Assembly: GCF_003439125.1 (NCBI RefSeq)
Contig: NZ_QSUU01000012.1
Span: 21,247-85,246, forward strand
Reading direction: 5' to 3'
Origin: Collinsella sp. OM04-5
GTDB lineage: Bacteria; Actinomycetota; Coriobacteriia; Coriobacteriales; Coriobacteriaceae
Length of the DNA: 64,000 nucleotides
Shown here: one piece after another, positions 1 to 64,000 of the stretch
Numbering within the stretch: position 1 is the stretch's first letter
How the letters are laid out: each line of letters begins with the position of its first letter
The notes under the pieces: model-generated
Database searches by the model: none
Told to the model about the DNA's origin: nothing
Seen by the model: only the letters and a program-made list of their open reading frames with translations
Program-made: the position numbers and the translations under genes

Positions 1-38
1 CCCGGCTCGCCCGCTTTCAATCATTTAAATCGCCGTAT

Positions 39-257
39 CTACTCTGCAGACGAAGATCCACCATCAACGATTGCTTGCTCGGACTCATGAATCCCATCGG
101 CACCCGTGCTCTGTTCTTGCTCCACCTCTTCGCTGATTGCGGAGGCGGGGGTCGAGCCCTTCGCGCCCACGATATAGGCGGCTCCAAACCCCAACGCAAT
201 GGCAATCAAGGTCAAAATCACGTAGACAGGCCAATGGCGCTTAATATACGAAAACAC
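39..257 (-). CDS. small single-pass membrane protein, unknown function
   Basis: A 72-residue protein I do not recognise. Residues about 9-30 form one strongly hydrophobic segment after a basic N-terminus (KRHW), so it is probably anchored with its tail outside the membrane. The tail is acidic and Ser/Glu-rich. The start is a GTG at 257 preceded by AAGGAG at a good distance. It lies 21 bases downstream of the M28-like gene on the same strand, so the two are probably co-transcribed. It could be an accessory subunit of that protein, but nothing in the sequence proves this. Confidence 0.6.
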   Translation of the reverse strand: MFSYIKRHWPVYVILTLIAIALGFGAAYIVGAKGSTPASAISEEVEQEQSTGADGIHESEQAIVDGGSSSAE

Positions 258-278
258 GTTGACTCCTTAGAGCTCCGT

Positions 279-3200
279 CTACGAACGGCGGATAACCTCG
301 GTCACGACCTCGGATACCGTGGCAATGTTCGTCGGGTTGACATTGTGGGGCAGGTCGTCCTCGGTACGAGCACAAGCCAGGCGCGTGCCGTCCACGCCGG
401 CGATGGTGAGGGCTCGGCGGCTCGCCTCGAGCGCGGCGTAGGCATCGGTCTTGGCATAGGGCATCTCGAGCGCGCCACAATCGACATGGAACGACTTGCA
501 CACCTTGCTGACCAGGTTCATGATGCGGCGATCGCCCTTGAGCAGCTGCCGTTCGCCCTCAACCGTCACCACCGAAAGCCTACCGGCGCCGACGGATTCA
601 AGATTGATGAAGAATACGCCGCGGAGCTTATCGCGATGCGAAGCCAAGAAGGCCTTCATGCCGGCGCCATCACAATCCGAGGCGCCCGTTGCCACAAACC
701 AGATATCGTGACCGAGCAGCTCATCGTCACCCATAGAGGCGACAGCCGAAAGCATATCTTCGGAAGAAGCGCCGTCGGAAGACGTAGCGCCGCCCTTCCA
801 GCCATCGTTATCGTCCTCGAAATTATCCCACGAACCGATGCCGCGACCGGACTTCTTGGCATCGTAATCGTCTTCGACGCCCAGCCAATCACTCATGCTG
901 TCCTGTTCGTTTTTCTTTTTACGACCGAACAGGCCGCCCAGGCCGCGCTTGCGAGACTTGGGTGCCGCCGGGGCGGGAGCCGAAATGGTCTCGATCGGCT
1001 GAGCGCCCGACGCAACGGGCATAGGAGGCGCAACGGGTGCCGATGTGGGTTCGGGACCCTGAGCGGTAGCAAAGGGGTCGTTGACCTGTGCGGAGGGGTC
1101 GGGAAGGTCGAACAGCGACGTGCGAGACGCAACGTTTGCCTGCTTCATCGACGGCAGCGACGGATCGGGGACCGAAGCCAGCGGAGACGAGGAGGGTGCA
1201 GGCGACGGTGCCGACGTCGGATCGGGAACATTCATCTGCGGACGCGGTGATGCCTGGGAGGAAATCTGGGCCATAAGGGAATCGACCGTTTCGTCCTGGG
1301 TGGAAGCAACATCGGCAACCGTGGCACCGGAACCACTCGGGGTCGGCATGGTGAAAATCTGCGTGGAGTAAGGCCTCGACTCATCTGTCTCGGGAACCTC
1401 GGAAACCGCAGGCACTTCCTCCTGCTCGACCTCGGTCGAATCATCTTGCTCGGCTGTTGCGTATTGCTCTTCGTCAGAGTTGGCCTCGACGGGCTCGTCC
1501 TCGGCGGCATCTTGGATTGCGGCAGCATCAATAGGCTCGTCATCGTCTGCCGCATCGCCCCGCTCATCGGAAACAGGAAGGGACTCGGCAATCGCGGTGC
1601 CTTGCTTTTCAAACGTTATCGTGGAATCGAACTGCGCGGCATCAAACGACATGGTGCTATCGACGTGCTGCTGAGCCTCGAAAGACGTCGTCGCCTCAAC
1701 AACATCCGCGGACGCCGGTTGCTGGGACTCAAAGGACGTCGTAGCTTCGGCAGCGTCGACAGGCACGGACTGCATAGCCTCGTTCTGCTCGAACTCTTGC
1801 GCCGCGCGCTCACGTGCCGCCTCGGCTGCCTGCTGCTGAGCGATAGCCTCCTGCTCGGCAGCCTCGCGTGCGGCAGCGCGCTTCTCCTCGAAATCGTCGA
1901 CAAATTTCCTGCCCTTTGCAAGCGCACCCTTAAAGAAGTTGGAAGCGCCGGCGCCAATCGAAGAGAACGCGGATGCAATATCGGCATGGGGCGTTGCCGC
2001 GGGAATCTCGGCCGAGAAATCAGTATCGCTCTCGTAAGACGCACGCCTCGGCTGTTCAACGTAATCGTCGTCAGACTCGTCCGCAACGTCTTGCGCCGGC
2101 GCGGCGGGAGCCAAAATGTCCAGTCCTGCCGCGGGATCGATCGCGGACACTGCCTCGGGCTCGGCAACGGCAGCGGTAACCGCGGCAGACTCATCATCCA
2201 CGGTGGCAACGGGCGCAGGCGCCGTCACGACGGGAGCAGGCTCGGCCTCAAACGTCGGCTCCTCGCCCTCCTCGTAATCGAGCGTGCAGGACTCGGGAAG
2301 CATTCCGAGCGCACGGATGGCATCCGAACCAAAGCGGATGTTGCCGGCGGCATTGCGATAGAGCTTGGGCTCGGGCTCGGCCGCGACAGGCTCCTCCGCC
2401 GGCTCGGCAGCGGGAACCTCGTCATTGAACTCTTCGGCCTGGACAGCCTGATTCTGATCCTCGGGCACAATGGCGCCAATCAGCGTCTCGTCGGCAGACG
2501 CACCCTCAAAGCCCGCGATCTGCTCGTCGAAAGCCTCACCCTGTTCGGGCTCGGCCGGAGCGTCGGGAGCAATCGGCTGACCGAACTCGTCCTCGGCGTA
2601 GGTAGGCTCTTCATACTCGATGGTGTTGCCGTAGTCGTTTTGCTGCTGGGCCGCGGCATACTCCGCCGCTGCGCGCGCCATTTCCTCGGCACGACGCTTC
2701 TGCTCCCCAAAATAGGTATCGAACGGAACATCGTCGGGAAACTCGTTTTCGCCCTGGAAGGGAGCAACGTTGTCCATAACGCCGAGCATAGCGGCGACAG
2801 AAGACTTGTTGCACACTGCGCCGGACGTATAGGGAAGAATGTGGCGGTTAGAGATGATGTTTGCCGCGTTGACAAGTGCAGCGAGGGAAGCGAGGATCGC
2901 GACAATCCACAGCAGAACCTTGAGCGCGCCGGGGAGCGGCAGGATGCGCAGGATGGCAACGGCAGCAGGGGCAACCGTGGCAACGGGCAACAGCTTGGCG
3001 ATGAGTGCACGATACGAAGCATAGGGCTCGCGGGCGAGCAGCTCAGCACGGGGAGAGTCGTAGTGTGCGACAACGACCACCGGGCGGTTGCGCGGAGATG
3101 CGAGCGGGCCCGAGGCCTTGTGGTAGGCGGTGACATTTTGGCTCACGCCCGTCTTGCCCAGGCGCGAAACCACGGGGTGGCCCGTGCGCTCGAGCACGTA

Positions 3201-3476
3201 GAGCACGGCACCGACAATGGCCAGCAAGGTGCCGACCAAGCCGATACCGCCGCCGATGCCCATCAGCAGGGCGCCGGCAAACGCAAGGATGCCGGTAACG
3301 GCAAATGCCAATCTACTGGGCGCCGGGGCATTGAACTCCTGAACCTCGGGATCAAAGCCGTGGTTGCGGAAGATCTGAGCGATATCCTCGGCAGCCAAGC
3401 GCTCTTCTTCGCTGCATGCCGGCGTAATGCCGGTGTTCTGCAGCAGGTGGTTAATATAGTTCTGGGTGTTCGCCAT
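279..3476 (-). CDS. membrane-embedded M28-peptidase-like protein with long acidic insertion
   Basis: 1065 residues. The ends resemble zinc aminopeptidases of family M28. An H-Y-D motif at 138-140 and a V-M-D-N motif near 235 match metal-ligand positions, and a C-terminal block near 920-1065 contains INLES and LPHN. Two hydrophobic regions (about 60-110 and 160-210) suggest several membrane helices. Between about 250 and 910 lies an Ala/Glu/Pro/Asp-rich, probably disordered insertion of some 660 residues. Where active M28 enzymes carry the catalytic Glu-Glu pair, this protein reads GASDCDG, so activity is doubtful. I chose the ATG at 3476 because GGAG stands about 7 bases before it; an in-frame extension upstream (to 3626) has no such site. 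The peptidase-like fold assignment is moderately sure, the function is not. Confidence 0.7.
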   Translation of the reverse strand: MANTQNYINHLLQNTGITPACSEEERLAAEDIAQIFRNHGFDPEVQEFNAPAPSRLAFAVTGILAFAGALLMGIGGGIGLVGTLLAIVGAVLYVLERTGHPVVSRLGKTGVSQNVTAYHKASGPLASPRNRPVVVVAHYDSPRAELLAREPYASYRALIAKLLPVATVAPAAVAILRILPLPGALKVLLWIVAILASLAALVNAANIISNRHILPYTSGAVCNKSSVAAMLGVMDNVAPFQGENEFPDDVPFDTYFGEQKRRAEEMARAAAEYAAAQQQNDYGNTIEYEEPTYAEDEFGQPIAPDAPAEPEQGEAFDEQIAGFEGASADETLIGAIVPEDQNQAVQAEEFNDEVPAAEPAEEPVAAEPEPKLYRNAAGNIRFGSDAIRALGMLPESCTLDYEEGEEPTFEAEPAPVVTAPAPVATVDDESAAVTAAVAEPEAVSAIDPAAGLDILAPAAPAQDVADESDDDYVEQPRRASYESDTDFSAEIPAATPHADIASAFSSIGAGASNFFKGALAKGRKFVDDFEEKRAAAREAAEQEAIAQQQAAEAARERAAQEFEQNEAMQSVPVDAAEATTSFESQQPASADVVEATTSFEAQQHVDSTMSFDAAQFDSTITFEKQGTAIAESLPVSDERGDAADDDEPIDAAAIQDAAEDEPVEANSDEEQYATAEQDDSTEVEQEEVPAVSEVPETDESRPYSTQIFTMPTPSGSGATVADVASTQDETVDSLMAQISSQASPRPQMNVPDPTSAPSPAPSSSPLASVPDPSLPSMKQANVASRTSLFDLPDPSAQVNDPFATAQGPEPTSAPVAPPMPVASGAQPIETISAPAPAAPKSRKRGLGGLFGRKKKNEQDSMSDWLGVEDDYDAKKSGRGIGSWDNFEDDNDGWKGGATSSDGASSEDMLSAVASMGDDELLGHDIWFVATGASDCDGAGMKAFLASHRDKLRGVFFINLESVGAGRLSVVTVEGERQLLKGDRRIMNLVSKVCKSFHVDCGALEMPYAKTDAYAALEASRRALTIAGVDGTRLACARTEDDLPHNVNPTNIATVSEVVTEVIRRS

Positions 3477-3674
3477 GTGCGCTCCACATCCATAATCCGA
3501 CAAATAGGCCCAATGCTTGCACATTAGAACCGTATATAGTCGAAAGTATACCCCGAGCGAGCGCAAACGACCGAATTCGGGCCATCTTAACGCCCCGAGC
3601 GGACAAGGATATAGCCTAATCTCCATATCGGACTAAAATCATGGCAGCAAACCACCTTCTCATGCGAGGACTCT

Positions 3675-4697
3675 ATGACGGCAAGCGACGCGACCGCGAC
3701 AATTAAAAAGGGAAATTCGGAGCCCAGTTTCGATAAAACGGCTCAGCGCATCCTCAATCTTTTCTTTGTGCTCAACAGCTCCCCCGAACCGCTGACGACC
3801 GAGCAGATCGTCTTGGATTCTGACCTGGGATATGGCTCGGGCAATATCGACTCGGATAAGCGCAAGTTTCGGCGCGATCGTGACAAACTGCTCGAACGCG
3901 GCATCTTAATCAAGGAGGTTCGCCCCGCCGGCGCGCAGGAGACCGAGGAAAGCTCATGGACAATCGACCGCGAGCACACGTTTGCGGCAGGCGGCCTCAT
4001 CACCGCAGACGACGCCGATATCCTGCTCAACGCTATCGACCAGACAATAGCGGCCGGCTCATCCACTTTTGCCGCGCCGCTTGCCGATATTCGTTCCAAG
4101 ATTGCCTACCTCACCGGCAGGACGACGGCGGACGAAGCACCGATCCGCCGCTCTCCCACCGTCGATGCGGTATGGAGCGCCTTTGCCGAGCGATGCGCGC
4201 TGCGATTTTTATATCAGAACGGACGCGGTGAGCAGAAAGAGCGTACCGTCTGCGTCTACGGCATGTTCGAGCGCGAGGGCGTTGCGTACTTCTGCGGCCT
4301 CGACAATGCCACCGACGACATCAGGACATTCCGCTGCGACCGTATCGTTCGCGCTTGGCGTCCTTCGAAGGCCTACGCCATCCCTGCAGACTTCAATCTC
4401 AACGACTACCTGTTCTTTGAATTCGATTTTGCCGACCGCCCGCCCGTTGCGGCTACGTTCTCGTTCGCCCCGCAGACGCAGATCGATATGATCAACGGCC
4501 TCACGCGCGGGCGAGGTGAGCTCGCACACACCGATTCGGGATGGACTTGGACCGTTGCCGTGCGCGATCTTGAAGCCGCCGCCTCATTTTGCATGGCCCA
4601 CGCCATGGACGGCATGAGGCCCATGGCCCCCAAATCGCTCAAGCAGGCGTGGAACCACCTCATTGAAAGGACGGTGCACGAGCATGCCCGTGCGTAA
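3675..4697 (+). CDS. WYL-domain transcriptional regulator (PafB/PafC-like), first of pair
   Basis: 340 residues. The N-terminal part (about 20-100) looks like a helix-turn-helix region, with the phrase KRKFRRDRDKLLERGI typical of this family. A WYL-type domain follows (about 165-240), including ALRFLYQNGRG and the stretch TFRCDRIVRAWRP. WYL regulators bind DNA and often respond to DNA damage or nucleotide ligands. In actinobacteria such proteins commonly occur as tandem pairs (PafB/PafC), as here, where the next gene overlaps by 14 bases. The ATG has AGGA about 6 bases upstream. The gene is divergent from the M28-like gene, and the 200-base gap holds both promoters. It is the more divergent member of the pair. 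Confidence 0.75.
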   Translation: MTASDATATIKKGNSEPSFDKTAQRILNLFFVLNSSPEPLTTEQIVLDSDLGYGSGNIDSDKRKFRRDRDKLLERGILIKEVRPAGAQETEESSWTIDREHTFAAGGLITADDADILLNAIDQTIAAGSSTFAAPLADIRSKIAYLTGRTTADEAPIRRSPTVDAVWSAFAERCALRFLYQNGRGEQKERTVCVYGMFEREGVAYFCGLDNATDDIRTFRCDRIVRAWRPSKAYAIPADFNLNDYLFFEFDFADRPPVAATFSFAPQTQIDMINGLTRGRGELAHTDSGWTWTVAVRDLEAAASFCMAHAMDGMRPMAPKSLKQAWNHLIERTVHEHARA

Positions 4698-5601
4698 ACT
4701 CACCAGCGAGCAGAGGCTCTCGCGCGCCATCGACATCATGGAGGCCCTCTACGCCGCCGGCGAGAGCGGCATGACACGAACCGAGATTTGCAGTCGCTTT
4801 GACATCACGGGGGCGTCGCTCGACGAGATTCTCGAGATCGTCTCGACGCTCGCGGACCGAGAATCGGGCGCGCGCATCATCTGCGAATGCCACGGCGAGC
4901 GTGTGGTCCTCACCGGTGACGCCGGTCGTGTGCTACCGCTGCGCCTGAGTGCCGCCGAGGGCGCCGTGCTCAACCACGAGCTTGAATCGTTGGGGATCGA
5001 GCCGCAGACGGCGGCTCGGATTCGATTTGCTCTTCTACCCGAAGAGCTCGGCTATAACCAGCGCGTCTTTGACACCGTCAACCACGGGTCGCACTGGCAG
5101 CAGCTGAGCTGCGCCATTCAGGACGGCGTTCGCTGCCGTATCTCGTATCGCTCGATGGACGATGCACGGCCACGCGAGCGTCTGGTCGACCCCTTGCGCA
5201 TTACGGCAAACGGCGACCAAACATACCTGATTGCCTGGGACATCGCAGTCGATGAGCAGCGCACCTATCGCATGGATAAAATCGAGGGACTCGCCTTAAC
5301 GGAAGACTCCGTCGTGCCTCACGCACCGGACGTTGCATCCCTCCACGATTCCCTTGCCCGGACGCAGCGCAGCGCAAAGCTCTTGATGCCATTCGATATG
5401 GCGGAGCATCTGGACTGGGCCGGCATCACCCTAATCAAGCGCAGCGGGACAGACATGGCAACGGTAACCGTACATTACGGCTCCGAGCGTTGGCTGCTGA
5501 GCCAGATAATCGCAGCGGGCGGAGCCATCCGCATCTTGGATGACCCCGCCCTGTCAAAGCGTCTGTGCGATATGGCAAAAACCCTCGTCTGTCCGCTTTA
5601 G
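4684..5601 (+). CDS. WYL-domain transcriptional regulator (PafC-like), second of pair
   Basis: 305 residues. An N-terminal winged-helix segment (MTRTEICSRFDITGASLDEI) is followed by a clear WYL domain around 150-220, with RISYRSMDD, VDPLRI, YLIAWD and RTYRMDKI in the expected order. The start overlaps the end of the preceding WYL gene by 14 bases, so the two are probably translated together and act as a heterodimer, as known for PafBC. I chose the ATG at 4684 (AAAGGA about 12 bases before it) over an in-frame TTG at 4663. The stop overlaps the stop of the convergent dinG-like gene by 4 bases, leaving no room for a separate terminator. Confidence 0.78.
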   Translation: MPVRKLTSEQRLSRAIDIMEALYAAGESGMTRTEICSRFDITGASLDEILEIVSTLADRESGARIICECHGERVVLTGDAGRVLPLRLSAAEGAVLNHELESLGIEPQTAARIRFALLPEELGYNQRVFDTVNHGSHWQQLSCAIQDGVRCRISYRSMDDARPRERLVDPLRITANGDQTYLIAWDIAVDEQRTYRMDKIEGLALTEDSVVPHAPDVASLHDSLARTQRSAKLLMPFDMAEHLDWAGITLIKRSGTDMATVTVHYGSERWLLSQIIAAGGAIRILDDPALSKRLCDMAKTLVCPL

Positions 5602-8492
5602 CGCCGCCGCTCGTGGCGTGCACGCCACAGCTGTAGATAGTGCCCGATCTGCGCCGATTCGATGCGCTGGTAGGAGCTCGTGGGCAGCGACGTTAAGAAC
5701 TTCTTGCCATAGCCCTTCGTCACCAGGCGAGGATCCGCCAAGATCAGCACGCCGCTATCGGTCGACGAGCGAATCAAACGCCCCGCGGCCTGCTTAACCT
5801 CGAGCACCGCCTCGGGCAGCGAATAGCGCGCCCATGCGCGGTCTTCGCGCAGGTTGCGCTCGCACGAGAGCGGGTCCGTGGGGCTCGAGAACGGCAACTT
5901 GGGAATGATGACGCAGCGCAGCGTCTCGCCGCTGGCATCAAACCCCTCCCAGAAGGCCTTGAGCGCAAAAAGCGACGAGGTCGGTTCGTTGATAAACCGG
6001 TCGCGCAGGCGACGAGGAGATGAGTTGCGCTGCTGGCAGTTGAGCTCCAGACCCGCACGGGCCATCTTGGGCTCAACGCGGGCGTATAGGTCCTCCATGT
6101 CGCGCCGATTGGTGAACAACGTGAGCACCGATCCGCCCATGGCAAGATGGGCGTCGACCAGTACGCGCTCGAGCGCCGTAAGATAGCTCTCACGATCGCG
6201 CGGATCGGGGATATCGCCCGCAACGACTACAGCCATGTTCGAATCGAAGTCGTAGCTCGAATCCAAGTGCAGCGATGACGACGTTGAAGCACCGATGCGA
6301 TCAAGGCCGACCGCATGGTTAAAGTGCTCAAAGCTTTTGGACACCGTCATGGTCGCCGAGGCAAAGATAGCCGTGTGAACCTCGGGCAGCCACTCGGTTG
6401 CCAAGGCCTCGCCAATGTCGATGCGCTCTGCGGTCATCGACTCTCCGCCGGCACGCAGCCTGCGATTGACCTGCAGCGAATACACGTAGTGCTCATCGGT
6501 GCCATCAATGATGAGTTTGAGGTTCTCGGCCAGCTCGTGCAGGCGGCGCGAGATATCACCCAGGTCGACAACAACCTCGGGCTTGTCGGCGGCGACGGCT
6601 TGCACCAGCGCGTCGACGCTCTTGTCAGCTTGTTCCAATGCGTCGATGCCAGTGTAGGCCGACTGTAAGAAATCATGCCAGTCGTCTGATTCGCGCAGCT
6701 CGGGGCCAATCCATAGATTGGCATTGTCATAACCCCCACGCGCACGGCGGCCGAGCTCGCGAACGCCATCGAACACGTCGGCGATTGCCATGCTCGCGCG
6801 GGCAACCGTCGACGTCGCCTTGGCAGTAAGGCCCAGATAGAGCGTAGAGCCCTCGGAGGTTGCCAAATCACGGGAAACCTGGCTTAGCGCGCCGGTGCTC
6901 GAGCCACCCAGGCGCTCGAACAGGACGCGTGATTCGTCCGCCGACACCACGCGCGCCCACTGACGGCGCGCCTCGCGCTCGATGGAATGGGCCTCGTCGA
7001 TTACCCAATGACGAATCGGCGGCAAAATCCTGCCCTCGGCCGCGACGTTGCGGAACAGCAGGGAATGGTTGGTGACCACCACATCGGCATGCGCCGCACG
7101 ACGGCGAGCGCCATGGACCAAACATTTATCAGGGAAAAACGGGCAGAGGCGACGAGCACACTCGCGCGAGGCCGTCGTAAAGTCGGGACGGTTGACGCTG
7201 CGCCACCGAATGCCGAGCGAGTCGAGGTCGCCATCGGCTGATTGGCAGACGTACGCCATAATGACCGCGACCGCCGTGAGCGTGTCCGCCGGATCGCGCT
7301 TGGTGGTAATCTCGACCTGGCCGCGGCTCATGCGCTCAAGCTTGCGCAGGCACGGATAGTGGTCATACCCCTTGAGAGCGCAAAATGACAGACCACCGTC
7401 CAGTTGCTCCGCAAGTTTTGGCAGCTCATGGTACATAAGCTGGTCGGCAAGATTGTTCGATTTGGTCGCAATACCAACCGTGATGTTGTTACGGCGTGCT
7501 GCCTCGGCAAAAGGCACCAGATAGGCCATCGATTTGCCGACGCCGGTGCCTGCCTCAATTACTCGATGAGTGCCCGTGACCAGCGCATCGCGGACCTCGA
7601 GCGCCATCGCGATCTGCTCATCACGCGGCTCGTAGGTGGGATACATGCGATTGACCAGGCCACCTGGCGCATAGTCTGCCTCGATCTCCTCACGACTCGG
7701 CATCTTGAGAACCGGCAGTTCATCGGCGTCCACCCGATCGTCGGCGCGATCGGCCTTGAGAACGTCAGCACGAGCGGCGCTGAGAGAGAAGATGGAACCA
7801 GGGTTCTGCCCTGCCAAGAATGAGAAGATAGGACGATAGGACCAAGGCACGTCCAGATGCATGTCGGCTAGGCGCGCCATGAAGCCCTGGGGCAAGTCGG
7901 TGAGCGCCACGAGCAACACGCGCCATACGCCACACAGGGCGTCGACGTCGGCATTGGCACGGTGTGATACCGAGTCGCAGCCAAACAGATCGGCCATAAA
8001 AGACAGCTTGTGCGAGGCCAGGCGCGGAAGCGCGATGCGCGACAGCGCCAGCGAATCGATCCAAATATCGCTCACGTTGACGCCGCCTTTGACCGACTCG
8101 ATAAACGAGCGGTCGAACGTGGCGTTGTGTGCGATCACCGGGCAGCCACCGACAAAATCGGCGAGAGCGGCGACGGCCTCAACCGCCGACGGGGCATCTG
8201 CAACATCGGCATTTGTAATGCTCGTGAGCTCGGTAATCTCGGCGGGAATCAGCTGCCTGGGATGCACGAAGGTATCGAAGCGGTCGATGACCTCGCGGCC
8301 CGAAAGACGGGCCGCCGAGATCTCGATCAGCTCGTTGTCCTGCACCGAAAGACCCGTGGTCTCGGTATCGAGGATAATCACATCTTCCTCGATAAGGCCG
8401 AAGGACTGCGTTTTGGCGCGGTCGGCAAGCGTGGCATAGGAGTCGATGACAAACTGCGGCGTTCCTGACGAAACCGCGTCCTCGATTAGCAT
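5598..8492 (-). CDS. DinG-family helicase with N-terminal DnaQ-type 3'-5' exonuclease
   Basis: 964 residues. An N-terminal DEDDh exonuclease domain begins with DTETTGL near residue 42, with a later invariant AHNATFD. A superfamily 2 helicase follows: Walker A EAGTGVGKS near 313-321, VIDEAH near 499, and a late PKLPFSSP/AAGRLIRS region. Between these lie cysteines in YPC, ARRLCPFFPDKC and a preceding stretch, spaced like the iron-sulfur cluster of XPD/DinG helicases. The domain order is that of exonuclease-fused DinG proteins of Gram-positive bacteria, which act in DNA repair. The ATG overlaps the end of ddl by 7 bases, so the two form an operon. The convergent WYL pair suggests a damage-response neighbourhood, which is inference. 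Confidence 0.85.
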   Translation of the reverse strand: MLIEDAVSSGTPQFVIDSYATLADRAKTQSFGLIEEDVIILDTETTGLSVQDNELIEISAARLSGREVIDRFDTFVHPRQLIPAEITELTSITNADVADAPSAVEAVAALADFVGGCPVIAHNATFDRSFIESVKGGVNVSDIWIDSLALSRIALPRLASHKLSFMADLFGCDSVSHRANADVDALCGVWRVLLVALTDLPQGFMARLADMHLDVPWSYRPIFSFLAGQNPGSIFSLSAARADVLKADRADDRVDADELPVLKMPSREEIEADYAPGGLVNRMYPTYEPRDEQIAMALEVRDALVTGTHRVIEAGTGVGKSMAYLVPFAEAARRNNITVGIATKSNNLADQLMYHELPKLAEQLDGGLSFCALKGYDHYPCLRKLERMSRGQVEITTKRDPADTLTAVAVIMAYVCQSADGDLDSLGIRWRSVNRPDFTTASRECARRLCPFFPDKCLVHGARRRAAHADVVVTNHSLLFRNVAAEGRILPPIRHWVIDEAHSIEREARRQWARVVSADESRVLFERLGGSSTGALSQVSRDLATSEGSTLYLGLTAKATSTVARASMAIADVFDGVRELGRRARGGYDNANLWIGPELRESDDWHDFLQSAYTGIDALEQADKSVDALVQAVAADKPEVVVDLGDISRRLHELAENLKLIIDGTDEHYVYSLQVNRRLRAGGESMTAERIDIGEALATEWLPEVHTAIFASATMTVSKSFEHFNHAVGLDRIGASTSSSLHLDSSYDFDSNMAVVVAGDIPDPRDRESYLTALERVLVDAHLAMGGSVLTLFTNRRDMEDLYARVEPKMARAGLELNCQQRNSSPRRLRDRFINEPTSSLFALKAFWEGFDASGETLRCVIIPKLPFSSPTDPLSCERNLREDRAWARYSLPEAVLEVKQAAGRLIRSSTDSGVLILADPRLVTKGYGKKFLTSLPTSSYQRIESAQIGHYLQLWRARHERRR

Positions 8493-9451
8493 GCAATGCC
8501 CGCTCGACGAAGGCCCATACGGATCAGGCTGTCACAGACCTGCGGGAACGTCATGTCGTCGGTGTGGCGGATCTCATCCGGATACAGCGACGTATCGGTC
8601 ATGCCGGGAATGGTATTGGTCTCGAGGATAACGGGGCCGTCCTCGCTCACAATAAAGTCGCTGCGCGAGATACCCAGGCAACCGAGGGCCTTGTGAGCGG
8701 CACAGGCAAGTTCCTGAGCGCGGGCGTAATTCTCGGGTGAAATCTGCGCCGGAATGCGATGGATATCCGTAGGGTCGACATACTTCACGTCCAGATCGTA
8801 GAACTCGCAGTCCTCGGGCTTACGAATCTCGACAATCGGCAGGGCGCGCACGTCATCTTCGCCGTATACGCCGACGGTGACCTCGGTACCCTCGATGCAC
8901 TTCTCGACCAGCACTTTGTCGCCGTACTCAAACGCCTTGGCGATTGCCGCGGGCAGCTCGGAGGGCTCATGGACCAGGGAAATGCCATAGCTGGAACCGT
9001 TGACGGCCGGCTTCACAAAGCAGCGCTCGCCACAAACCTCGACGATATGATCGATATCGACTTCGTCGCCCACCTCGAGCGCAAGGCCGGGGGCAATGGG
9101 AATGCCCGCCTTGGCGTATAGGAGCTTAGAGACCTCCTTGTCGGCACCGCAGGCGCTGGCAAGTACGCCCGAGGCCGTGTAGGGGATACCCAGGGTCTCC
9201 ATGGCACCCTGCATGGCGCCATCCTCACCGCCGGCGCCGTGCATGGCGATAAATGCCACATCGAATCCGCCGGTCGCCATGGTTACCATAAAGTCATCAG
9301 CGGCCGTGTCAAGCAGCTCCACCGAGGTGTAGCCGGCTTCCTTCAGTGCCACCACAACGTTCTTTCCCGAATCGAGCGAGATCTCGCGCTCGGCGGAATG
9401 ACCGCCCGCCAAGATCGCTACGTGCATGTTCTCTAGGCTTTTACCCGGCAT
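8486..9451 (-). CDS. ddl: D-alanine--D-alanine ligase
   Basis: 321 residues, normal for the family. An ATP-grasp enzyme that joins two D-alanines for peptidoglycan precursors in the cytoplasm. Visible motifs: ILAGGHSAEREISLDSG at the N-terminus, the Ser-rich loop NGSSYGISLV, LVEKCIEGTEVTVGVYGE, and the metal-binding end VILETNTIPGMTD. The start at 9451 has GGAGGAG 8 bases upstream; the Met eight codons further in lacks one. It overlaps the dinG-like gene by 7 bases. Divergent from rlmN with an 85-base gap. Confidence 0.93.
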   Translation of the reverse strand: MPGKSLENMHVAILAGGHSAEREISLDSGKNVVVALKEAGYTSVELLDTAADDFMVTMATGGFDVAFIAMHGAGGEDGAMQGAMETLGIPYTASGVLASACGADKEVSKLLYAKAGIPIAPGLALEVGDEVDIDHIVEVCGERCFVKPAVNGSSYGISLVHEPSELPAAIAKAFEYGDKVLVEKCIEGTEVTVGVYGEDDVRALPIVEIRKPEDCEFYDLDVKYVDPTDIHRIPAQISPENYARAQELACAAHKALGCLGISRSDFIVSEDGPVILETNTIPGMTDTSLYPDEIRHTDDMTFPQVCDSLIRMGLRRAGIAC

Positions 9452-9536
9452 GGGCAGACTCCTCCTCTATAATTTCTGCAGCTGATACCATATTGTAGCG
9501 ATACCCTCTACGTTTCCCCAAAATCGAAAGGCTTCC

Positions 9537-10589
9537 ATGAATCCCAAGACTAAATCTCAGGACATTCGCGACTTGAGCCAAAACGATATTCGCGAGCTCG
9601 TGGCCGAACTTGGCCAGCCCGCCTTCCGCGCGAAGCAGCTCATCGAATGGGTCTTTGAGAAGAACGTTTGTTCGTTTGACGATATGACCAACCTTCCCAA
9701 GGCTTTCCGTGAGCAGCTTAAAGAGGCTTTTGCCTTTGATACGCCGACTGAACTCACCAAGCAGGTTTCCAAAGATGGCTCGCGCAAGTATCTGCTCGAG
9801 TACCACGATGGCATTTCCGTCGAGACTGTCGGCATGCCCCGTCGTAACAAGCTTTCCGTCTGCGTTTCCACCCAGGCAGGCTGCGGCATGGGCTGCGCCT
9901 TTTGCGCCACCGGTCTCAACGGCCTCAAGCGCTCTCTGACCGCTCAAGAGATCGTCGACCAGGTGCTTCATGTATCCAACGACTTTGGCGAGCGTGCCAC
10001 AAGTGTTGTCTTCATGGGCCAGGGCGAGCCGTTTGCCAACTACGACGAGGTTCTCAAGGCACTGCGTATCCTCAACGACCCCGATGGCATCGGTATCGGC
10101 GCTCGTCACCTCACCGTCTCTACCAGCGGCGTTATTCCCGGTATTCGCAAATTTGCCGATATCCCCGAGCAGTTCACTCTTGCCGTTTCCCTGCATTCCG
10201 CCATCCAGTCGACGCGCAATAAGCTCATGCCCGGTGTTAAGAAGTACACGCTGCTTCGCCTTCACGAAGCGCTTCAGTTCTACACCGAGAAGACTGGCCG
10301 CCGCCCGACCTATGAGTATGCCATGATCGAAGGCGTCAACGACACGAATCCCGAGATGCAGGCACTCTGCGACTTCTGCGAGGGAACGCTGTGCCACGTT
10401 AACCTGATTCAACTTAACGACATCGAGGGCAGCCCGCTCAAGCCGTCGCCGATTCATAAGGTTGAGGATCTTCAGCGTCGTCTTGAGTCCCGTGGCATCG
10501 AGACCACGATTCGTAACTCCCGTGGTAACGATATTGACGCCGCTTGCGGACAGCTGAAACAGCGCTTCAAAGTTCAGAAGAACGCATAG
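9537..10589 (+). CDS. rlmN: dual-specificity RNA methyltransferase RlmN (23S A2503 / tRNA A37)
   Basis: 350 residues. A radical-SAM enzyme that methylates C2 of adenosine 2503 in 23S rRNA and A37 of some tRNAs. The CxxxCxxC cluster motif is C116-C120-C123 (CGMGCAFC) inside the family signature. The conserved C-terminal cysteine that forms the methylated-RNA intermediate is C337 in NDIDAACGQL. GQGEPFANYD and HLTVSTSG are also typical. Start ATG with AAAGG about 8 bases upstream. A strong terminator and a parS-like site follow. Its wobble codons are less GC-biased than those of ddl to the left. Confidence 0.95.
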   Translation: MNPKTKSQDIRDLSQNDIRELVAELGQPAFRAKQLIEWVFEKNVCSFDDMTNLPKAFREQLKEAFAFDTPTELTKQVSKDGSRKYLLEYHDGISVETVGMPRRNKLSVCVSTQAGCGMGCAFCATGLNGLKRSLTAQEIVDQVLHVSNDFGERATSVVFMGQGEPFANYDEVLKALRILNDPDGIGIGARHLTVSTSGVIPGIRKFADIPEQFTLAVSLHSAIQSTRNKLMPGVKKYTLLRLHEALQFYTEKTGRRPTYEYAMIEGVNDTNPEMQALCDFCEGTLCHVNLIQLNDIEGSPLKPSPIHKVEDLQRRLESRGIETTIRNSRGNDIDAACGQLKQRFKVQKNA

Positions 10590-10607
10590 GGGAGTCGCAC
10601 TCCAAAA

Positions 10608-10623
10608 CGTTTCATGTGAAACA
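10608..10623. promoter_or_regulatory. parS-like ParB site, 2 mismatches
   Basis: CGTTTCATGTGAAACA differs from the general parS palindrome TGTTTCACGTGAAACA at two positions (1 and 8). It lies just after rlmN, about 2.2 kb from the main parS cluster. Probably a weaker ParB loading site. Confidence 0.55.
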
Positions 10624-10626
10624 TCG

Positions 10627-10668
10627 AACGGCCCCGGTTGCAGGATATGCAACCGGGGCCGTTTCATT
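10627..10668 (+). terminator. rlmN terminator
   Basis: A perfect 16-bp stem (10627-10642 with 10648-10663, GC-rich, loop GGATA) followed by TTTCATTTATT. It ends rlmN transcription and adjoins the parS-like site. Confidence 0.85.
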
Positions 10669-10724
10669 TATTGACCTCAATTTTGAATCAGTTGCTTCCT
10701 GTCCCATTTTTTACGGCCAAAATA

Positions 10725-10760
10725 AGGGGCCCTTGTCTCATGAATCAGACAAGGACCCCT
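10725..10760 (-). terminator. terminator of the parAB operon
   Basis: A 14-bp stem (10725-10738 with 10747-10760, one mismatch) with an 8-base loop. Read leftwards it is followed by TTATTTTGG, so it probably ends the parA-parB-small-protein transcript. It may work both ways, since the other side reads CAAAATTT. Confidence 0.65.
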
Positions 10761-10780
10761 CAAAATTTACTGAGTAATTG

Positions 10781-10792
10781 TTAGGTACCTAA
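10781..10792. repeat. palindrome TTAGGTACCTAA, copy 1
   Basis: The same perfect palindrome as at 14285-14296, here overlapping the stop codon of the small membrane protein gene. Confidence 0.5.
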
Positions 10793-11043
10793 TAGCCCAC
10801 ATTTTCCCATTGGTTGCTAACCCAACCTTGATTAATCTTGGGATTCTTCGTTACCTGAGCAGTTCGCATGGCAACATCTTCTGTCATAACATCCATTTTC
10901 TTCTTGGACGTATCGACGATATCTTGCGCACCACGAAGCAAACGACCTCGGAGCTCATCGTCTGTCGCGATTTTATAGCCAGCAAAGGCACCAGCCGCGA
11001 CAGTCGTCGCCAATGCAATCGCAGTTAAAATCTTATTCCTCAT
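10789..11043 (-). CDS. small membrane-anchored protein downstream of parB (YtxH-like)
   Basis: 84 residues. Residues 5-25 form one hydrophobic segment (ILTAIALATTVAAGAFAGYK), followed by a charged, probably helical tail. The layout resembles YtxH-type proteins, but the assignment is weak. I chose ATG 11043 because AAGGAG lies 8 bases upstream; this makes the gene overlap parB by 11 bases, so translation is probably coupled to ParB. A membrane protein tied to the partition operon is unusual and could link the origin to the membrane, which is only a guess. AT-richer than most of the window. Confidence 0.6.
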   Translation of the reverse strand: MRNKILTAIALATTVAAGAFAGYKIATDDELRGRLLRGAQDIVDTSKKKMDVMTEDVAMRTAQVTKNPKINQGWVSNQWENVGY

Positions 11044-11938
11044 CTTGGTCTCCTTGATCAAACTGAATCATTTCACCAAGAATACGAGAGAGTTCTTCCT
11101 CGTCTTTAAACTCAATCTCAATCTTATTCTTTCCACGTGAGCTCTTCACACGTACGTTGGTATTAAATACCTGACGAAGTACACGGGCAGCCTTTTTAAA
11201 AGACTGAGGCGTTGCAGGCCTCGACGTTTTAGGCGTCTCTCCGGCAGAAAACAACGGAGCAAGATTTTCTGTCGCTCTTACGGAAAGACCCTCTGCAACA
11301 ACCTTCTCAGCAAGTCGAATTCGAGCGTCCTCATAGGGAACAGCAAGAATCGCACGTGCATGACCAGCAGTAAGTTTACCCTCAAAAATCATCTGCTGAA
11401 CAACTTCGGGGAGATCGAGAAGGCGCAGTGAGTTTGTAATTGCAGAGCGTGACTTGCTTACAGCCTTCGACAATGCCTCTTGGGTCATACCACTGGCATC
11501 AATGAGCTGGCGATACCCCTTGGCTTCTTCAACGGGATTCAGATCAGAACGCTGAAGGTTTTCGATAAGTGCAAGGGCCAGCATCTCTTCATCATTAACA
11601 TCTTTAATGATGACAGGCAGTTCCTCAAGACCAGCAAGCTTTGACGCTTGGTAACGACGTTCACCAGCAATGATCTCATAGCCGTTTCCGTGCTTGCGAA
11701 CCAAAAGCGGCTGCAAAACACCATGCTCTTGGATTGACTCACTCAACTCGCGAAGTTCAGTTTCGTTAAAGTGAATTCGCGGCTGATTAGGGTTGGGAAC
11801 GATATCCTCAATAGGGAGTTTTGTTTCAGATGCGGCATTTGAAGCAGATGCAGCCGAACCACCGGTCTCATATTCGGCCTCTGAGACCAAAGCATTGAGA
11901 CCACGTCCTAATCCGCCACGTTTCTTTGCACTAGGCAC
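11033..11938 (-). CDS. parB: chromosome partitioning protein ParB (CTPase, parS-binding)
   Basis: 301 residues. Binds parS and spreads along DNA as a CTP-dependent clamp, guiding origin segregation with ParA and SMC. Conserved parts: PNQPRIHF, ELSESIQEHGVLQPL, the CTP-binding GERRYQAS, and ALIENLQRSDLNPVEEA. A helix-turn-helix follows (MTQEALSKAVSKSRSAITNSLRLL), and the C-terminal dimer domain contains a lysine-rich piece. Its start overlaps the end of parA by 8 bases. Codon use is clearly AT-richer than in ddl or gyrB. Confidence 0.95.
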   Translation of the reverse strand: MPSAKKRGGLGRGLNALVSEAEYETGGSAASASNAASETKLPIEDIVPNPNQPRIHFNETELRELSESIQEHGVLQPLLVRKHGNGYEIIAGERRYQASKLAGLEELPVIIKDVNDEEMLALALIENLQRSDLNPVEEAKGYRQLIDASGMTQEALSKAVSKSRSAITNSLRLLDLPEVVQQMIFEGKLTAGHARAILAVPYEDARIRLAEKVVAEGLSVRATENLAPLFSAGETPKTSRPATPQSFKKAARVLRQVFNTNVRVKSSRGKNKIEIEFKDEEELSRILGEMIQFDQGDQDEE

Positions 11939-12731
11939 GCTTGATCACCTCTTTTGCAAGGTTCATATACGCTTTTGCACCCTTATTTTGAGGTGCATAG
12001 GTAATTACCGGTTCTCCAAAAGACGGAGCTTCGGAGATTTTAACTGTACGGGGAATCAACGTCTTAAACGCCTTATCACCAAAGTACGATTGAACCTCCT
12101 CAACAACCTGATTCGACAGAGAAGTACGCGAGTCATACATGGTCATAAGCACGCCATAGGTGTCTAAGCCCTTGTTCAGACGTGATTTGACCATCTTCAT
12201 TGACTCAAGCAGCTTCGTAACACCCTCAAGTGCATAATACTCGCACTGGATCGGAATCAAAACACTGTCTGCTGCAGTCAGGGCGTTGATTGTAAGCAAG
12301 CCGAGCGAAGGAGGACAGTCAATGAAAATAAAATCGAACTCGTCCTGAATTGGCTCAAGCAAATCTTTGAGGCGGGTTTCACGAGCAATTGCGCTTACGA
12401 GCTCAATTTCCGCGCCTGCAAGCTGAATGGTAGCCGGAATTACGAATACCTTTTTGCAATTTGTATCAAGAACAAGTGATTCTGCCGGCACATCATTCAA
12501 CAATGCATCATAGATGCAGCGATCAAGGTCTTCTTTTTCAATTCCGAATCCACTGGTGCTGTTTCCCTGCGGATCAAAATCGACAATCAGTGTCTTACGA
12601 CCCTGCTCACCCAGTGCTGCTGCAAGGTTTACAGCCGTCGTCGACTTACCGACACCGCCTTTTTGATTGATGATTGCAATGATACGCGTGTCTTTTGCGC
12701 TCTTAGAACGCTTAACGTCGCGAAATCCCAC
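11931..12731 (-). CDS. parA: chromosome partitioning ATPase ParA/Soj
   Basis: 266 residues. A deviant Walker A ATPase, NQKGGVGKSTTAVN near residues 22-35, with VDFDPQGNSTSG and IFIDCPPSLG further on. It binds nucleoid DNA in the ATP form and moves ParB-parS complexes; in many bacteria it also adjusts DnaA activity. It starts at a GTG (12729-12731) with GGAGG just upstream. Three parS sites occupy the 134 bases between it and rsmG, overlapping its likely promoter, so ParB may autoregulate the operon. Confidence 0.95.
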   Translation of the reverse strand: MGFRDVKRSKSAKDTRIIAIINQKGGVGKSTTAVNLAAALGEQGRKTLIVDFDPQGNSTSGFGIEKEDLDRCIYDALLNDVPAESLVLDTNCKKVFVIPATIQLAGAEIELVSAIARETRLKDLLEPIQDEFDFIFIDCPPSLGLLTINALTAADSVLIPIQCEYYALEGVTKLLESMKMVKSRLNKGLDTYGVLMTMYDSRTSLSNQVVEEVQSYFGDKAFKTLIPRTVKISEAPSFGEPVITYAPQNKGAKAYMNLAKEVIKRA

Positions 12732-12770
12732 GGTCCCTCCTGGTGTGTATTAATGCTGTCAAACGGAGGA

Positions 12771-12786
12771 TGTTTCACGCGAAACA
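12771..12786. promoter_or_regulatory. parS site 1 (one mismatch)
   Basis: TGTTTCACGCGAAACA, one change from the consensus palindrome, 40 bases upstream of parA. Confidence 0.85.
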
Positions 12787-12809
12787 TTCCGATTCGATAT
12801 CAACCGCCA

Positions 12810-12825
12810 TGTTTCACGTGAAACA
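12810..12825. promoter_or_regulatory. parS site 2 (perfect)
   Basis: TGTTTCACGTGAAACA, the exact consensus parS palindrome, in the parA-rsmG gap. Confidence 0.93.
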
Positions 12826-12848
12826 CTGCAAGTTGTTAGTATCCATTA

Positions 12849-12864
12849 TGTTTCACGTGAAACA
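12849..12864. promoter_or_regulatory. parS site 3 (perfect)
   Basis: A second exact TGTTTCACGTGAAACA. The three sites are spaced 39 bases apart start to start, nearly four helical turns. The site ends two bases before the rsmG stop codon. Confidence 0.93.
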
Positions 12865-12865
12865 T

Positions 12866-13603
12866 CTAGGCAAGCGGATTCTTCTTTGCCATGCCATTTG
12901 CACGAGGCAATGAGACAGATGCTGGATGGCTCTTCTTAAGAACAATGAACTCCCTGTGGCCCAAGCCCTCAGGCAAATCGATTGCGTCATTCAGAAGCAA
13001 AGTAAAGCCGCAAATCTTAGCTACTGACATGCCGGAAGCAAGCTCCTCATCCGAAGGATTGCCCTTGGTGATAACAAATAGCCCTCCATCTTTGAGGAAC
13101 GGAGCCGCATACTCAACAAGAATCGGTAGAGGGGCCAGTGCGCGGGCGGTTACGACAGAGAACTGCTTCTTATGGTTTCGAGCATATTCTTCAAGACGAT
13201 CATGGACCGCATGAGCATGTTTCAATCCAAGAGCATGGACAAAGGAATCGACAGCATCAACCTTCTTGCCAACAGAGTCAATATAAGTAGCTTTACGATG
13301 CGTGGCTATGGTTAACGGAATACCAGGGAAGCCCGCACCTGTACCCATATCGAGCAAAGCTCCCTCAGGAGCCTTATTGATATAGGGGAGTAAAACAAGT
13401 GAGTCGAGGATATGAAGTACTGCAGCATCTTCTACGTTGAGAATACGGGTGAGATTGGTTGTCTTATTTGTTTCCAAAACCAAATCCAAATGCTTGATAC
13501 ATTTCCTCAGCTCAACATCAGTTACGCTCGAGGAATACTCTTTGCAATAGGAAGTTAGGCGACTCAACATCTCGTCAGCTTGCTGCTCAGTAAGTACTAA
13601 CAA
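12866..13603 (-). CDS. rsmG: 16S rRNA (guanine-527-N7)-methyltransferase RsmG
   Basis: 245 residues with the chosen start. SAM-dependent methyltransferase acting on G527 of 16S rRNA; loss gives streptomycin resistance in other bacteria. Motif I is LLDMGTGAGFPGIPL, with later ARALAPLPILVEYAAP. I prefer the TTG at 13603, which has AAGGAG 7 bases upstream. The longer reading from a TTG at 13651 would begin inside the flanking terminator. The last bases abut parS site 3. Codon use is AT-rich like parAB. Confidence 0.88.
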   Translation of the reverse strand: MLVLTEQQADEMLSRLTSYCKEYSSSVTDVELRKCIKHLDLVLETNKTTNLTRILNVEDAAVLHILDSLVLLPYINKAPEGALLDMGTGAGFPGIPLTIATHRKATYIDSVGKKVDAVDSFVHALGLKHAHAVHDRLEEYARNHKKQFSVVTARALAPLPILVEYAAPFLKDGGLFVITKGNPSDEELASGMSVAKICGFTLLLNDAIDLPEGLGHREFIVLKKSHPASVSLPRANGMAKKNPLA

Positions 13604-13647
13604 CGAAAGCTCCTTTCTGACAAAAATCAGTGTATCGAGAACTTTTG

Positions 13648-13681
13648 ACAAAAAAAGGGGACGTGGAAACCACGTCCCCTT
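13648..13681 (-). terminator. terminator of the rpmH-jag operon
   Basis: A perfect 12-bp stem (13655-13666 with 13670-13681, AAGGGGACGTGG) and a 3-base loop, followed leftwards by seven T residues. It separates jag from rsmG. Confidence 0.92.
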
Positions 13682-13699
13682 AGCATAAGCTCGAGTAGA

Positions 13700-14269
13700 T
13701 TATCGAGCAACAATCACCACATGGCGATCGGGGTCAGAACCCTCAGAATGAGTATCGACGGCATCATTGCCACGAAGTGCAATGTGAACCAGTCGGCGCT
13801 CGTAGGCATTCATGGGCGGAAGCGAAACACTCTTATGAGTGCGGATGGCACGCTCGGCAGCAGACTGAGCCATGGAGGCAACCTTGTCCTGTCGGCGGCT
13901 CTTGTATCCCTCGACGTCCACTACAACCGGATACCTAAAGCCAAGCTTGCGGCTCACCAGCAAAGAGAACATAACCTGAAGGGCATCAAGGGTACGACCA
14001 TGACGGCCAATGAGAACAGCAAGATCAGGAGCGGTAACATCCAAAATCAGCTCGCCCTCGTCACCCTCGTACTCATCAATAGGAGAGTTGGCGGCATCGA
14101 AGTGCGAAAGGATGGAACGCAGAATGGAAATCGCAACATCGGCGATGGTGTCGAGCTCCTCATCGGTCAGCTCTTCACCGGCCTTGTAGCGCTGTGCAAT
14201 CTCGGGATAATCGCCCACAATCTGCGGGGCAACCTCCTCAAGCATATCCTCGATGATCTCTTCAGACAT
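13700..14269 (-). CDS. Jag/KhpB-like RNA-binding protein (KH and R3H domains)
   Basis: 189 residues. A type II KH domain (LILDVTAPDLAVLIGRHGR) is followed by an R3H domain with RLVHIAL near the end. Family members bind RNA, partner KhpA and affect cell elongation. The N-terminal Jag_N part of longer homologues is absent; instead there is a short acidic start. ATG 14269 has GGAG 7 bases upstream, better than an in-frame TTG at 14281. It sits directly after yidC, the usual gene order. Confidence 0.88.
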   Translation of the reverse strand: MSEEIIEDMLEEVAPQIVGDYPEIAQRYKAGEELTDEELDTIADVAISILRSILSHFDAANSPIDEYEGDEGELILDVTAPDLAVLIGRHGRTLDALQVMFSLLVSRKLGFRYPVVVDVEGYKSRRQDKVASMAQSAAERAIRTHKSVSLPPMNAYERRLVHIALRGNDAVDTHSEGSDPDRHVVIVAR

Positions 14270-14284
14270 AACGTACTCCAAAAG

Positions 14285-14296
14285 TTAGGTACCTAA
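14285..14296. repeat. palindrome TTAGGTACCTAA, copy 2
   Basis: A perfect 12-base palindrome between yidC and jag. The same 12-mer occurs at 10781-10792 over the stop codon of the small gene behind parB. Role unknown. Confidence 0.5.
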
Positions 14297-14314
14297 ATAA
14301 GATTGATATCCCGA

Positions 14315-15085
14315 CTACTTCTTCTTGTGCGGGCGCGGCTTCTTCTCGCGACGGGTAACCTCGACCTGCAGCGGAGCGTTCTTGAGGCGCTCCTCCTCAT
14401 CGGCCTTAGCCTTGTCGATAACCTTCTGTGTCACGAAGATCTGCTGGATAACCTGCCAGGCAGAAGACACATCGTAGTACAGCAGAACACCAACGGGAAG
14501 GCTCCAGCCCATCCAAAGCATCATGACCGTCATGACAACGGCCATCATACGCATGCTCTGGGCCTGCTGGCCGGTCTGGTTGCGCGACATATAGAGCTGC
14601 GGAATCAGGGTCAGGACGGCAAACAGGATCAGGCAGACCAGCGCAGGCAGTGCAACCATAAAGCCATCGGCAAAGGAAGCGCTCGGCGTGGTGGTCAGGT
14701 CGGGCAGGATGTTGAAGAACGAGAACGTGCCCTCGTTAAAGTACTGCGGCAGGTTACGAAGCAGCGTAAACAGGGCAAACAGGATAGGCATCTGAATCAG
14801 AAGCGGCAGACAACCAGCCATGGGGTTGAACTTGTTCTCGCTGTAGAACTTCTGCATCTCCTCGGCCTGACGCTGGGGATCGTCGGCATAGCGCTCCTGG
14901 ATCTCGAGCATCTTGGGCTGCAGCACCTGCATGCGAGCCGTCGACTTGGTCGACTTGAGCATAAGCGGCGTCAGCAGCAGACGGATGATGACCACCAGGA
15001 TGATGATGGACAGGCCCCAGTCGACCGCAAAGGTCTGGATGAGCTTGAGCAGCTCGAAAAGGATGTTAACGATCCAATCCCACAT
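14315..15085 (-). CDS. yidC: membrane protein insertase YidC/Oxa1
   Basis: 256 residues. Inserts proteins into the cytoplasmic membrane, alone or with SecYEG. Five hydrophobic segments fit the Gram-positive short form without the large periplasmic domain. Recognisable parts are the first helix with its conserved Arg (ILVVIIRLLLTPL), NPMAGCLPLLIQMPILFAL, and a lysine/arginine-rich tail (KKPRPHKKK) that can contact ribosomes. Start ATG 30 bases after yidD. No lipobox signal is visible at the N-terminus. Confidence 0.93.
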   Translation of the reverse strand: MWDWIVNILFELLKLIQTFAVDWGLSIIILVVIIRLLLTPLMLKSTKSTARMQVLQPKMLEIQERYADDPQRQAEEMQKFYSENKFNPMAGCLPLLIQMPILFALFTLLRNLPQYFNEGTFSFFNILPDLTTTPSASFADGFMVALPALVCLILFAVLTLIPQLYMSRNQTGQQAQSMRMMAVVMTVMMLWMGWSLPVGVLLYYDVSSAWQVIQQIFVTQKVIDKAKADEEERLKNAPLQVEVTRREKKPRPHKKK

Positions 15086-15114
15086 GTAAGTTTTCCTCCG
15101 ATAGCGAGTGCCCG

Positions 15115-15342
15115 CTAGGGCACAGGGTCATAACCGCCGACGTGCAGGGGATTGCAGCGAGCGATGCGCCTCACGGCAAGCCAGCAGCCTCTCAAAACAC
15201 CGTACTTCTCAATCGCCTGGATGGCGTATTGCGAGCACGTTGGGTAATAAATGCAGGCGTCAGGCAATAAGGGCGAAATAACCTGTTGATATATGCGAAT
15301 AGGAGCGATGGCAACACGTCGCAAAACGTGGTTGCTCATCAC
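15115..15342 (-). CDS. yidD: membrane protein insertion efficiency factor YidD
   Basis: 75 residues, normal length. The family signature is intact: YYPTCSQYAIQAIEKYG and CNPLHVGGYDPVP. Small membrane-associated protein that helps YidC-dependent insertion. Overlaps rnpA by 4 bases, so the two are translationally coupled. Confidence 0.93.
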   Translation of the reverse strand: MMSNHVLRRVAIAPIRIYQQVISPLLPDACIYYPTCSQYAIQAIEKYGVLRGCWLAVRRIARCNPLHVGGYDPVP

Positions 15343-15674
15343 TCCTCCCCGGCAACGCCGGCGCGTTTCATAAGCGAACGCAATGCATTGTCCATCTCCT
15401 GCGGCGAGGAAACCCTCGTCTTGGGAGTTGCGAACAAGATGATGTCATAACCCGCAACGGGAAATCCACAGCTGCGGGCGGCCTCGCGCATCACACGCTT
15501 AGAACGGTTGCGCACGACAGCACAACCGAGCCGTTTAGCACCAACGAAGGCGACCCTTCCGGAGTCGCCTTCGCCAACCGATTCACATATGGTCATTCGA
15601 ATCAGAGGGTGATTGAAACGACGCCCCTGACTGAACACATGCTCGAAATCTTGCCGAGACTTAATAGTCTTCAT
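15339..15674 (-). CDS. rnpA: ribonuclease P protein component
   Basis: 111 residues. Protein subunit that helps the RNase P RNA cleave 5' leaders from tRNA precursors. The RNR signature is present as VRNRSKRVMREAAR, preceded by GRRFNHPLIRM. It follows rpmH by 20 bases and overlaps yidD, the standard order at bacterial origins. Confidence 0.93.
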   Translation of the reverse strand: MKTIKSRQDFEHVFSQGRRFNHPLIRMTICESVGEGDSGRVAFVGAKRLGCAVVRNRSKRVMREAARSCGFPVAGYDIILFATPKTRVSSPQEMDNALRSLMKRAGVAGEE

Positions 15675-15694
15675 GCGAGATGTGTGTATCGCTG

Positions 15695-15829
15695 CTAGAC
15701 AGTGAGACGCTTGCGGCCCTTGGCGCGACGACGGGCGAGCACGGCACGACCACCCTTGGAGGCCATACGGGCACGGAAGCCATGGGTCTTGGCACGCTTA
15801 CGCTTATTAGGCTGATACGTACGCTTCAT
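15695..15829 (-). CDS. rpmH: 50S ribosomal protein L34
   Basis: 44 residues, [18 protein letters not shown] onward, an almost invariant small basic protein of the large subunit. The start is ATG 15829 with AGGA upstream; a longer in-frame reading has no support. First gene of the operon, 73 bases downstream of a strong promoter. Confidence 0.96.
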
Positions 15830-15901
15830 CTTAAGTTCCTCCTGCTGCATTTCGAGTGTCCGCGGGGGCGCGGACGCAGATATAGACACGTGAGCTTGAA
15901 G

Positions 15902-15931
15902 ATTGTAGGGAAATCAATGTTCAAATGTCAA
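15902..15931 (-). promoter_or_regulatory. rpmH operon promoter
   Basis: Read leftwards: TTGACA (15931-15926), an 18-base spacer, then TACAAT (15907-15902). Near-consensus vegetative promoter in the right place for rpmH. Confidence 0.85.
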
Positions 15932-16028
15932 GAAATCAAAGGTAAAAGGTTGCGCAGTTCACACGGTTCCCCCATAAGCCGAGCTCGATTTAGCGGTGCA
16001 TGGCAACTTTTCACGATATTTCATCGAG

Positions 16029-16090
16029 TTTTCAACAGGTCATGTTGGCAATGTTGAGAACTTTTCGTCCGTTTTCCAAAGTTTTCAACA
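16029..16090. other. left part of oriC: DnaA-box-like cluster upstream of dnaA region
   Basis: In the 345-base gene-free gap 15830-16174, TTTTCAACA occurs at 16029-16037 and again at 16082-16090. Between them are TTCTCAACA on the other strand (16052-16060) and TTTTCCAAA (16072-16080). These resemble the classical box TTATCCACA with two changes. More copies lie in the following gene (17215-17223, 17245-17253) and after dnaA. The cluster may be one half of the origin and may also control transcription of the dnaA operon. Most of the rest of the gap holds the rpmH promoter. Confidence 0.6.
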
Positions 16091-16174
16091 GGTTTTGAAA
16101 AGTTGTCGAAAGATGAGAAACATTGCACGGTGAGCTACTATTTGTTCGAAACCTTTTGAAAGATTGCGAGCGGC

Positions 16175-17527
16175 ATGTCTGACGACTTTTACACCATGGT
16201 CGATTCCGGAGACCCGGCACCCGACAACGAGCACATCACCGGCGTGCGCGAAGAGCGTAAGGAAGGCGAGCAGACGACCACGCAGGCGCCAAAAGCCATG
16301 TACGCCGCGCGCATCGCCGTCTATGACGACATGCTGTCGACACCGCGTGTGATCGTCATTGATCCGCAAGATGTCCGCACGTATTTGGAAGAGACGACCA
16401 ACACCGTCTACCAGTGTATGAAAGAGCAAGGTGGCCACATCTCGCTCATGGTCATCCGCGAGATTGTCGAAAACTTTATCCACGCACACTTTGCCGAGCC
16501 CATCATCTCGATTCTGGACGGCGGAGACACCATCCGCTTTGCTGATCAAGGACCCGGCATCGACGACAAGGAGCGCGCTTTCGACTTTGGCGTTACCAGC
16601 GCAAACAGCAAGATGAAGCGCTATATCCGTGGAACCGGAGCAGGGTTTCCCATGGTGCAGGAGTATTTGGAAAACGCCGGCGGGGCCGTGTCCATCGAGG
16701 ACAACATGGGCAACGGCACCGTGGTTACGGTAAGCCTGGACCCTAAACGCGTGCAGGAAATCGAACGCGCCGGCGGGCGCGGTGCTGCCGTGCGGCCCGA
16801 GACGGAGCAGCCCGCATATCCCCTGCCGGGAGCTTTTGCGCAGCAGCCCATGGCAACGCAACAGATGCAGCCCCGCGTGGGACAGATGCAGCAGCCCGGA
16901 ATGCTTCCTACACAAGAGCCCCAGGCGGCGTCGATGTCGATGCCGCCAAACGTGCCAGAGGCCATGCCGCTGGCGGATCAGGATACAGCAGCAATGCAGC
17001 AGGCGACGGGGGCACCGGGTGGCCAGCAAATGGGCTATCAGCCGTACCAACAGGGATATCCATATCAGCAGATGCCGCCACTGGGGTATGGCCAGCAGTT
17101 CCCGCAGCAGTACCAGCAGGGATATCAGCAGCCGTACCAGCAGATGACGCAGCAGCAGTACAACCCCTGGGCCCAGCAGATGCCTCCGCAGCCTTACCAC
17201 CAGTGGCCTCAAAGTTTTCAACAGCAAATGCCGCCGATGCAGAGTTCTCAACAACCAGCAGCTCAAATGATGTATCCTAATGCAGCAAATCAGTATGCGC
17301 AGCCACAACCGGACGTGTTCGTAAGCGATCGCGGCAACGCCGCGCTGGGCTATCTGGCGCAAAATCAAGCGTGCGGTGCCACCGATCTGGCGAGGGCGTT
17401 TGGAAACTCGGCCCCCACTTGGTCACGCACGCTCAATGACTTGGCGCAGGCCGGCTTGGTCATCAAGCATGGCCAGAAATACCATCTGACCGAACTCGGC
17501 GCCGCTCGCGTGCGAGCTCAGAGCTAA
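16175..17527 (+). CDS. GHKL ATPase fused to Gln/Pro-rich linker and winged-helix-like C-terminus
   Basis: 450 residues. An HATPase domain covers about 50-200 with all motifs intact: N-box REIVENFIHAH (near 95-105), G1 DQGPGID (D124), G2 GTGAGFPMVQEYL (near 153), and a late GNGT. There is no phospho-accepting histidine domain, so it is not a standard sensor kinase; it is nearer to stand-alone ATPases such as anti-sigma kinases. Residues about 205-380 are rich in Gln, Pro, Met and Tyr with QQPYQQ-like repeats. The last 65 residues look like a winged helix (LARAFGNSAPTWSRTLNDL, then GLVIKHGQKYHLTELG). It lies 15 bases before dnaA, clearly in its operon. I do not know its function; a regulator of DnaA or of dnaA transcription is a reasonable guess. 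Confidence 0.8.
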   Translation: MSDDFYTMVDSGDPAPDNEHITGVREERKEGEQTTTQAPKAMYAARIAVYDDMLSTPRVIVIDPQDVRTYLEETTNTVYQCMKEQGGHISLMVIREIVENFIHAHFAEPIISILDGGDTIRFADQGPGIDDKERAFDFGVTSANSKMKRYIRGTGAGFPMVQEYLENAGGAVSIEDNMGNGTVVTVSLDPKRVQEIERAGGRGAAVRPETEQPAYPLPGAFAQQPMATQQMQPRVGQMQQPGMLPTQEPQAASMSMPPNVPEAMPLADQDTAAMQQATGAPGGQQMGYQPYQQGYPYQQMPPLGYGQQFPQQYQQGYQQPYQQMTQQQYNPWAQQMPPQPYHQWPQSFQQQMPPMQSSQQPAAQMMYPNAANQYAQPQPDVFVSDRGNAALGYLAQNQACGATDLARAFGNSAPTWSRTLNDLAQAGLVIKHGQKYHLTELGAARVRAQS

Positions 17528-17542
17528 AGAACGGGAGAGACA

Positions 17543-19267
17543 GTGGACGAGGAAGCAAGCATCATCCTGGGGGATGCCATCGCCTTTTGCCAGCGCGACG
17601 GCCGAGATGCACGCCTCATCAACATGCTGGGGCAATCGCGCGCCATAAGCCTGACCGAAGATACGCTCACGATCGAGGCCCCCTCGCGCTTTGCCATCGC
17701 GCAGCTCAAAAAGCATCAGCCGACCATTGAGGCCTATCTGGAAGAAATCGCCTTTGCACCGATCGCGCTCGACATCGTGGCACCGCAAGGCGCCGCGACG
17801 GAATCCGCTGCCGCGACGGCGCCTGCCACGGCTCCCGCAGCTTCCCCGGCGGTGCCGGCCTCCGCAGGCGACGTGCCGACAATCGAGCACCAGCACAGCG
17901 ATGTTTCCCGTGAAACCATGGCACCGTTGCCGACCGCGGCGGCGACGTCAACGAACGCACCCGTCACGCACATGCCCATCGCTCACGACGCAACGACGGG
18001 CGCGGATTCGGGCATTGCAATCAAGAACACGCTCTCGGCCGATGATTTTCGCCGCATGATGAACCAGATGAAGGGCGGAGCGCCAACTAAATCCACGCAA
18101 GCTGCGACCCCCGCTTCACCCATGCCAGCACCGACCGCGCCGGCCGAACAGAATACGGATGGAGCCCCGCTCGCCGCGAACTCAAAATTTACCTTTGAGA
18201 ACTTTGTCTACGGCCCCGAGAACAGCCATGCCTATCGCTCGGCACTCAAGTTTGCCGCCCTCGCGGACGAGCGGGGCACGTGCACATCACTGTTCATCTA
18301 CGGCAAATCGGGCCTGGGCAAGACGCACCTGCTGCTTGCCATCAAAAACGAGCTCGCCGAAAAGTTGCCCGAGATCAAGGTCAAGTATGCCAACTCCCAG
18401 GCATATCTGGACGACCTGATGACCGAGTTCGACCGCCAAAAGAAGAGCAACGCCCCCATCATGCAGGCGTACCACGGCGTGGACGTGCTCATCATCGACG
18501 ACATCCAAAACATCATCGGCAAGCGCGCGAGCGTGGACTACTTTTTCCAGCTCATGGACGAGTTCATCCGCAACAACAAGAAGGTCGTCATCGCGGCAGA
18601 CCGCGCCCCCAAGGACCTGAGCATGGACGAGCGTCTAACCAGCCGCTTCAACGCCGGCATGCTCTGCCTGGTCGCAGAGCCCAGCTACGAAATGAAATAC
18701 AAGATCTTGCAGCGCTATTACGAGAACACCATCGTCGCCGCTCCCGAGGCAGGCGACGACTCGCTGCTGGCGGCCTATGGGGGCGACGGCGGGCACCTAA
18801 CCGACGAGCACTTTAAACACATGGCCGAGGTCTCGGGCACCAACATCCGCGAACTCGAGAGCTTTTGCGAGCGCTGCGCCGGCGAGGCGGGCGACCGCGA
18901 GCGCGAGGGCGGGGAGCTCACCTTTGACGATATCGACGCCATCGCCAGCCAGTACTTTGACACATCGGCCAAAAAGATCAACGTCCAGACGGTTCAGTCC
19001 GTCATCGAAGAGCAGTACGGCGTGACGCACGAGGAGCTCATCGGCCCGCGTCGCAACGCCAATATCGCCAAAGCACGCCATATCGCTATCTACCTGGCCA
19101 TCGAGATGTGCGAGATGACGACCACGGCGGTGGGCGCCGAATTTGGCAACCGCAACCACTCGACCGTCAGCACGAGTTACAAAAAGGTCCAGAAGATGAT
19201 CCAGGAAGACCGCACCGTCACCGAAGACCTCAAGTCGCTGCGCGATAAAATTACACTGCGCTCGTAG
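17543..19267 (+). CDS. dnaA: chromosomal replication initiator DnaA
   Basis: 574 residues, longer than usual because domain II (about 85-205) is an extended Ala/Pro/Thr-rich linker. The AAA+ domain shows Walker A GKSGLGKT (254-261) and Walker B VLIIDDIQ (315-322). Domain IV has the DNA-binding signature around FGNRNHSTVSTSYKKV. It binds DnaA boxes at oriC, melts the DNA and recruits DnaB. The start is a GTG (17543) with GGGAGAG upstream, 15 bases after the GHKL gene. A parS-like sequence lies within the linker coding region. DnaA-box-like motifs occur on both sides of the gene. Confidence 0.96.
   Translation: MDEEASIILGDAIAFCQRDGRDARLINMLGQSRAISLTEDTLTIEAPSRFAIAQLKKHQPTIEAYLEEIAFAPIALDIVAPQGAATESAAATAPATAPAASPAVPASAGDVPTIEHQHSDVSRETMAPLPTAAATSTNAPVTHMPIAHDATTGADSGIAIKNTLSADDFRRMMNQMKGGAPTKSTQAATPASPMPAPTAPAEQNTDGAPLAANSKFTFENFVYGPENSHAYRSALKFAALADERGTCTSLFIYGKSGLGKTHLLLAIKNELAEKLPEIKVKYANSQAYLDDLMTEFDRQKKSNAPIMQAYHGVDVLIIDDIQNIIGKRASVDYFFQLMDEFIRNNKKVVIAADRAPKDLSMDERLTSRFNAGMLCLVAEPSYEMKYKILQRYYENTIVAAPEAGDDSLLAAYGGDGGHLTDEHFKHMAEVSGTNIRELESFCERCAGEAGDREREGGELTFDDIDAIASQYFDTSAKKINVQTVQSVIEEQYGVTHEELIGPRRNANIAKARHIAIYLAIEMCEMTTTAVGAEFGNRNHSTVSTSYKKVQKMIQEDRTVTEDLKSLRDKITLRS
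17902..17917. promoter_or_regulatory. parS-like site inside dnaA, 2 mismatches
   Basis: TGTTTCCCGTGAAACC differs from the parS palindrome at positions 7 and 16. It lies in the poorly conserved domain II coding part, where the protein would tolerate such a site. Confidence 0.45.
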
Positions 19268-19505
19268 GGAAATAGAGACACCTGTTGAAAACTTGTCGAA
19301 ACCACGGGCATAAGGTGTCTAAAACCCAACCCGCGGTGATGAAAAGTTTTGCGCAGGTTTTGAACGTGGAAAACCACCCCTGTTGCACACAGGTTGCTGT
19401 CGATTCTCTTTCTTGGTCTGACCTGCGTCTTTGGGAGTAATCAACAGTTTCGTCAGTGCTATTACTATTATTAAGATATTTATATCTATAGAAAGGTATT
19501 AAAAG
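19268..19505. other. probable oriC (dnaA-dnaN spacer)
   Basis: 238 bases between dnaA and dnaN. It contains DnaA-box-like TGTTGAAAA (19283-19291, the reverse of TTTTCAACA), CGTGGAAAA (19365-19373) and TAATCAACA (19438-19446). The last is followed by a triplet run (19459-19473) and then a very AT-rich stretch (19461-19502) that could melt first. Gene orientation switches from left to right around here, as expected at an origin. A GC-skew plot was not available to me. Confidence 0.75.
19459..19473. other. DnaA-trio-like element
   Basis: CTA-TTA-CTA-TTA-TTA on the plus strand gives 3'-GAT-AAT-GAT-AAT-AAT-5' on the other, matching the known DnaA-trio pattern 3'-(G/A)A(T/A)-5'. Orientation and place, just after a DnaA box and before the AT-rich part, also match. 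Confidence 0.6.
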
Positions 19506-20609
19506 ATGAAGTTCACCGTCAGCCAGAGCTCGCTTACACAAGCCATCGGCGTCGTTATGAAGGGTGTCGCTTCGGCATCCACCCTTCCCATCCTGTCGGG
19601 CGTGCTCGTTAAGGCCCAAGACGGCATCTTGGAATTCCAGACCTCTAACTACACTATCTCGATCCGTCATCGCATCGCGGCGCATGTCGAAGAAGAGGGC
19701 GAGATGGTTATCCCCTGTAAGGTGCTCTCCAATATCACCAAGACCCTCCCCGATGCCCCGGTCACCTTTGAGCTGTCCGAGCGCCAGGTGCTGATTGGTT
19801 GCGAGAAGAGCTCTTTTAGGCTGAACACGCTCGATGCCAATGACTTCCCCGAGTTTCCGGCCTATGCCATCGAGAGTGCCGTGGAGCTGCCGACCGATGT
19901 CTTGTCCGAAATGGTCGGCCGCGTGTGGCGCGTCACCTCGACCGACAAGGCTCGCCCCATCCTGGGCGGCGTGCACATGAAGGTCGAGAACAACACCGTA
20001 CGCCTGGTGGCGACCGATTCCTTCCGCTTGGCCGTGTGCGATACGCAGGTCGAGACCTCGACCCTCGAGGGCTCCTTTGAGCTCAACGTTCCGGCTGACG
20101 CCTTTAACGACGCGCTGAACATCATGGCCAGCCAAGCGACCATCATGATCGGCGCTACCGACACCCAGGTCGTCTTCGAGGCCGGCAACACCACCTACGT
20201 GTCGCGTCGCATCGAGGGCGTGTACCCCAACTACAAGCAGCTCATCCCCGATTCGTGCGTGACGAGCGTCAAGATCGACGTCGCCGCCTTTAACGCCGCC
20301 CTCAAGCGCGTGGCCGTCATCGCGAGCGCCAACCCCGCCGTCAAGTTCGAGATCGATGTCGAGAACGGGCAGATGGGCCTGTCCTCCATTTCCAATGACC
20401 AGGACCTTGCGCAGGAGACGATCGATGTCGAGGCCGAGGGCGAGTCGGGTACCATCGCCTTCAACTACCACTACATCTTCGGCTGCCTCAATGCCCTGTC
20501 CAAGGAGAAGGAGATCACGCTGGAGCTCAAGAGCTACTCGCAGGCGGGCATCTTTAAGTCCTACGACAAGATCAACTACCTGTACCTGGTCATGCCGGTC
20601 CGCATCTAG
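19506..20609 (+). CDS. dnaN: DNA polymerase III subunit beta (sliding clamp)
   Basis: 367 residues, normal for the family. Forms the ring-shaped dimer that tethers DNA polymerase III to its template. The N-terminus MKFTVSQSSLTQAIGVVMKG, the middle KARPILGGVHMK and the C-terminal YLVMPVRI are typical of the three-repeat clamp fold. The terminal MPVR forms part of the peptide-binding pocket. ATG with AAAGG about 9 bases upstream, directly after the AT-rich edge of oriC. recF starts 9 bases after its stop. Confidence 0.95.
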   Translation: MKFTVSQSSLTQAIGVVMKGVASASTLPILSGVLVKAQDGILEFQTSNYTISIRHRIAAHVEEEGEMVIPCKVLSNITKTLPDAPVTFELSERQVLIGCEKSSFRLNTLDANDFPEFPAYAIESAVELPTDVLSEMVGRVWRVTSTDKARPILGGVHMKVENNTVRLVATDSFRLAVCDTQVETSTLEGSFELNVPADAFNDALNIMASQATIMIGATDTQVVFEAGNTTYVSRRIEGVYPNYKQLIPDSCVTSVKIDVAAFNAALKRVAVIASANPAVKFEIDVENGQMGLSSISNDQDLAQETIDVEAEGESGTIAFNYHYIFGCLNALSKEKEITLELKSYSQAGIFKSYDKINYLYLVMPVRI

Positions 20610-20618
20610 CGCTGCGCC

Positions 20619-21725
20619 ATGACCATGTTCGCCCGCGATCTTTCCGTCGCGCACTACCGCAGCTTCGATAGCTATCACCTTGCCCTGGACGAGGGCGTGA
20701 CGATACTTGCGGGACCCAACGCGGCGGGAAAGACCAATCTCATAGAGGCGCTGCAGCTGCTGACGAGCGGCGCCTCGTTTAGGCATCCGACCGCAGCCGA
20801 GCTCGTCCATGACGGCGTGGGCTCGTGCAAGATCGAGCTGAGGCTCGAGGGCGACGGCCGCGTGCTTGATATGGGATTGAGCGCGGAGGACGGTAAGCGC
20901 TCGTTTAGCCGCAACGGCAAGAGATGCTCTGCCGCCGGTGTGCGCGGGGTTCTTCCGAGCGTGCTGTTTTGCCCCGACCATCTGGACATGGTTAAGCGTG
21001 GCGCCAGTGTGCGCCGCGCCGCCCTCGATGACTTTGGCATGCAACTGAGCGCACGCTATGCCGATCTTGCGAGCACCTATGGGCGCTGCGTGACCCAGCG
21101 TAACGCCTTGCTCAAGGAGACCTGGTGCTGCCGCGAGATGCTCGGCGCGTGGAACGATTCGATTGCCCGCGCGGGCTCGGCCCTGCTCGTGCACCGGTTG
21201 GCTCTGCTCGACCGGCTGGCGGGCCATGTGCACACTGCCTACGGGCAAGTAGCGTCAGGTGAGGCCGCCAACGTGACCTATGCGTCCACGCTGGGGGCTT
21301 TGCCCCAGGTCGAGGATCGCGAAGAGCTGAAGGGTTGGGCGTACGAGCGCATGCTGGCCGCCCTTGACGAGCATGCCGACGAGGAAATTCGCCGCGGCGT
21401 GACGTTGGTGGGACCGCATCGCGACGAGATTGAGTTTACCGTGGCGGGTCGCTCCGCCCGTTCATTTGCCAGCCAAGGACAGCAGCGCACGCTGGTGCTG
21501 TCCTGGAAGGTGGCCGAGGTTGCCGTGGCTCGCGATGTCCTGGGCACCGCCCCACTGCTGCTTTTGGACGACGTGATGAGCGAGCTCGACGGCGAGCGTC
21601 GCGGCGCTTTCCTGCGGCTGATTGGCGATGATATCCAGACGGTCATAACTACGACCAACCTGGGGTACTTTACCGATGACCTGCTTGATCGAGCCAAGGT
21701 GGTGAGCATGGGTGAGACGTGCTAA
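20619..21725 (+). CDS. recF: DNA replication/repair protein RecF
   Basis: 368 residues. SMC-like ATPase that helps load RecA at gaps with RecO and RecR. Walker A is LAGPNAAGKTNLIEAL near residues 27-42, the signature region is ASQGQQRTLVLSWKVAE, and Walker B is LLLLDDVMSELD. There is no clear ribosome-binding site; translation may be coupled to dnaN 9 bases before. An alternative ATG lies two codons in. The end overlaps the next gene by 14 bases. Confidence 0.94.
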   Translation: MTMFARDLSVAHYRSFDSYHLALDEGVTILAGPNAAGKTNLIEALQLLTSGASFRHPTAAELVHDGVGSCKIELRLEGDGRVLDMGLSAEDGKRSFSRNGKRCSAAGVRGVLPSVLFCPDHLDMVKRGASVRRAALDDFGMQLSARYADLASTYGRCVTQRNALLKETWCCREMLGAWNDSIARAGSALLVHRLALLDRLAGHVHTAYGQVASGEAANVTYASTLGALPQVEDREELKGWAYERMLAALDEHADEEIRRGVTLVGPHRDEIEFTVAGRSARSFASQGQQRTLVLSWKVAEVAVARDVLGTAPLLLLDDVMSELDGERRGAFLRLIGDDIQTVITTTNLGYFTDDLLDRAKVVSMGETC

Positions 21726-22275
21726 TTACGAGCGCGAGAGCGAGACAGTCGCCTTCAGCGGGTTTTTGAACGCAGAGCGCCAGCGCATCCTGGCGGCTGC
21801 AACGCCTAAGCGCCGTGCGCAGATGGAGGCCGCCGAGGAGTCGCGCACGGTCTATCGCGCCTGGAACGCGGTGTGCTCGGGCACGCGCGAGGGGCGGCAT
21901 GTGACGGGACTGCGCTACCTGCCCGAGTCCAATGAGCTGCTGGTGTATCTCGACTCGCCCTCGTGGACGCAGGAAATGACGCTGTTGCGCGAGATCATCC
22001 GCGCGCGCATGGAGCGCGCCGGTGCGCATGTGGACGGCCTGGTGTTCAAAACCACCGCGCCCGGTCACACGCCGCCCGCCGCCAAGGAGCGCCTGCGCCC
22101 GGCGACGACCGAGCGCCCGCCGGCCCCGCACGCCGACCTAAGTGAGGCCGAGTGCACCGAGATCGAGCGCCAGGTGGCGCCCATCGAAGACCAAAAACTG
22201 CGCGAGGCCCTCGAGAATGCCATGAGAGCCAGTGCCGAGTGGGCCAAGGGCGTGCAAAGCAAAAAAGAGCCTTAA
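21712..22275 (+). CDS. DUF721 (DciA-like) protein
   Basis: 187 residues. The part around 35-115, with TVYRAWNAVCSGTREGRHVTG and LLVYLDSPSWTQEMTLL, fits the DUF721 family. In bacteria without DnaC-type loaders this family includes DciA, which helps load DnaB; the gene between recF and gyrB is the usual actinobacterial place for it. The rest is charged and low in complexity. It starts at a GTG overlapping recF by 14 bases with GGTGGTGAG upstream. The family is likely; the helicase-loading role is inferred from position and family. Confidence 0.75.
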   Translation: MRRANYERESETVAFSGFLNAERQRILAAATPKRRAQMEAAEESRTVYRAWNAVCSGTREGRHVTGLRYLPESNELLVYLDSPSWTQEMTLLREIIRARMERAGAHVDGLVFKTTAPGHTPPAAKERLRPATTERPPAPHADLSEAECTEIERQVAPIEDQKLREALENAMRASAEWAKGVQSKKEP

Positions 22276-22302
22276 ATCGCATCTGGTGGCCTTGTAGAGC
22301 CA

Positions 22303-22332
22303 AATACCCTCGGTCCCGAGGGTATTTTTTTA
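22303..22332 (+). terminator. terminator after the dnaA-recF-DUF721 genes
   Basis: An 11-bp stem (AATACCCTCGG with CCGAGGGTATT) with a very short loop, running into eight T residues. Confidence 0.9.
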
Positions 22333-22338
22333 CGATAA

Positions 22339-24411
<2,073 letters not shown>

Positions 24412-24417
24412 CCTGTT

Positions 24418-24518
24418 CGGCTTTCCCAGCCACCGCACCTTCGCCCTCAATCGTCGGTCGCGTACCCAAGTACGCTTCCCTCCTCTTTCGAGCGAATCTG
24501 CGGCACCTGGAAAAGCCG
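24418..24518. repeat. intergenic palindrome family A, copy 1
   Basis: Nearly the whole gyrB-gyrA gap is one imperfect inverted repeat. Its centre is GCGTAC-CCAA-GTACGC (24460-24475). The 43-base core 24447-24489 matches 41544-41586 at 39 positions, while the outer arms differ between copies but are still self-complementary. Probably an RNA or DNA hairpin element, unknown function. Confidence 0.75.
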
Positions 24519-24567
24519 TCTCCGTGGCAGGATGATTAATGGACCACGCAAACCATGAGGAGGTAAC

Positions 24568-27306
24568 GTGGCAGACGATATCAACAATAACGAGGGTATG
24601 GACGAGGCCGGCGACGCCGGCATGCCCGATGATCTGAAGCGCCTGCTTGCCCGTGCTGAGCAGGGCGAGGACGGCGATCCGGACGCCTATAACCCCGATG
24701 CCGATGATGAGGAAGAGGACGACGACGCCGAGCTCGAGGAGAGCTTTGGCGAAGTCGACCGTGGCGCCTCGGCCGGCGAGGATATCAACGGCGGTCAGCT
24801 CCAGATTTCGGAGTTCGGCCGCGAGATGAAGCAGTCGTTCATCGAGTACTCGATGTCGGTCATCACGGCGCGCGCCCTGCCGGACGTGCGCGATGGCTTA
24901 AAGCCGGTGCACCGTCGCATCCTGTACGCCATGAACGAGAGCGGCATCTACCCCAACCGTCCGCACAAGAAGTCCGCTTGGACGGTCGGCGAAGTTATCG
25001 GTAAGTACCATCCGCACAGTGACTTCGCGGTCTACGAGGCCATGGTCCGCCTGGCGCAGTGGTTCTCCATGCGCACGCCGCTCATCGACGGTCACGGCAA
25101 CTTTGGCAACATCGATGGCGACGGCGCCGCCGCCATGCGTTACACCGAGAGCCGCCTGGCAAAGCCCGCCATGGAGCTGCTGCGCGACCTGCAGAAGGAT
25201 ACCGTCGACTGGCAGCCCAACTACGATGAGTCGCTCGCCGAGCCCCAGGCGCTGCCCGCGCGCTTCCCCAACCTGCTGGTCAACGGCAGCCAGGGCATCG
25301 CCGTCGGCATGGCCACCAACATCGCCCCGCATAACCTCACCGAGGCGATCGAGGCCACCTGCTACCTGATCGACAACCCCGAGGCCACCGTCGACGAGCT
25401 CATGCAGATCATGCCCGGTCCGGACTTCCCCACCGGCGCCATCATCATGGGCAGCGCCGGCATTAAGCAGAGCTACGAGACCGGCCGCGGCTCCATTACC
25501 GTGCGTGCCAAGGCGCACGTGGAGTCCACCAAGACCGGTCGCAGCCGCTTGGTCTTTACCGAGATTCCCTACATGGTCAACAAGGGCACCCTGCAGGAGA
25601 AGATCGCCCAGCTCGTCAACGATAAGCGCATCGAGGGCATCTCGGATATGCGCGATGAGTCCAACCAGAAGGGTATCCGTCTGGTCATCGAGCTCAAGAA
25701 GGGCGTCATTCCGCAAGTCGTGCTCAACAACCTGTACAAGTACACCTCGCTGCAGACGACCTTTGGCGCCAACAACCTGGCGCTTGTCAACGGCGTTCCC
25801 AAATGCCTGAGCCTGCGCGAGATGCTGCAGCACTACATCGACCACCAGGTCGACGTCGTCACCCGCCGCACCCGCTTCGACCTTAAGAAGGCCCAGGCCC
25901 GCGCGCATATCCTTGAGGGCTACCTGATGGCCCTTGACCATATCGACGAGGTCATCAGCATCATCCGCTCCTCGCAGACTGATTCCGAGGCCAGCAGCCG
26001 CCTGATCGAGCGCTTTGGCTTTACGCCCGAGCAGACCACGGCCATCCTCGAGATGAAGCTGCGCCGCCTGACCGGCCTGGAGCGCGACAAGATTCAGGAA
26101 GAGCTGGACGGCTTGCGCCGCGCCATCGCCTACTACGAGGACCTGCTGGCGCACGAGGAGAAGATCCTGGGCGTCATTAAGGAAGAGATGCGCGAGATCT
26201 CCAAGAAGTTCGGCGATAAGCGCCGCACCGAGATCAGCCATGTCGAGAAGGACCTGGACGTCGAGGACCTCATTGCCGATGAGGACATGGTCGTGACCAT
26301 CACCCACACCGGCTATGTCAAGCGCATCCCGGTGGCCGCCTACCGCGCCCAGAAGCGCGGCGGCAAGGGCGTGTCGGGCGTCAACCTCAAAGAGGACGAC
26401 GTCATCGACGAGATGTTCATCGCGTCCACGCACGAGTACGTGCTGTTCTTCTCGAGCAAGGGTAAGGTCTATCGCCTGAAGGTGCACGAGCTGCCGGTGG
26501 GTACGCGCCAGGCGCGCGGTACCGCAATCGTCAACCTGCTGCCCTTCGAGGAGGGCGAGAAGATCGCGAGCGTCATCAGCTGCCGCGAGTTCCCTGCCGA
26601 CGAGTACCTGATGTTTGCCACCAAGAGCGGCATGGTCAAGAAGACCGTAATGAGCGCATATGACCGCAGCCGCCGCGACGGCCTGATCGCTATCAACCTG
26701 CGTGACGACGACGCCCTGCTGAACGTGCGCCGCGTGCGCGAGGGCGACAAGATTATCCTGGCCACCACCGCGGGCAAGGCGATCATGTTCTCCGAGGAGC
26801 AGGTGCGCGCCACCGGCCGCGATACTAGCGGCGTTCGCGGTATCGGTATGAAGGACGGCGTGAGCGTTCTGGGCATGGAAGTCACTAACGGCAACGGCGA
26901 TCTATTCGTCATCACCGAGCGCGGCTACGGCAAGCGCACGCCGGTCGCGGACTACCCGGAGCAGAATCGCGGCGGCCAGGGCGTCTACACCATCCAAATG
27001 ACCGAGCGTAAGGGCAACCTCGCGGCCATGAAGACGGTGGGCCCGCAGCACGAGTTGTTCATCGTGACGGAGGGCGCGACGGTCATTCGCGTCAAGACCG
27101 ATGAGATTAGCCAGACTGGCCGCGCTACCCAGGGCGTCAAGATGATGACCGTCGACGACAACGACCGCATCTGCGCCGTAGCCCGCATGACAGCCGCCAA
27201 GGAGAAGCCCGAAGGCGAAGGCGCCGAGGCCGCAATCGACGTCGAAGAGGCCCCAGTCGACCTAGGCGACGGCAACGACATGCCAGAGGATCTCCTAGAC
27301 GAGTAA
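24568..27306 (+). CDS. gyrA: DNA gyrase subunit A
   Basis: 912 residues. Breakage-reunion subunit of gyrase; the active-site tyrosine is Y192 in AMRYTESRL. The quinolone-determining region reads [16 protein letters not shown], with Ser next to Asp-Phe as in susceptible enzymes. The GyrA-box QKRGGKGV is present and the C-terminal beta-pinwheel is complete. Compared with E. coli GyrA there is an acidic N-terminal extension of roughly 75 residues before the conserved [17 protein letters not shown], and an acidic tail. GTG start at 24568 with GAGGAGGT upstream. Confidence 0.96.
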
Positions 27307-27346
27307 GAGGCCCTAGCTGGTAGAAAATATCAGACCCCATATATCG

Positions 27347-27380
27347 GCGGTCGGCGCACCTGCGCGCCGACCGCTTTTTT
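27347..27380 (+). terminator. gyrA terminator
   Basis: An 11-bp GC-rich stem (27347-27357 with 27364-27374) followed by TTTTTT. Confidence 0.92.
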
Positions 27381-27557
27381 GAAAACCTTGGGACCCCATG
27401 GTCGCCGGGCTGACGAGATGGTTTTGGTTTGTCGCGAGTTCCGCACGCAAAGAAGGCCACTTAATGTGGCCTTCGTCTTGCGCAGGACTGTCCGAGCAGC
27501 AAACCAAAACCATCTCGTCAGCCCGGCGACCACCCCCCTCAAAGATTTTCAAAAAAG
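27374..27557. repeat. 184-base near-complete palindrome with perfect 32-bp arms
   Basis: The arms 27400-27431 and 27500-27531 are perfect inverted 32-mers. The outer ends CTTTTTTGAAAA (27374-27385) and TTTTCAAAAAAG (27546-27557) also pair, and an inner stem AAGGCCAC / GTGGCCTT closes the middle. The whole can fold into one long hairpin. Short open frames inside it are by-products of the repeat. It could be a MITE-like element, but no target duplication is clear to me. Confidence 0.85.
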
Positions 27558-27560
27558 TTG

Positions 27561-27590
27561 TTGACGCGCGCGTAACGACTCGTCTAATAT
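27561..27590 (+). promoter_or_regulatory. promoter of the tRNA-Ile-Ala-Ile cluster
   Basis: TTGACG (27561-27566), an 18-base spacer, TAATAT (27585-27590), ending 14 bases before the first tRNA. Confidence 0.8.
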
Positions 27591-27604
27591 ATCCCTTGCG
27601 CGAT

Positions 27605-27681
27605 GGACCTGTAGCTCAGTTGGTTAGAGCGTCCGGCTGATAACCGGGAGGTCACAAGTTCGAATCTTGTCAGGTCCACCA
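27605..27681 (+). tRNA. tRNA-Ile (anticodon GAT), copy 1
   Basis: 77 bases including the encoded CCA. Acceptor GGACCTG pairs with CAGGTCC, the T-loop is TTCGAAT, and the anticodon loop is CTGATAA. Identical to copy 2 at 27829-27905. Confidence 0.96.
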
Positions 27682-27692
27682 CTTTCTTTCGC

Positions 27693-27737
27693 AATAAACA
27701 CCCCAGCGAGAGCCGAGTCGCCGCTGGGGTGTTTATT
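27693..27737. repeat. hairpin between tRNA-Ile and tRNA-Ala
   Basis: A 16-bp stem (AATAAACACCCCAGCG with its complement ending at 27737) and a 13-base loop, with no T-run after it. It may be a processing signal for the tRNA precursor or a weak terminator. Confidence 0.7.
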
Positions 27738-27748
27738 ACTGTCTCCGT

Positions 27749-27824
27749 GGGGGTTTAGCTCAGCTGGGAGAGCGCGGGCTTTGCAAGCCTGAGGTCAGGG
27801 GTTCGATCCCCCTAACCTCCACCA
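27749..27824 (+). tRNA. tRNA-Ala (anticodon TGC)
   Basis: 76 bases with encoded CCA. Acceptor GGGGGTT / AACCTCC with one G-T pair, anticodon loop containing TGC (27782-27784), T-loop TTCGATC. Confidence 0.96.
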
Positions 27825-27828
27825 TGAT

Positions 27829-27905
27829 GGACCTGTAGCTCAGTTGGTTAGAGCGTCCGGCTGATAACCGGGAGGTCACAAGTTCGAATCTTGTCAGGTC
27901 CACCA
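27829..27905 (+). tRNA. tRNA-Ile (anticodon GAT), copy 2
   Basis: Identical over all 77 bases to the copy at 27605-27681; only 4 bases after tRNA-Ala. Confidence 0.96.
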
Positions 27906-27919
27906 TCAAAACTGTGAAG

Positions 27920-27950
27920 AGCCCTGGGGCGTTGCCTCGGGGCTTTTTTC
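27920..27950 (+). terminator. terminator of the tRNA cluster
   Basis: AGCCCTGGGGC with GCCTCGGGGCT forms an imperfect GC-rich stem, then TTTTTTC. Confidence 0.82.
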
Positions 27951-27960
27951 TTACCTACTG

Positions 27961-27999
27961 AAAGTAGTCAAAAAAGCCCCGCCCCAAATTAACTACTTT
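27961..27999. repeat. intergenic palindrome family D, copy 1
   Basis: AAAGTAGT and ACTACTTT flank a shared centre (AAAAAAGCCCCGCCCCAAAT). A second copy lies at 63224-63264 after the sortase gene. Read leftwards, a GC-rich stretch runs into T residues, so it may also stop leftward transcription. Confidence 0.65.
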
Positions 28000-28089
28000 G
28001 ATTTTGTGTGCTGTGCGAAAGTTTGGGTAGTATAGCTATTCAATGCGGCGGGCTGCCGCGTGTTAACCGCTACGTACCGGAGGTGTTCC

Positions 28090-28590
28090 ATGGTTCGTGT
28101 CGACATAGAGACCATCGTCATGGCCGCCGGTCCCGTGCCATCGCTTATCGTACTTCGTGAGCGCAGCAGCAAATCGGACTCGCCCGCGCCGCTGCGTTCC
28201 CTTTCCATTCAGACTGGTTCGTTTGAAGCTGCTGCCATCAGCCGCGGCATCGATAGCGGCCGCGCCGAGCGCCCGATTACCCATGACCTGCTGCTCGACA
28301 CCGTCGACGCCCTGGGCGCCAAGCTCGAGCGCATCGAGATCGTTCGCGCCGAGCCGCCGGTGTTCTACGCGACGATCGTCGTACTGGCCGATGGCGAGGA
28401 GCGCAAGATCGACGCCCGTCCCAGTGATGCCATTGCCCTTGCCGTGCGCAGCAATGCTCCCATGTTTGTGGAGGACGACATCATGAATCGCCTGGGCACT
28501 GTTTCTACCCACGCCGAGGAAGTCGACGACGAGCAGGAGTTCGAGAAGTTCGACGAGTTCGTCCATACACTCTCCCCCGATGACTTCTAA
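28090..28590 (+). CDS. bifunctional-nuclease-family protein (DUF151)
   Basis: 166 residues. The block PPVFYATIVVLADGEERKIDARPSDAIALAVRS is the DUF151 hallmark (given here as two pieces: PPVFYATIVVL and ARPSDAIALAVR). Members are described as having DNase and RNase activity, but the bacterial role is uncertain. An acidic C-terminal tail follows. ATG 28090 has GGAGG about 8 bases upstream; an in-frame start 30 bases earlier lacks one. The next gene starts directly at its stop codon, so they form an operon with the two small unknown genes. Confidence 0.82.
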   Translation: MVRVDIETIVMAAGPVPSLIVLRERSSKSDSPAPLRSLSIQTGSFEAAAISRGIDSGRAERPITHDLLLDTVDALGAKLERIEIVRAEPPVFYATIVVLADGEERKIDARPSDAIALAVRSNAPMFVEDDIMNRLGTVSTHAEEVDDEQEFEKFDEFVHTLSPDDF

Positions 28591-28980
28591 ATGCGGGGCG
28601 TCCAGGTTGCGGAGCGTTCGCTGATGGCCGGCGGCATGTCGGCTGAGGCGGCCGCCATCGCGCGTGAAGCCCAGATGCGCTCGGAAGCATCCGAGGCGGC
28701 CCGCCTCGCCTATGTGACACAGGCCCGTACGCTTCGCGAGCGCCGCGGCTCGTTTATCAAGATGGTTGTCATCTCCGCCCTTGTCGCGGCAATCTGCTCG
28801 CGCCTTCGTGGTACAGTTGGTGCGCTTGGGTTTTCGATCTCTACGGGCCTGGTGATCTGGGGCGTGGTCGACGCGGTAATGCTGACCAGTCAGATCAAGG
28901 TGCTCGACAAGCGTGCGGTGGATATGATGCACGCCCGCGACGCTGCCGCCAAGATCGCTGCTGAGGCACAAGAACTGTAA
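28591..28980 (+). CDS. small membrane protein, unknown function
   Basis: 129 residues, not recognised. An N-terminal Ala/Glu/Arg-rich helix-forming part is followed by two hydrophobic segments around 57-75 and 80-100, then a charged, possibly coiled tail (KRAVDMMHARDAAAKIAAEAQ). The ATG follows the DUF151 stop with no gap, which suggests coupling. An alternative ATG at 28624 has GGAG 9 bases upstream and could be the real start, giving 118 residues. Confidence 0.6.
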   Translation: MRGVQVAERSLMAGGMSAEAAAIAREAQMRSEASEAARLAYVTQARTLRERRGSFIKMVVISALVAAICSRLRGTVGALGFSISTGLVIWGVVDAVMLTSQIKVLDKRAVDMMHARDAAAKIAAEAQEL

Positions 28981-29010
28981 CGACGCCGGATTCGATGGGA
29001 AGGTCTAAAG

Positions 29011-29460
29011 ATGGCACAGGATATGCAGGATGCCGGTAACGTCTCCGCCGAGCTCGACGCCATGGTGTGCGATCTGATTGGCGCCTTCTTGGACGACCTG
29101 GCCGCGGGCGAGAACCCGGGCGTGGTTGTGGCGATCGAGGACGCCGCTTCCAACCGTTATCTGGCCGCACTCGACGAAGATGGCGAGGAGGCATGCCTGG
29201 AGGCTGCCACCAACTTTATCTCCGAGCACAAGATGGGTCTTAAGGACGAGGGCCTGGGCCGTATCGCCCGCTATGCCATCGGCTACACCGGCTGCGTCGA
29301 GATTGACGGCGGCTATCACGATGCTCTGCTCGTGAGCTTCTTCGAAACCACGCTCGAGAGCGGTTTTTCGGCATACGTGCTGTATGAGGGCATGGGTGCC
29401 GGCGATGGTTTTATGTGGAGCGACCCTGAACCTGCAGGTGAGGAAACCCCTCTTATCTAA
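29011..29460 (+). CDS. conserved-looking soluble protein, unknown function
   Basis: 149 residues, acidic, no signal peptide or membrane segment. I do not recognise a family. Features are an alpha/beta pattern with VVVAIEDAASNRYLAAL and GLGRIARYAIGYTGCVEI. ATG with GGAAGGT 9 bases upstream, 30 bases after the preceding small gene, so probably in the same operon. The reading frame shows the normal codon bias of its neighbours, which supports it being real. Confidence 0.65.
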   Translation: MAQDMQDAGNVSAELDAMVCDLIGAFLDDLAAGENPGVVVAIEDAASNRYLAALDEDGEEACLEAATNFISEHKMGLKDEGLGRIARYAIGYTGCVEIDGGYHDALLVSFFETTLESGFSAYVLYEGMGAGDGFMWSDPEPAGEETPLI

Positions 29461-29577
29461 AATCGCTAAAATAAACGAGTTTTCGGTAAAAGGCTCAATA
29501 TTCCCGCTGAGCGTTGTATCGCTGGGCGGGTCGCATACGCGTGCCGTTTGTATATGGATAGAAGATAGGGGAACTAC

Positions 29578-31416
<1,839 letters not shown>

Positions 31417-31443
31417 GCGCTGGGGCTTATAACTGCCAATAAG

Positions 31444-31478
31444 AAAGGGCGTCGACCGCAATGGTCGGCGCCCTTTTT
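31444..31478 (+). terminator. typA terminator
   Basis: A 14-bp stem (AAAGGGCGTCGACC with GGTCGGCGCCCTTT, one G-T) ending in TTTTT. Confidence 0.9.
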
Positions 31479-31505
31479 GGTGCAATGGGATCAGGTTGCT
31501 TTGCG

Positions 31506-31538
31506 CCACCACAAAGGTGCCTGGCCCTTTTGTGGTGG
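31506..31538 (-). repeat. hairpin at the end of the bactofilin-like gene
   Basis: CCACCACAAAGG pairs with CCTTTTGTGGTGG (one bulged T). It lies 8 bases past the stop of the leftward gene, so it may serve as its terminator or protect the mRNA end, though no T-run follows. Confidence 0.6.
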
Positions 31539-31545
31539 TTGGCGG

Positions 31546-32691
31546 CTAGGCGGTGGGGAGTCCTGGCGTGTTAGCCGGCTGCTGCGGCTTGAGGTGGGCG
31601 TTGCGCCAGATGATCTGGATGGCGTAGCCGAGCGTGAAGACGAAGGCTACACCGCTGACAAAGTTGCCCATAAGAGGAAGTGCCGTGAGTGCGCCCGCGA
31701 CGATACCGCCCACGGCGGCCATGGCGTAGCGGTTTTGGTTGTGTCCGACCATGCGCGCGACCGCGGTGCCCGTAAATGCCGCCGAGACCAAAGCGATGCC
31801 GATGACGCCGCACATGAGGGCGGCGGCGAGCGACAGGCCTGCAATCGAGATGATGAGCAGCAGCACGGCGGGAGCGACGGCGACCGTGCCCAGAAGACCA
31901 CTTACCCACAGCGGCATGGGTCGCTGATGGAGCATGCCGGCAGCGCTGGCGGTTGCGCGTGGAAAGACAAGCTCAAGCAGGATGGCGACAAAGCAGGTGG
32001 AAAGCGCCGCGGCAACGATGCCGCCGATAATGTCGTTGGCCGTAGAGGTGTTCTCGTTCTCGGTCCGGTCGATCTTGAGAGCTCCGACCTGGGCGCCCTC
32101 GGCCCGCTCGGGGTCCTGTGAGACGTGGGCGTTCACCGTGCCGGTGATGCGGGCGTTTTTACCCAGGATGAGCTTGTCGGCCCAGACCTCAACATCGCCA
32201 TCGACGGTGCCGTCGATGGTTACGGTGTCGCCGGCAAGCGCCGCCGATTTGGCGGAGCCGCGCAGGGCGACCGTTTCGCCTGCCGCGTAAAAACAGTTGG
32301 CGGTGCTGCCGGTGTTGAGCACGACGTGCTGGCCGGCCACCGTGACGCTGCCATCGATTGCGGTTTTGGCGATATCGATGGTGCGTGCCGCCAGACGAAC
32401 GGCGCCGCCTACGGTGCAATCGCGAATCGACAGGTTCTCACCCGCCGCGATAATATCGCGGCCGATGGAGGCGTCGTCTAGGTTGAGACTTTGGCCGGCC
32501 CAGTACAGGTCGCCTTCGATACCGGACGGAGTTGAGTCAACTTCGGTTGCGAGCACGTTTCCCGCGGTGTCGGTGCCGGCGAACGACACCGTGGGAAGTG
32601 CGGTGAGCGCGAGCGCAATCAGCGCGAATAGGATGGTGATGCGGGCCTGCGCTTTGTGGCGCCGGATCGACGGTACTTGGTTGCAAGGCAT
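31546..32691 (-). CDS. bactofilin-like beta-repeat protein with C-terminal membrane domain
   Basis: 381 residues. After a signal-like hydrophobic stretch (about 17-38), residues about 55-195 show short repeats of the type VGGAVRLAA, IDGSVTVAG, VDGDVEVWA and ARITGTVNA. These are typical of the right-handed beta-helix in polymer-forming bactofilins. Four or more hydrophobic segments occupy 215-370. This combination suggests an exported beta-helix tethered by membrane helices. The start at 32691 has AAGGA 6 bases upstream. An inverted repeat sits just upstream and could be an operator. The function is unknown. Confidence 0.7.
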   Translation of the reverse strand: MPCNQVPSIRRHKAQARITILFALIALALTALPTVSFAGTDTAGNVLATEVDSTPSGIEGDLYWAGQSLNLDDASIGRDIIAAGENLSIRDCTVGGAVRLAARTIDIAKTAIDGSVTVAGQHVVLNTGSTANCFYAAGETVALRGSAKSAALAGDTVTIDGTVDGDVEVWADKLILGKNARITGTVNAHVSQDPERAEGAQVGALKIDRTENENTSTANDIIGGIVAAALSTCFVAILLELVFPRATASAAGMLHQRPMPLWVSGLLGTVAVAPAVLLLIISIAGLSLAAALMCGVIGIALVSAAFTGTAVARMVGHNQNRYAMAAVGGIVAGALTALPLMGNFVSGVAFVFTLGYAIQIIWRNAHLKPQQPANTPGLPTA

Positions 32692-32703
32692 AGTGAATCC
32701 TTC

Positions 32704-32728
32704 GTTAGATACTCGACAGGTATCTAAC
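32704..32728. promoter_or_regulatory. inverted repeat, possible operator
   Basis: GTTAGATAC and GTATCTAAC are perfect inverted 9-mers separated by 7 bases, 12 bases upstream of the bactofilin-like start codon. A regulator binding here would block its expression. The cognate regulator is unknown. Confidence 0.5.
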
Positions 32729-32797
32729 AGGGTACCCAACGCGCGGGCGCTCTAAAAGAATCTCTCGGTTGCATTTCGAGGGGTTGTGCTGTGCTAC

Positions 32798-33487
32798 CTA
32801 CTTTTTACGGTGCAAAAAGCGCGCGATGTCTTCCTCGGTAGGGCTTTTAATGTCAAAGCGCAGTGATAGCCAACGCAGCCCCATGGTCACCACAACGCAT
32901 ACGACCAGCGCGGCAACATTGCTCATGAGGCCGCTCATGACGAGGGCTACATAGCTTGCCGATCCGGCGATGGCCGCGATGGCATAGAAGTTGGTGCGTT
33001 GGAAAATGCCCGGGACCACGCCCATAAAGCCGTCGCGCAGCATGCCGCCGCCCACGGCGGTAAAGAAGCCCATCATGATACATACGGCGGGCGCAAATCC
33101 GTACACCAACGCCTTGTCCGCGCCGGTTGCTGCATAGATGCCGACCGAGATGATGTCGAGCAGGGGAATGAGTTTTTCGGGCTTATCGACGATTGCCGGG
33201 AAGATATAGATGATGGCGGCTGTGGCGATGGAGAGCGGTAGTGCCATGGGCTGGTTGAGGATGTAGACGTTGCCGACCTGGAGCGTCATATCGCGCAAAA
33301 GACCGCCGCCCAGACCGCAGACCACCGCGAGCGCGACCGCGCCCATCAGGTCGAGCTTGTGCTCGCGAGCGACCAGCACGCCCGAGATCGATGCCGCGAC
33401 AACGGCGAACATCTCGAGCCAAAATGGGATAGCGACCATGGCATCTGAGGCGTGTGAAGTAACAGTCATAGCGGCGACGACGGGCAA
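32798..33487 (-). CDS. trimeric intracellular cation channel (TRIC/UPF0126) family protein
   Basis: 229 residues with the chosen start. Two internally repeated halves, each with a glycine-rich helix ending in Arg-Asp: GLGGGLLRDMTL and GGGMLRDGFMGVVPGI. This is the hallmark of the TRIC/UPF0126 family. Seven hydrophobic segments fit a small ion channel, probably for potassium or another monovalent cation. I chose the TTG at 33487 because AAAGGA lies 7 bases upstream. An in-frame reading to 33604 starts inside a long hairpin and is unlikely. Confidence 0.8.
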   Translation of the reverse strand: MPVVAAMTVTSHASDAMVAIPFWLEMFAVVAASISGVLVAREHKLDLMGAVALAVVCGLGGGLLRDMTLQVGNVYILNQPMALPLSIATAAIIYIFPAIVDKPEKLIPLLDIISVGIYAATGADKALVYGFAPAVCIMMGFFTAVGGGMLRDGFMGVVPGIFQRTNFYAIAAIAGSASYVALVMSGLMSNVAALVVCVVVTMGLRWLSLRFDIKSPTEEDIARFLHRKK

Positions 33488-33602
33488 GATGAGGTCCTTT
33501 GATTCTCGGGTTTGAACAATGCCCGTACATAGTACATGGTTGGCGGCGATTGAGACCCTATTGCTCGGCAAACGGTAGGGACTGGGAACGGTCATGGGTA
33601 CC

Positions 33603-33667
33603 AAACATGTACATCAGCCTCCAAAGATGCCGAAAAATGTCGTTTTTGGAGGGTGATGTACATGTTT
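33603..33667. repeat. 23-bp-arm hairpin upstream of the TRIC gene
   Basis: Arms 33603-33625 and 33645-33667 pair at 22 of 23 positions around a 19-base loop. Not preceded by a gene end on either strand, so it is not an obvious terminator. Confidence 0.75.
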
Positions 33668-33690
33668 GAGATTCAAGGTGAAATCGAAAG

Positions 33691-33851
33691 CAATGGGGGA
33701 CGTGGCTGAATAGGAGGGATGTCCAAATTTTGAGCGGAGCTCAAAATTTATTCGGTCGGCTTGCGCCGACCGCGCTGCGCTAAAAACGCGCCACTGGCGC
33801 GTTTTCTTTACGCTCCGCGTCCTGACGGGTTCGAATCCCTCCTCCTCCGCC
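33691..33851 (+). other. tRNA-Ser-like remnant with hairpin cassette
   Basis: 33691-33715 begins like a tRNA-Ser 5' half (GGGGGACGTGGCTGAATAG). 33827-33851 is an exact 25-base copy, in the opposite orientation, of the T-arm and acceptor end of the tRNA-Ser(CGA) at 33916-34006. Between them are three neat hairpins: AAATTTTGAGC / GCTCAAAATTT, GGTCGGC / GCCGACC, and AACGCGCC / GGCGCGTT. A normal anticodon arm is not visible. It reads as a tRNA gene split or rebuilt by an inserted element. Confidence 0.5.
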
Positions 33852-33878
33852 GTATTTGCTTGTAAGGGACTCTAAACA

Positions 33879-33905
33879 AAAAAGCCCCCGTTTTCGGGAG
33901 CTTTC
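33879..33905 (-). terminator. terminator of tRNA-Ser(CGA)
   Basis: Leftwards: AGCTCCCG-AAAA-CGGGGGCT followed by TTTTTTG. Confidence 0.85.
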
Positions 33906-33915
33906 TCAACCAAAA

Positions 33916-34006
33916 TGGCGGAGGAGGAGGGATTCGAACCCTCGTGACCTTATACAGGCCAAACGGTTTTCGAGACCGCCGCATTCAACCACTCTGCCAC
34001 CCCTCC
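33916..34006 (-). tRNA. tRNA-Ser (anticodon CGA)
   Basis: 91 bases including encoded CCA, with the long variable arm of serine tRNAs. Acceptor GGAGGGG / CTCCTCC with one G-T pair; anticodon loop TCTCGAAAA; T-loop TTCGAAT. Confidence 0.95.
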
Positions 34007-34010
34007 GCGT

Positions 34011-34046
34011 GGGGTAAAAACAAAGCAGGCTCGAAGGCCTGCTTTG
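34011..34046 (-). terminator. terminator of tRNA-Ser(GGA)
   Basis: Leftwards: perfect 10-bp stem CAAAGCAGGC / GCCTGCTTTG followed by TTTTTACC. It lies between the two serine tRNAs. Confidence 0.85.
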
Positions 34047-34054
34047 GAATTAAC

Positions 34055-34145
34055 TGGCGGAGAGTCAGGGATTTGAACCCTGGAGACGCTTTTGACGCCT
34101 ACACGATTTCCAATCGTGCTCCTTCGGCCACTCGGACAACTCTCC
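34055..34145 (-). tRNA. tRNA-Ser (anticodon GGA)
   Basis: 91 bases with encoded CCA. Acceptor GGAGAGT / ACTCTCC, anticodon loop ATTGGAAAT, long variable arm, T-loop TTCAAAT. Confidence 0.95.
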
Positions 34146-34596
34146 GTTAAATGCGAAAGTCAGTATACACGAGGAATCGCAAAGTGCAAACAGAAAAGTT
34201 GGCATTTTTTAAAACGCTTGGCCGTGCTTGGCGCTGCAGTGGGGCTTGAGGTCCCAAAAAACGGCTTCCGACCAGCGTGGTTGATCAACTCAATTGTTCA
34301 AAAAAGGGTATTCATAAGCGACTTGGCAATGAATTTAAAAATCTTTGGGTGGTGCTGTGGGCCACTGGTATGCATTTTGCGACCACAGCCTTGTGCCCGC
34401 TGACCTGCGGCTTGACTCAACTTGTCCCCACGGCACCGTATCTTGAACACAGATCCGTCAAGCATTTGGTCAGCATTTGGTTGGAATGCGCATGAAGTGC
34501 CGTGTGAGCATGGACATATGTGGAGGTCATGAGGTTGTAGCTGCATATTCTTGCAGCCTAGGAGGTTGAAAGATATTATTACCAAGTCTTTTCCTG
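34146..34596. other. gene-free stretch between tRNA-Ser and the rpsF leader
   Basis: About 450 bases with only short open frames lacking ribosome sites and codon bias. It must hold the promoters of the leftward tRNA and the rightward ribosomal operon, but I could not pick one with confidence. TTGACT at 34412 has no well-spaced -10 box. Confidence 0.5.
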
Positions 34597-34625
34597 CTTC
34601 AGGCGCACCTTCACGACCTGAAGCC
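34597..34625 (+). promoter_or_regulatory. leader hairpin of rpsF operon, possible S6:S18 binding site
   Basis: A perfect 8-bp stem GCTTCAGG / CCTGAAGC with the 13-base loop CGCACCTTCACGA, 25 bases before the rpsF start. Many bacteria control rpsF-rpsR through an S6:S18-binding leader hairpin. Position fits; I could not check it against the full consensus. Confidence 0.45.
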
Positions 34626-34650
34626 ACATTTGCCCAGAGGAGGTGACAAT

Positions 34651-34944
34651 ATGAAGGCTTATGAACTGCTGTTCTTTGTTGACCCGTCGCTCGACCCCGA
34701 GACTCGTCTCGCTGTTATGAAGCGTATCGATACCACGATCGCTGAGGGCGCTGGCAAGGTCGACTCCGTTGACGAGTGGGGCAAGCGCAAGCTCGCCTAC
34801 GAGATCAACGACCTCACCGATGGTGACTACACCCTCATCAACTTCCACGCAGATCCTACCCAGATCGCCGAGCTTGATCGCGTCCTGCGCATCACCGACG
34901 CTGTGGTCCGCCACATGATCGTCCGTCGCGACGACCAGGAGTAA
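34651..34944 (+). CDS. rpsF: 30S ribosomal protein S6
   Basis: 97 residues, MKAYELLFFVDPSLDPE onward, ending with the conserved RVLRITDAVVRHMIVR. It binds the central domain of 16S rRNA together with S18. ATG 34651 has GAGGAGGTGA upstream; an in-frame start seven codons earlier is inside that site. First gene of rpsF-ssb-rpsR-rplI. Confidence 0.96.
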   Translation: MKAYELLFFVDPSLDPETRLAVMKRIDTTIAEGAGKVDSVDEWGKRKLAYEINDLTDGDYTLINFHADPTQIAELDRVLRITDAVVRHMIVRRDDQE

Positions 34945-34992
34945 GACTGTCGTTTTGGACTGGGCTTGTGCCCCAAGAGGAAGTAGTGAGTT

Positions 34993-35445
34993 ATGAGCAT
35001 CAATCGAGTGAACATCACCGGTAACCTCACCCGCGATCCCGAGCTGCGCGCCACCGCCGGCGGAACCCAGGTTCTGTCCTTTGGCGTCGCCGTGAACGAT
35101 CGTCGCCGCAACGCGCAGACTGGCGAGTGGGAGGACTATCCCAACTTTGTCGACTGCACCATGTTCGGCACCCGCGCCGAGGCCGTGAGCCGTTTCCTGG
35201 CAAAGGGAAACAAGGTCGCGATCGAGGGCAAGCTGCGCTACAGCTCTTGGGAGCGCGACGGCCAGCGCCGGAGCAAGCTTGAGGTCATCGTCGATGAGAT
35301 CGAGTTTATGAGCTCCCGTGGTGGCCAGGGTGGCTACGACCAGGGCGGTTACGCCCCCGCAGCTCCCGCGCCCGCAGCACGTCCTGCCGCACCGGTGGCT
35401 ACGCCGCCCGCGGTCGACGTCTACGATGAGGACATCCCGTTCTAA
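34993..35445 (+). CDS. ssb: single-stranded DNA-binding protein
   Basis: 150 residues. An OB-fold domain (1-110) starts MSINRVNITGNLTRDPEL and contains FVDCTMFGTRAEAVSRFL and KVAIEGKLRYSSWERDGQ. A Gly/Ala/Pro-rich linker follows, then the acidic tip DEDIPF that recruits repair and replication proteins. It coats single-stranded DNA. It stands between rpsF and rpsR, the common bacterial order. Confidence 0.96.
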   Translation: MSINRVNITGNLTRDPELRATAGGTQVLSFGVAVNDRRRNAQTGEWEDYPNFVDCTMFGTRAEAVSRFLAKGNKVAIEGKLRYSSWERDGQRRSKLEVIVDEIEFMSSRGGQGGYDQGGYAPAAPAPAARPAAPVATPPAVDVYDEDIPF

Positions 35446-35517
35446 GGGTTGTTCACCTATTTTTGAGTGAGAGGCGGCTTCGGTTCGCCGAAGTTGCCAA
35501 ACGAAAGGTATTTTGAC

Positions 35518-35784
35518 ATGGCTAATGATTTTTCTGCACGTCAGCCGCGTCGTAAGTACTGCCAGTTCTGCAAGGAGAACACTGAGTTCATCGACTATAA
35601 GGACACTCAGCTTCTCCGTAAGTACATGACCGACCGTGGCAAGATTAAGCCCCGTCGCGTCACTGGCGCTTGCACGCAGCATCAGCATGACATCGCCAAC
35701 GCCATCAAGCGCGCCCGCGAGATGGCTCTCCTGCCGTACACCGTCCCCGTGGTTTCCTCTCGTGGCAACCGCGACCGCGGCTAA
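35518..35784 (+). CDS. rpsR: 30S ribosomal protein S18
   Basis: 88 residues. Typical stretch [17 protein letters not shown], then [19 protein letters not shown] and the C-terminal [12 protein letters not shown]. The CQFC pair, with a later cysteine (TGACTQHQH), may bind zinc, as in the metal-binding S18 type. The start is ATG 35518 with AAAGG upstream; an in-frame extension is not supported. Partner of S6. Confidence 0.95.
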
Positions 35785-35799
35785 GAAGGGAGACGCATC

Positions 35800-36339
35800 A
35801 TGAAGGTTATTCTTCTCGATGAGATCAAGGGCAAGGGCGGCGAGGGTGACGTCGTAGAGGTCGCTCAGGGTTACGCTGAGAACTTCCTGTTCCCCAAGAA
35901 GCTCGCTGTTGCCGCCACCAAGGGCAACCTCAAGCAGCTTGACGAGCGTCGCAACAACATCGCCAAGCGCGAGGCCGTCCGTCTGGCTACCGCCAACGAG
36001 ACCAAGGCTGCCTTCGAGGGCAAGACGGTCACCGTTGACGTCAAGGTCGGCGACGAGGGCATCCTCTTTGGCTCCGTTACCGCCGCTATGATCGCTGACG
36101 CCATCAAGGCTCAGCTCGGTATGGACATCGACCGCAAGCGCGTCGAGCTCGGTAAGCCCATCAAGGTTGCCGGTGCCCACACCGTTGCCATCTCGCTGTA
36201 CCGCGAGATCAAGGCCGAGGTTGTCGTTCTCGTCGGCGTTACCGCCGAGGAGCTCGCTGCCGAGGCTGAGGTCGAGGAGGCCGCTGAGGTCGCCGAGGCC
36301 GAGACCGCCGAGGTCGAGACTGAGGCTGCTGCCGAGTAG
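35800..36339 (+). CDS. rplI: 50S ribosomal protein L9
   Basis: 179 residues, longer than the usual 150 or so because of an Ala/Glu-rich acidic tail of about 35 residues (for example EVEEAAEVAEAETAEVE). The N-terminal MKVILLDEIKGKGGEGDVVEV and GYAENFLFPKKLA are the L9 signature. AAGGGAG precedes the ATG. Last gene of the operon, followed by a strong terminator. Confidence 0.95.
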   Translation: MKVILLDEIKGKGGEGDVVEVAQGYAENFLFPKKLAVAATKGNLKQLDERRNNIAKREAVRLATANETKAAFEGKTVTVDVKVGDEGILFGSVTAAMIADAIKAQLGMDIDRKRVELGKPIKVAGAHTVAISLYREIKAEVVVLVGVTAEELAAEAEVEEAAEVAEAETAEVETEAAAE

Positions 36340-36371
36340 CATTTGCTGCAACGCAACAATCTTGTTCTAAG

Positions 36372-36410
36372 AAGGGCGCTCTGGGAAACCAGGGCGCCCT
36401 TTTGTTTTTT
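36372..36410 (+). terminator. terminator of the rpsF-rplI operon
   Basis: A 13-bp stem AAGGGCGCTCTGG / CCAGGGCGCCCTT with a GAAA loop and a TTTTGTTTTTT tail. Confidence 0.93.
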
Positions 36411-36563
36411 GCGCTGAGTGAGTGTCATGGTGAACGTTGCGTCGAAGTCCTATATACAGGACCGTTCATCCGTTTGGTTCGGTGATGATTGGCGGCGCGC
36501 GGCGCGTTTTGGGACCGTGGCTGATACTATGGATGCTCGCAAGCGATATGAATGAGGATGCTC

Positions 36564-37955
36564 ATGGCATATGACGATAGGGAGACCGGGCTGACGGTTG
36601 AGGACCGCGGCTCCAAGTTGGGTCTTCCCCAAAACCAAGATGCAGAGGCCAATGTACTGGCCGCTATGCTGCTATCGCCCGAGGTGGTCGAAGAGGCCCA
36701 GGTCGAGCTGCAGCCCGATGACTTCTACCGGCCCATTCATAAGACCATCTATACCGCGATGGTCGATATGTACAACAGCCGCATTCCCATCGACTCCATC
36801 TCGCTGATCGATTACCTGCGAAGCATCAACAAGCTTGATGCCGTGGGCGGCGAGGCCTACATTTTGGAGTTGATGGGTCAGACCCTGTCGCTCGTCAACT
36901 GGCAGCACCATGCCGCTATCGTTCGCCGCGATTCGATGCTGCGTGAGCTGATCGGCGCCACCAACGAGATCAACGCGCTGGCCTATAACGCTCCCACCGA
37001 TACCAAAGAGGTCGTGGAGCTGGCCGAGAGCAAGTTGCTCAAGGTCACGGCGCGCGAGGTCAAGTCGAGCTACAAGACGCTGACCGAGTTTATGGTCGAG
37101 GCCTATAACGAGGCCGAGGAAGTGTGCCAGGCAGGCGGCCAGGCTGCGGGCGTGCCCACGGGCTTCCCGTCGCTCGACCGCATGCTCATGGGTTTTCGCG
37201 AGGGCCAGCTCATCATCATCGGCGCCCGCCCTGCTGTGGGTAAGACGTCGTTCGCCCTGAATCTGGCGCTCAACGCTGCCGCGGCCGGTTATACCGTCGG
37301 CTTCTTCTCGCTGGAGATGTCGGGCAAGGAAATTGCCCAGCGTCTGATTTGCGCCTACGCCATGATTTCGATCAGTGACTTCCGCATGGGCCGCATTAGC
37401 CCCGAGCAGTGGGCCAATATCAACGAGGCCACGCAGACCTTGTCCAAGCTCGATATTCTGATTGACGATACGCCCGGCACCACAGTGACCGAGATTCGCG
37501 CCAAGAGCCGCCGCATGCTCCACAACAAGGAGAAGGCCATCATCATCCTGGACTACCTGCAGCTGGTGAGTCCTCCGCCGGGACGCCGCTCCGAGAGCCG
37601 TACCGTCGAGGTCTCCGAGATGTCGCGTGGTCTGAAGATCATGGCCAAGGAACTCAAGATCCCGCTCATCGCGCTGTCGCAGCTCTCGCGTCAGGTCGAA
37701 TCCCGTACCGGCAAGCGCCCGCAGCTTTCCGACCTTCGTGAATCGGGCTCCATCGAGCAGGACGCCGATATCGTTATGTTCTTGGACCGCTCCGCCGACG
37801 AGGCCGAAGCCTCGCGCGACGATCGACCCGACGAGGGCGTTACGCGTATCGTCGTGGCCAAGAACCGTTCGGGCCCGATCGGCGACGTCGACCTGATGTT
37901 CCTGCCGGCATCCACCAAGTTCTATGAGCTTGATGGGGCACATGCCGAGGAGTAG
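36564..37955 (+). CDS. dnaB: replicative DNA helicase DnaB
   Basis: 463 residues. The hexameric helicase that unwinds DNA at the fork. The N-terminal domain begins PQNQDAEANVLAAMLLSPE; the RecA-like motor has Walker A GARPAVGKTSFALN, then ILDYLQLVSP, SQLSRQVESRTGKRP and LRESGSIEQDADIVMFLDR. No intein interrupts the motor. I chose ATG 36564 with GAGG upstream over two ATGs at 36552 and 36558 that overlap that site. Follows the ribosomal operon as in many bacteria. Confidence 0.95.
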   Translation: MAYDDRETGLTVEDRGSKLGLPQNQDAEANVLAAMLLSPEVVEEAQVELQPDDFYRPIHKTIYTAMVDMYNSRIPIDSISLIDYLRSINKLDAVGGEAYILELMGQTLSLVNWQHHAAIVRRDSMLRELIGATNEINALAYNAPTDTKEVVELAESKLLKVTAREVKSSYKTLTEFMVEAYNEAEEVCQAGGQAAGVPTGFPSLDRMLMGFREGQLIIIGARPAVGKTSFALNLALNAAAAGYTVGFFSLEMSGKEIAQRLICAYAMISISDFRMGRISPEQWANINEATQTLSKLDILIDDTPGTTVTEIRAKSRRMLHNKEKAIIILDYLQLVSPPPGRRSESRTVEVSEMSRGLKIMAKELKIPLIALSQLSRQVESRTGKRPQLSDLRESGSIEQDADIVMFLDRSADEAEASRDDRPDEGVTRIVVAKNRSGPIGDVDLMFLPASTKFYELDGAHAEE

Positions 37956-38039
37956 GACAGGCGCCCGTTGCACGGGTATACTGGGAATGTTTTGTGCTTC
38001 TGCGTGCCGGCGTGGCGCGTAGACAGTCCATGAATGTAA

Positions 38040-39335
<1,296 letters not shown>

Positions 39336-39357
39336 TCGGGACTATTTGGTTATTGCG

Positions 39358-39402
39358 ATATACCCCTTTGCAGCCCAAGCGGGCGGCCGAGGGGTATATT
39401 TG
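39358..39402 (+). terminator. hairpin after purA, probable terminator
   Basis: ATATACCCCT pairs with AGGGGTATAT around a 22-base inner part that can itself pair (GCCC / GGGC). Only a short T-run follows, so it may be partial and let some transcription into purD. Confidence 0.6.
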
Positions 39403-39453
39403 CTTGCAAAGGGCTCGCGCGGAGCGGGCCATTCATCCATAGAGGAGGCACCC

Positions 39454-40758
39454 TTGAAGGCGGACACTCAAACCATCGACATCCTGTTGTTGGGCAGCGG
39501 CGGCCGTGAGCATGCTTTGGCAGCTAAGCTCGCAGCATCACCGCGCGCCGGCAAGCTCTACATCGCGCCGGGCAACGGCGGCACCGCGAGCTGCGGCGAG
39601 AACGTTGTTCTCGACGACTGCGATCCTGCGGCCGTGGCGGCGTTTGCGCAGAGCCACGGATGCGGACTCGTGGTAATTGGCCCCGAGGCTCCGCTCGTGG
39701 CGGGCGTGGCCGACGCCGTGCGCGCGGTGGGTATTCCCTGCTTTGGCCCGGGTGCCGAGGGCGCCCAGATGGAGGGCTCTAAGCTGTTCTCCAAGCAGCT
39801 CATGGAGCGCGCGGGCATTCCGACGGCAGCCTACGGCTCGTTTACCGACGAGGCTTCGGCTCTTGCTTATGTGCGTGAGCAGGGCGCTCCGCTGGTCGTC
39901 AAGGCCGACGGCCTTGCCGCGGGCAAGGGCGTTATCGTGGCGACCGAACTTGAGCAGGCCGAGGAGGCCGTGCGCGAGTGCTTTGGCGGCACCTTTGGCG
40001 ATGCCGGCAACACCGTGGTTATCGAGGAGATGCTGACCGGCCCCGAGTGCTCGCTTTTGGCCTTTACCGACGGCAAGACCGTGCGCCCCATGGCCACCTC
40101 GCAGGACCACAAGCGCGCGCTCGAGGGCGACAAGGGCCCCAACACCGGCGGCATGGGTGTCTACAGCCCGGTGCCCATCGTGACCGACGAGGAGCACGCC
40201 ACCATGGTGAAGGTCATGGAGCAGACCGTTGCCGAGCTTGCTGCCGAGGGCATCGACTACCGCGGCTGCCTGTACGGCGGCTTTATGCTCACGCCCGCCG
40301 GCCCCAAGGTGCTGGAGTTCAATGCCCGCTTTGGCGACCCCGAGACGCAGGTCGTGCTGCCGCGCCTTAAGAACGACCTGGTTGAGGTCATGCTGGCCTG
40401 CGCCAACTGTGAGCTCGATCAGATTGAGCTCGACTGGCGCGACGAGTGGGCCGTGGCCGTTGTCCTGACGAGCGCGGGCTATCCCGGCAGCTACGAGAGG
40501 GGCAAGGTCATCGCCGGTATCACCGATGCCGAGGCCATGGAGAACGTGACCGTGTACCACGCGGGCACTGCTGTGGTGAACGGCCAGCTCTTGACCAATG
40601 GTGGTCGCGTGCTTGCCGTGACCGCTCTGGGCGACACGTTCGAGAACGCTCGCAACCTTGCCTACGAGGCCTGCGAGAAGATTGATTTTGAGGGTAAGAC
40701 CCTGCGTCACGACATCGGCCTGCGCGCGCTGCGCGGCCGCGACGCCTGGGATGCCTAA
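39454..40758 (+). CDS. purD: phosphoribosylamine--glycine ligase
   Basis: 434 residues. ATP-grasp enzyme for the second step of purine synthesis, forming GAR. N-terminal [19 protein letters not shown], the ATP-grasp [34 protein letters not shown] and [12 protein letters not shown] are diagnostic. It starts at a TTG (39454) with AGAGGAGG 6 bases upstream; the frame extends further left but without a usable start. Not linked to other pur genes except purA. Confidence 0.94.
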
Positions 40759-40779
40759 AGTCCGAGAGGAATGAGACGG

Positions 40780-41475
40780 ATGGACGAAAAGAACGAAGAG
40801 CTCGTGGATGCGCAGATCGTCGAGGAGGACAGCCGCGTGTATGGGCACGCCGAGGGCGAACCTGGTGGCGAGGTCGCTGACGAGCCGGCGCTGGTGCTGG
40901 GCGACGATGACCCGCACGATGCCGAGCTGCACGAGAAGATTCTTTCGGAGGAGTGCGCCTGGAAGGGCAAGATCCTCGACGTCCACCGTCTTGAGGTTGA
41001 GCTGCCCAACGGTCGCCGCAGCGCCCGCGATATCGTTCGCCATCCGGGTGCGGCGGCCGTTGTGGCGCTGACCGAGAGTGGCAAGATCGTACTGGTGCGT
41101 CAGTACCGCACCGCCATCGACCGCGTGACGGTCGAGATTCCCGCCGGCAAGCTCGATTCAGGTGAGGACCCGCTCGATTGCGCCAAGCGCGAACTGCATG
41201 AGGAGACGGGCTTTAGGGCTGGTCGTATTCGCTTTTTGACGTCGATTGTCACGTCCTGCGGTTTTTGCGATGAGATCATCCGCATCTACTTGGCTACCAA
41301 GCTCGAGTTTGATGCGCCCAACCCCGATGATGACGAGTTTGTCAACGTGGACCTGGTGCCGCTGCACGAGCTGATCGACGCCGTGCTCGACGGCAAGATC
41401 GAAGACGCCAAGACCGTCGTAGGCGCGCTTGCCTGCGACAGCATCGCGCACCGCTTGGGTGGGGCCGAGCTCTAG
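40780..41475 (+). CDS. NUDIX hydrolase, ADP-ribose pyrophosphatase type
   Basis: 231 residues. The Nudix box is perfect: G-x5-E-x7-RELHEETGF beginning GKLDSGED. The preceding VRQYRTAIDRVTVEIPAG is typical of ADP-ribose pyrophosphatases, which remove ADP-ribose and related compounds. An acidic N-terminal extension of about 55 residues precedes the fold. I chose ATG 40780 with AGAGGA about 9 bases upstream; an ATG at 40771 lies too close to it. 21 bases after purD, so likely one transcript. Confidence 0.88.
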   Translation: MDEKNEELVDAQIVEEDSRVYGHAEGEPGGEVADEPALVLGDDDPHDAELHEKILSEECAWKGKILDVHRLEVELPNGRRSARDIVRHPGAAAVVALTESGKIVLVRQYRTAIDRVTVEIPAGKLDSGEDPLDCAKRELHEETGFRAGRIRFLTSIVTSCGFCDEIIRIYLATKLEFDAPNPDDDEFVNVDLVPLHELIDAVLDGKIEDAKTVVGALACDSIAHRLGGAEL

Positions 41476-41503
41476 GTTACGCGGTTTTACCAAACCGCGT
41501 AAC
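41476..41503. repeat. hairpin at the end of the NUDIX gene
   Basis: A perfect 12-bp stem GTTACGCGGTTT / AAACCGCGTAAC with loop TACC, directly after the stop codon. No T-run, so probably not a classical terminator. Confidence 0.75.
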
Positions 41504-41505
41504 GA

Positions 41506-41624
41506 GTCGACGCTGCAAACGCCCCTAAGCGGCAATCTGCCTTTCAATCGTCGCTCGCGTACCGAAGTACGCGTCGCTCCTCTTTCAAGGCACCTTGCTC
41601 GCTTAGGGACGTTTTCGCTGACGC
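41506..41624. repeat. intergenic palindrome family A, copy 2
   Basis: Centre GCGTAC-CGAA-GTACGC (41557-41572). The 43-base core 41544-41586 differs from 24447-24489 at four positions. Outer arms AAACGCCCCTAAGC and GCTTAGGGACGTTT pair with each other but not with the arms of copy 1. Confidence 0.75.
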
Positions 41625-41722
41625 TGCCAGAACATCGGCGTTATGCTTGTTGGGACGCTTTGTTTTCAGCCTGACCGGTTCAACCGGATTTCTCACGCTA
41701 TTTATTTCTCTTCGAGGATTGC

Positions 41723-43495
41723 ATGTTTAAAAGGTTTCTCTCGTATTACGAGCCCCAGATGGGGCTTTTTGTTGCTGATACTGTTTGCGCTCTGGTGCTT
41801 GCCGCCATTGACCTGGCGCTCCCCATTATCCTGCGCAATTTGACCGGTGGGCTATTTACTCAGGGTCAGGCTGCCATTATGCAGGCGCTCGGCATGATCG
41901 CGGTGGGCTTGGTGTTGATGTATGCCGTCCGCTGCGCCTGCCGCTACTTTGTGAGCTATTGGGGTCACGTGATGGGCGCGCGCATGGAGTCCAAGATGCG
42001 CGAGGACCTGTTCGACCAGTATGAGCGCTTCAGCTTTGCGTACTTCGACCGCAACAGCTCGGGCGACATGATGAGCCGCGTGGTCAACGACCTGTTCGAT
42101 ATCTGCGAGGCGGCGCATCACGTGCCCGAGTGGATCATCATCTGCGGCATCGAGATTATCGGCTCGTTTGTGATCCTCTTTACCATCGCCCCGGTGCTGG
42201 CGCTCGCCATGGCCGTGGTGACGGCGGCGTTTTCGGCCATCATGTTTTGGCAGAACATGCGCATGCGCGAGGTCTTTAGCGACAACCGCAAAAAGATCAG
42301 CGGCATCAATGCGCAGCTGCAGGATTCGCTGGCGGGCATGCGCGTGGTCAAGAGCTTTGCCAATGAGGAGACCGAACGCTTCAAGTTCCGCGCCTCAAAC
42401 AATCGCTATCTTTCGTCCAAGGAGAACATGTATCACGCCATGGGCGTCTATACCGCGACGTATGGCCTGCTTTCGGGTGTGCTCTATGTGATCGTGGTGC
42501 TGCTGGGCGGCTGGCTGGTCGCCCAGGGGCAGCTGCAGGCGGTCGATATGGCGACCTTTGCACTCTATATTTCGCTGTTCTGCACGCCGCTCGAGACACT
42601 CGTCAATTCGGCCGAAACGTATCAGAAGGCTATCGCCGGCTTTAAGCGTATGGACGAGGTGCTCTCGACCGCGCCGGATATCCAGGACAAGCCGGGCGCT
42701 ACGGATCTGCAGGTGACTGCCGGCGCCGTGGAGTATCACGACGTGTGCTTTAACTACGAGGATGTTGAGCTGGGCGAGGGCGATGCCGACGAGCGTCCCG
42801 TTATCGACCATATGGACCTGTCCATCAAGCCCGGGCAGACCATCGCTTTGGTTGGCCCTTCGGGCGGTGGCAAGTCCACGACCTGTTCGCTGCTGCCGCG
42901 CTTTTATGACGTGGCCGCCGGATCCATTAGCATCGACGGCCAGGACGTGCGCGATGTGACGCAGCAGAGCCTGCGTCGCGCCATCGGCCTGGTGCAGCAG
43001 GATGTCTATCTGTTTGACGGCACGATTGGCGAGAACATCGCCTACGGCAAGCCGGGCGCTACGGCAGGAGAGATCGCCGAGGCCGCCCGTCGCGCCAACA
43101 TCGATGCCTTTATCGAGTCGCTTCCACAGGGCTATGACACGGTCGTGGGCGAGCGCGGCAGCCGTCTTTCGGGCGGACAGAAACAGCGCGTTGCCATCGC
43201 GCGTGTGTTTCTCAAGAATCCCAAAATCTTGATCTTGGACGAGGCGACGAGTGCTTTGGATAACGAGAGCGAGGAGGCGGTCCAGGAGTCGCTCGAAGAG
43301 CTGGCACGCGGCCGTACCACAATCATCATCGCCCACCGTCTCTCGACCATTAAACACGCCGATGAGATTGCGACCGTTGAGCATGGTCGCGTTGTGGAAC
43401 GTGGCACGCATGAACAGCTTCTCGCCCGTGGCGGCACCTATGCCCGTTACTATCGAATGCAGTTCGAAGGTGCGCGTGCGCACGAGCTCGACTGA
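41723..43495 (+). CDS. ABC exporter, fused membrane and ATPase domains
   Basis: 590 residues. An N-terminal six-helix membrane domain (about 1-310) is followed by an ABC ATPase: Walker A GPSGGGKST, Q-loop region VQQDVYLFDG, signature LSGGQKQRVAIARV, Walker B ILILDEATSALD and H-loop IAHRLSTI. This is the half-transporter type of multidrug/lipid exporters (MsbA/LmrA-like), acting as a homodimer unless another half exists elsewhere. Only one such gene is present here. The substrate cannot be told. Start ATG, no strong ribosome site (only weak GAGGAT). Preceded by the family A palindrome. Confidence 0.9.
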   Translation: MFKRFLSYYEPQMGLFVADTVCALVLAAIDLALPIILRNLTGGLFTQGQAAIMQALGMIAVGLVLMYAVRCACRYFVSYWGHVMGARMESKMREDLFDQYERFSFAYFDRNSSGDMMSRVVNDLFDICEAAHHVPEWIIICGIEIIGSFVILFTIAPVLALAMAVVTAAFSAIMFWQNMRMREVFSDNRKKISGINAQLQDSLAGMRVVKSFANEETERFKFRASNNRYLSSKENMYHAMGVYTATYGLLSGVLYVIVVLLGGWLVAQGQLQAVDMATFALYISLFCTPLETLVNSAETYQKAIAGFKRMDEVLSTAPDIQDKPGATDLQVTAGAVEYHDVCFNYEDVELGEGDADERPVIDHMDLSIKPGQTIALVGPSGGGKSTTCSLLPRFYDVAAGSISIDGQDVRDVTQQSLRRAIGLVQQDVYLFDGTIGENIAYGKPGATAGEIAEAARRANIDAFIESLPQGYDTVVGERGSRLSGGQKQRVAIARVFLKNPKILILDEATSALDNESEEAVQESLEELARGRTTIIIAHRLSTIKHADEIATVEHGRVVERGTHEQLLARGGTYARYYRMQFEGARAHELD

Positions 43496-43514
43496 TTGAT
43501 ATGACAGGAAGTTT

Positions 43515-44480
43515 ATGGCTGACAAGAACCCTTTGACTCCGGAAGAAGTGACGGAGTTATTCTCCGAAATCGATGCATCCGGTGTCTTGGATCCCACGCT
43601 TGCCAAAAAGCGAACCGAGCGCATGCGTGAGAAGGAGGCTGCGGCCAAGCGCGGTGACAAAGCGGCGCTAGCGCAGCTGCGCAGCGAGGACCGCGCGAGC
43701 CAGGCAAAACATATCGACCCGCTGTCCGAGGATGATCCTTCGGGTTCGCAGGTGAGTCATACCATTACGAAGACCGCGATGGCCGTGGTCATTGGTATTT
43801 TGGTGCTGATCGTGGGCATGCAGATTGGCTACGGCGTGATGCGTCGCCTGAACACCGCCAACCTGTCCGAGAGCGTTTCGGTCGATACCGTTTCGACGGC
43901 GCTGAAGGGCGGCCTTGAGTGGGGCAACGGCTTTACGCAGTTCCCGCTCGACTTTACCGTCGATGAAGCCGATGAGCGTACGGGCACGGTCGAGGTGACG
44001 GTGTTGGACACATCGTCTGCCAACGAGCTCGAGCTGCTGTCCAACGGGCAGATTCAGGCCGCGGCGCTTGCGACCAACGCGTTGCTCAACGATAAGATCG
44101 ACCGCGTGGTGTATAACGTTCACGCCTATATCGACGAGGATAGCAACATTCAGCACGATTCCTTCTTTGGCATGTTTCCCGCCCAGGGCCACCAGAGCGC
44201 CATCCTGACGTTCGTGTGGACCAAGAGCTCATCCAACGCTACGAGTATCGACTGGAAGATGCGCATCGTGAGTATGGATGACACCATCGCCGAGCGCATT
44301 CAGAAGCAGGTGAACTCGGTGTCGTCGTTGATTGAGGACCCGGTGGTGAGCCAGACCAAGATTGACGAGGAAAAGGCCGAACGTGACCTGGAGCATCGTC
44401 TGCATGGCCGCGAGATTTTCCGCGGCGGCAAGCCCGATCGCACACCGTCCGAACTGCTGGAGCAGGACAAGATAAAATAA
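43515..44480 (+). CDS. single-pass membrane protein, unknown function
   Basis: 321 residues, not recognised. A charged cytoplasmic N-terminus (1-85) with a Lys/Arg/Glu-rich stretch precedes one membrane helix (about 87-109), followed by an extracytoplasmic domain of about 200 residues without cysteines. The gene starts 20 bases after the ABC exporter with AGGAAG upstream, so they are probably co-expressed and may work together. Its own terminator follows. A role as exporter partner or cell-envelope factor is only a suggestion. Confidence 0.7.
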   Translation: MADKNPLTPEEVTELFSEIDASGVLDPTLAKKRTERMREKEAAAKRGDKAALAQLRSEDRASQAKHIDPLSEDDPSGSQVSHTITKTAMAVVIGILVLIVGMQIGYGVMRRLNTANLSESVSVDTVSTALKGGLEWGNGFTQFPLDFTVDEADERTGTVEVTVLDTSSANELELLSNGQIQAAALATNALLNDKIDRVVYNVHAYIDEDSNIQHDSFFGMFPAQGHQSAILTFVWTKSSSNATSIDWKMRIVSMDDTIAERIQKQVNSVSSLIEDPVVSQTKIDEEKAERDLEHRLHGREIFRGGKPDRTPSELLEQDKIK

Positions 44481-44486
44481 GACGCC

Positions 44487-44526
44487 ATCATCCCGCGTGA
44501 GCCACAAGCCCCGCGGGATGATTTTT
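44487..44526 (+). terminator. terminator after the ABC exporter pair
   Basis: An 11-bp stem ATCATCCCGCG / CGCGGGATGAT followed by TTTTT. Confidence 0.9.
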
Positions 44527-44650
44527 CCGGGACGGGGATTAAAAAATCATTATGCATAGAAAGTCATAATTATCATTTCGTAAACATTTCGATGAAATTA
44601 ACGCCATGAGGCATGCTTGCGGTTACAATACCGCGAGGCCTAACTACACA

Positions 44651-44683
44651 CCTTTAAGCCGGTCCTGTGAGACCGGGAAGGAG
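44651..44683 (+). promoter_or_regulatory. PyrR-type RNA hairpin before carA
   Basis: CCGGTC-CTGTGA-GACCGG folds into a 6-bp stem with a hexaloop and contains the PyrR recognition pattern UCCnGnGAG (TCCTGTGAG). The ribosome site GGAAGGAG of carA follows directly, so PyrR bound with UMP would block translation, as described for actinobacterial pyr genes. Confidence 0.65.
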
Positions 44684-44687
44684 AATT

Positions 44688-46127
44688 ATGGCGAACAACC
44701 ATACCGCGGGCGCTGCCGCCCGCACCTTCGCGCCCAGCGAGCTTTGCCAGCGTATGCTGGCCAAAACCAGCAAGGGCGCCTGCGGTCCCTGTATCCTGTA
44801 TCTTGAGGATGGGACCATTTTTTATGGACGTGCATGCGGCGCCGAGGGCACCGCGACCGGCGAAGTCTGCTTCAACACCTCGCTTGAGGGCTACTTTGAG
44901 GTCATGACCGACCCGAGTTATGCCGGCCAAATTGTAACCATGACCTATCCGCAGATCGGCAATTACGGTATCGACGAGACCGATGTCCAGTCGGCCTTCC
45001 CCGGCGACGCCGTGCGCCCCGCGAGCGCTCCGGCTATGCGCGGCATGATCGTTCGCGACATGTGCGCCACGCCTTCTAACTGGCGCTCGGCCGTCAGCGT
45101 GCCGGAGTACCTGCGCGCTCACGGCATCGTCGCTATCGAGGGTGTCGACACCCGCGCTCTGGTGCGCCATCTGCGCGACAATGGTTCCAAGATGGGCATT
45201 ATCTCGACAGAGATCTTCGACGTCGACGAGCTCGCCGAGCGTCTGGACGCAGCGCCCACGCTGGTGGGCGAGAACCTGGTCAAGACCGTGAGCTGTCCCG
45301 CGCCTCACGAGTTTGTGGCCGCCGACCTGCCTGCCACGCATGGCTTTGCGCTTGTGGCTGCCGCTCCTGCCCGTCACAAAGTGGTCGCCTACGACTGCGG
45401 TGTGAAGCGCGGTATTCTGGAGGGCCTGGTCCGTGCCGGCTGCGACCTCACCGTCGTGCCGTGGGATACGCCCGCCCAGCAGGTGCTCGACATGAATCCT
45501 GATGGCGTCTTTTTGTCCAACGGCCCCGGCGACCCCGATGCCGTGGTGGAGACCTACGAGCAGGTGCAGCAGCTGATCGGCAAGGTGCCGGTCTTTGGTA
45601 TTTGCCTGGGTCACCAGATGATCAGCTTGGCCTGCGGCGCCCAAATGGAAAAGCTTAAATTCGGTCACCGTGGCGGTAACCAGCCGGTTATGAATCTGGT
45701 GAGCCGTCGCGTGGAGATCACCGCACAAAACCACGGCTTTGGCCTGCTGTTCCCCAGTCTGGGCAAACTGATTCCGGAGCTTTCCGGCGGCGAAACCGAG
45801 CATGCGGCCGATGGCGACCTGCGCGCCTGGGTGCGTCGCGGCGTCGCGCCGGTCGTGATGAACGAGCGCTTTGGTCGCATTCGCCTGACACATGTGAACC
45901 TCAACGACGGCACCGCCGAGGGCATCCAGCTGCTCGACGCCCCGTGTTTCTCGGTCCAGTACCACCCCGAGGCTTCGCCCGGCCCCACCGATGCCCACTA
46001 TCTCTTTACCGCCTTTACGCGACTCATGGACGGCGAGGAGAACTACCTGGACATCGACACCGCGAAGGACCGCCTCGCCGGCTGGAATTTCGCCGAGTCC
46101 GAGAACGCTGCGACCGAGGAGAACTAA
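44688..46127 (+). CDS. carA: carbamoyl-phosphate synthase, small (glutaminase) subunit
   Basis: 479 residues, longer than the usual 360-390 because of extra length at the N-terminus and in the glutaminase half. It releases ammonia from glutamine for CarB. The glutaminase nucleophile is C306 in [14 protein letters not shown]; the triad partners lie near [13 protein letters not shown]. The N-terminal half contains [23 protein letters not shown] 44688 follows the PyrR-like hairpin and GGAAGGAG. carB starts one base after its stop. Confidence 0.93.
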
Positions 46128-46128
46128 C

Positions 46129-49443
<3,315 letters not shown>

Positions 49444-49455
49444 TGTGACCTGGTC

Positions 49456-49540
49456 GGCCGGGGCGGCAGCCGGACACTTTCTCTCGGAAACTGGGCTTCG
49501 CGAAGTTTTCCGAGAGAAAGGACCGCCTCCCGCCCCGGCC
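49456..49540. repeat. intergenic palindrome family B, copy 1
   Basis: Outer arms GGCCGGGGCGG / CCGCCCCGGCC and inner arms CTTTCTCTCGGAAA / TTTCCGAGAGAAAG surround the palindrome CTTCGCGAAG. The inner part matches 54720-54765 in reversed orientation. Confidence 0.8.
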
Positions 49541-49613
49541 TACGGTGACTCGGTTGCACCGTGTGCTGCCGAAGGGGCTTTGTGCGATGACTAGGGCTGA
49601 ATAGAAAATGAGT

Positions 49614-49654
49614 GTGGGCGCCGTCGTTCGTTTGAACGACGGCGCCCACGTTTT
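49614..49654. terminator. bidirectional terminator between carB and the GntR gene
   Basis: A perfect 16-bp stem (49614-49629 with 49634-49649) with loop GTTT and GTTTTGG after it, lying between convergent genes. Confidence 0.85.
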
Positions 49655-49658
49655 GGAT

Positions 49659-50441
49659 TTATTGGGCTGTGGCGGTGAAGGTTGTTTTGTCGGCGGCGAT
49701 GTGCACGTGCAGCTTTGCCTGACCGTCGCAGCTGATGAGCACGCCTACCTCGAACGGGGTTCCCGTCTTGTCGTAGGTCGAACGCACGATGCGCATCGCC
49801 GCCTTACCGGTGTTCTGTCCCAAAAGACGCGCCTCATGCTTGTCGAGGTTGACCGTCTCGTAGACGGCATCGACGCTTGCGGGCAGGATGCCGGTCTTTT
49901 CCGCGATGTAGGCGTAGAGCGAGCCATCCACGTCTTTGCGCGTGAGCTCGGGGCAAAGTGACACGGGGATATAGACGTAGTTGAGCTCCATGGGTTTGTC
50001 GTTGGCGAGACGCAGGCGGCGAATCTCCCAGACGGGTGTCCCTTCGGGCACTTTGAGCCCGGAGGCGATGCCGCGGACGGCCGGTATGCTTGAAAAGGCG
50101 AGAATCTGCGAGCTCGGAACCCGTCCCGCTTCGCGCATCCGCGCGCTGAAATTCAGGGCCAGGTCGATGCCGGGTGCTGAAGTTTGGGGCTTGATGAACG
50201 TGCCCTGGCCGCGCTTGCGCACCACGCGCCCCTCGATGACGAGATCTTGGAAGCAACGGCGCACGGTCGCGCGCGATAACTCCAGCCGCTCACAGATTTC
50301 GAGCTCGCGTGGCAGCGGCGTCTTGGTGTCGAACGCCTGGCTGGCGATAAGCAGAGCGATTCGATGTTTAAGCTGGACATAGAGCGGCGTATCACCGCTG
50401 CGGTCGAAGGGTTCGGAGGCGAGAAACGAGATCATATCCAT
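49659..50441 (-). CDS. GntR-family regulator with UTRA domain
   Basis: 260 residues. N-terminal winged helix around 20-85 (TPLPRELEICERLELSRATV, then GRVVRKRGQGTFI) and a C-terminal UTRA ligand domain, the HutC subfamily. These often sense sugar phosphates or N-acetylglucosamine-type ligands and repress uptake genes. It is divergent from the PTS genes, so it probably controls them. ATG 50441 with GGAGG 6 bases upstream; an in-frame extension of 11 codons is not supported. Confidence 0.85.
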   Translation of the reverse strand: MDMISFLASEPFDRSGDTPLYVQLKHRIALLIASQAFDTKTPLPRELEICERLELSRATVRRCFQDLVIEGRVVRKRGQGTFIKPQTSAPGIDLALNFSARMREAGRVPSSQILAFSSIPAVRGIASGLKVPEGTPVWEIRRLRLANDKPMELNYVYIPVSLCPELTRKDVDGSLYAYIAEKTGILPASVDAVYETVNLDKHEARLLGQNTGKAAMRIVRSTYDKTGTPFEVGVLISCDGQAKLHVHIAADKTTFTATAQ

Positions 50442-50615
50442 GGGGTACCTCCATGTCGTGGGCGTACGTGACATGGTCTGACACTGCGGGGCAAACCGGA
50501 GATGCCAGGCCCGATTCTTGCTGGTATGTATGGTGCATAAGGAACATAAACCATTTATCAGGCAATCTACCTGCTATTTTAAAAAGTAATTAGAAGAAAA
50601 AATAATTTAGGCACA

Positions 50616-50666
50616 AAAATAGTTGCTACCGTTAACCGATGAATAGTTGCCGTTCGCAGCTATTTT
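50616..50666. promoter_or_regulatory. possible operator in the GntR-PTS gap
   Basis: AAAATAGTTGC (50616-50626) and GCAGCTATTTT (50656-50666) form an inverted repeat with one change, and AATAGTTGC is repeated directly at 50642-50650. The 309-base gap 50442-50750 is AT-rich in its middle and must hold both promoters; no certain -35/-10 pair was found. Confidence 0.4.
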
Positions 50667-50750
50667 CTTGTACCGAACATGCCCCGGCGCAACAATAATC
50701 TCAGCAAAAAGCAAAGCCGTGCGACACACGGCAGGTCGAGAGGAGACCGC

Positions 50751-51185
50751 ATGCGGTATCTGGTAATGGTCAGTCACGGAACGCTCGCTCCCGGACTGCA
50801 CAGTGTCCTCAAGATGCTCGGCAATGACGCCCCGAACATCTTGTCGACGAGTCTCGTGGACGGCATGGGCGCTGACGAGTATGTCGAGAACGTCAAGGCG
50901 ATGCTCGCTCCCGTTACCGCCGATGACGAGGTTGTCCTGCTTGGTGACATCCTGGGCGGATCGCCGCTCACCAATGCCATGAACACGCTGGCCGAGAAGG
51001 GTTTGCTCGCCCACACCATTGCCTTCGGCGGTATGAATCTGCCCATGGCTATGACCGCCATGATGGGGCTTGCCACCATGGACCTGGATTCTCTCAAGCA
51101 GATGATGCTGCAGGAGGGCAAGAACGGTATGTCCGAGCTTGTGGTCCCGACCGATGACGCCGACGACGAGGACGACGACATCTAG
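50751..51185 (+). CDS. PTS mannose-family EIIA component
   Basis: 144 residues. Cytoplasmic phosphocarrier; the phosphorylated histidine is H9 in MRYLVMVSHGTLAPG, and LLGDILGGSPLTNAM is typical of the fold. It passes phosphate from HPr to EIIB. The tail is strongly acidic (DDADDEDDDI). ATG 50751 has GAGAGGAG upstream; the in-frame extension has no support. First gene of the EIIA-EIIB-EIIC-EIID operon, a complete mannose/GalNAc-type transporter with separate A and B proteins. Confidence 0.9.
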   Translation: MRYLVMVSHGTLAPGLHSVLKMLGNDAPNILSTSLVDGMGADEYVENVKAMLAPVTADDEVVLLGDILGGSPLTNAMNTLAEKGLLAHTIAFGGMNLPMAMTAMMGLATMDLDSLKQMMLQEGKNGMSELVVPTDDADDEDDDI

Positions 51186-51264
51186 GCAGCGCATCCGCCC
51201 CAATTTTTGTGATGGAGCGGGGGTTAAGAGGAAAGACCCCCGGTGATAAAGAAAGGGAGAACGC

Positions 51265-51753
51265 ATGATTTCGTTCATCCGTATTGACGACCGTATGATC
51301 CATGGACAGACCGTTACCCGTTGGGCCCTCGAGTATCCCTGCGACGGTCTTATCGCCGTCAACGACGCTGCAGCGTCCAACCCCGTGCTCAAGGAGGCCT
51401 ACAAGAGTGCCTCGGGCAAGAAGACGTTCGTGTGGACCAAGGAGCACTTCAAGGAGGTCTCCGAGAAGGTTCTCAAGTCCAACACCAAGTACTTCCTGAT
51501 CACCAAGAACCCGCTCGACATGAAGGAACTTCTCGTCGATTTTGGCTTTAAGCCCGGCATGGACCGCATCATCGTCGGCCCCTGCAACGACCGTCCCGGC
51601 GCCACCAAGCTCGGCAACAACCAGTCGATCACGCAGGAAGAGGCCCAGGCGCTCGAGGATCTCACCAACGCCGGCTACACGGTCGAGTTCGCCCTTATCA
51701 AGGAGAAATCCATTGGTGAGTGGCCCAAGTTCCGCGGTCAGTTTGGCTTCTAG
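51265..51753 (+). CDS. PTS mannose/fructose/sorbose-family EIIB component
   Basis: 162 residues. Signature IRIDDRMIHGQTVTRW with the phosphorylated H13; later RIIVGPCNDRPGATKLGNN. It receives phosphate from EIIA and passes it to the sugar held in EIIC/EIID. Start ATG, GAAAGGGAG upstream, 79 bases after EIIA. The sugar specificity cannot be read from it. Confidence 0.92.
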   Translation: MISFIRIDDRMIHGQTVTRWALEYPCDGLIAVNDAAASNPVLKEAYKSASGKKTFVWTKEHFKEVSEKVLKSNTKYFLITKNPLDMKELLVDFGFKPGMDRIIVGPCNDRPGATKLGNNQSITQEEAQALEDLTNAGYTVEFALIKEKSIGEWPKFRGQFGF

Positions 51754-51824
51754 TTAGGCGCCAGCTGCATTTTGGTACCTACAGCCCTGGGGAAAGGGGC
51801 TGAGGAATAAAGAAAGGGGAAAGC

Positions 51825-52682
51825 ATGGCAATCAATGCATTCCAAGCCGCGCTGTTCGGCCTGTTCGCCTGCCTGGCATCACTGCCTGGCATGGGCGGCA
51901 CGACGATCGGCAACTACACTCTGGGTCGTCCTCTGGTCGCCGGCCTCATCGTCGGCATCATCATGGGCGATATGCAGACGGGCATCCTCGTCGGCGCTGC
52001 CATCCAGGTTGTCTACATCGCTCTCGTGACCCCCGGCGGAACCGTCTCCGCCGACGTCCGCGCCGTGTCCTATATCGGCATCCCGCTGGCGATCCTCGCC
52101 ATCAAGAACTCGGGCATCGATCCCGCCTCCGCTGAGGCTGCCGGCATGGCCGCATCCCTCGGTGCCGCCGTCGGCACGCTCGGCACTGTGCTCTTCTATG
52201 GCACCGCCACCATCAACCTGGTGTGGCAGGGCATGGGGTGGAAGTGGCTCGAGAAGGGCGATCTCCACAAGCTCTACCTGGTCAACAACGTTCTGCCTTG
52301 GATTGGTCACATCGTCTGCTCGTTCCTCCCGACGTTCATCATCACCATGGGCGGCACCGCCATGGTCGACCTCATGAAGACCTACATGCCCATGGACGGC
52401 ATCGCGATGAAGACGCTGTTCACCGTCGGCTCGCTGCTGCCTACCGTCGGTATCGCCATCCTGCTCAAGCAGGTCATCTCCAAGCCGACGGACTTCCTCA
52501 CGTTCTTCTTCGGCTTCACCCTGTCCGCTGTCATGGGATGCAACCTGATTGCCGCCGCCGGCATCGGCTGCTTCTTCGCCCTGATCAACTATGAGATCGC
52601 TTCGCTCAAGATCGACCTCGCAAACGCTCCCAAGGCAGCTATCGCCTCGGGCTCCGATGGTGAGGAAGAGGAGGACATCTAA
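51825..52682 (+). CDS. PTS mannose-family EIIC component
   Basis: 285 residues, mostly hydrophobic, with GTTIGNYTLGRPLVAGLIVG and GDMQTGILVGAAIQVVYI, the family signature. It forms the membrane channel with EIID. Ends in an acidic tail. Its stop overlaps the EIID start by one base, so the two are translationally coupled. GAAAGGGGAAAG precedes the ATG. Confidence 0.92.
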   Translation: MAINAFQAALFGLFACLASLPGMGGTTIGNYTLGRPLVAGLIVGIIMGDMQTGILVGAAIQVVYIALVTPGGTVSADVRAVSYIGIPLAILAIKNSGIDPASAEAAGMAASLGAAVGTLGTVLFYGTATINLVWQGMGWKWLEKGDLHKLYLVNNVLPWIGHIVCSFLPTFIITMGGTAMVDLMKTYMPMDGIAMKTLFTVGSLLPTVGIAILLKQVISKPTDFLTFFFGFTLSAVMGCNLIAAAGIGCFFALINYEIASLKIDLANAPKAAIASGSDGEEEEDI

Positions 52683-53509
52683 TGGCAGAGAAGAAGAAAC
52701 TCTCTAAGAAAACGCTTGCCAAGTCGTTCCGCAACTGGTCCTATGGCAACCTGACTTGCTTCTCGCAGGAGCACATGCAGACCTTCGGTTACCTGTGCGC
52801 CATGCTTCCGATCGTCGAGGAGCTCTACGACACGCCCGAGGAGCAGAAGCAGGCCCTCCAGACCTACTCCGCGTTCTTCAACACCGAGCCGCAGATCGGC
52901 ACCATGATTGTCGGCGTCACCGCCGGCCTCGAGGAGGCTCGCGCAAACGGCGAGGCCATCGACGACGACGCCATCAACGGCATCCGCGCCGGCCTCATGG
53001 GCCCGCTCGCCGGCCTTGGCGACTCGCTGATCGTCGGTACCCTGATCCCGATCCTGCTCGGTATCGCCCTCGGTCTCTCGACCGGCGGCTCCCCGCTCGG
53101 CGCTATCTTCTATATCGTCGTGTGGAACCTGCTCATGTACCTCGGCATGCGCTTTGCCTACAACCAGGGCTATGAGCTCGGCGGCAAGGCGGTTGAGGCA
53201 CTGGTCGGCCCCAAGGCAAAGGCTCTTCGCGATTCCATCGTGATGGTCGGTACCATGGTCATCGGTGCAGTCGGTGCTACCTGGGTCTCCATCACCTGCA
53301 GCCCCAACCTGGTGCTGCCCGGCGGCGGTAAGTTCCAGGACACTCTCGATGGCATCTATCCGCACCTGCTGCCGATGGTCTTCATCATCTTCTGCTGGTA
53401 CATGATGACCAAGAAGAAGGTCAACCCCATCGTTATGATGCTGATTCTCGTCGTGATCGCATTCGTGGGCGTTGTTATTGGCTTCTTCGACCCGGCACTG
53501 AGCTACTAG
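52682..53509 (+). CDS. PTS mannose-family EIID component
   Basis: 275 residues. N-terminal KKLSKKTLAKSFRNWSYGNL and the family block GIRAGLMGPLAGLGDSL are conserved; several membrane helices occupy the C-terminal half, ending GFFDPALSY. Completes the transporter. Overlaps EIIC by one base. A terminator follows, so no sugar-metabolism enzyme is part of the operon. Confidence 0.93.
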   Translation: MAEKKKLSKKTLAKSFRNWSYGNLTCFSQEHMQTFGYLCAMLPIVEELYDTPEEQKQALQTYSAFFNTEPQIGTMIVGVTAGLEEARANGEAIDDDAINGIRAGLMGPLAGLGDSLIVGTLIPILLGIALGLSTGGSPLGAIFYIVVWNLLMYLGMRFAYNQGYELGGKAVEALVGPKAKALRDSIVMVGTMVIGAVGATWVSITCSPNLVLPGGGKFQDTLDGIYPHLLPMVFIIFCWYMMTKKKVNPIVMMLILVVIAFVGVVIGFFDPALSY

Positions 53510-53531
53510 TCATCATCCCCTGGCCCCCTGT

Positions 53532-53570
53532 AAGGCCGTGCGGCCTCAACCGCACGGCCTTCTGATTTTG
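53532..53570 (+). terminator. PTS operon terminator
   Basis: A perfect 12-bp stem AAGGCCGTGCGG / CCGCACGGCCTT, then CTGATTTTG. Confidence 0.85.
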
Positions 53571-53577
53571 CGCCGCC

Positions 53578-53643
53578 CTTCAAGGGCAATATGGCCAGCG
53601 ACCTCCATCGCCTACACGACACCCGCTATATTGCTCTTGAAAG
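53578..53643. repeat. imperfect 17-bp inverted repeat
   Basis: TTCAAGGGCAATAT and ATATTGCTCTTGAA pair with one G-T mismatch, and inner GCG / CGC extend the stem. It lies 62 bases before the next gene and may be a regulatory hairpin. Confidence 0.55.
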
Positions 53644-53705
53644 ATGACGTATTCGAAAAACGATGTTCTTGCACATGATGCACGCTTTGCACGAGGAGGA
53701 CCCAT

Positions 53706-54032
53706 ATGCACGAGAAACACGGACACGACCTTTCGCGCGACGACTTGATCCGCGAGGCAAAGATGCAGACCGATGCTATTCAGCGGCTCAACGTTTGGCT
53801 GCGTCTGGGCTATTCGCTCGTGGCTATTGGCTTTTTGGTGGGGATGTGGGGTATGCAGGGCGGCCCCGGCTGGGGCGTCCCCGCGGGCATCGTATGCTTG
53901 GTGGTGGGCACTCCGCTTTCGATTGTGCTTAAGGTTGGCACGACCAACGCCAAAAAGAATGTTGAGCGTATGCTCGAGGCCGCGGGTATCGACGTTGAGG
54001 AGCTTATGCGACGCAAGAAGGACGAGCAATAG
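53706..54032 (+). CDS. small membrane protein with two helices, unknown function
   Basis: 108 residues, not recognised. A charged N-terminus (His/Asp-rich) leads to two hydrophobic segments at about 33-52 and 56-78, then a charged helical tail (NVERMLEAAGIDVEELMRRKK). ATG with GAGGAGG 9 bases upstream, a strong site. It stands alone between the PTS terminator and the MarR gene. Confidence 0.7.
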   Translation: MHEKHGHDLSRDDLIREAKMQTDAIQRLNVWLRLGYSLVAIGFLVGMWGMQGGPGWGVPAGIVCLVVGTPLSIVLKVGTTNAKKNVERMLEAAGIDVEELMRRKKDEQ

Positions 54033-54100
54033 ACTTCCGCGTTGGGGTATCATAAATAATTGTTGCGAATGTTAACTAATGTACGGCAAATGACGGTTTT

Positions 54101-54577
54101 ATGGCCCTTCTAGAGTTGCAAAGGACAATATCCCCAGTGGATTACGATGACGTCGCTCGAAAACTGATTGTGTACTCACGTTCCCTTGCCAAGGGATCCT
54201 TGAGTGCTGCCGGCGGCGCCAGTGTGGGCGAGGCACCGGTTTTACAGTATCTATCGGGTATTGACGGTGATGTTATTCCCTCCGAGATTGCCAAGAAGCT
54301 GAAATTCTCCCGTGCGCGCATGTCGCATATCTTGGATTCACTCGAGAGCAAGGGTTACGTTCAGCGCAGGACCGATCCAAACGATCGTCGGCGTGTGCTG
54401 GTGAGCATTACCGAGGAAGGCCGTGATTTCGCGGCGAAAAAAAATGCCGAGAGTGTGGCATCGCTCTCGAAGCAGCTCTCAGCGCTCGGCGAACACGATG
54501 CTCAGGAGCTCGTGCGCATCCTGAATAAAGCCTACAGCCTTACCTATGATGCCGACGACTACCTGGACAATCTATAA
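54101..54577 (+). CDS. MarR-family transcriptional regulator
   Basis: 158 residues. Winged helix-turn-helix in the middle: IPSEIAKKLKFSRARMSHIL, then a wing with RRTDPNDRRRVLVSITEEG, the standard MarR pattern. It forms dimers that bind palindromic operators and often respond to small ligands or oxidants. No strong ribosome site is seen before the ATG. It lies between a small membrane protein and the large glycosidase gene, whose regulation it might control; this is inference from position. Confidence 0.85.
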   Translation: MALLELQRTISPVDYDDVARKLIVYSRSLAKGSLSAAGGASVGEAPVLQYLSGIDGDVIPSEIAKKLKFSRARMSHILDSLESKGYVQRRTDPNDRRRVLVSITEEGRDFAAKKNAESVASLSKQLSALGEHDAQELVRILNKAYSLTYDADDYLDNL

Positions 54578-55087
54578 GGATGAAGGCAGACATTTAGGTG
54601 CATCTTGAAATGCACCCGGGACAGTTGTGCCCATTGACTACCGTCAGCATCTCATTCCAAACCAAATCAGCCAACGTACGGCATAGCAATCTCCGGTAGG
54701 TCGCAGGGCGGCGGTCGAGCTTTTCTCTCGGGAAACTTCGCGAAGCCCAGTTCCCGAGGGAAAGGTATGGTCTGTGTAATACCAGATAAACAGTACATTT
54801 TTGCTAGATTGGTATTTGACTGAAGAACCAATTGGTATGGCTTATTAAGCCCACCTTGCCGTTGACGCTCATTTTACTGCCGCTGGTGGACTTCCGAACT
54901 TGGTTGCGCAAGTGCTCCCATATATTGATATGACCTAGTAGGTGGCTATCTGGTTACTACCAGTTGGCCCCTTGGTAACGGGTGGCCCCATTGTGCGGAA
55001 TGTACCGAACATCCCCGTTTGATACGTTTTCCCATGCTGCCGGGGGGCGTCCTCGGCACCTCAGCATCTCGGAAGAAAGGAGACCAG
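54578..55087. other. 510-base gene-free gap with palindrome B2 and the GH31 promoter region
   Basis: The stretch after the MarR gene contains the family B palindrome (54720-54765) and an AT-rich part (54775-54850) with repeated ATTGGTAT (54811 and around 54834), a possible operator. A short frame inside (from 55019) joins the glycosidase frame but lacks a ribosome site. No further gene is supported. Confidence 0.55.
54720..54765. repeat. intergenic palindrome family B, copy 2
   Basis: Same core as 49477-49520 but in the opposite orientation: CTTTTCTCTCGGGAA, CTTCGCGAAG, TTCCCGAGGGAAAGG. Compared with copy 1, an A-T pair in the stem has become G-C on both sides. Confidence 0.8.
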
Positions 55088-58000
55088 GTGCGCAGGAATT
55101 CCATTTTTACGAAACGGTGGGTGAAGGGAAGCGCGGTCCTCGTTGCCACTGCAGCGACGCTCGTGTTTGCCAACCCCCAACAGGCGATTGCCACGCCACT
55201 CAAGGGCGTCGACTCAGCGACCGTGTCCCAGTCTGCCTCGAATGTCGTCGACATCGATTTCGCTGACGGCATCAAGGGCCGTATTACGTTCCTCGAGGAC
55301 GGTATTTTCCGTTATAACGTCGACCCCAAGGGTGAGTTTTCCGATTACGCCACACCGCGCAGTAAGTCCCACACGGCTAAAATCCAGGCTCAGCCCGATA
55401 CCTCGGACACCTACAGCAAGCCGAGTGCGACGGTTGCCGACAAGGGCGACACTATCGAGATCACCGGCGGAAAGGCGACCGTGATCCTGGACAAGGCGAC
55501 CGGCAAGATGAGTATCAAGTCAGGCGACCGTGTCGTGGTTTCCGAGTCCGCGTCCCTCGACCTTGATAAGAAGGGTACCGTCCAGACGCTCGCCAAGGAG
55601 AAGTCCGAGAACTTCTTTGGCGGCGGCACCCAGAACGGACGCTTCCTGCACACCAACCAGACCATCGCCATCTCCAACACGAACAACTGGACCGATGGCG
55701 GCGTTGCCTCGCCCAACCCGTTTTATTGGACGAGTGACGGCTACGGCGTACTCCGAAACACGTTTGCAGAGGGTTCCTACGACTTCGGTTCCACGGACTC
55801 ATCGACGGTCACGACTTTGCACAGCGAGAATGAGTTTGATGCCTACTACTTCGTGGCGACCAACGAGGGCGCTTCGAACGTGGCAACCGAGATGCTGCAG
55901 GACTACTACAAGGTGACCGGTAACCCGGTACTGCTGCCCGAGTACGGGTTCTACCTTGGTCATCTTAATGCCTATAACCGTGATGGCTGGTCAACGACCT
56001 CGGGTCAAAAGAAGTGGGAGACCAAGGGCAGCAAGTCCTCGAGCGAGAAGGGCGACGTTAAGTACGAGTCTGGCATGTCGACGGGCTACAAGCTCGACGG
56101 CACACTTGCGGCCGAGACGCTCAACGGTGAGGGCCCTACGGTTGATACCGAGAACATGAAAGCGACCGATTTCGACCGCCAGTTCTCTGCTCGTCAGGTT
56201 ATCGATGACTACGAGGACAACGACATGCCGCTCGGCTGGTTCCTGCCGAACGACGGTTACGGCGCCGGCTATGGCCAGAACGGTTACTACAAGACCGGCG
56301 GCGTCAACTCCGACGGAGCGAGCTCGGCCGACCGTCTTAACGCTGTGCGTGCCAATGTCGACAACCTTAAGAAGTTCACCGAGTATGCCAACTCCAAGGG
56401 TGTGAGCACGGGCTTGTGGACCCAGTCCAACCTTGAGCCCGACAGCAACCCTGAGACCCCGTGGCATCTGCTTCGCGACTTCGACGCCGAGGTCAAGACG
56501 GGAGGCATCACTACCCTTAAGACCGACGTTGCCTGGGTTGGATCTGGCTACTCCTTTGGTCTTAATGGCATCAAGACAGCTTATGACACGGTGACGACCG
56601 GCGCTAACAAGCGCCCCAACATCATCACGCTCGATGGTTGGGCCGGCACGCAGCGCTTTGGTGGCATTTGGACCGGCGACCAGTATGGCGGTAACTGGGA
56701 GTACATTCGCTTCCATATCCCCACGTATATCGGTCAGAGTCTTTCGGGCAACCCCAACATCGGCTCCGACATGGATGGCATCTTTGGCGGCGACCCCATC
56801 ATCTCTGCGCGTGACTACCAGTGGAAGACGTTCACGCCCTCTATGCTTGACATGGACGGTTGGGGCACCTACCGTAAATCGCCCATGACGCACGGCGATC
56901 CCTACACAGGCATCTCGCGCTTCTACCTCAAGCTCAAGGCGCAGCTCATGCCCTATATCTACACGAGCGCGGCCTCGGCGGCCAACATCGACACGGGTAA
57001 CGGCGATGCCGGCCTGCCCATGATCCGCGCCATGCTGCTTTCCGACAACTCCGAGTACGCCGCAAGCACTTCGACGCAGTACCAGTATATGTTCGGTGAG
57101 AACTTCCTAGTGGCACCGGTGTATCAGGATACCCAGGCAGACGAGAACGGCAACGACATTCGCAATGGGATTTACCTCCCCAACTACGGCACCGACGAGA
57201 ATCCCACCATCTGGATCGATTACTTCTCGGGTAAGCAGTATCGCGGCGGCCAGGTTCTCAACAACTACGAGGCTCCGCTTTGGAAGCTGCCGCTGTTTGT
57301 GAAGGCCAACGCTATCGTGCCGATGTACGCCGAGAACAACAACCCCGAGGCCGTGAGCGACACCAACACCAAGGGTACCGACCGCAGCCAGCGTATCGTC
57401 GAGTTCTTCGCCACCGAGGGCGACGGCACCTTTACGCAGTACGAGGACGACGGCTCCTCCATCGAGAACAACACGACTGAGGACGATTCCTACGGCACGA
57501 TCGACAATATCTCCTACGGTGAGCATGTGAGCACCGTCTACAGCTCCAAGGCCGCAGGCGGCACCGCGACCTTTACCGCCGAGGCCTCGCAGGGCGGCTA
57601 CAACGGCTACGACTCCAACCGCACCACGACCTTCGTGGCCAATGTGTCCGCCAAGCCCACGAGCGTTGTCGCCAAGAACGGCGGATCCGCACTCAACGTG
57701 GTTGAGGTCGACTCGCAGGAGACCTTTGACGCCGCGACCCCCGAGGCCGGCCAGGCGGTCTACTTCTACAGCGAGACCCCCAACCTCAACCACTACGGCA
57801 GCGATGCGGACGGCACCGAGGCCGAGCAGGGCGAGAGCTTCAACAACACCAAGATCACCACGAACCCCAAGGTCTACGTCAAGTTCGCGAAGACCGATGT
57901 TGCTGCAGCGGCGCAGACGCTTGAGCTGGGCGGTTTCGTGAACGCCGACGCCACGCTCACAGCCGATCGCCTCAACGAGAACCTCTCCGCACCCACGAAC

Positions 58001-61000
58001 CTTGCTGCCCCCGAGGACGCCACGACCCCAACGAGCATCAAGCTCACCTGGGGAAAGGTCGATGGTGCTACCTCCTACGACCTTAAGGTCGACGGCACTG
58101 TGTTTGCCGTGGGTGATGCGGCCGAGTTCACGCACACCGACCTCGCCTACAATAGCAAGCACACCTACCAGATTCGTTCGCGCAACGCCGAAGGTTACTC
58201 CGCCTGGAGCGATGTGCTCGAGGCGAACTCCGCACTCGATCCGTGGCGGAACGTCCCCGACGCCGAGGAAATCACCTGGGAGGGCTCACTTTACGGCAGC
58301 CATAAGGCCGAGCTCGCCTTCGACCATGAGTTCCAGTCGGGCGACGGCGGTTTCCACTCCGGTGGCAACGATCTGGGCAAGGCGCTTACCGTTGACTATG
58401 GACGCGCTTACAAGCTCGATAAGCTCGAGTACTATCCGCGCGATGACGCCGGCAACGGCACCGTGACCAAGATGCGTGTTGAGACGAGTCTCGATGGCGT
58501 CCACTGGACGAGCCAGGAGGTCGATTGGGCACGTTCCGCTGATTGTAAGACGGTAGCGTTTGACGGCACCGTGGCCGCCCGTTACGTGCGCATGACACCG
58601 CTCGCCTCGGTCGGCAATTTCTTCTCCGCGTCCGAGATTGCCATCTACAAGACCGACGGCACGGATGGCTTCGCCGTGGGCTCCAACCTCAACAAGGCCA
58701 CGATCTCCGACGGAGACTACTCCAACATGAAGAACTATCTGGGCCTCGAGAATCGCGAGCCCGATACCCCGACGTTCGGTTCGCAGATCCGCGACCACTT
58801 CGCCGACCTCAACGATAACGGCGTTTACGACGTCTACGATTACTCGTTCACCATGGCGGGTCTTGACGGCGGCACTAAACAAAAGGGCAAGGTCGCAGGT
58901 TCGCTCGCGGTGATTCCGAGCAAGACCGAGGTCGAGGCCGGTGATGAGATCACCGTTGATGTCTATGCGGCCGACGCCAAGAACGTCAACGCCCTGGGCG
59001 CCCTCGTCAACTTCAAGAGCGACCAGTTCGAGTTTGTGTCCGAGAGCATCGCGCAGGACGGCTCGACTGCCGGCATGGAGAACCTGTCTCGCGAGAAGGT
59101 CCAGTTCGTGGACGGAACGCAGACTATCAATCTCGCCTTTGCCAACCGCGGCGATGGCAAGCTCTACAACGGTACTGGCGCGGTGGCGAGTTTCAAGCTC
59201 AAGGCCAAGACCGCCGGAAAGGTCGAACTGCCCTCGACATCTTGGCTTATCGGCCCGGCATGCGACGCACTTGAGTTTGCGAGCGACGGCACGGTGACGA
59301 TGCCGGACGTTCCTCAGCCAACGGTCGCCGAGTACGCCCAGGATGCCTTCAACATCACGATGACCAACGATGAGCTCACGACCGACGACGGGACCAACGT
59401 CGAGAAACTTATCCAGCAGAAGAGCTATAACGCGCTGTTCGATAATAACGAGGGCGACAACGGCTTTGAGTTCCTGTGGAACTGGAGTGGCAACTGGGAC
59501 AGCGAGGGTAAGCTACCGAGTTACGTGAAGCTTCCCACCACGATGACATTCGCATTTAAGACGCCGTCGAAACTCGATAGCGTCGAGGTCGTTAACCGCA
59601 ACGGCGGCAACGGAACCGTACAGAAGATCAAGGCCGTCGTGACGTTCGAGGATGGCTCGATCCAAGAGTTCGCGGGCGGGGAGTACGATTCCTTCCTGGC
59701 TCGCTACGCCTTTGACCTCTCTGCCGAGAACAAGGGCAAGAAGGCGACCAAGGTCGAGGTCACGCCGCTTGAGGCATCGGGTGACCAGATGCTCACACTG
59801 CGTGAGGTCAACTTCAACTACACGCAGGGTGTCGAGGCCATCGAGGGTGTCGAGCTAGGCAAGAACCAGACCGAGTTCTTTGAAGGCGACATTACGCCCG
59901 TCGACGCCAAGGCTACGCCTGAGAGCGCTGGCTACCCCTATGTGACGGTCGAGAGCTCCGACCCCTCTGTGGTAAGCGTCTCCGCTGTTCAGGCTGGCGA
60001 TAGCGTGAGCTACTACCTGCGTGCCAACAAGGCCGGCAAGGCAAAGATCACGGTGGCGTCGGTACTCGACCCCTCCAAGACCGCATCCTATGAGGTCGAG
60101 GTCAAGGCTGGTGTCGATACCTCTGCGCTCGTGGCAGCGCTTTCCAAGGCCGCGGGCTACAGCGAGTCCGTCTACACCAAGGATTCCTATGCAGCTCTCA
60201 CCACTGCGGTCGAGGCGGCTCGGAAGCTCCTCGACAGCGGCCAGGGCAGCTATAGCAAGAAGGATGTCGCAGACGCCACTGCCAAGATCGAGAAGGCAAT
60301 CGACGGCCTCAAGATGCGCCCTGTCGATGAGAAGATCCTCATCAACACGCCCGAGAACCGCAAGAACGTCAAGGTGGCCGACTTCTCGAGTGAGGCCGAC
60401 TACGAGGGCAGCAACGCCGTCAACGCTCTCGACGGCGACGAGCGGACGCTTTGGCACAGCGACTGGGCCCATGGGACCGGTATGCCCCAGTATCTGAGTG
60501 TCGACCTGGGCCGCGACTACGATCTCACCGACGTTACATTCCTGCCGCGCCAGGACGGCGGCACTAACGGCGATATCTTCGAGGCCGAGATACTGGTCTC
60601 CGACACTGCCGACGGTTATGAGATGGGCACCGCCGCGTCGATGGGTACGTTCGCCTTCGACAACGACGGCCGCGTGCTCACCGACCGTGGCGACTGGAAG
60701 CAGATGAGCTTTGGCGCCGCGCGCGGTCGCTACGTGACCGTCAAGGTGATTCACGCCGGCGGTGGCGACGTTGATGCCTACTGCAGCATGGCGGAGCTCA
60801 AGTTCTACGGTACGGCCGTCCCCGATCCGGTGGCGAAGGATGATCTCGCTACCGCGATCGAAAAGGTTGATGCCGAGGTTGCTGCCGGCGACCTCAAGGC
60901 CGGTGACTACACCGAGGCCTCCTGGACGGCGCTCGAGAACGCCCTGGCGAGCGCCCGCGCCATCTTGAGTGACGAGAACGCCACGCAGGACGAGGTCGAC

Positions 61001-61501
61001 CAGGCGCTCAGGGCGCTCGAGAGCGCCCGCGGCGCGCTCGAGAAGACCCCGGTGGCCCCGGTCGAGAATCCGACTAAGAAGCAGCTCAAGGCTCTGGTCA
61101 AGCAGGCGAAGGAGACTGACACCAGGGGCAAGACGGCCGAGTCTGTCAAGGCCCTGACGGATGCCATTACCTACGCCGAGGACGTCTTGGGTGATGAGGA
61201 TGCTTCCGACACCCAGATCCAGGCGGCCTATGGCCAGCTCAAGCTGGCCATTGAGAGCCTCAAGGATGCCGATTCCGGCAACCAGGGCGGCTCGGGCAAC
61301 CAGGGTTCCGGCAATGGCTCGAACGGCGGCAACCAGGCGGGCAAGCCCGCAGGCGACAAGGCCCAGGGCAGCAAGAAGAACGGTTCGGCGATTCCCAATA
61401 CCGGAGACCAGACGGCGGCGACCGTCGCGACCGTCGGTGGTCTTGGCGCCATCATCGCCGCGATCGGCGCTTTCTTCCATCGTCGCAGCAAGGCTAAGTA
61501 G
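55088..61501 (+). CDS. cell-wall-anchored multidomain GH31 glycoside hydrolase
   Basis: 2137 residues. Signal peptide 1-38; GH31 N-terminal sandwich and barrel about 40-700, with likely nucleophile D480 (LKTDVAWVGSGY) and acid/base D531 (WTGDQYGG); C-terminal sandwich to about 830. Then fibronectin-III-like (965-1047), F5/8-type-C/CBM32-like (1050-1190), a dockerin-like EF-hand piece (DLNDNGVYDVYDY near 1240), cohesin-like (1273-1409), a second discoidin-like (1410-1580), Ig-like (1583-1675), FIVAR, a third F5/8-type-C (1754-1909), two more FIVAR, and the sorting signal IPNTGDQ with a hydrophobic helix and RRSKAK. The motifs recall GH31 alpha-N-acetylgalactosaminidases of gut bacteria, but specificity is inference. 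GTG 55088 has AAAGGAG 7 bases upstream. Confidence 0.88.
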   Translation: MRRNSIFTKRWVKGSAVLVATAATLVFANPQQAIATPLKGVDSATVSQSASNVVDIDFADGIKGRITFLEDGIFRYNVDPKGEFSDYATPRSKSHTAKIQAQPDTSDTYSKPSATVADKGDTIEITGGKATVILDKATGKMSIKSGDRVVVSESASLDLDKKGTVQTLAKEKSENFFGGGTQNGRFLHTNQTIAISNTNNWTDGGVASPNPFYWTSDGYGVLRNTFAEGSYDFGSTDSSTVTTLHSENEFDAYYFVATNEGASNVATEMLQDYYKVTGNPVLLPEYGFYLGHLNAYNRDGWSTTSGQKKWETKGSKSSSEKGDVKYESGMSTGYKLDGTLAAETLNGEGPTVDTENMKATDFDRQFSARQVIDDYEDNDMPLGWFLPNDGYGAGYGQNGYYKTGGVNSDGASSADRLNAVRANVDNLKKFTEYANSKGVSTGLWTQSNLEPDSNPETPWHLLRDFDAEVKTGGITTLKTDVAWVGSGYSFGLNGIKTAYDTVTTGANKRPNIITLDGWAGTQRFGGIWTGDQYGGNWEYIRFHIPTYIGQSLSGNPNIGSDMDGIFGGDPIISARDYQWKTFTPSMLDMDGWGTYRKSPMTHGDPYTGISRFYLKLKAQLMPYIYTSAASAANIDTGNGDAGLPMIRAMLLSDNSEYAASTSTQYQYMFGENFLVAPVYQDTQADENGNDIRNGIYLPNYGTDENPTIWIDYFSGKQYRGGQVLNNYEAPLWKLPLFVKANAIVPMYAENNNPEAVSDTNTKGTDRSQRIVEFFATEGDGTFTQYEDDGSSIENNTTEDDSYGTIDNISYGEHVSTVYSSKAAGGTATFTAEASQGGYNGYDSNRTTTFVANVSAKPTSVVAKNGGSALNVVEVDSQETFDAATPEAGQAVYFYSETPNLNHYGSDADGTEAEQGESFNNTKITTNPKVYVKFAKTDVAAAAQTLELGGFVNADATLTADRLNENLSAPTNLAAPEDATTPTSIKLTWGKVDGATSYDLKVDGTVFAVGDAAEFTHTDLAYNSKHTYQIRSRNAEGYSAWSDVLEANSALDPWRNVPDAEEITWEGSLYGSHKAELAFDHEFQSGDGGFHSGGNDLGKALTVDYGRAYKLDKLEYYPRDDAGNGTVTKMRVETSLDGVHWTSQEVDWARSADCKTVAFDGTVAARYVRMTPLASVGNFFSASEIAIYKTDGTDGFAVGSNLNKATISDGDYSNMKNYLGLENREPDTPTFGSQIRDHFADLNDNGVYDVYDYSFTMAGLDGGTKQKGKVAGSLAVIPSKTEVEAGDEITVDVYAADAKNVNALGALVNFKSDQFEFVSESIAQDGSTAGMENLSREKVQFVDGTQTINLAFANRGDGKLYNGTGAVASFKLKAKTAGKVELPSTSWLIGPACDALEFASDGTVTMPDVPQPTVAEYAQDAFNITMTNDELTTDDGTNVEKLIQQKSYNALFDNNEGDNGFEFLWNWSGNWDSEGKLPSYVKLPTTMTFAFKTPSKLDSVEVVNRNGGNGTVQKIKAVVTFEDGSIQEFAGGEYDSFLARYAFDLSAENKGKKATKVEVTPLEASGDQMLTLREVNFNYTQGVEAIEGVELGKNQTEFFEGDITPVDAKATPESAGYPYVTVESSDPSVVSVSAVQAGDSVSYYLRANKAGKAKITVASVLDPSKTASYEVEVKAGVDTSALVAALSKAAGYSESVYTKDSYAALTTAVEAARKLLDSGQGSYSKKDVADATAKIEKAIDGLKMRPVDEKILINTPENRKNVKVADFSSEADYEGSNAVNALDGDERTLWHSDWAHGTGMPQYLSVDLGRDYDLTDVTFLPRQDGGTNGDIFEAEILVSDTADGYEMGTAASMGTFAFDNDGRVLTDRGDWKQMSFGAARGRYVTVKVIHAGGGDVDAYCSMAELKFYGTAVPDPVAKDDLATAIEKVDAEVAAGDLKAGDYTEASWTALENALASARAILSDENATQDEVDQALRALESARGALEKTPVAPVENPTKKQLKALVKQAKETDTRGKTAESVKALTDAITYAEDVLGDEDASDTQIQAAYGQLKLAIESLKDADSGNQGGSGNQGSGNGSNGGNQAGKPAGDKAQGSKKNGSAIPNTGDQTAATVATVGGLGAIIAAIGAFFHRRSKAK

Positions 61502-61519
61502 CCCCAGCAACAGCTAAGC

Positions 61520-61564
61520 AAGCGTGCCCGCCGCCCCACCCAAGGACGGTGGGCACGCTTTTTG
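61520..61564 (+). terminator. terminator of the GH31 gene
   Basis: AAGCGTGCCC / GGGCACGCTT with inner CCG / CGG and a TTTTT tail. Confidence 0.88.
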
Positions 61565-61718
61565 AATGTAGGCAGAAAGCTCCGACCCTTCGGCCCTAAT
61601 CTCGCAAAGCGTTCCGTCTCCCGCCGAACACATCAGCATCGGCGGCTATACTTGATTTATTTGCAGTTAAGGGTCGCGGATCCGCCGCGTCGCCGCTCTC
61701 AACAGGAGGTCTTTGTTT

Positions 61719-62183
61719 ATGGCAGATCAAAAGCCGGTTGTCGGGATCATCATGGGTTCCAAGTCCGATCTGGGCGTTATGGAAGGTTGCACCGCCGAGC
61801 TCGAGGCGCTGGGCGTGCCCTATGAGCTTGTCATTGCGAGCGCACACCGCACACCGGCGAAGGTCCACGAGTGGGCTTCGACTGCCGCCGATCGCGGTAT
61901 CAAAGTGATTATCGCCGCTGCCGGCAAGGCCGCCCACTTGGGTGGTGTCGTGGCTGCCTTTACGCCGCTGCCGGTTATCGGCGTGCCTATGAAGACGAGT
62001 GACCTGGGCGGCATGGATTCGCTGCTGTCGATGGTGCAGATGCCTTCGGGCGTGCCCGTGGCCTGCGTTGCCATCAACGGCGCCAAGAACGCCGCCATCT
62101 ATGCCACACAGATTCTGGGTGCTTGCGACCCCGAGTACCGCAAGGTTATCGAGAAGATGAAGCAGGAGATGGCTGACGCCTAA
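61719..62183 (+). CDS. purE: N5-carboxyaminoimidazole ribonucleotide mutase
   Basis: 154 residues, the class I PurE size. It converts N5-CAIR to CAIR in purine synthesis. The family patterns IIMGSKSDLGVME, IASAHRTPAKVHEW and AAAGKAAHLGGVVAA are intact, including the substrate-binding Ser and the catalytic His of SAHR. ATG 61719 with AGGAGG upstream; the frame opens slightly earlier at a TTG without better support. No purK follows here. Confidence 0.94.
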   Translation: MADQKPVVGIIMGSKSDLGVMEGCTAELEALGVPYELVIASAHRTPAKVHEWASTAADRGIKVIIAAAGKAAHLGGVVAAFTPLPVIGVPMKTSDLGGMDSLLSMVQMPSGVPVACVAINGAKNAAIYATQILGACDPEYRKVIEKMKQEMADA

Positions 62184-62218
62184 GCGTTCCGCCGTTTCAC
62201 CGCAGTATAAGGAGAGCC

Positions 62219-63217
62219 ATGTCCGATTATCAGGGAAAACGATTCAAGGCTTCTCAGATTCCCGATCCGTCGAAGCCGGGTGCTGCCCGTGCGGCACAGC
62301 AGGGTCGGACATCCTCTCCTCAGCAGCCGCGCGCGCCGCGCCCCGTGACACCGGCGACGCATCGTCGACAGGACGCGCCGGCCGCATATCGTCCTTCGTC
62401 TTATAGCTCCGCTAAGAAGCCGCCCCGGTCTTCATCGCATGCCGCGCCGTCGGATTGCACCGAGCCGCCGCGTAAGAAGCGCCGCTCCATCATTCCTATC
62501 CTGCTCATCATCATCGGTATCGGCCTGATTGTCGCCGCCGCCGCTATCTTTATTAATGCCCAGATTGGCTATAAGCAGGCGAGCGATTCGTATCAGAAAA
62601 TCGAGAAGCAATATGTAAGCGATAAGGACGCCAGCGGCGTGCCGATTATCGACTTTGATGCGCTTGCTCAGACGAACCCCGAGATTGTGGGTTGGATTTA
62701 CGTGCCGGGAACCAACATCAACTATCCCGTGGTGCAGACCAACAACAACTCCAAATACCTCAACACGCTGTTCGACGGAACGGCTAACGCGTCCGGTGCT
62801 ATTTTCCTGGATAGCGATGACACCGCGCCGGGAATGGTCGACCAGCAGACCACGATCTACGGCCACCATATGAACGATGGGTCGATGTTCAACGTGATTT
62901 CGGACACCACTGATCAGGCGACGTTCGATAGCATCGAGTTTGTGTATTACATCACACGGGATGCTACGTATAAGCTGCGACCACTGGCGACCAAAGTTGT
63001 CGAGGACACGTATGCCAAGGCGCGCACGCCCAATTTTGAGGGCGATGACGGGCTCAAGAACTACCTGTCCGAGATGTTCGACGGTGCCTCTGCCGTGGCG
63101 AGTGATGCCACCGATCGTGCCGCTTCGGCAACCAAGGTTGTAACGCTCGTGACCTGTCGTTCGCTGTCGCTGAGCAACACACGCGCCGTCATGGTGCTCA
63201 CGCCGGTCGAGGAATAA
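62219..63217 (+). CDS. class B sortase
   Basis: 332 residues. A long Pro/Ser/Ala-rich cytoplasmic N-terminus (1-90) is followed by one membrane helix (about 90-113) and the sortase barrel. The catalytic residues are visible: H216 in YGHHMND, C313 in TLVTC and R322 in SNTRAVM. ATN-type motifs such as IYVPGTNINYPVVQ are typical of class B. It joins surface proteins to peptidoglycan or builds pili. Its substrate is unknown; the IPNTG protein upstream is one candidate. 35 bases after purE. Confidence 0.9.
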   Translation: MSDYQGKRFKASQIPDPSKPGAARAAQQGRTSSPQQPRAPRPVTPATHRRQDAPAAYRPSSYSSAKKPPRSSSHAAPSDCTEPPRKKRRSIIPILLIIIGIGLIVAAAAIFINAQIGYKQASDSYQKIEKQYVSDKDASGVPIIDFDALAQTNPEIVGWIYVPGTNINYPVVQTNNNSKYLNTLFDGTANASGAIFLDSDDTAPGMVDQQTTIYGHHMNDGSMFNVISDTTDQATFDSIEFVYYITRDATYKLRPLATKVVEDTYAKARTPNFEGDDGLKNYLSEMFDGASAVASDATDRAASATKVVTLVTCRSLSLSNTRAVMVLTPVEE

Positions 63218-63223
63218 GTTGTT

Positions 63224-63264
63224 CGAGAGTAGCTAAAAAGGCCCCGTCCCAAATTGGCTACTCG
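63224..63264. repeat. intergenic palindrome family D, copy 2
   Basis: CGAGAGTAGC and GCTACTCG flank AAAAAGGCCCCGTCCCAAAT. It matches 27961-27999, with the stem base pair T-A replaced by C-G. Confidence 0.65.
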
Positions 63265-63281
63265 ACGACGGTAAGGGAGAA

Positions 63282-63701
63282 ATGATGCTCGAGAGTGGCA
63301 AATTGATGCCTTCGATTGATGCTTGGCTGCGCGAGGCCAAGGCCGATGCTTCGGCGGCAGGCTGTGGGATGTATCTGACGCATAACGGTGTGGTGCGCGC
63401 GACGCCCAAGGCCGAGGTGCGCGGAGTCGAGACCGATGGCGTGGCGCCAGGCCACAGGGTGGGCGGCATGGTCTTTGACTACGACGCCGAAAAGGTACGG
63501 TCTGCTATCGAGGCCACGCGCGCGATGCCGGGTATCGGCTATGTGCGCGTGTGGCTGGCAAGCGGCGAGCTTACCGTAGGTGACGACATCATGCTCGTGC
63601 TTATCGGCGGGGACATTCGCCCACACGTGGTCGATGCACTGCAGGCGCTCGTTGGCACCATCAAGAACGAATGCGTGAGTGAGGTCGAGCGCGAGGCATA
63701 G
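63282..63701 (+). CDS. MoaE-like protein (molybdopterin synthase large subunit family)
   Basis: 139 residues. The C-terminal stretch VGDDIMLVLIGGDIRPHVVDAL and ALVGTIKNECVSEVE closely follow the MoaE pattern; VRATPKAEVRG and GGMVFDYDAEKV fit too. MoaE with MoaD converts precursor Z to molybdopterin. No moaD or other moa gene is visible nearby, so the enzymatic role needs a partner elsewhere. ATG-ATG start at 63282/63285 with GGGAGA upstream. Confidence 0.8.
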   Translation: MMLESGKLMPSIDAWLREAKADASAAGCGMYLTHNGVVRATPKAEVRGVETDGVAPGHRVGGMVFDYDAEKVRSAIEATRAMPGIGYVRVWLASGELTVGDDIMLVLIGGDIRPHVVDALQALVGTIKNECVSEVEREA

Positions 63702-63731
63702 AGGATTGCGTCGATAGAAGGATCGTTTATA

Positions 63732-63772
63732 AAAATGCCCACCGGTACATGTGATACCGGCGGGCATTTTGC
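63732..63772. terminator. terminator between moaE and the leftward partial gene
   Basis: A 16-bp stem (AAAATGCCCACCGGTA / TACCGGCGGGCATTTT, one mismatch), T-run on the right and A-run on the left, so it serves both convergent genes. Confidence 0.9.
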
Positions 63773-63791
63773 GTTTTGGGCGCGGTGAGCG

Positions 63792-64000
63792 CTATACGCG
63801 CGTCGCATCCTTGGGGCTCATGGTCATGCTCTGGAAGCGGTTTTCCATGTACTCGTTATCGAAGTGCTCTCCGTAGAACTGTGCGACGGGAATGTCCGGC
63901 TCCGTGCCGTTAACGCGCTGGTACCAGTAGTCGAGCGACTGCAGCGTCATGACGCCGTCGACCAGCATGATAACGGTAAAGATGACGGTGGCCGAGTAGC
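63792..64000 (-). CDS. C-terminal end of a membrane protein (partial)
   Basis: Only the last 69 codons are in the window; the 5' part lies beyond 64000. The piece begins with a hydrophobic helix (TVIFTVIMLVDGVMTLQ), continues with DYWYQRVNGTEPD and ends MTMSPKDATRV. The pattern recalls small putative ABC-permease-like (CmpB type) proteins, but this is weak. The stop is at 63792-63794. Confidence 0.55.
   Translation of the reverse strand, partial: YSATVIFTVIMLVDGVMTLQSLDYWYQRVNGTEPDIPVAQFYGEHFDNEYMENRFQSMTMSPKDATRV

Follow-up and report, generated by a model that had tools for sequence, protein, structure and literature searches.

The gene that lies directly upstream of dnaA in Collinsella encodes a GHKL ATPase domain joined by a Gln/Pro-rich linker to a winged helix, and relatives of it hold the same place beside dnaA in the Coriobacteriia and in other classes of Actinomycetota. 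The evidence supports the view that this gene is an old, functional partner of dnaA. The reading that we favour, and to which we give about an even chance, is that its product is a DNA-binding regulator, switched by ATP, that acts on the dnaA operon or the origin: the nucleotide state of the GHKL ATPase would control a MarR-type winged helix, the winged helix would bind DNA in the origin or promoter region of its own operon, and DnaA synthesis, possibly together with origin firing, would follow ATP or the state of the cell.

The gene and its product

The window, by which we mean the whole 64-kb stretch of Collinsella sp. OM04-5 DNA that was analysed, holds the classic origin cluster of the Collinsella chromosome, in which the gene sits between a divergent rpmH and dnaA–dnaN–recF–DUF721–gyrB (table 1). 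The names rpmH, rnpA, yidC, dnaA, dnaN, recF and gyrB, and DciA for DUF721, are those that we take these genes to carry. A first-pass annotation had described the open reading frame as an intact GHKL ATPase followed by a Gln/Pro-rich linker and a winged-helix-like end, with 15 nt between its stop codon and dnaA; the spacing is correct, and the domain layout is borne out by the reading frame, Pfam and models. An identical protein (100%) is found in Collinsella sp. TF06-26, the closest named relative, and C. aerofaciens comes next at 95–98%. Antisense to the gene lies an open frame of 427 aa (window 16085–17368, minus strand), likely a by-product of codon composition. No Rfam family reached its gathering score in 13000–22000, and a promoter scan of 15650–19600 returned one sigma-70-like match, on the minus strand toward rpmH, which is no more than shuffled sequences gave.

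Table 1. Features of the dnaA-linked gene and its surroundings, in window coordinates.
Feature	Position	Strand	Basis or remark
rpmH, divergent neighbour beyond the upstream DnaA boxes	15695..15829	-	translation; name from sequence
DnaA box TTTTCAACA, upstream of gene	16029..16037	+	
DnaA-box-like TTCTCAACA, upstream of gene	16052..16060	-	
DnaA box TTTTCAACA, upstream of gene	16082..16090	+	
dnaA-linked GHKL ATPase–winged helix gene, 450 aa	16175..17527	+	ORF, Pfam, orthologues within the class and the phylum
GHKL ATPase domain with N-terminal beta hairpin, residues 38–195	16286..16759	+	PF02518, model, dN/dS
N-box IREIVENFIHAHF	16454..16492	+	E96 and N100 spaced as in EIVDN of GyrB from the same window
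DnaA-box-like TTTTCGACA, in N-box codons	16465..16473	-	
Gln/Pro-rich linker, residues 196–382, predicted disordered	16760..17320	+	
Stretch conserved at synonymous sites with two DnaA-box-like sites, in linker-coding region	17210..17283		
DnaA box TTTTCAACA, inside gene (linker)	17215..17223	+	
DnaA-box-like TTCTCAACA, inside gene (linker)	17245..17253	+	
Winged-helix domain, residues 383–450	17321..17524	+	
dnaA, 574 aa	17543..19267	+	starts 15 nt past the stop codon of the gene; name from sequence
DnaA box TTTTCAACA, between dnaA and dnaN	19283..19291	-	
dnaN	19506..20609	+	ORF; name by sequence and gene order

The best sequence profile of the protein is PF02518 (Pfam, E 5e-11), and sequence and models together give the features of the GHKL superfamily, namely an N-box, G1 (DxGxG), G2 (GxGxG) and a Bergerat-type fold. 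The D.G.G pattern is present in 121/121 proteins, a G2-like pattern in 120/121 and the pattern Glu-x3-Asn-x2-His (E-x3-N-x2-H) in 119/121, while across 33 aligned divergent members the residues of the N-box, G1 and G2 vary little or not at all. The Glu and Asn of the N-box align with EIVDN of the GyrB encoded in the window (hhalign profile comparison, probability 56%, E 1e-4). In GyrB, MutL and Hsp90 the N-box Glu serves as the base for ATP hydrolysis, and histidine kinases carry a different residue at that position; the GHKL fold of SpoIIAB/RsbW has the catalytic Glu. Because the N-box Glu is spaced as in GyrB, we infer an ATPase or kinase in preference to the remnant of a histidine kinase, and the GHKL domain presumably hydrolyses ATP.

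The C-terminal domain is MarR/IclR-like, with the conserved recognition helix and wing of a winged helix. Profile matches at E up to 0.01 among the 33 members are to HVO_A0261_N (27 members), TrmB (22), HTH_IclR (22) and MarR (12), and in the window protein every helix–turn–helix family matched stays under its curated Pfam cut-off. The winged-helix-like end, first proposed from sequence pattern alone, now rests in addition on these sub-threshold profiles in most members, on the fold and on conserved basic residues. Its recognition helix is of the 'TWSRE' type in 23 of 120 loci, of the 'STAYR' type in 56 and of other types in 41. The linker is far shorter in most other lineages aligned, and is modelled as long and flexible in Collinsella.

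The GHKL and winged-helix domains are under purifying selection. Against four Collinsella loci, dN/dS is 0.011–0.033 for the GHKL domain (where dS is 0.64–0.75), 0.04–0.09 for the winged helix and 0.15–0.2 for the linker; against four more distant Collinsella/Enorma loci the values are higher and partly saturated, at 0.06–0.11 for the GHKL domain and 0.16–0.18 for the winged helix where defined. Over 107 loci, GHKL distances correlate with those of DnaA (r 0.59, the best of 500 permutations reaching 0.13).

Comparison with known systems

Histidine kinases of the HATPase_c type share the best profile (PF02518), the fold and the G1 and G2 motifs with the window protein, which differs from them in the N-box, where the Glu four residues before the Asn is placed as in GyrB, and in the absence of HisKA/DHp. 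The earlier statement that the protein has no His-phosphotransfer domain stands, neither HisKA nor Hpt being found among its 13 Pfam matches at E up to 10, and a two-component histidine kinase was rejected on the same ground, the domain with the phospho-acceptor His being missing. The DIP2311-type regulator (PDB 3lmm) likewise places a winged helix after a GHKL-type domain, and it is the top full-length match, by Foldseek and VIA, of a modelled orthologue. This resemblance holds domain by domain only, with an rmsd of 13–16 A and about 15% identity. The layout of 3lmm is presumably AlbA_2–HATPase_c_4–winged helix (COG2865); unlike it, the window protein has neither AlbA_2 nor HATPase_c_4 among its 13 Pfam families (E up to 10) and is encoded beside dnaA. 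A role in defence was discarded, as the PADLOC matches (helix–turn–helix parts of CasR, Csa3 and CARF) do not extend beyond the winged helix and the sequence flanking it.

SpoIIAB/RsbW is matched weakly at profile level through chains 1l0o and 1til (E 4e-5), and unlike these proteins the window protein carries an extra winged helix. This likeness belongs to an alternative in which the protein acts on DnaA itself, a SpoIIAB-type kinase or ATP-driven clamp that would bind, phosphorylate or remodel DnaA, with the winged helix as an origin tether. Along with the SpoIIAB match, it draws on the GyrB-like spacing of the N-box Glu, the tight cistronic coupling with dnaA, and the origin location with its embedded DnaA boxes. 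Against it, several histidine kinases match better than SpoIIAB, and neither a sigma factor nor a STAS gene is found among the marker genes and reading frames adjoining the gene in the window. We regard this alternative as unlikely but worth keeping in mind. A SpoIIAB/RsbW-type operon was itself rejected, the neighbours being rnpA and yidC on one side and dnaA, dnaN and recF on the other.

The role that we favour, taxon-specific control of DnaA, is shared in kind with DiaA, HobA, SirA, Hda and YabA, the last of which is a regulator of DnaA. To our knowledge none of these five combines GHKL and winged-helix domains or has its gene immediately ahead of dnaA across so broad a range of taxa. Both GHKL–winged helix fusions (3lmm) and taxon-specific DnaA regulators are thus already known. 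As regulators of DnaA, DiaA, HobA, SirA and Hda are named in PMC13270200. A dnaA-linked GHKL–winged helix family spanning several classes of Actinomycetota was not found in the literature searched, and an earlier mention elsewhere is possible; the first-pass remark that no described system of exactly this layout was known agrees with that literature, the fusion as such being present in the PDB (3lmm).

Distribution and losses

Of 396 Coriobacteriia genomes sampled, 379 have a match at E up to 1e-3, of which 341 are strong (E 4e-23 or better) and 38 weak (E 4e-7 or worse, the level of generic kinases), a division read from the matches themselves. No second strong copy was found in 80 genomes from 79 genera, each of which has one. 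Among the 55 genomes that lack a strong match, 53 were searched for dnaA (G146 and G150, both weak, being left out), and 41 of these 53 have no dnaA match at E up to 1e-15 either; their assemblies probably do not contain the origin. Some of the 41 assemblies are rated up to 99% complete, and the origin region seems often to be lost in assembly or binning. The other 12 do have dnaA: two are cut at a contig end, and in ten dnaA comes after rnpA and no copy separates the two. These ten, from genera g45 and g7 (three genomes each), g6, g40, g73 and g76, look like real losses; a tblastn search for remnants in the loss lineages gave only short matches (best E 0.47–0.84). The gene was thus lost in ten genomes that keep dnaA and is therefore dispensable.

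Across the phylum 296 genomes were sampled, and 120 of them have a match at E up to 1e-10. Of these, 94 lie outside the class: one weak match (f52) and 93 distributed over 18 families of other Actinomycetota classes. Among the 176 non-matching genomes, the dnaA region was examined for 19 of 20 listed; the 18 loci with at least 3.5 kb visible upstream of dnaA hold no relative, and L295 shows 384 nt there. A family-model match beside dnaA in L293 (E 3e-4) proved to be a DtxR-type repressor and not a relative. Among 120 listed of 1020 matches, two bear the label Armatimonadota and one Firmicutes (P0235, P0240 and P0151), labels that may err for metagenome-assembled genomes; judged by these matches, the family may reach beyond Actinomycetota. 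A mobile origin was rejected: none of 54 pattern matches in viral contigs was confirmed as a relative, and plasmids gave none at E up to 1e-10.

Linkage to dnaA

The first-pass annotation had named absence of the gene, or lack of linkage to dnaA, in related genomes as grounds against its own reading; instead, its distribution is wide and its linkage to dnaA strong. In 131 of the 133 loci that show dnaA, the gene is the immediate same-strand upstream neighbour of dnaA. For the class, 80 loci were taken, one per genus with one exception; three stop at a contig end, and in all 77 that show dnaA the two genes are on the same strand with a gap of at most 302 nt to the first possible dnaA start, six of them overlapping by 4 nt. 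Of 40 loci from other classes, four stop at a contig end and the remaining 36 are all linked, with −13 to 100 nt from the stop codon to the dnaA match. Among 20 further loci of f5, a family that we take to be Eggerthellaceae-like, 18 are linked at a distance of no more than 305 nt, measured to the dnaA match or to its first start; in L317 the match to dnaA starts 1,149 nt beyond the gene, and in L326 the gene is divergent from dnaA.

Linkage to dnaA is weaker evidence than linkage elsewhere would be, because the origin cluster changes slowly in general, and rnpA, yidC, dnaN and recF likewise stay close by in most loci. An ordinary transcription regulator of other genes, kept by dnaA only because this cluster rarely rearranges, would account for that proximity and for the gene losses. 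The rearrangements in f5 argue against it. Across 26 f5 loci the GHKL–dnaA pair is inverted as a unit in 14, in the usual order in 11 and split between strands in one, so that 14 of the 15 rearranged loci kept the two genes together; the pair therefore mostly acts as a unit when its surroundings change. The single strong copy in each of the 80 genomes also counts against an ordinary regulator, and we hold that explanation to be improbable.

The inversion is relative to dnaN and is seen in g25 (9/9 examined), g64, g83, g84, g80 and one g10 genome, while L105, a further g10 genome, keeps the usual order. The f5 loci related to inversion are L096, L118, L131, L311–L318, L323, L327 and L329, a pattern of repeated inversion of the cassette, and genus g10 contains three different states. 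No inverted repeat of 12–40 nt was found in the 900-bp flanks of L096, L118 and L131. Inversion between two clusters of DnaA boxes may favour joint movement of the pair.

DnaA boxes around and within the gene

The DnaA-box consensus is TTATCCACA, and the box of the window is instead TTTTCAACA, of which the 64 kb contain four exact copies, all in the origin cluster (16029, 16082, 17215 and 19283). The C-terminus of the DnaA encoded in the window has the DNA-binding motif NRNHSTV (near 19142–19190); the motif is GGRDHTTV in 47 of 120 loci and GGRSHATV or GNRTHATV in others. To judge from these motifs, the box and its reader seem to have changed together. Two further sequence elements were seen near origins: TAATAATAGTAATAG, at window 19459–19473 on the minus strand shortly before dnaN, which we take to resemble the DnaA-trio repeats of the origin unwinding element, and TCACGTGAA words beside the origin in six of eight f5-group loci with the DnaA motif NRDHSTV, which resemble ParB parS sites.

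Across 120 loci, DnaA-box-like sites number 4.06 per kb in the interval from rnpA to the gene, 5.76 in that from dnaA to dnaN, 0.67 within the gene (some of these may be upstream, each gene having been given its most upstream possible start), 0.32 within dnaA and 0.08–0.13 in flanking regions. Their density upstream of the gene is 30–50 times that of flanking genes, and the gene's promoter therefore lies within a main DnaA-box cluster. At least two such sites stand upstream in 96 of 120 loci, and between dnaA and dnaN in just 28 of 104. With DnaA boxes masked, a k-mer and dyad search of the 120 upstream regions gave promoter-like and AT-rich words and no clear shared dyad operator. An architectural protein of the origin or nucleoid, an ATP-dependent dimer that would bridge the box clusters rather than regulate transcription, would suit an operon flanked by two regions dense in DnaA-box-like sites and the modelled long, flexible linker of Collinsella, but the linker is short in most members aligned and we think this very improbable.

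Part of the linker-coding sequence is itself conserved as DNA. In four Collinsella genomes, all 41 of the fully identical 12-mers among 533 windows of the linker fall inside 17210–17283, a block chosen after inspection of the data, so that the Fisher p of 3e-9 is descriptive; 55% of linker columns are identical over the four genomes, at a linker dS of about 1. The longest run of identical codons in the gene, 15 codons (17237–17281), lies within this block, and the second longest, 10 codons (16454–16483), lies over another box-like site, where the protein is invariant too; for comparison, runs of identical codons in dnaA reach at most 12 codons over three of the genomes. Both linker boxes, at 17215 and 17245, are present in 18 of 18 near relatives. 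Among six more distant Collinsella/Enorma loci, boxes occur in the linker region of L161, L162 and L176 and are absent from that of L160, L163 and L170. We read the block as a putative segment of the origin or of the dnaA promoter lying within the gene, and thus as a possible instance of a protein-coding linker that harbours origin DNA.

A candidate system of initiation control

Under the reading of an ATP-switched regulator, the protein would be expected to bind DNA at a site near its own operon and to act on dnaA or oriC. That DnaA level or activity is adjusted to ATP, as the first-pass annotation had suggested, stays at the level of what we infer, because no operator was found and ten genomes that keep dnaA have lost the gene.

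We know of no studied system of initiation control in Coriobacteriia or their deep-branching relatives. For initiation control beyond a few model bacteria, this gene adjoining dnaA offers a testable entry point, and the gene, side by side with dnaA in many early-branching actinobacteria, is a strong candidate for a novel form of replication control. In a broader and more tentative proposal, which falls somewhat short of an even chance, many deep-branching Actinomycetota would possess an ancient module for initiation, in which dnaA would be produced along with its own GHKL ATPase–winged helix switch; the switch would sense ATP, bind at the origin region and set either the synthesis of DnaA or the assembly of the orisome, with part of the Collinsella origin, in the form of conserved DnaA boxes, lying within the coding sequence of the regulator. 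If true, this module would define a new class of control over initiation in bacteria, one that is absent from many other families of Actinomycetota.
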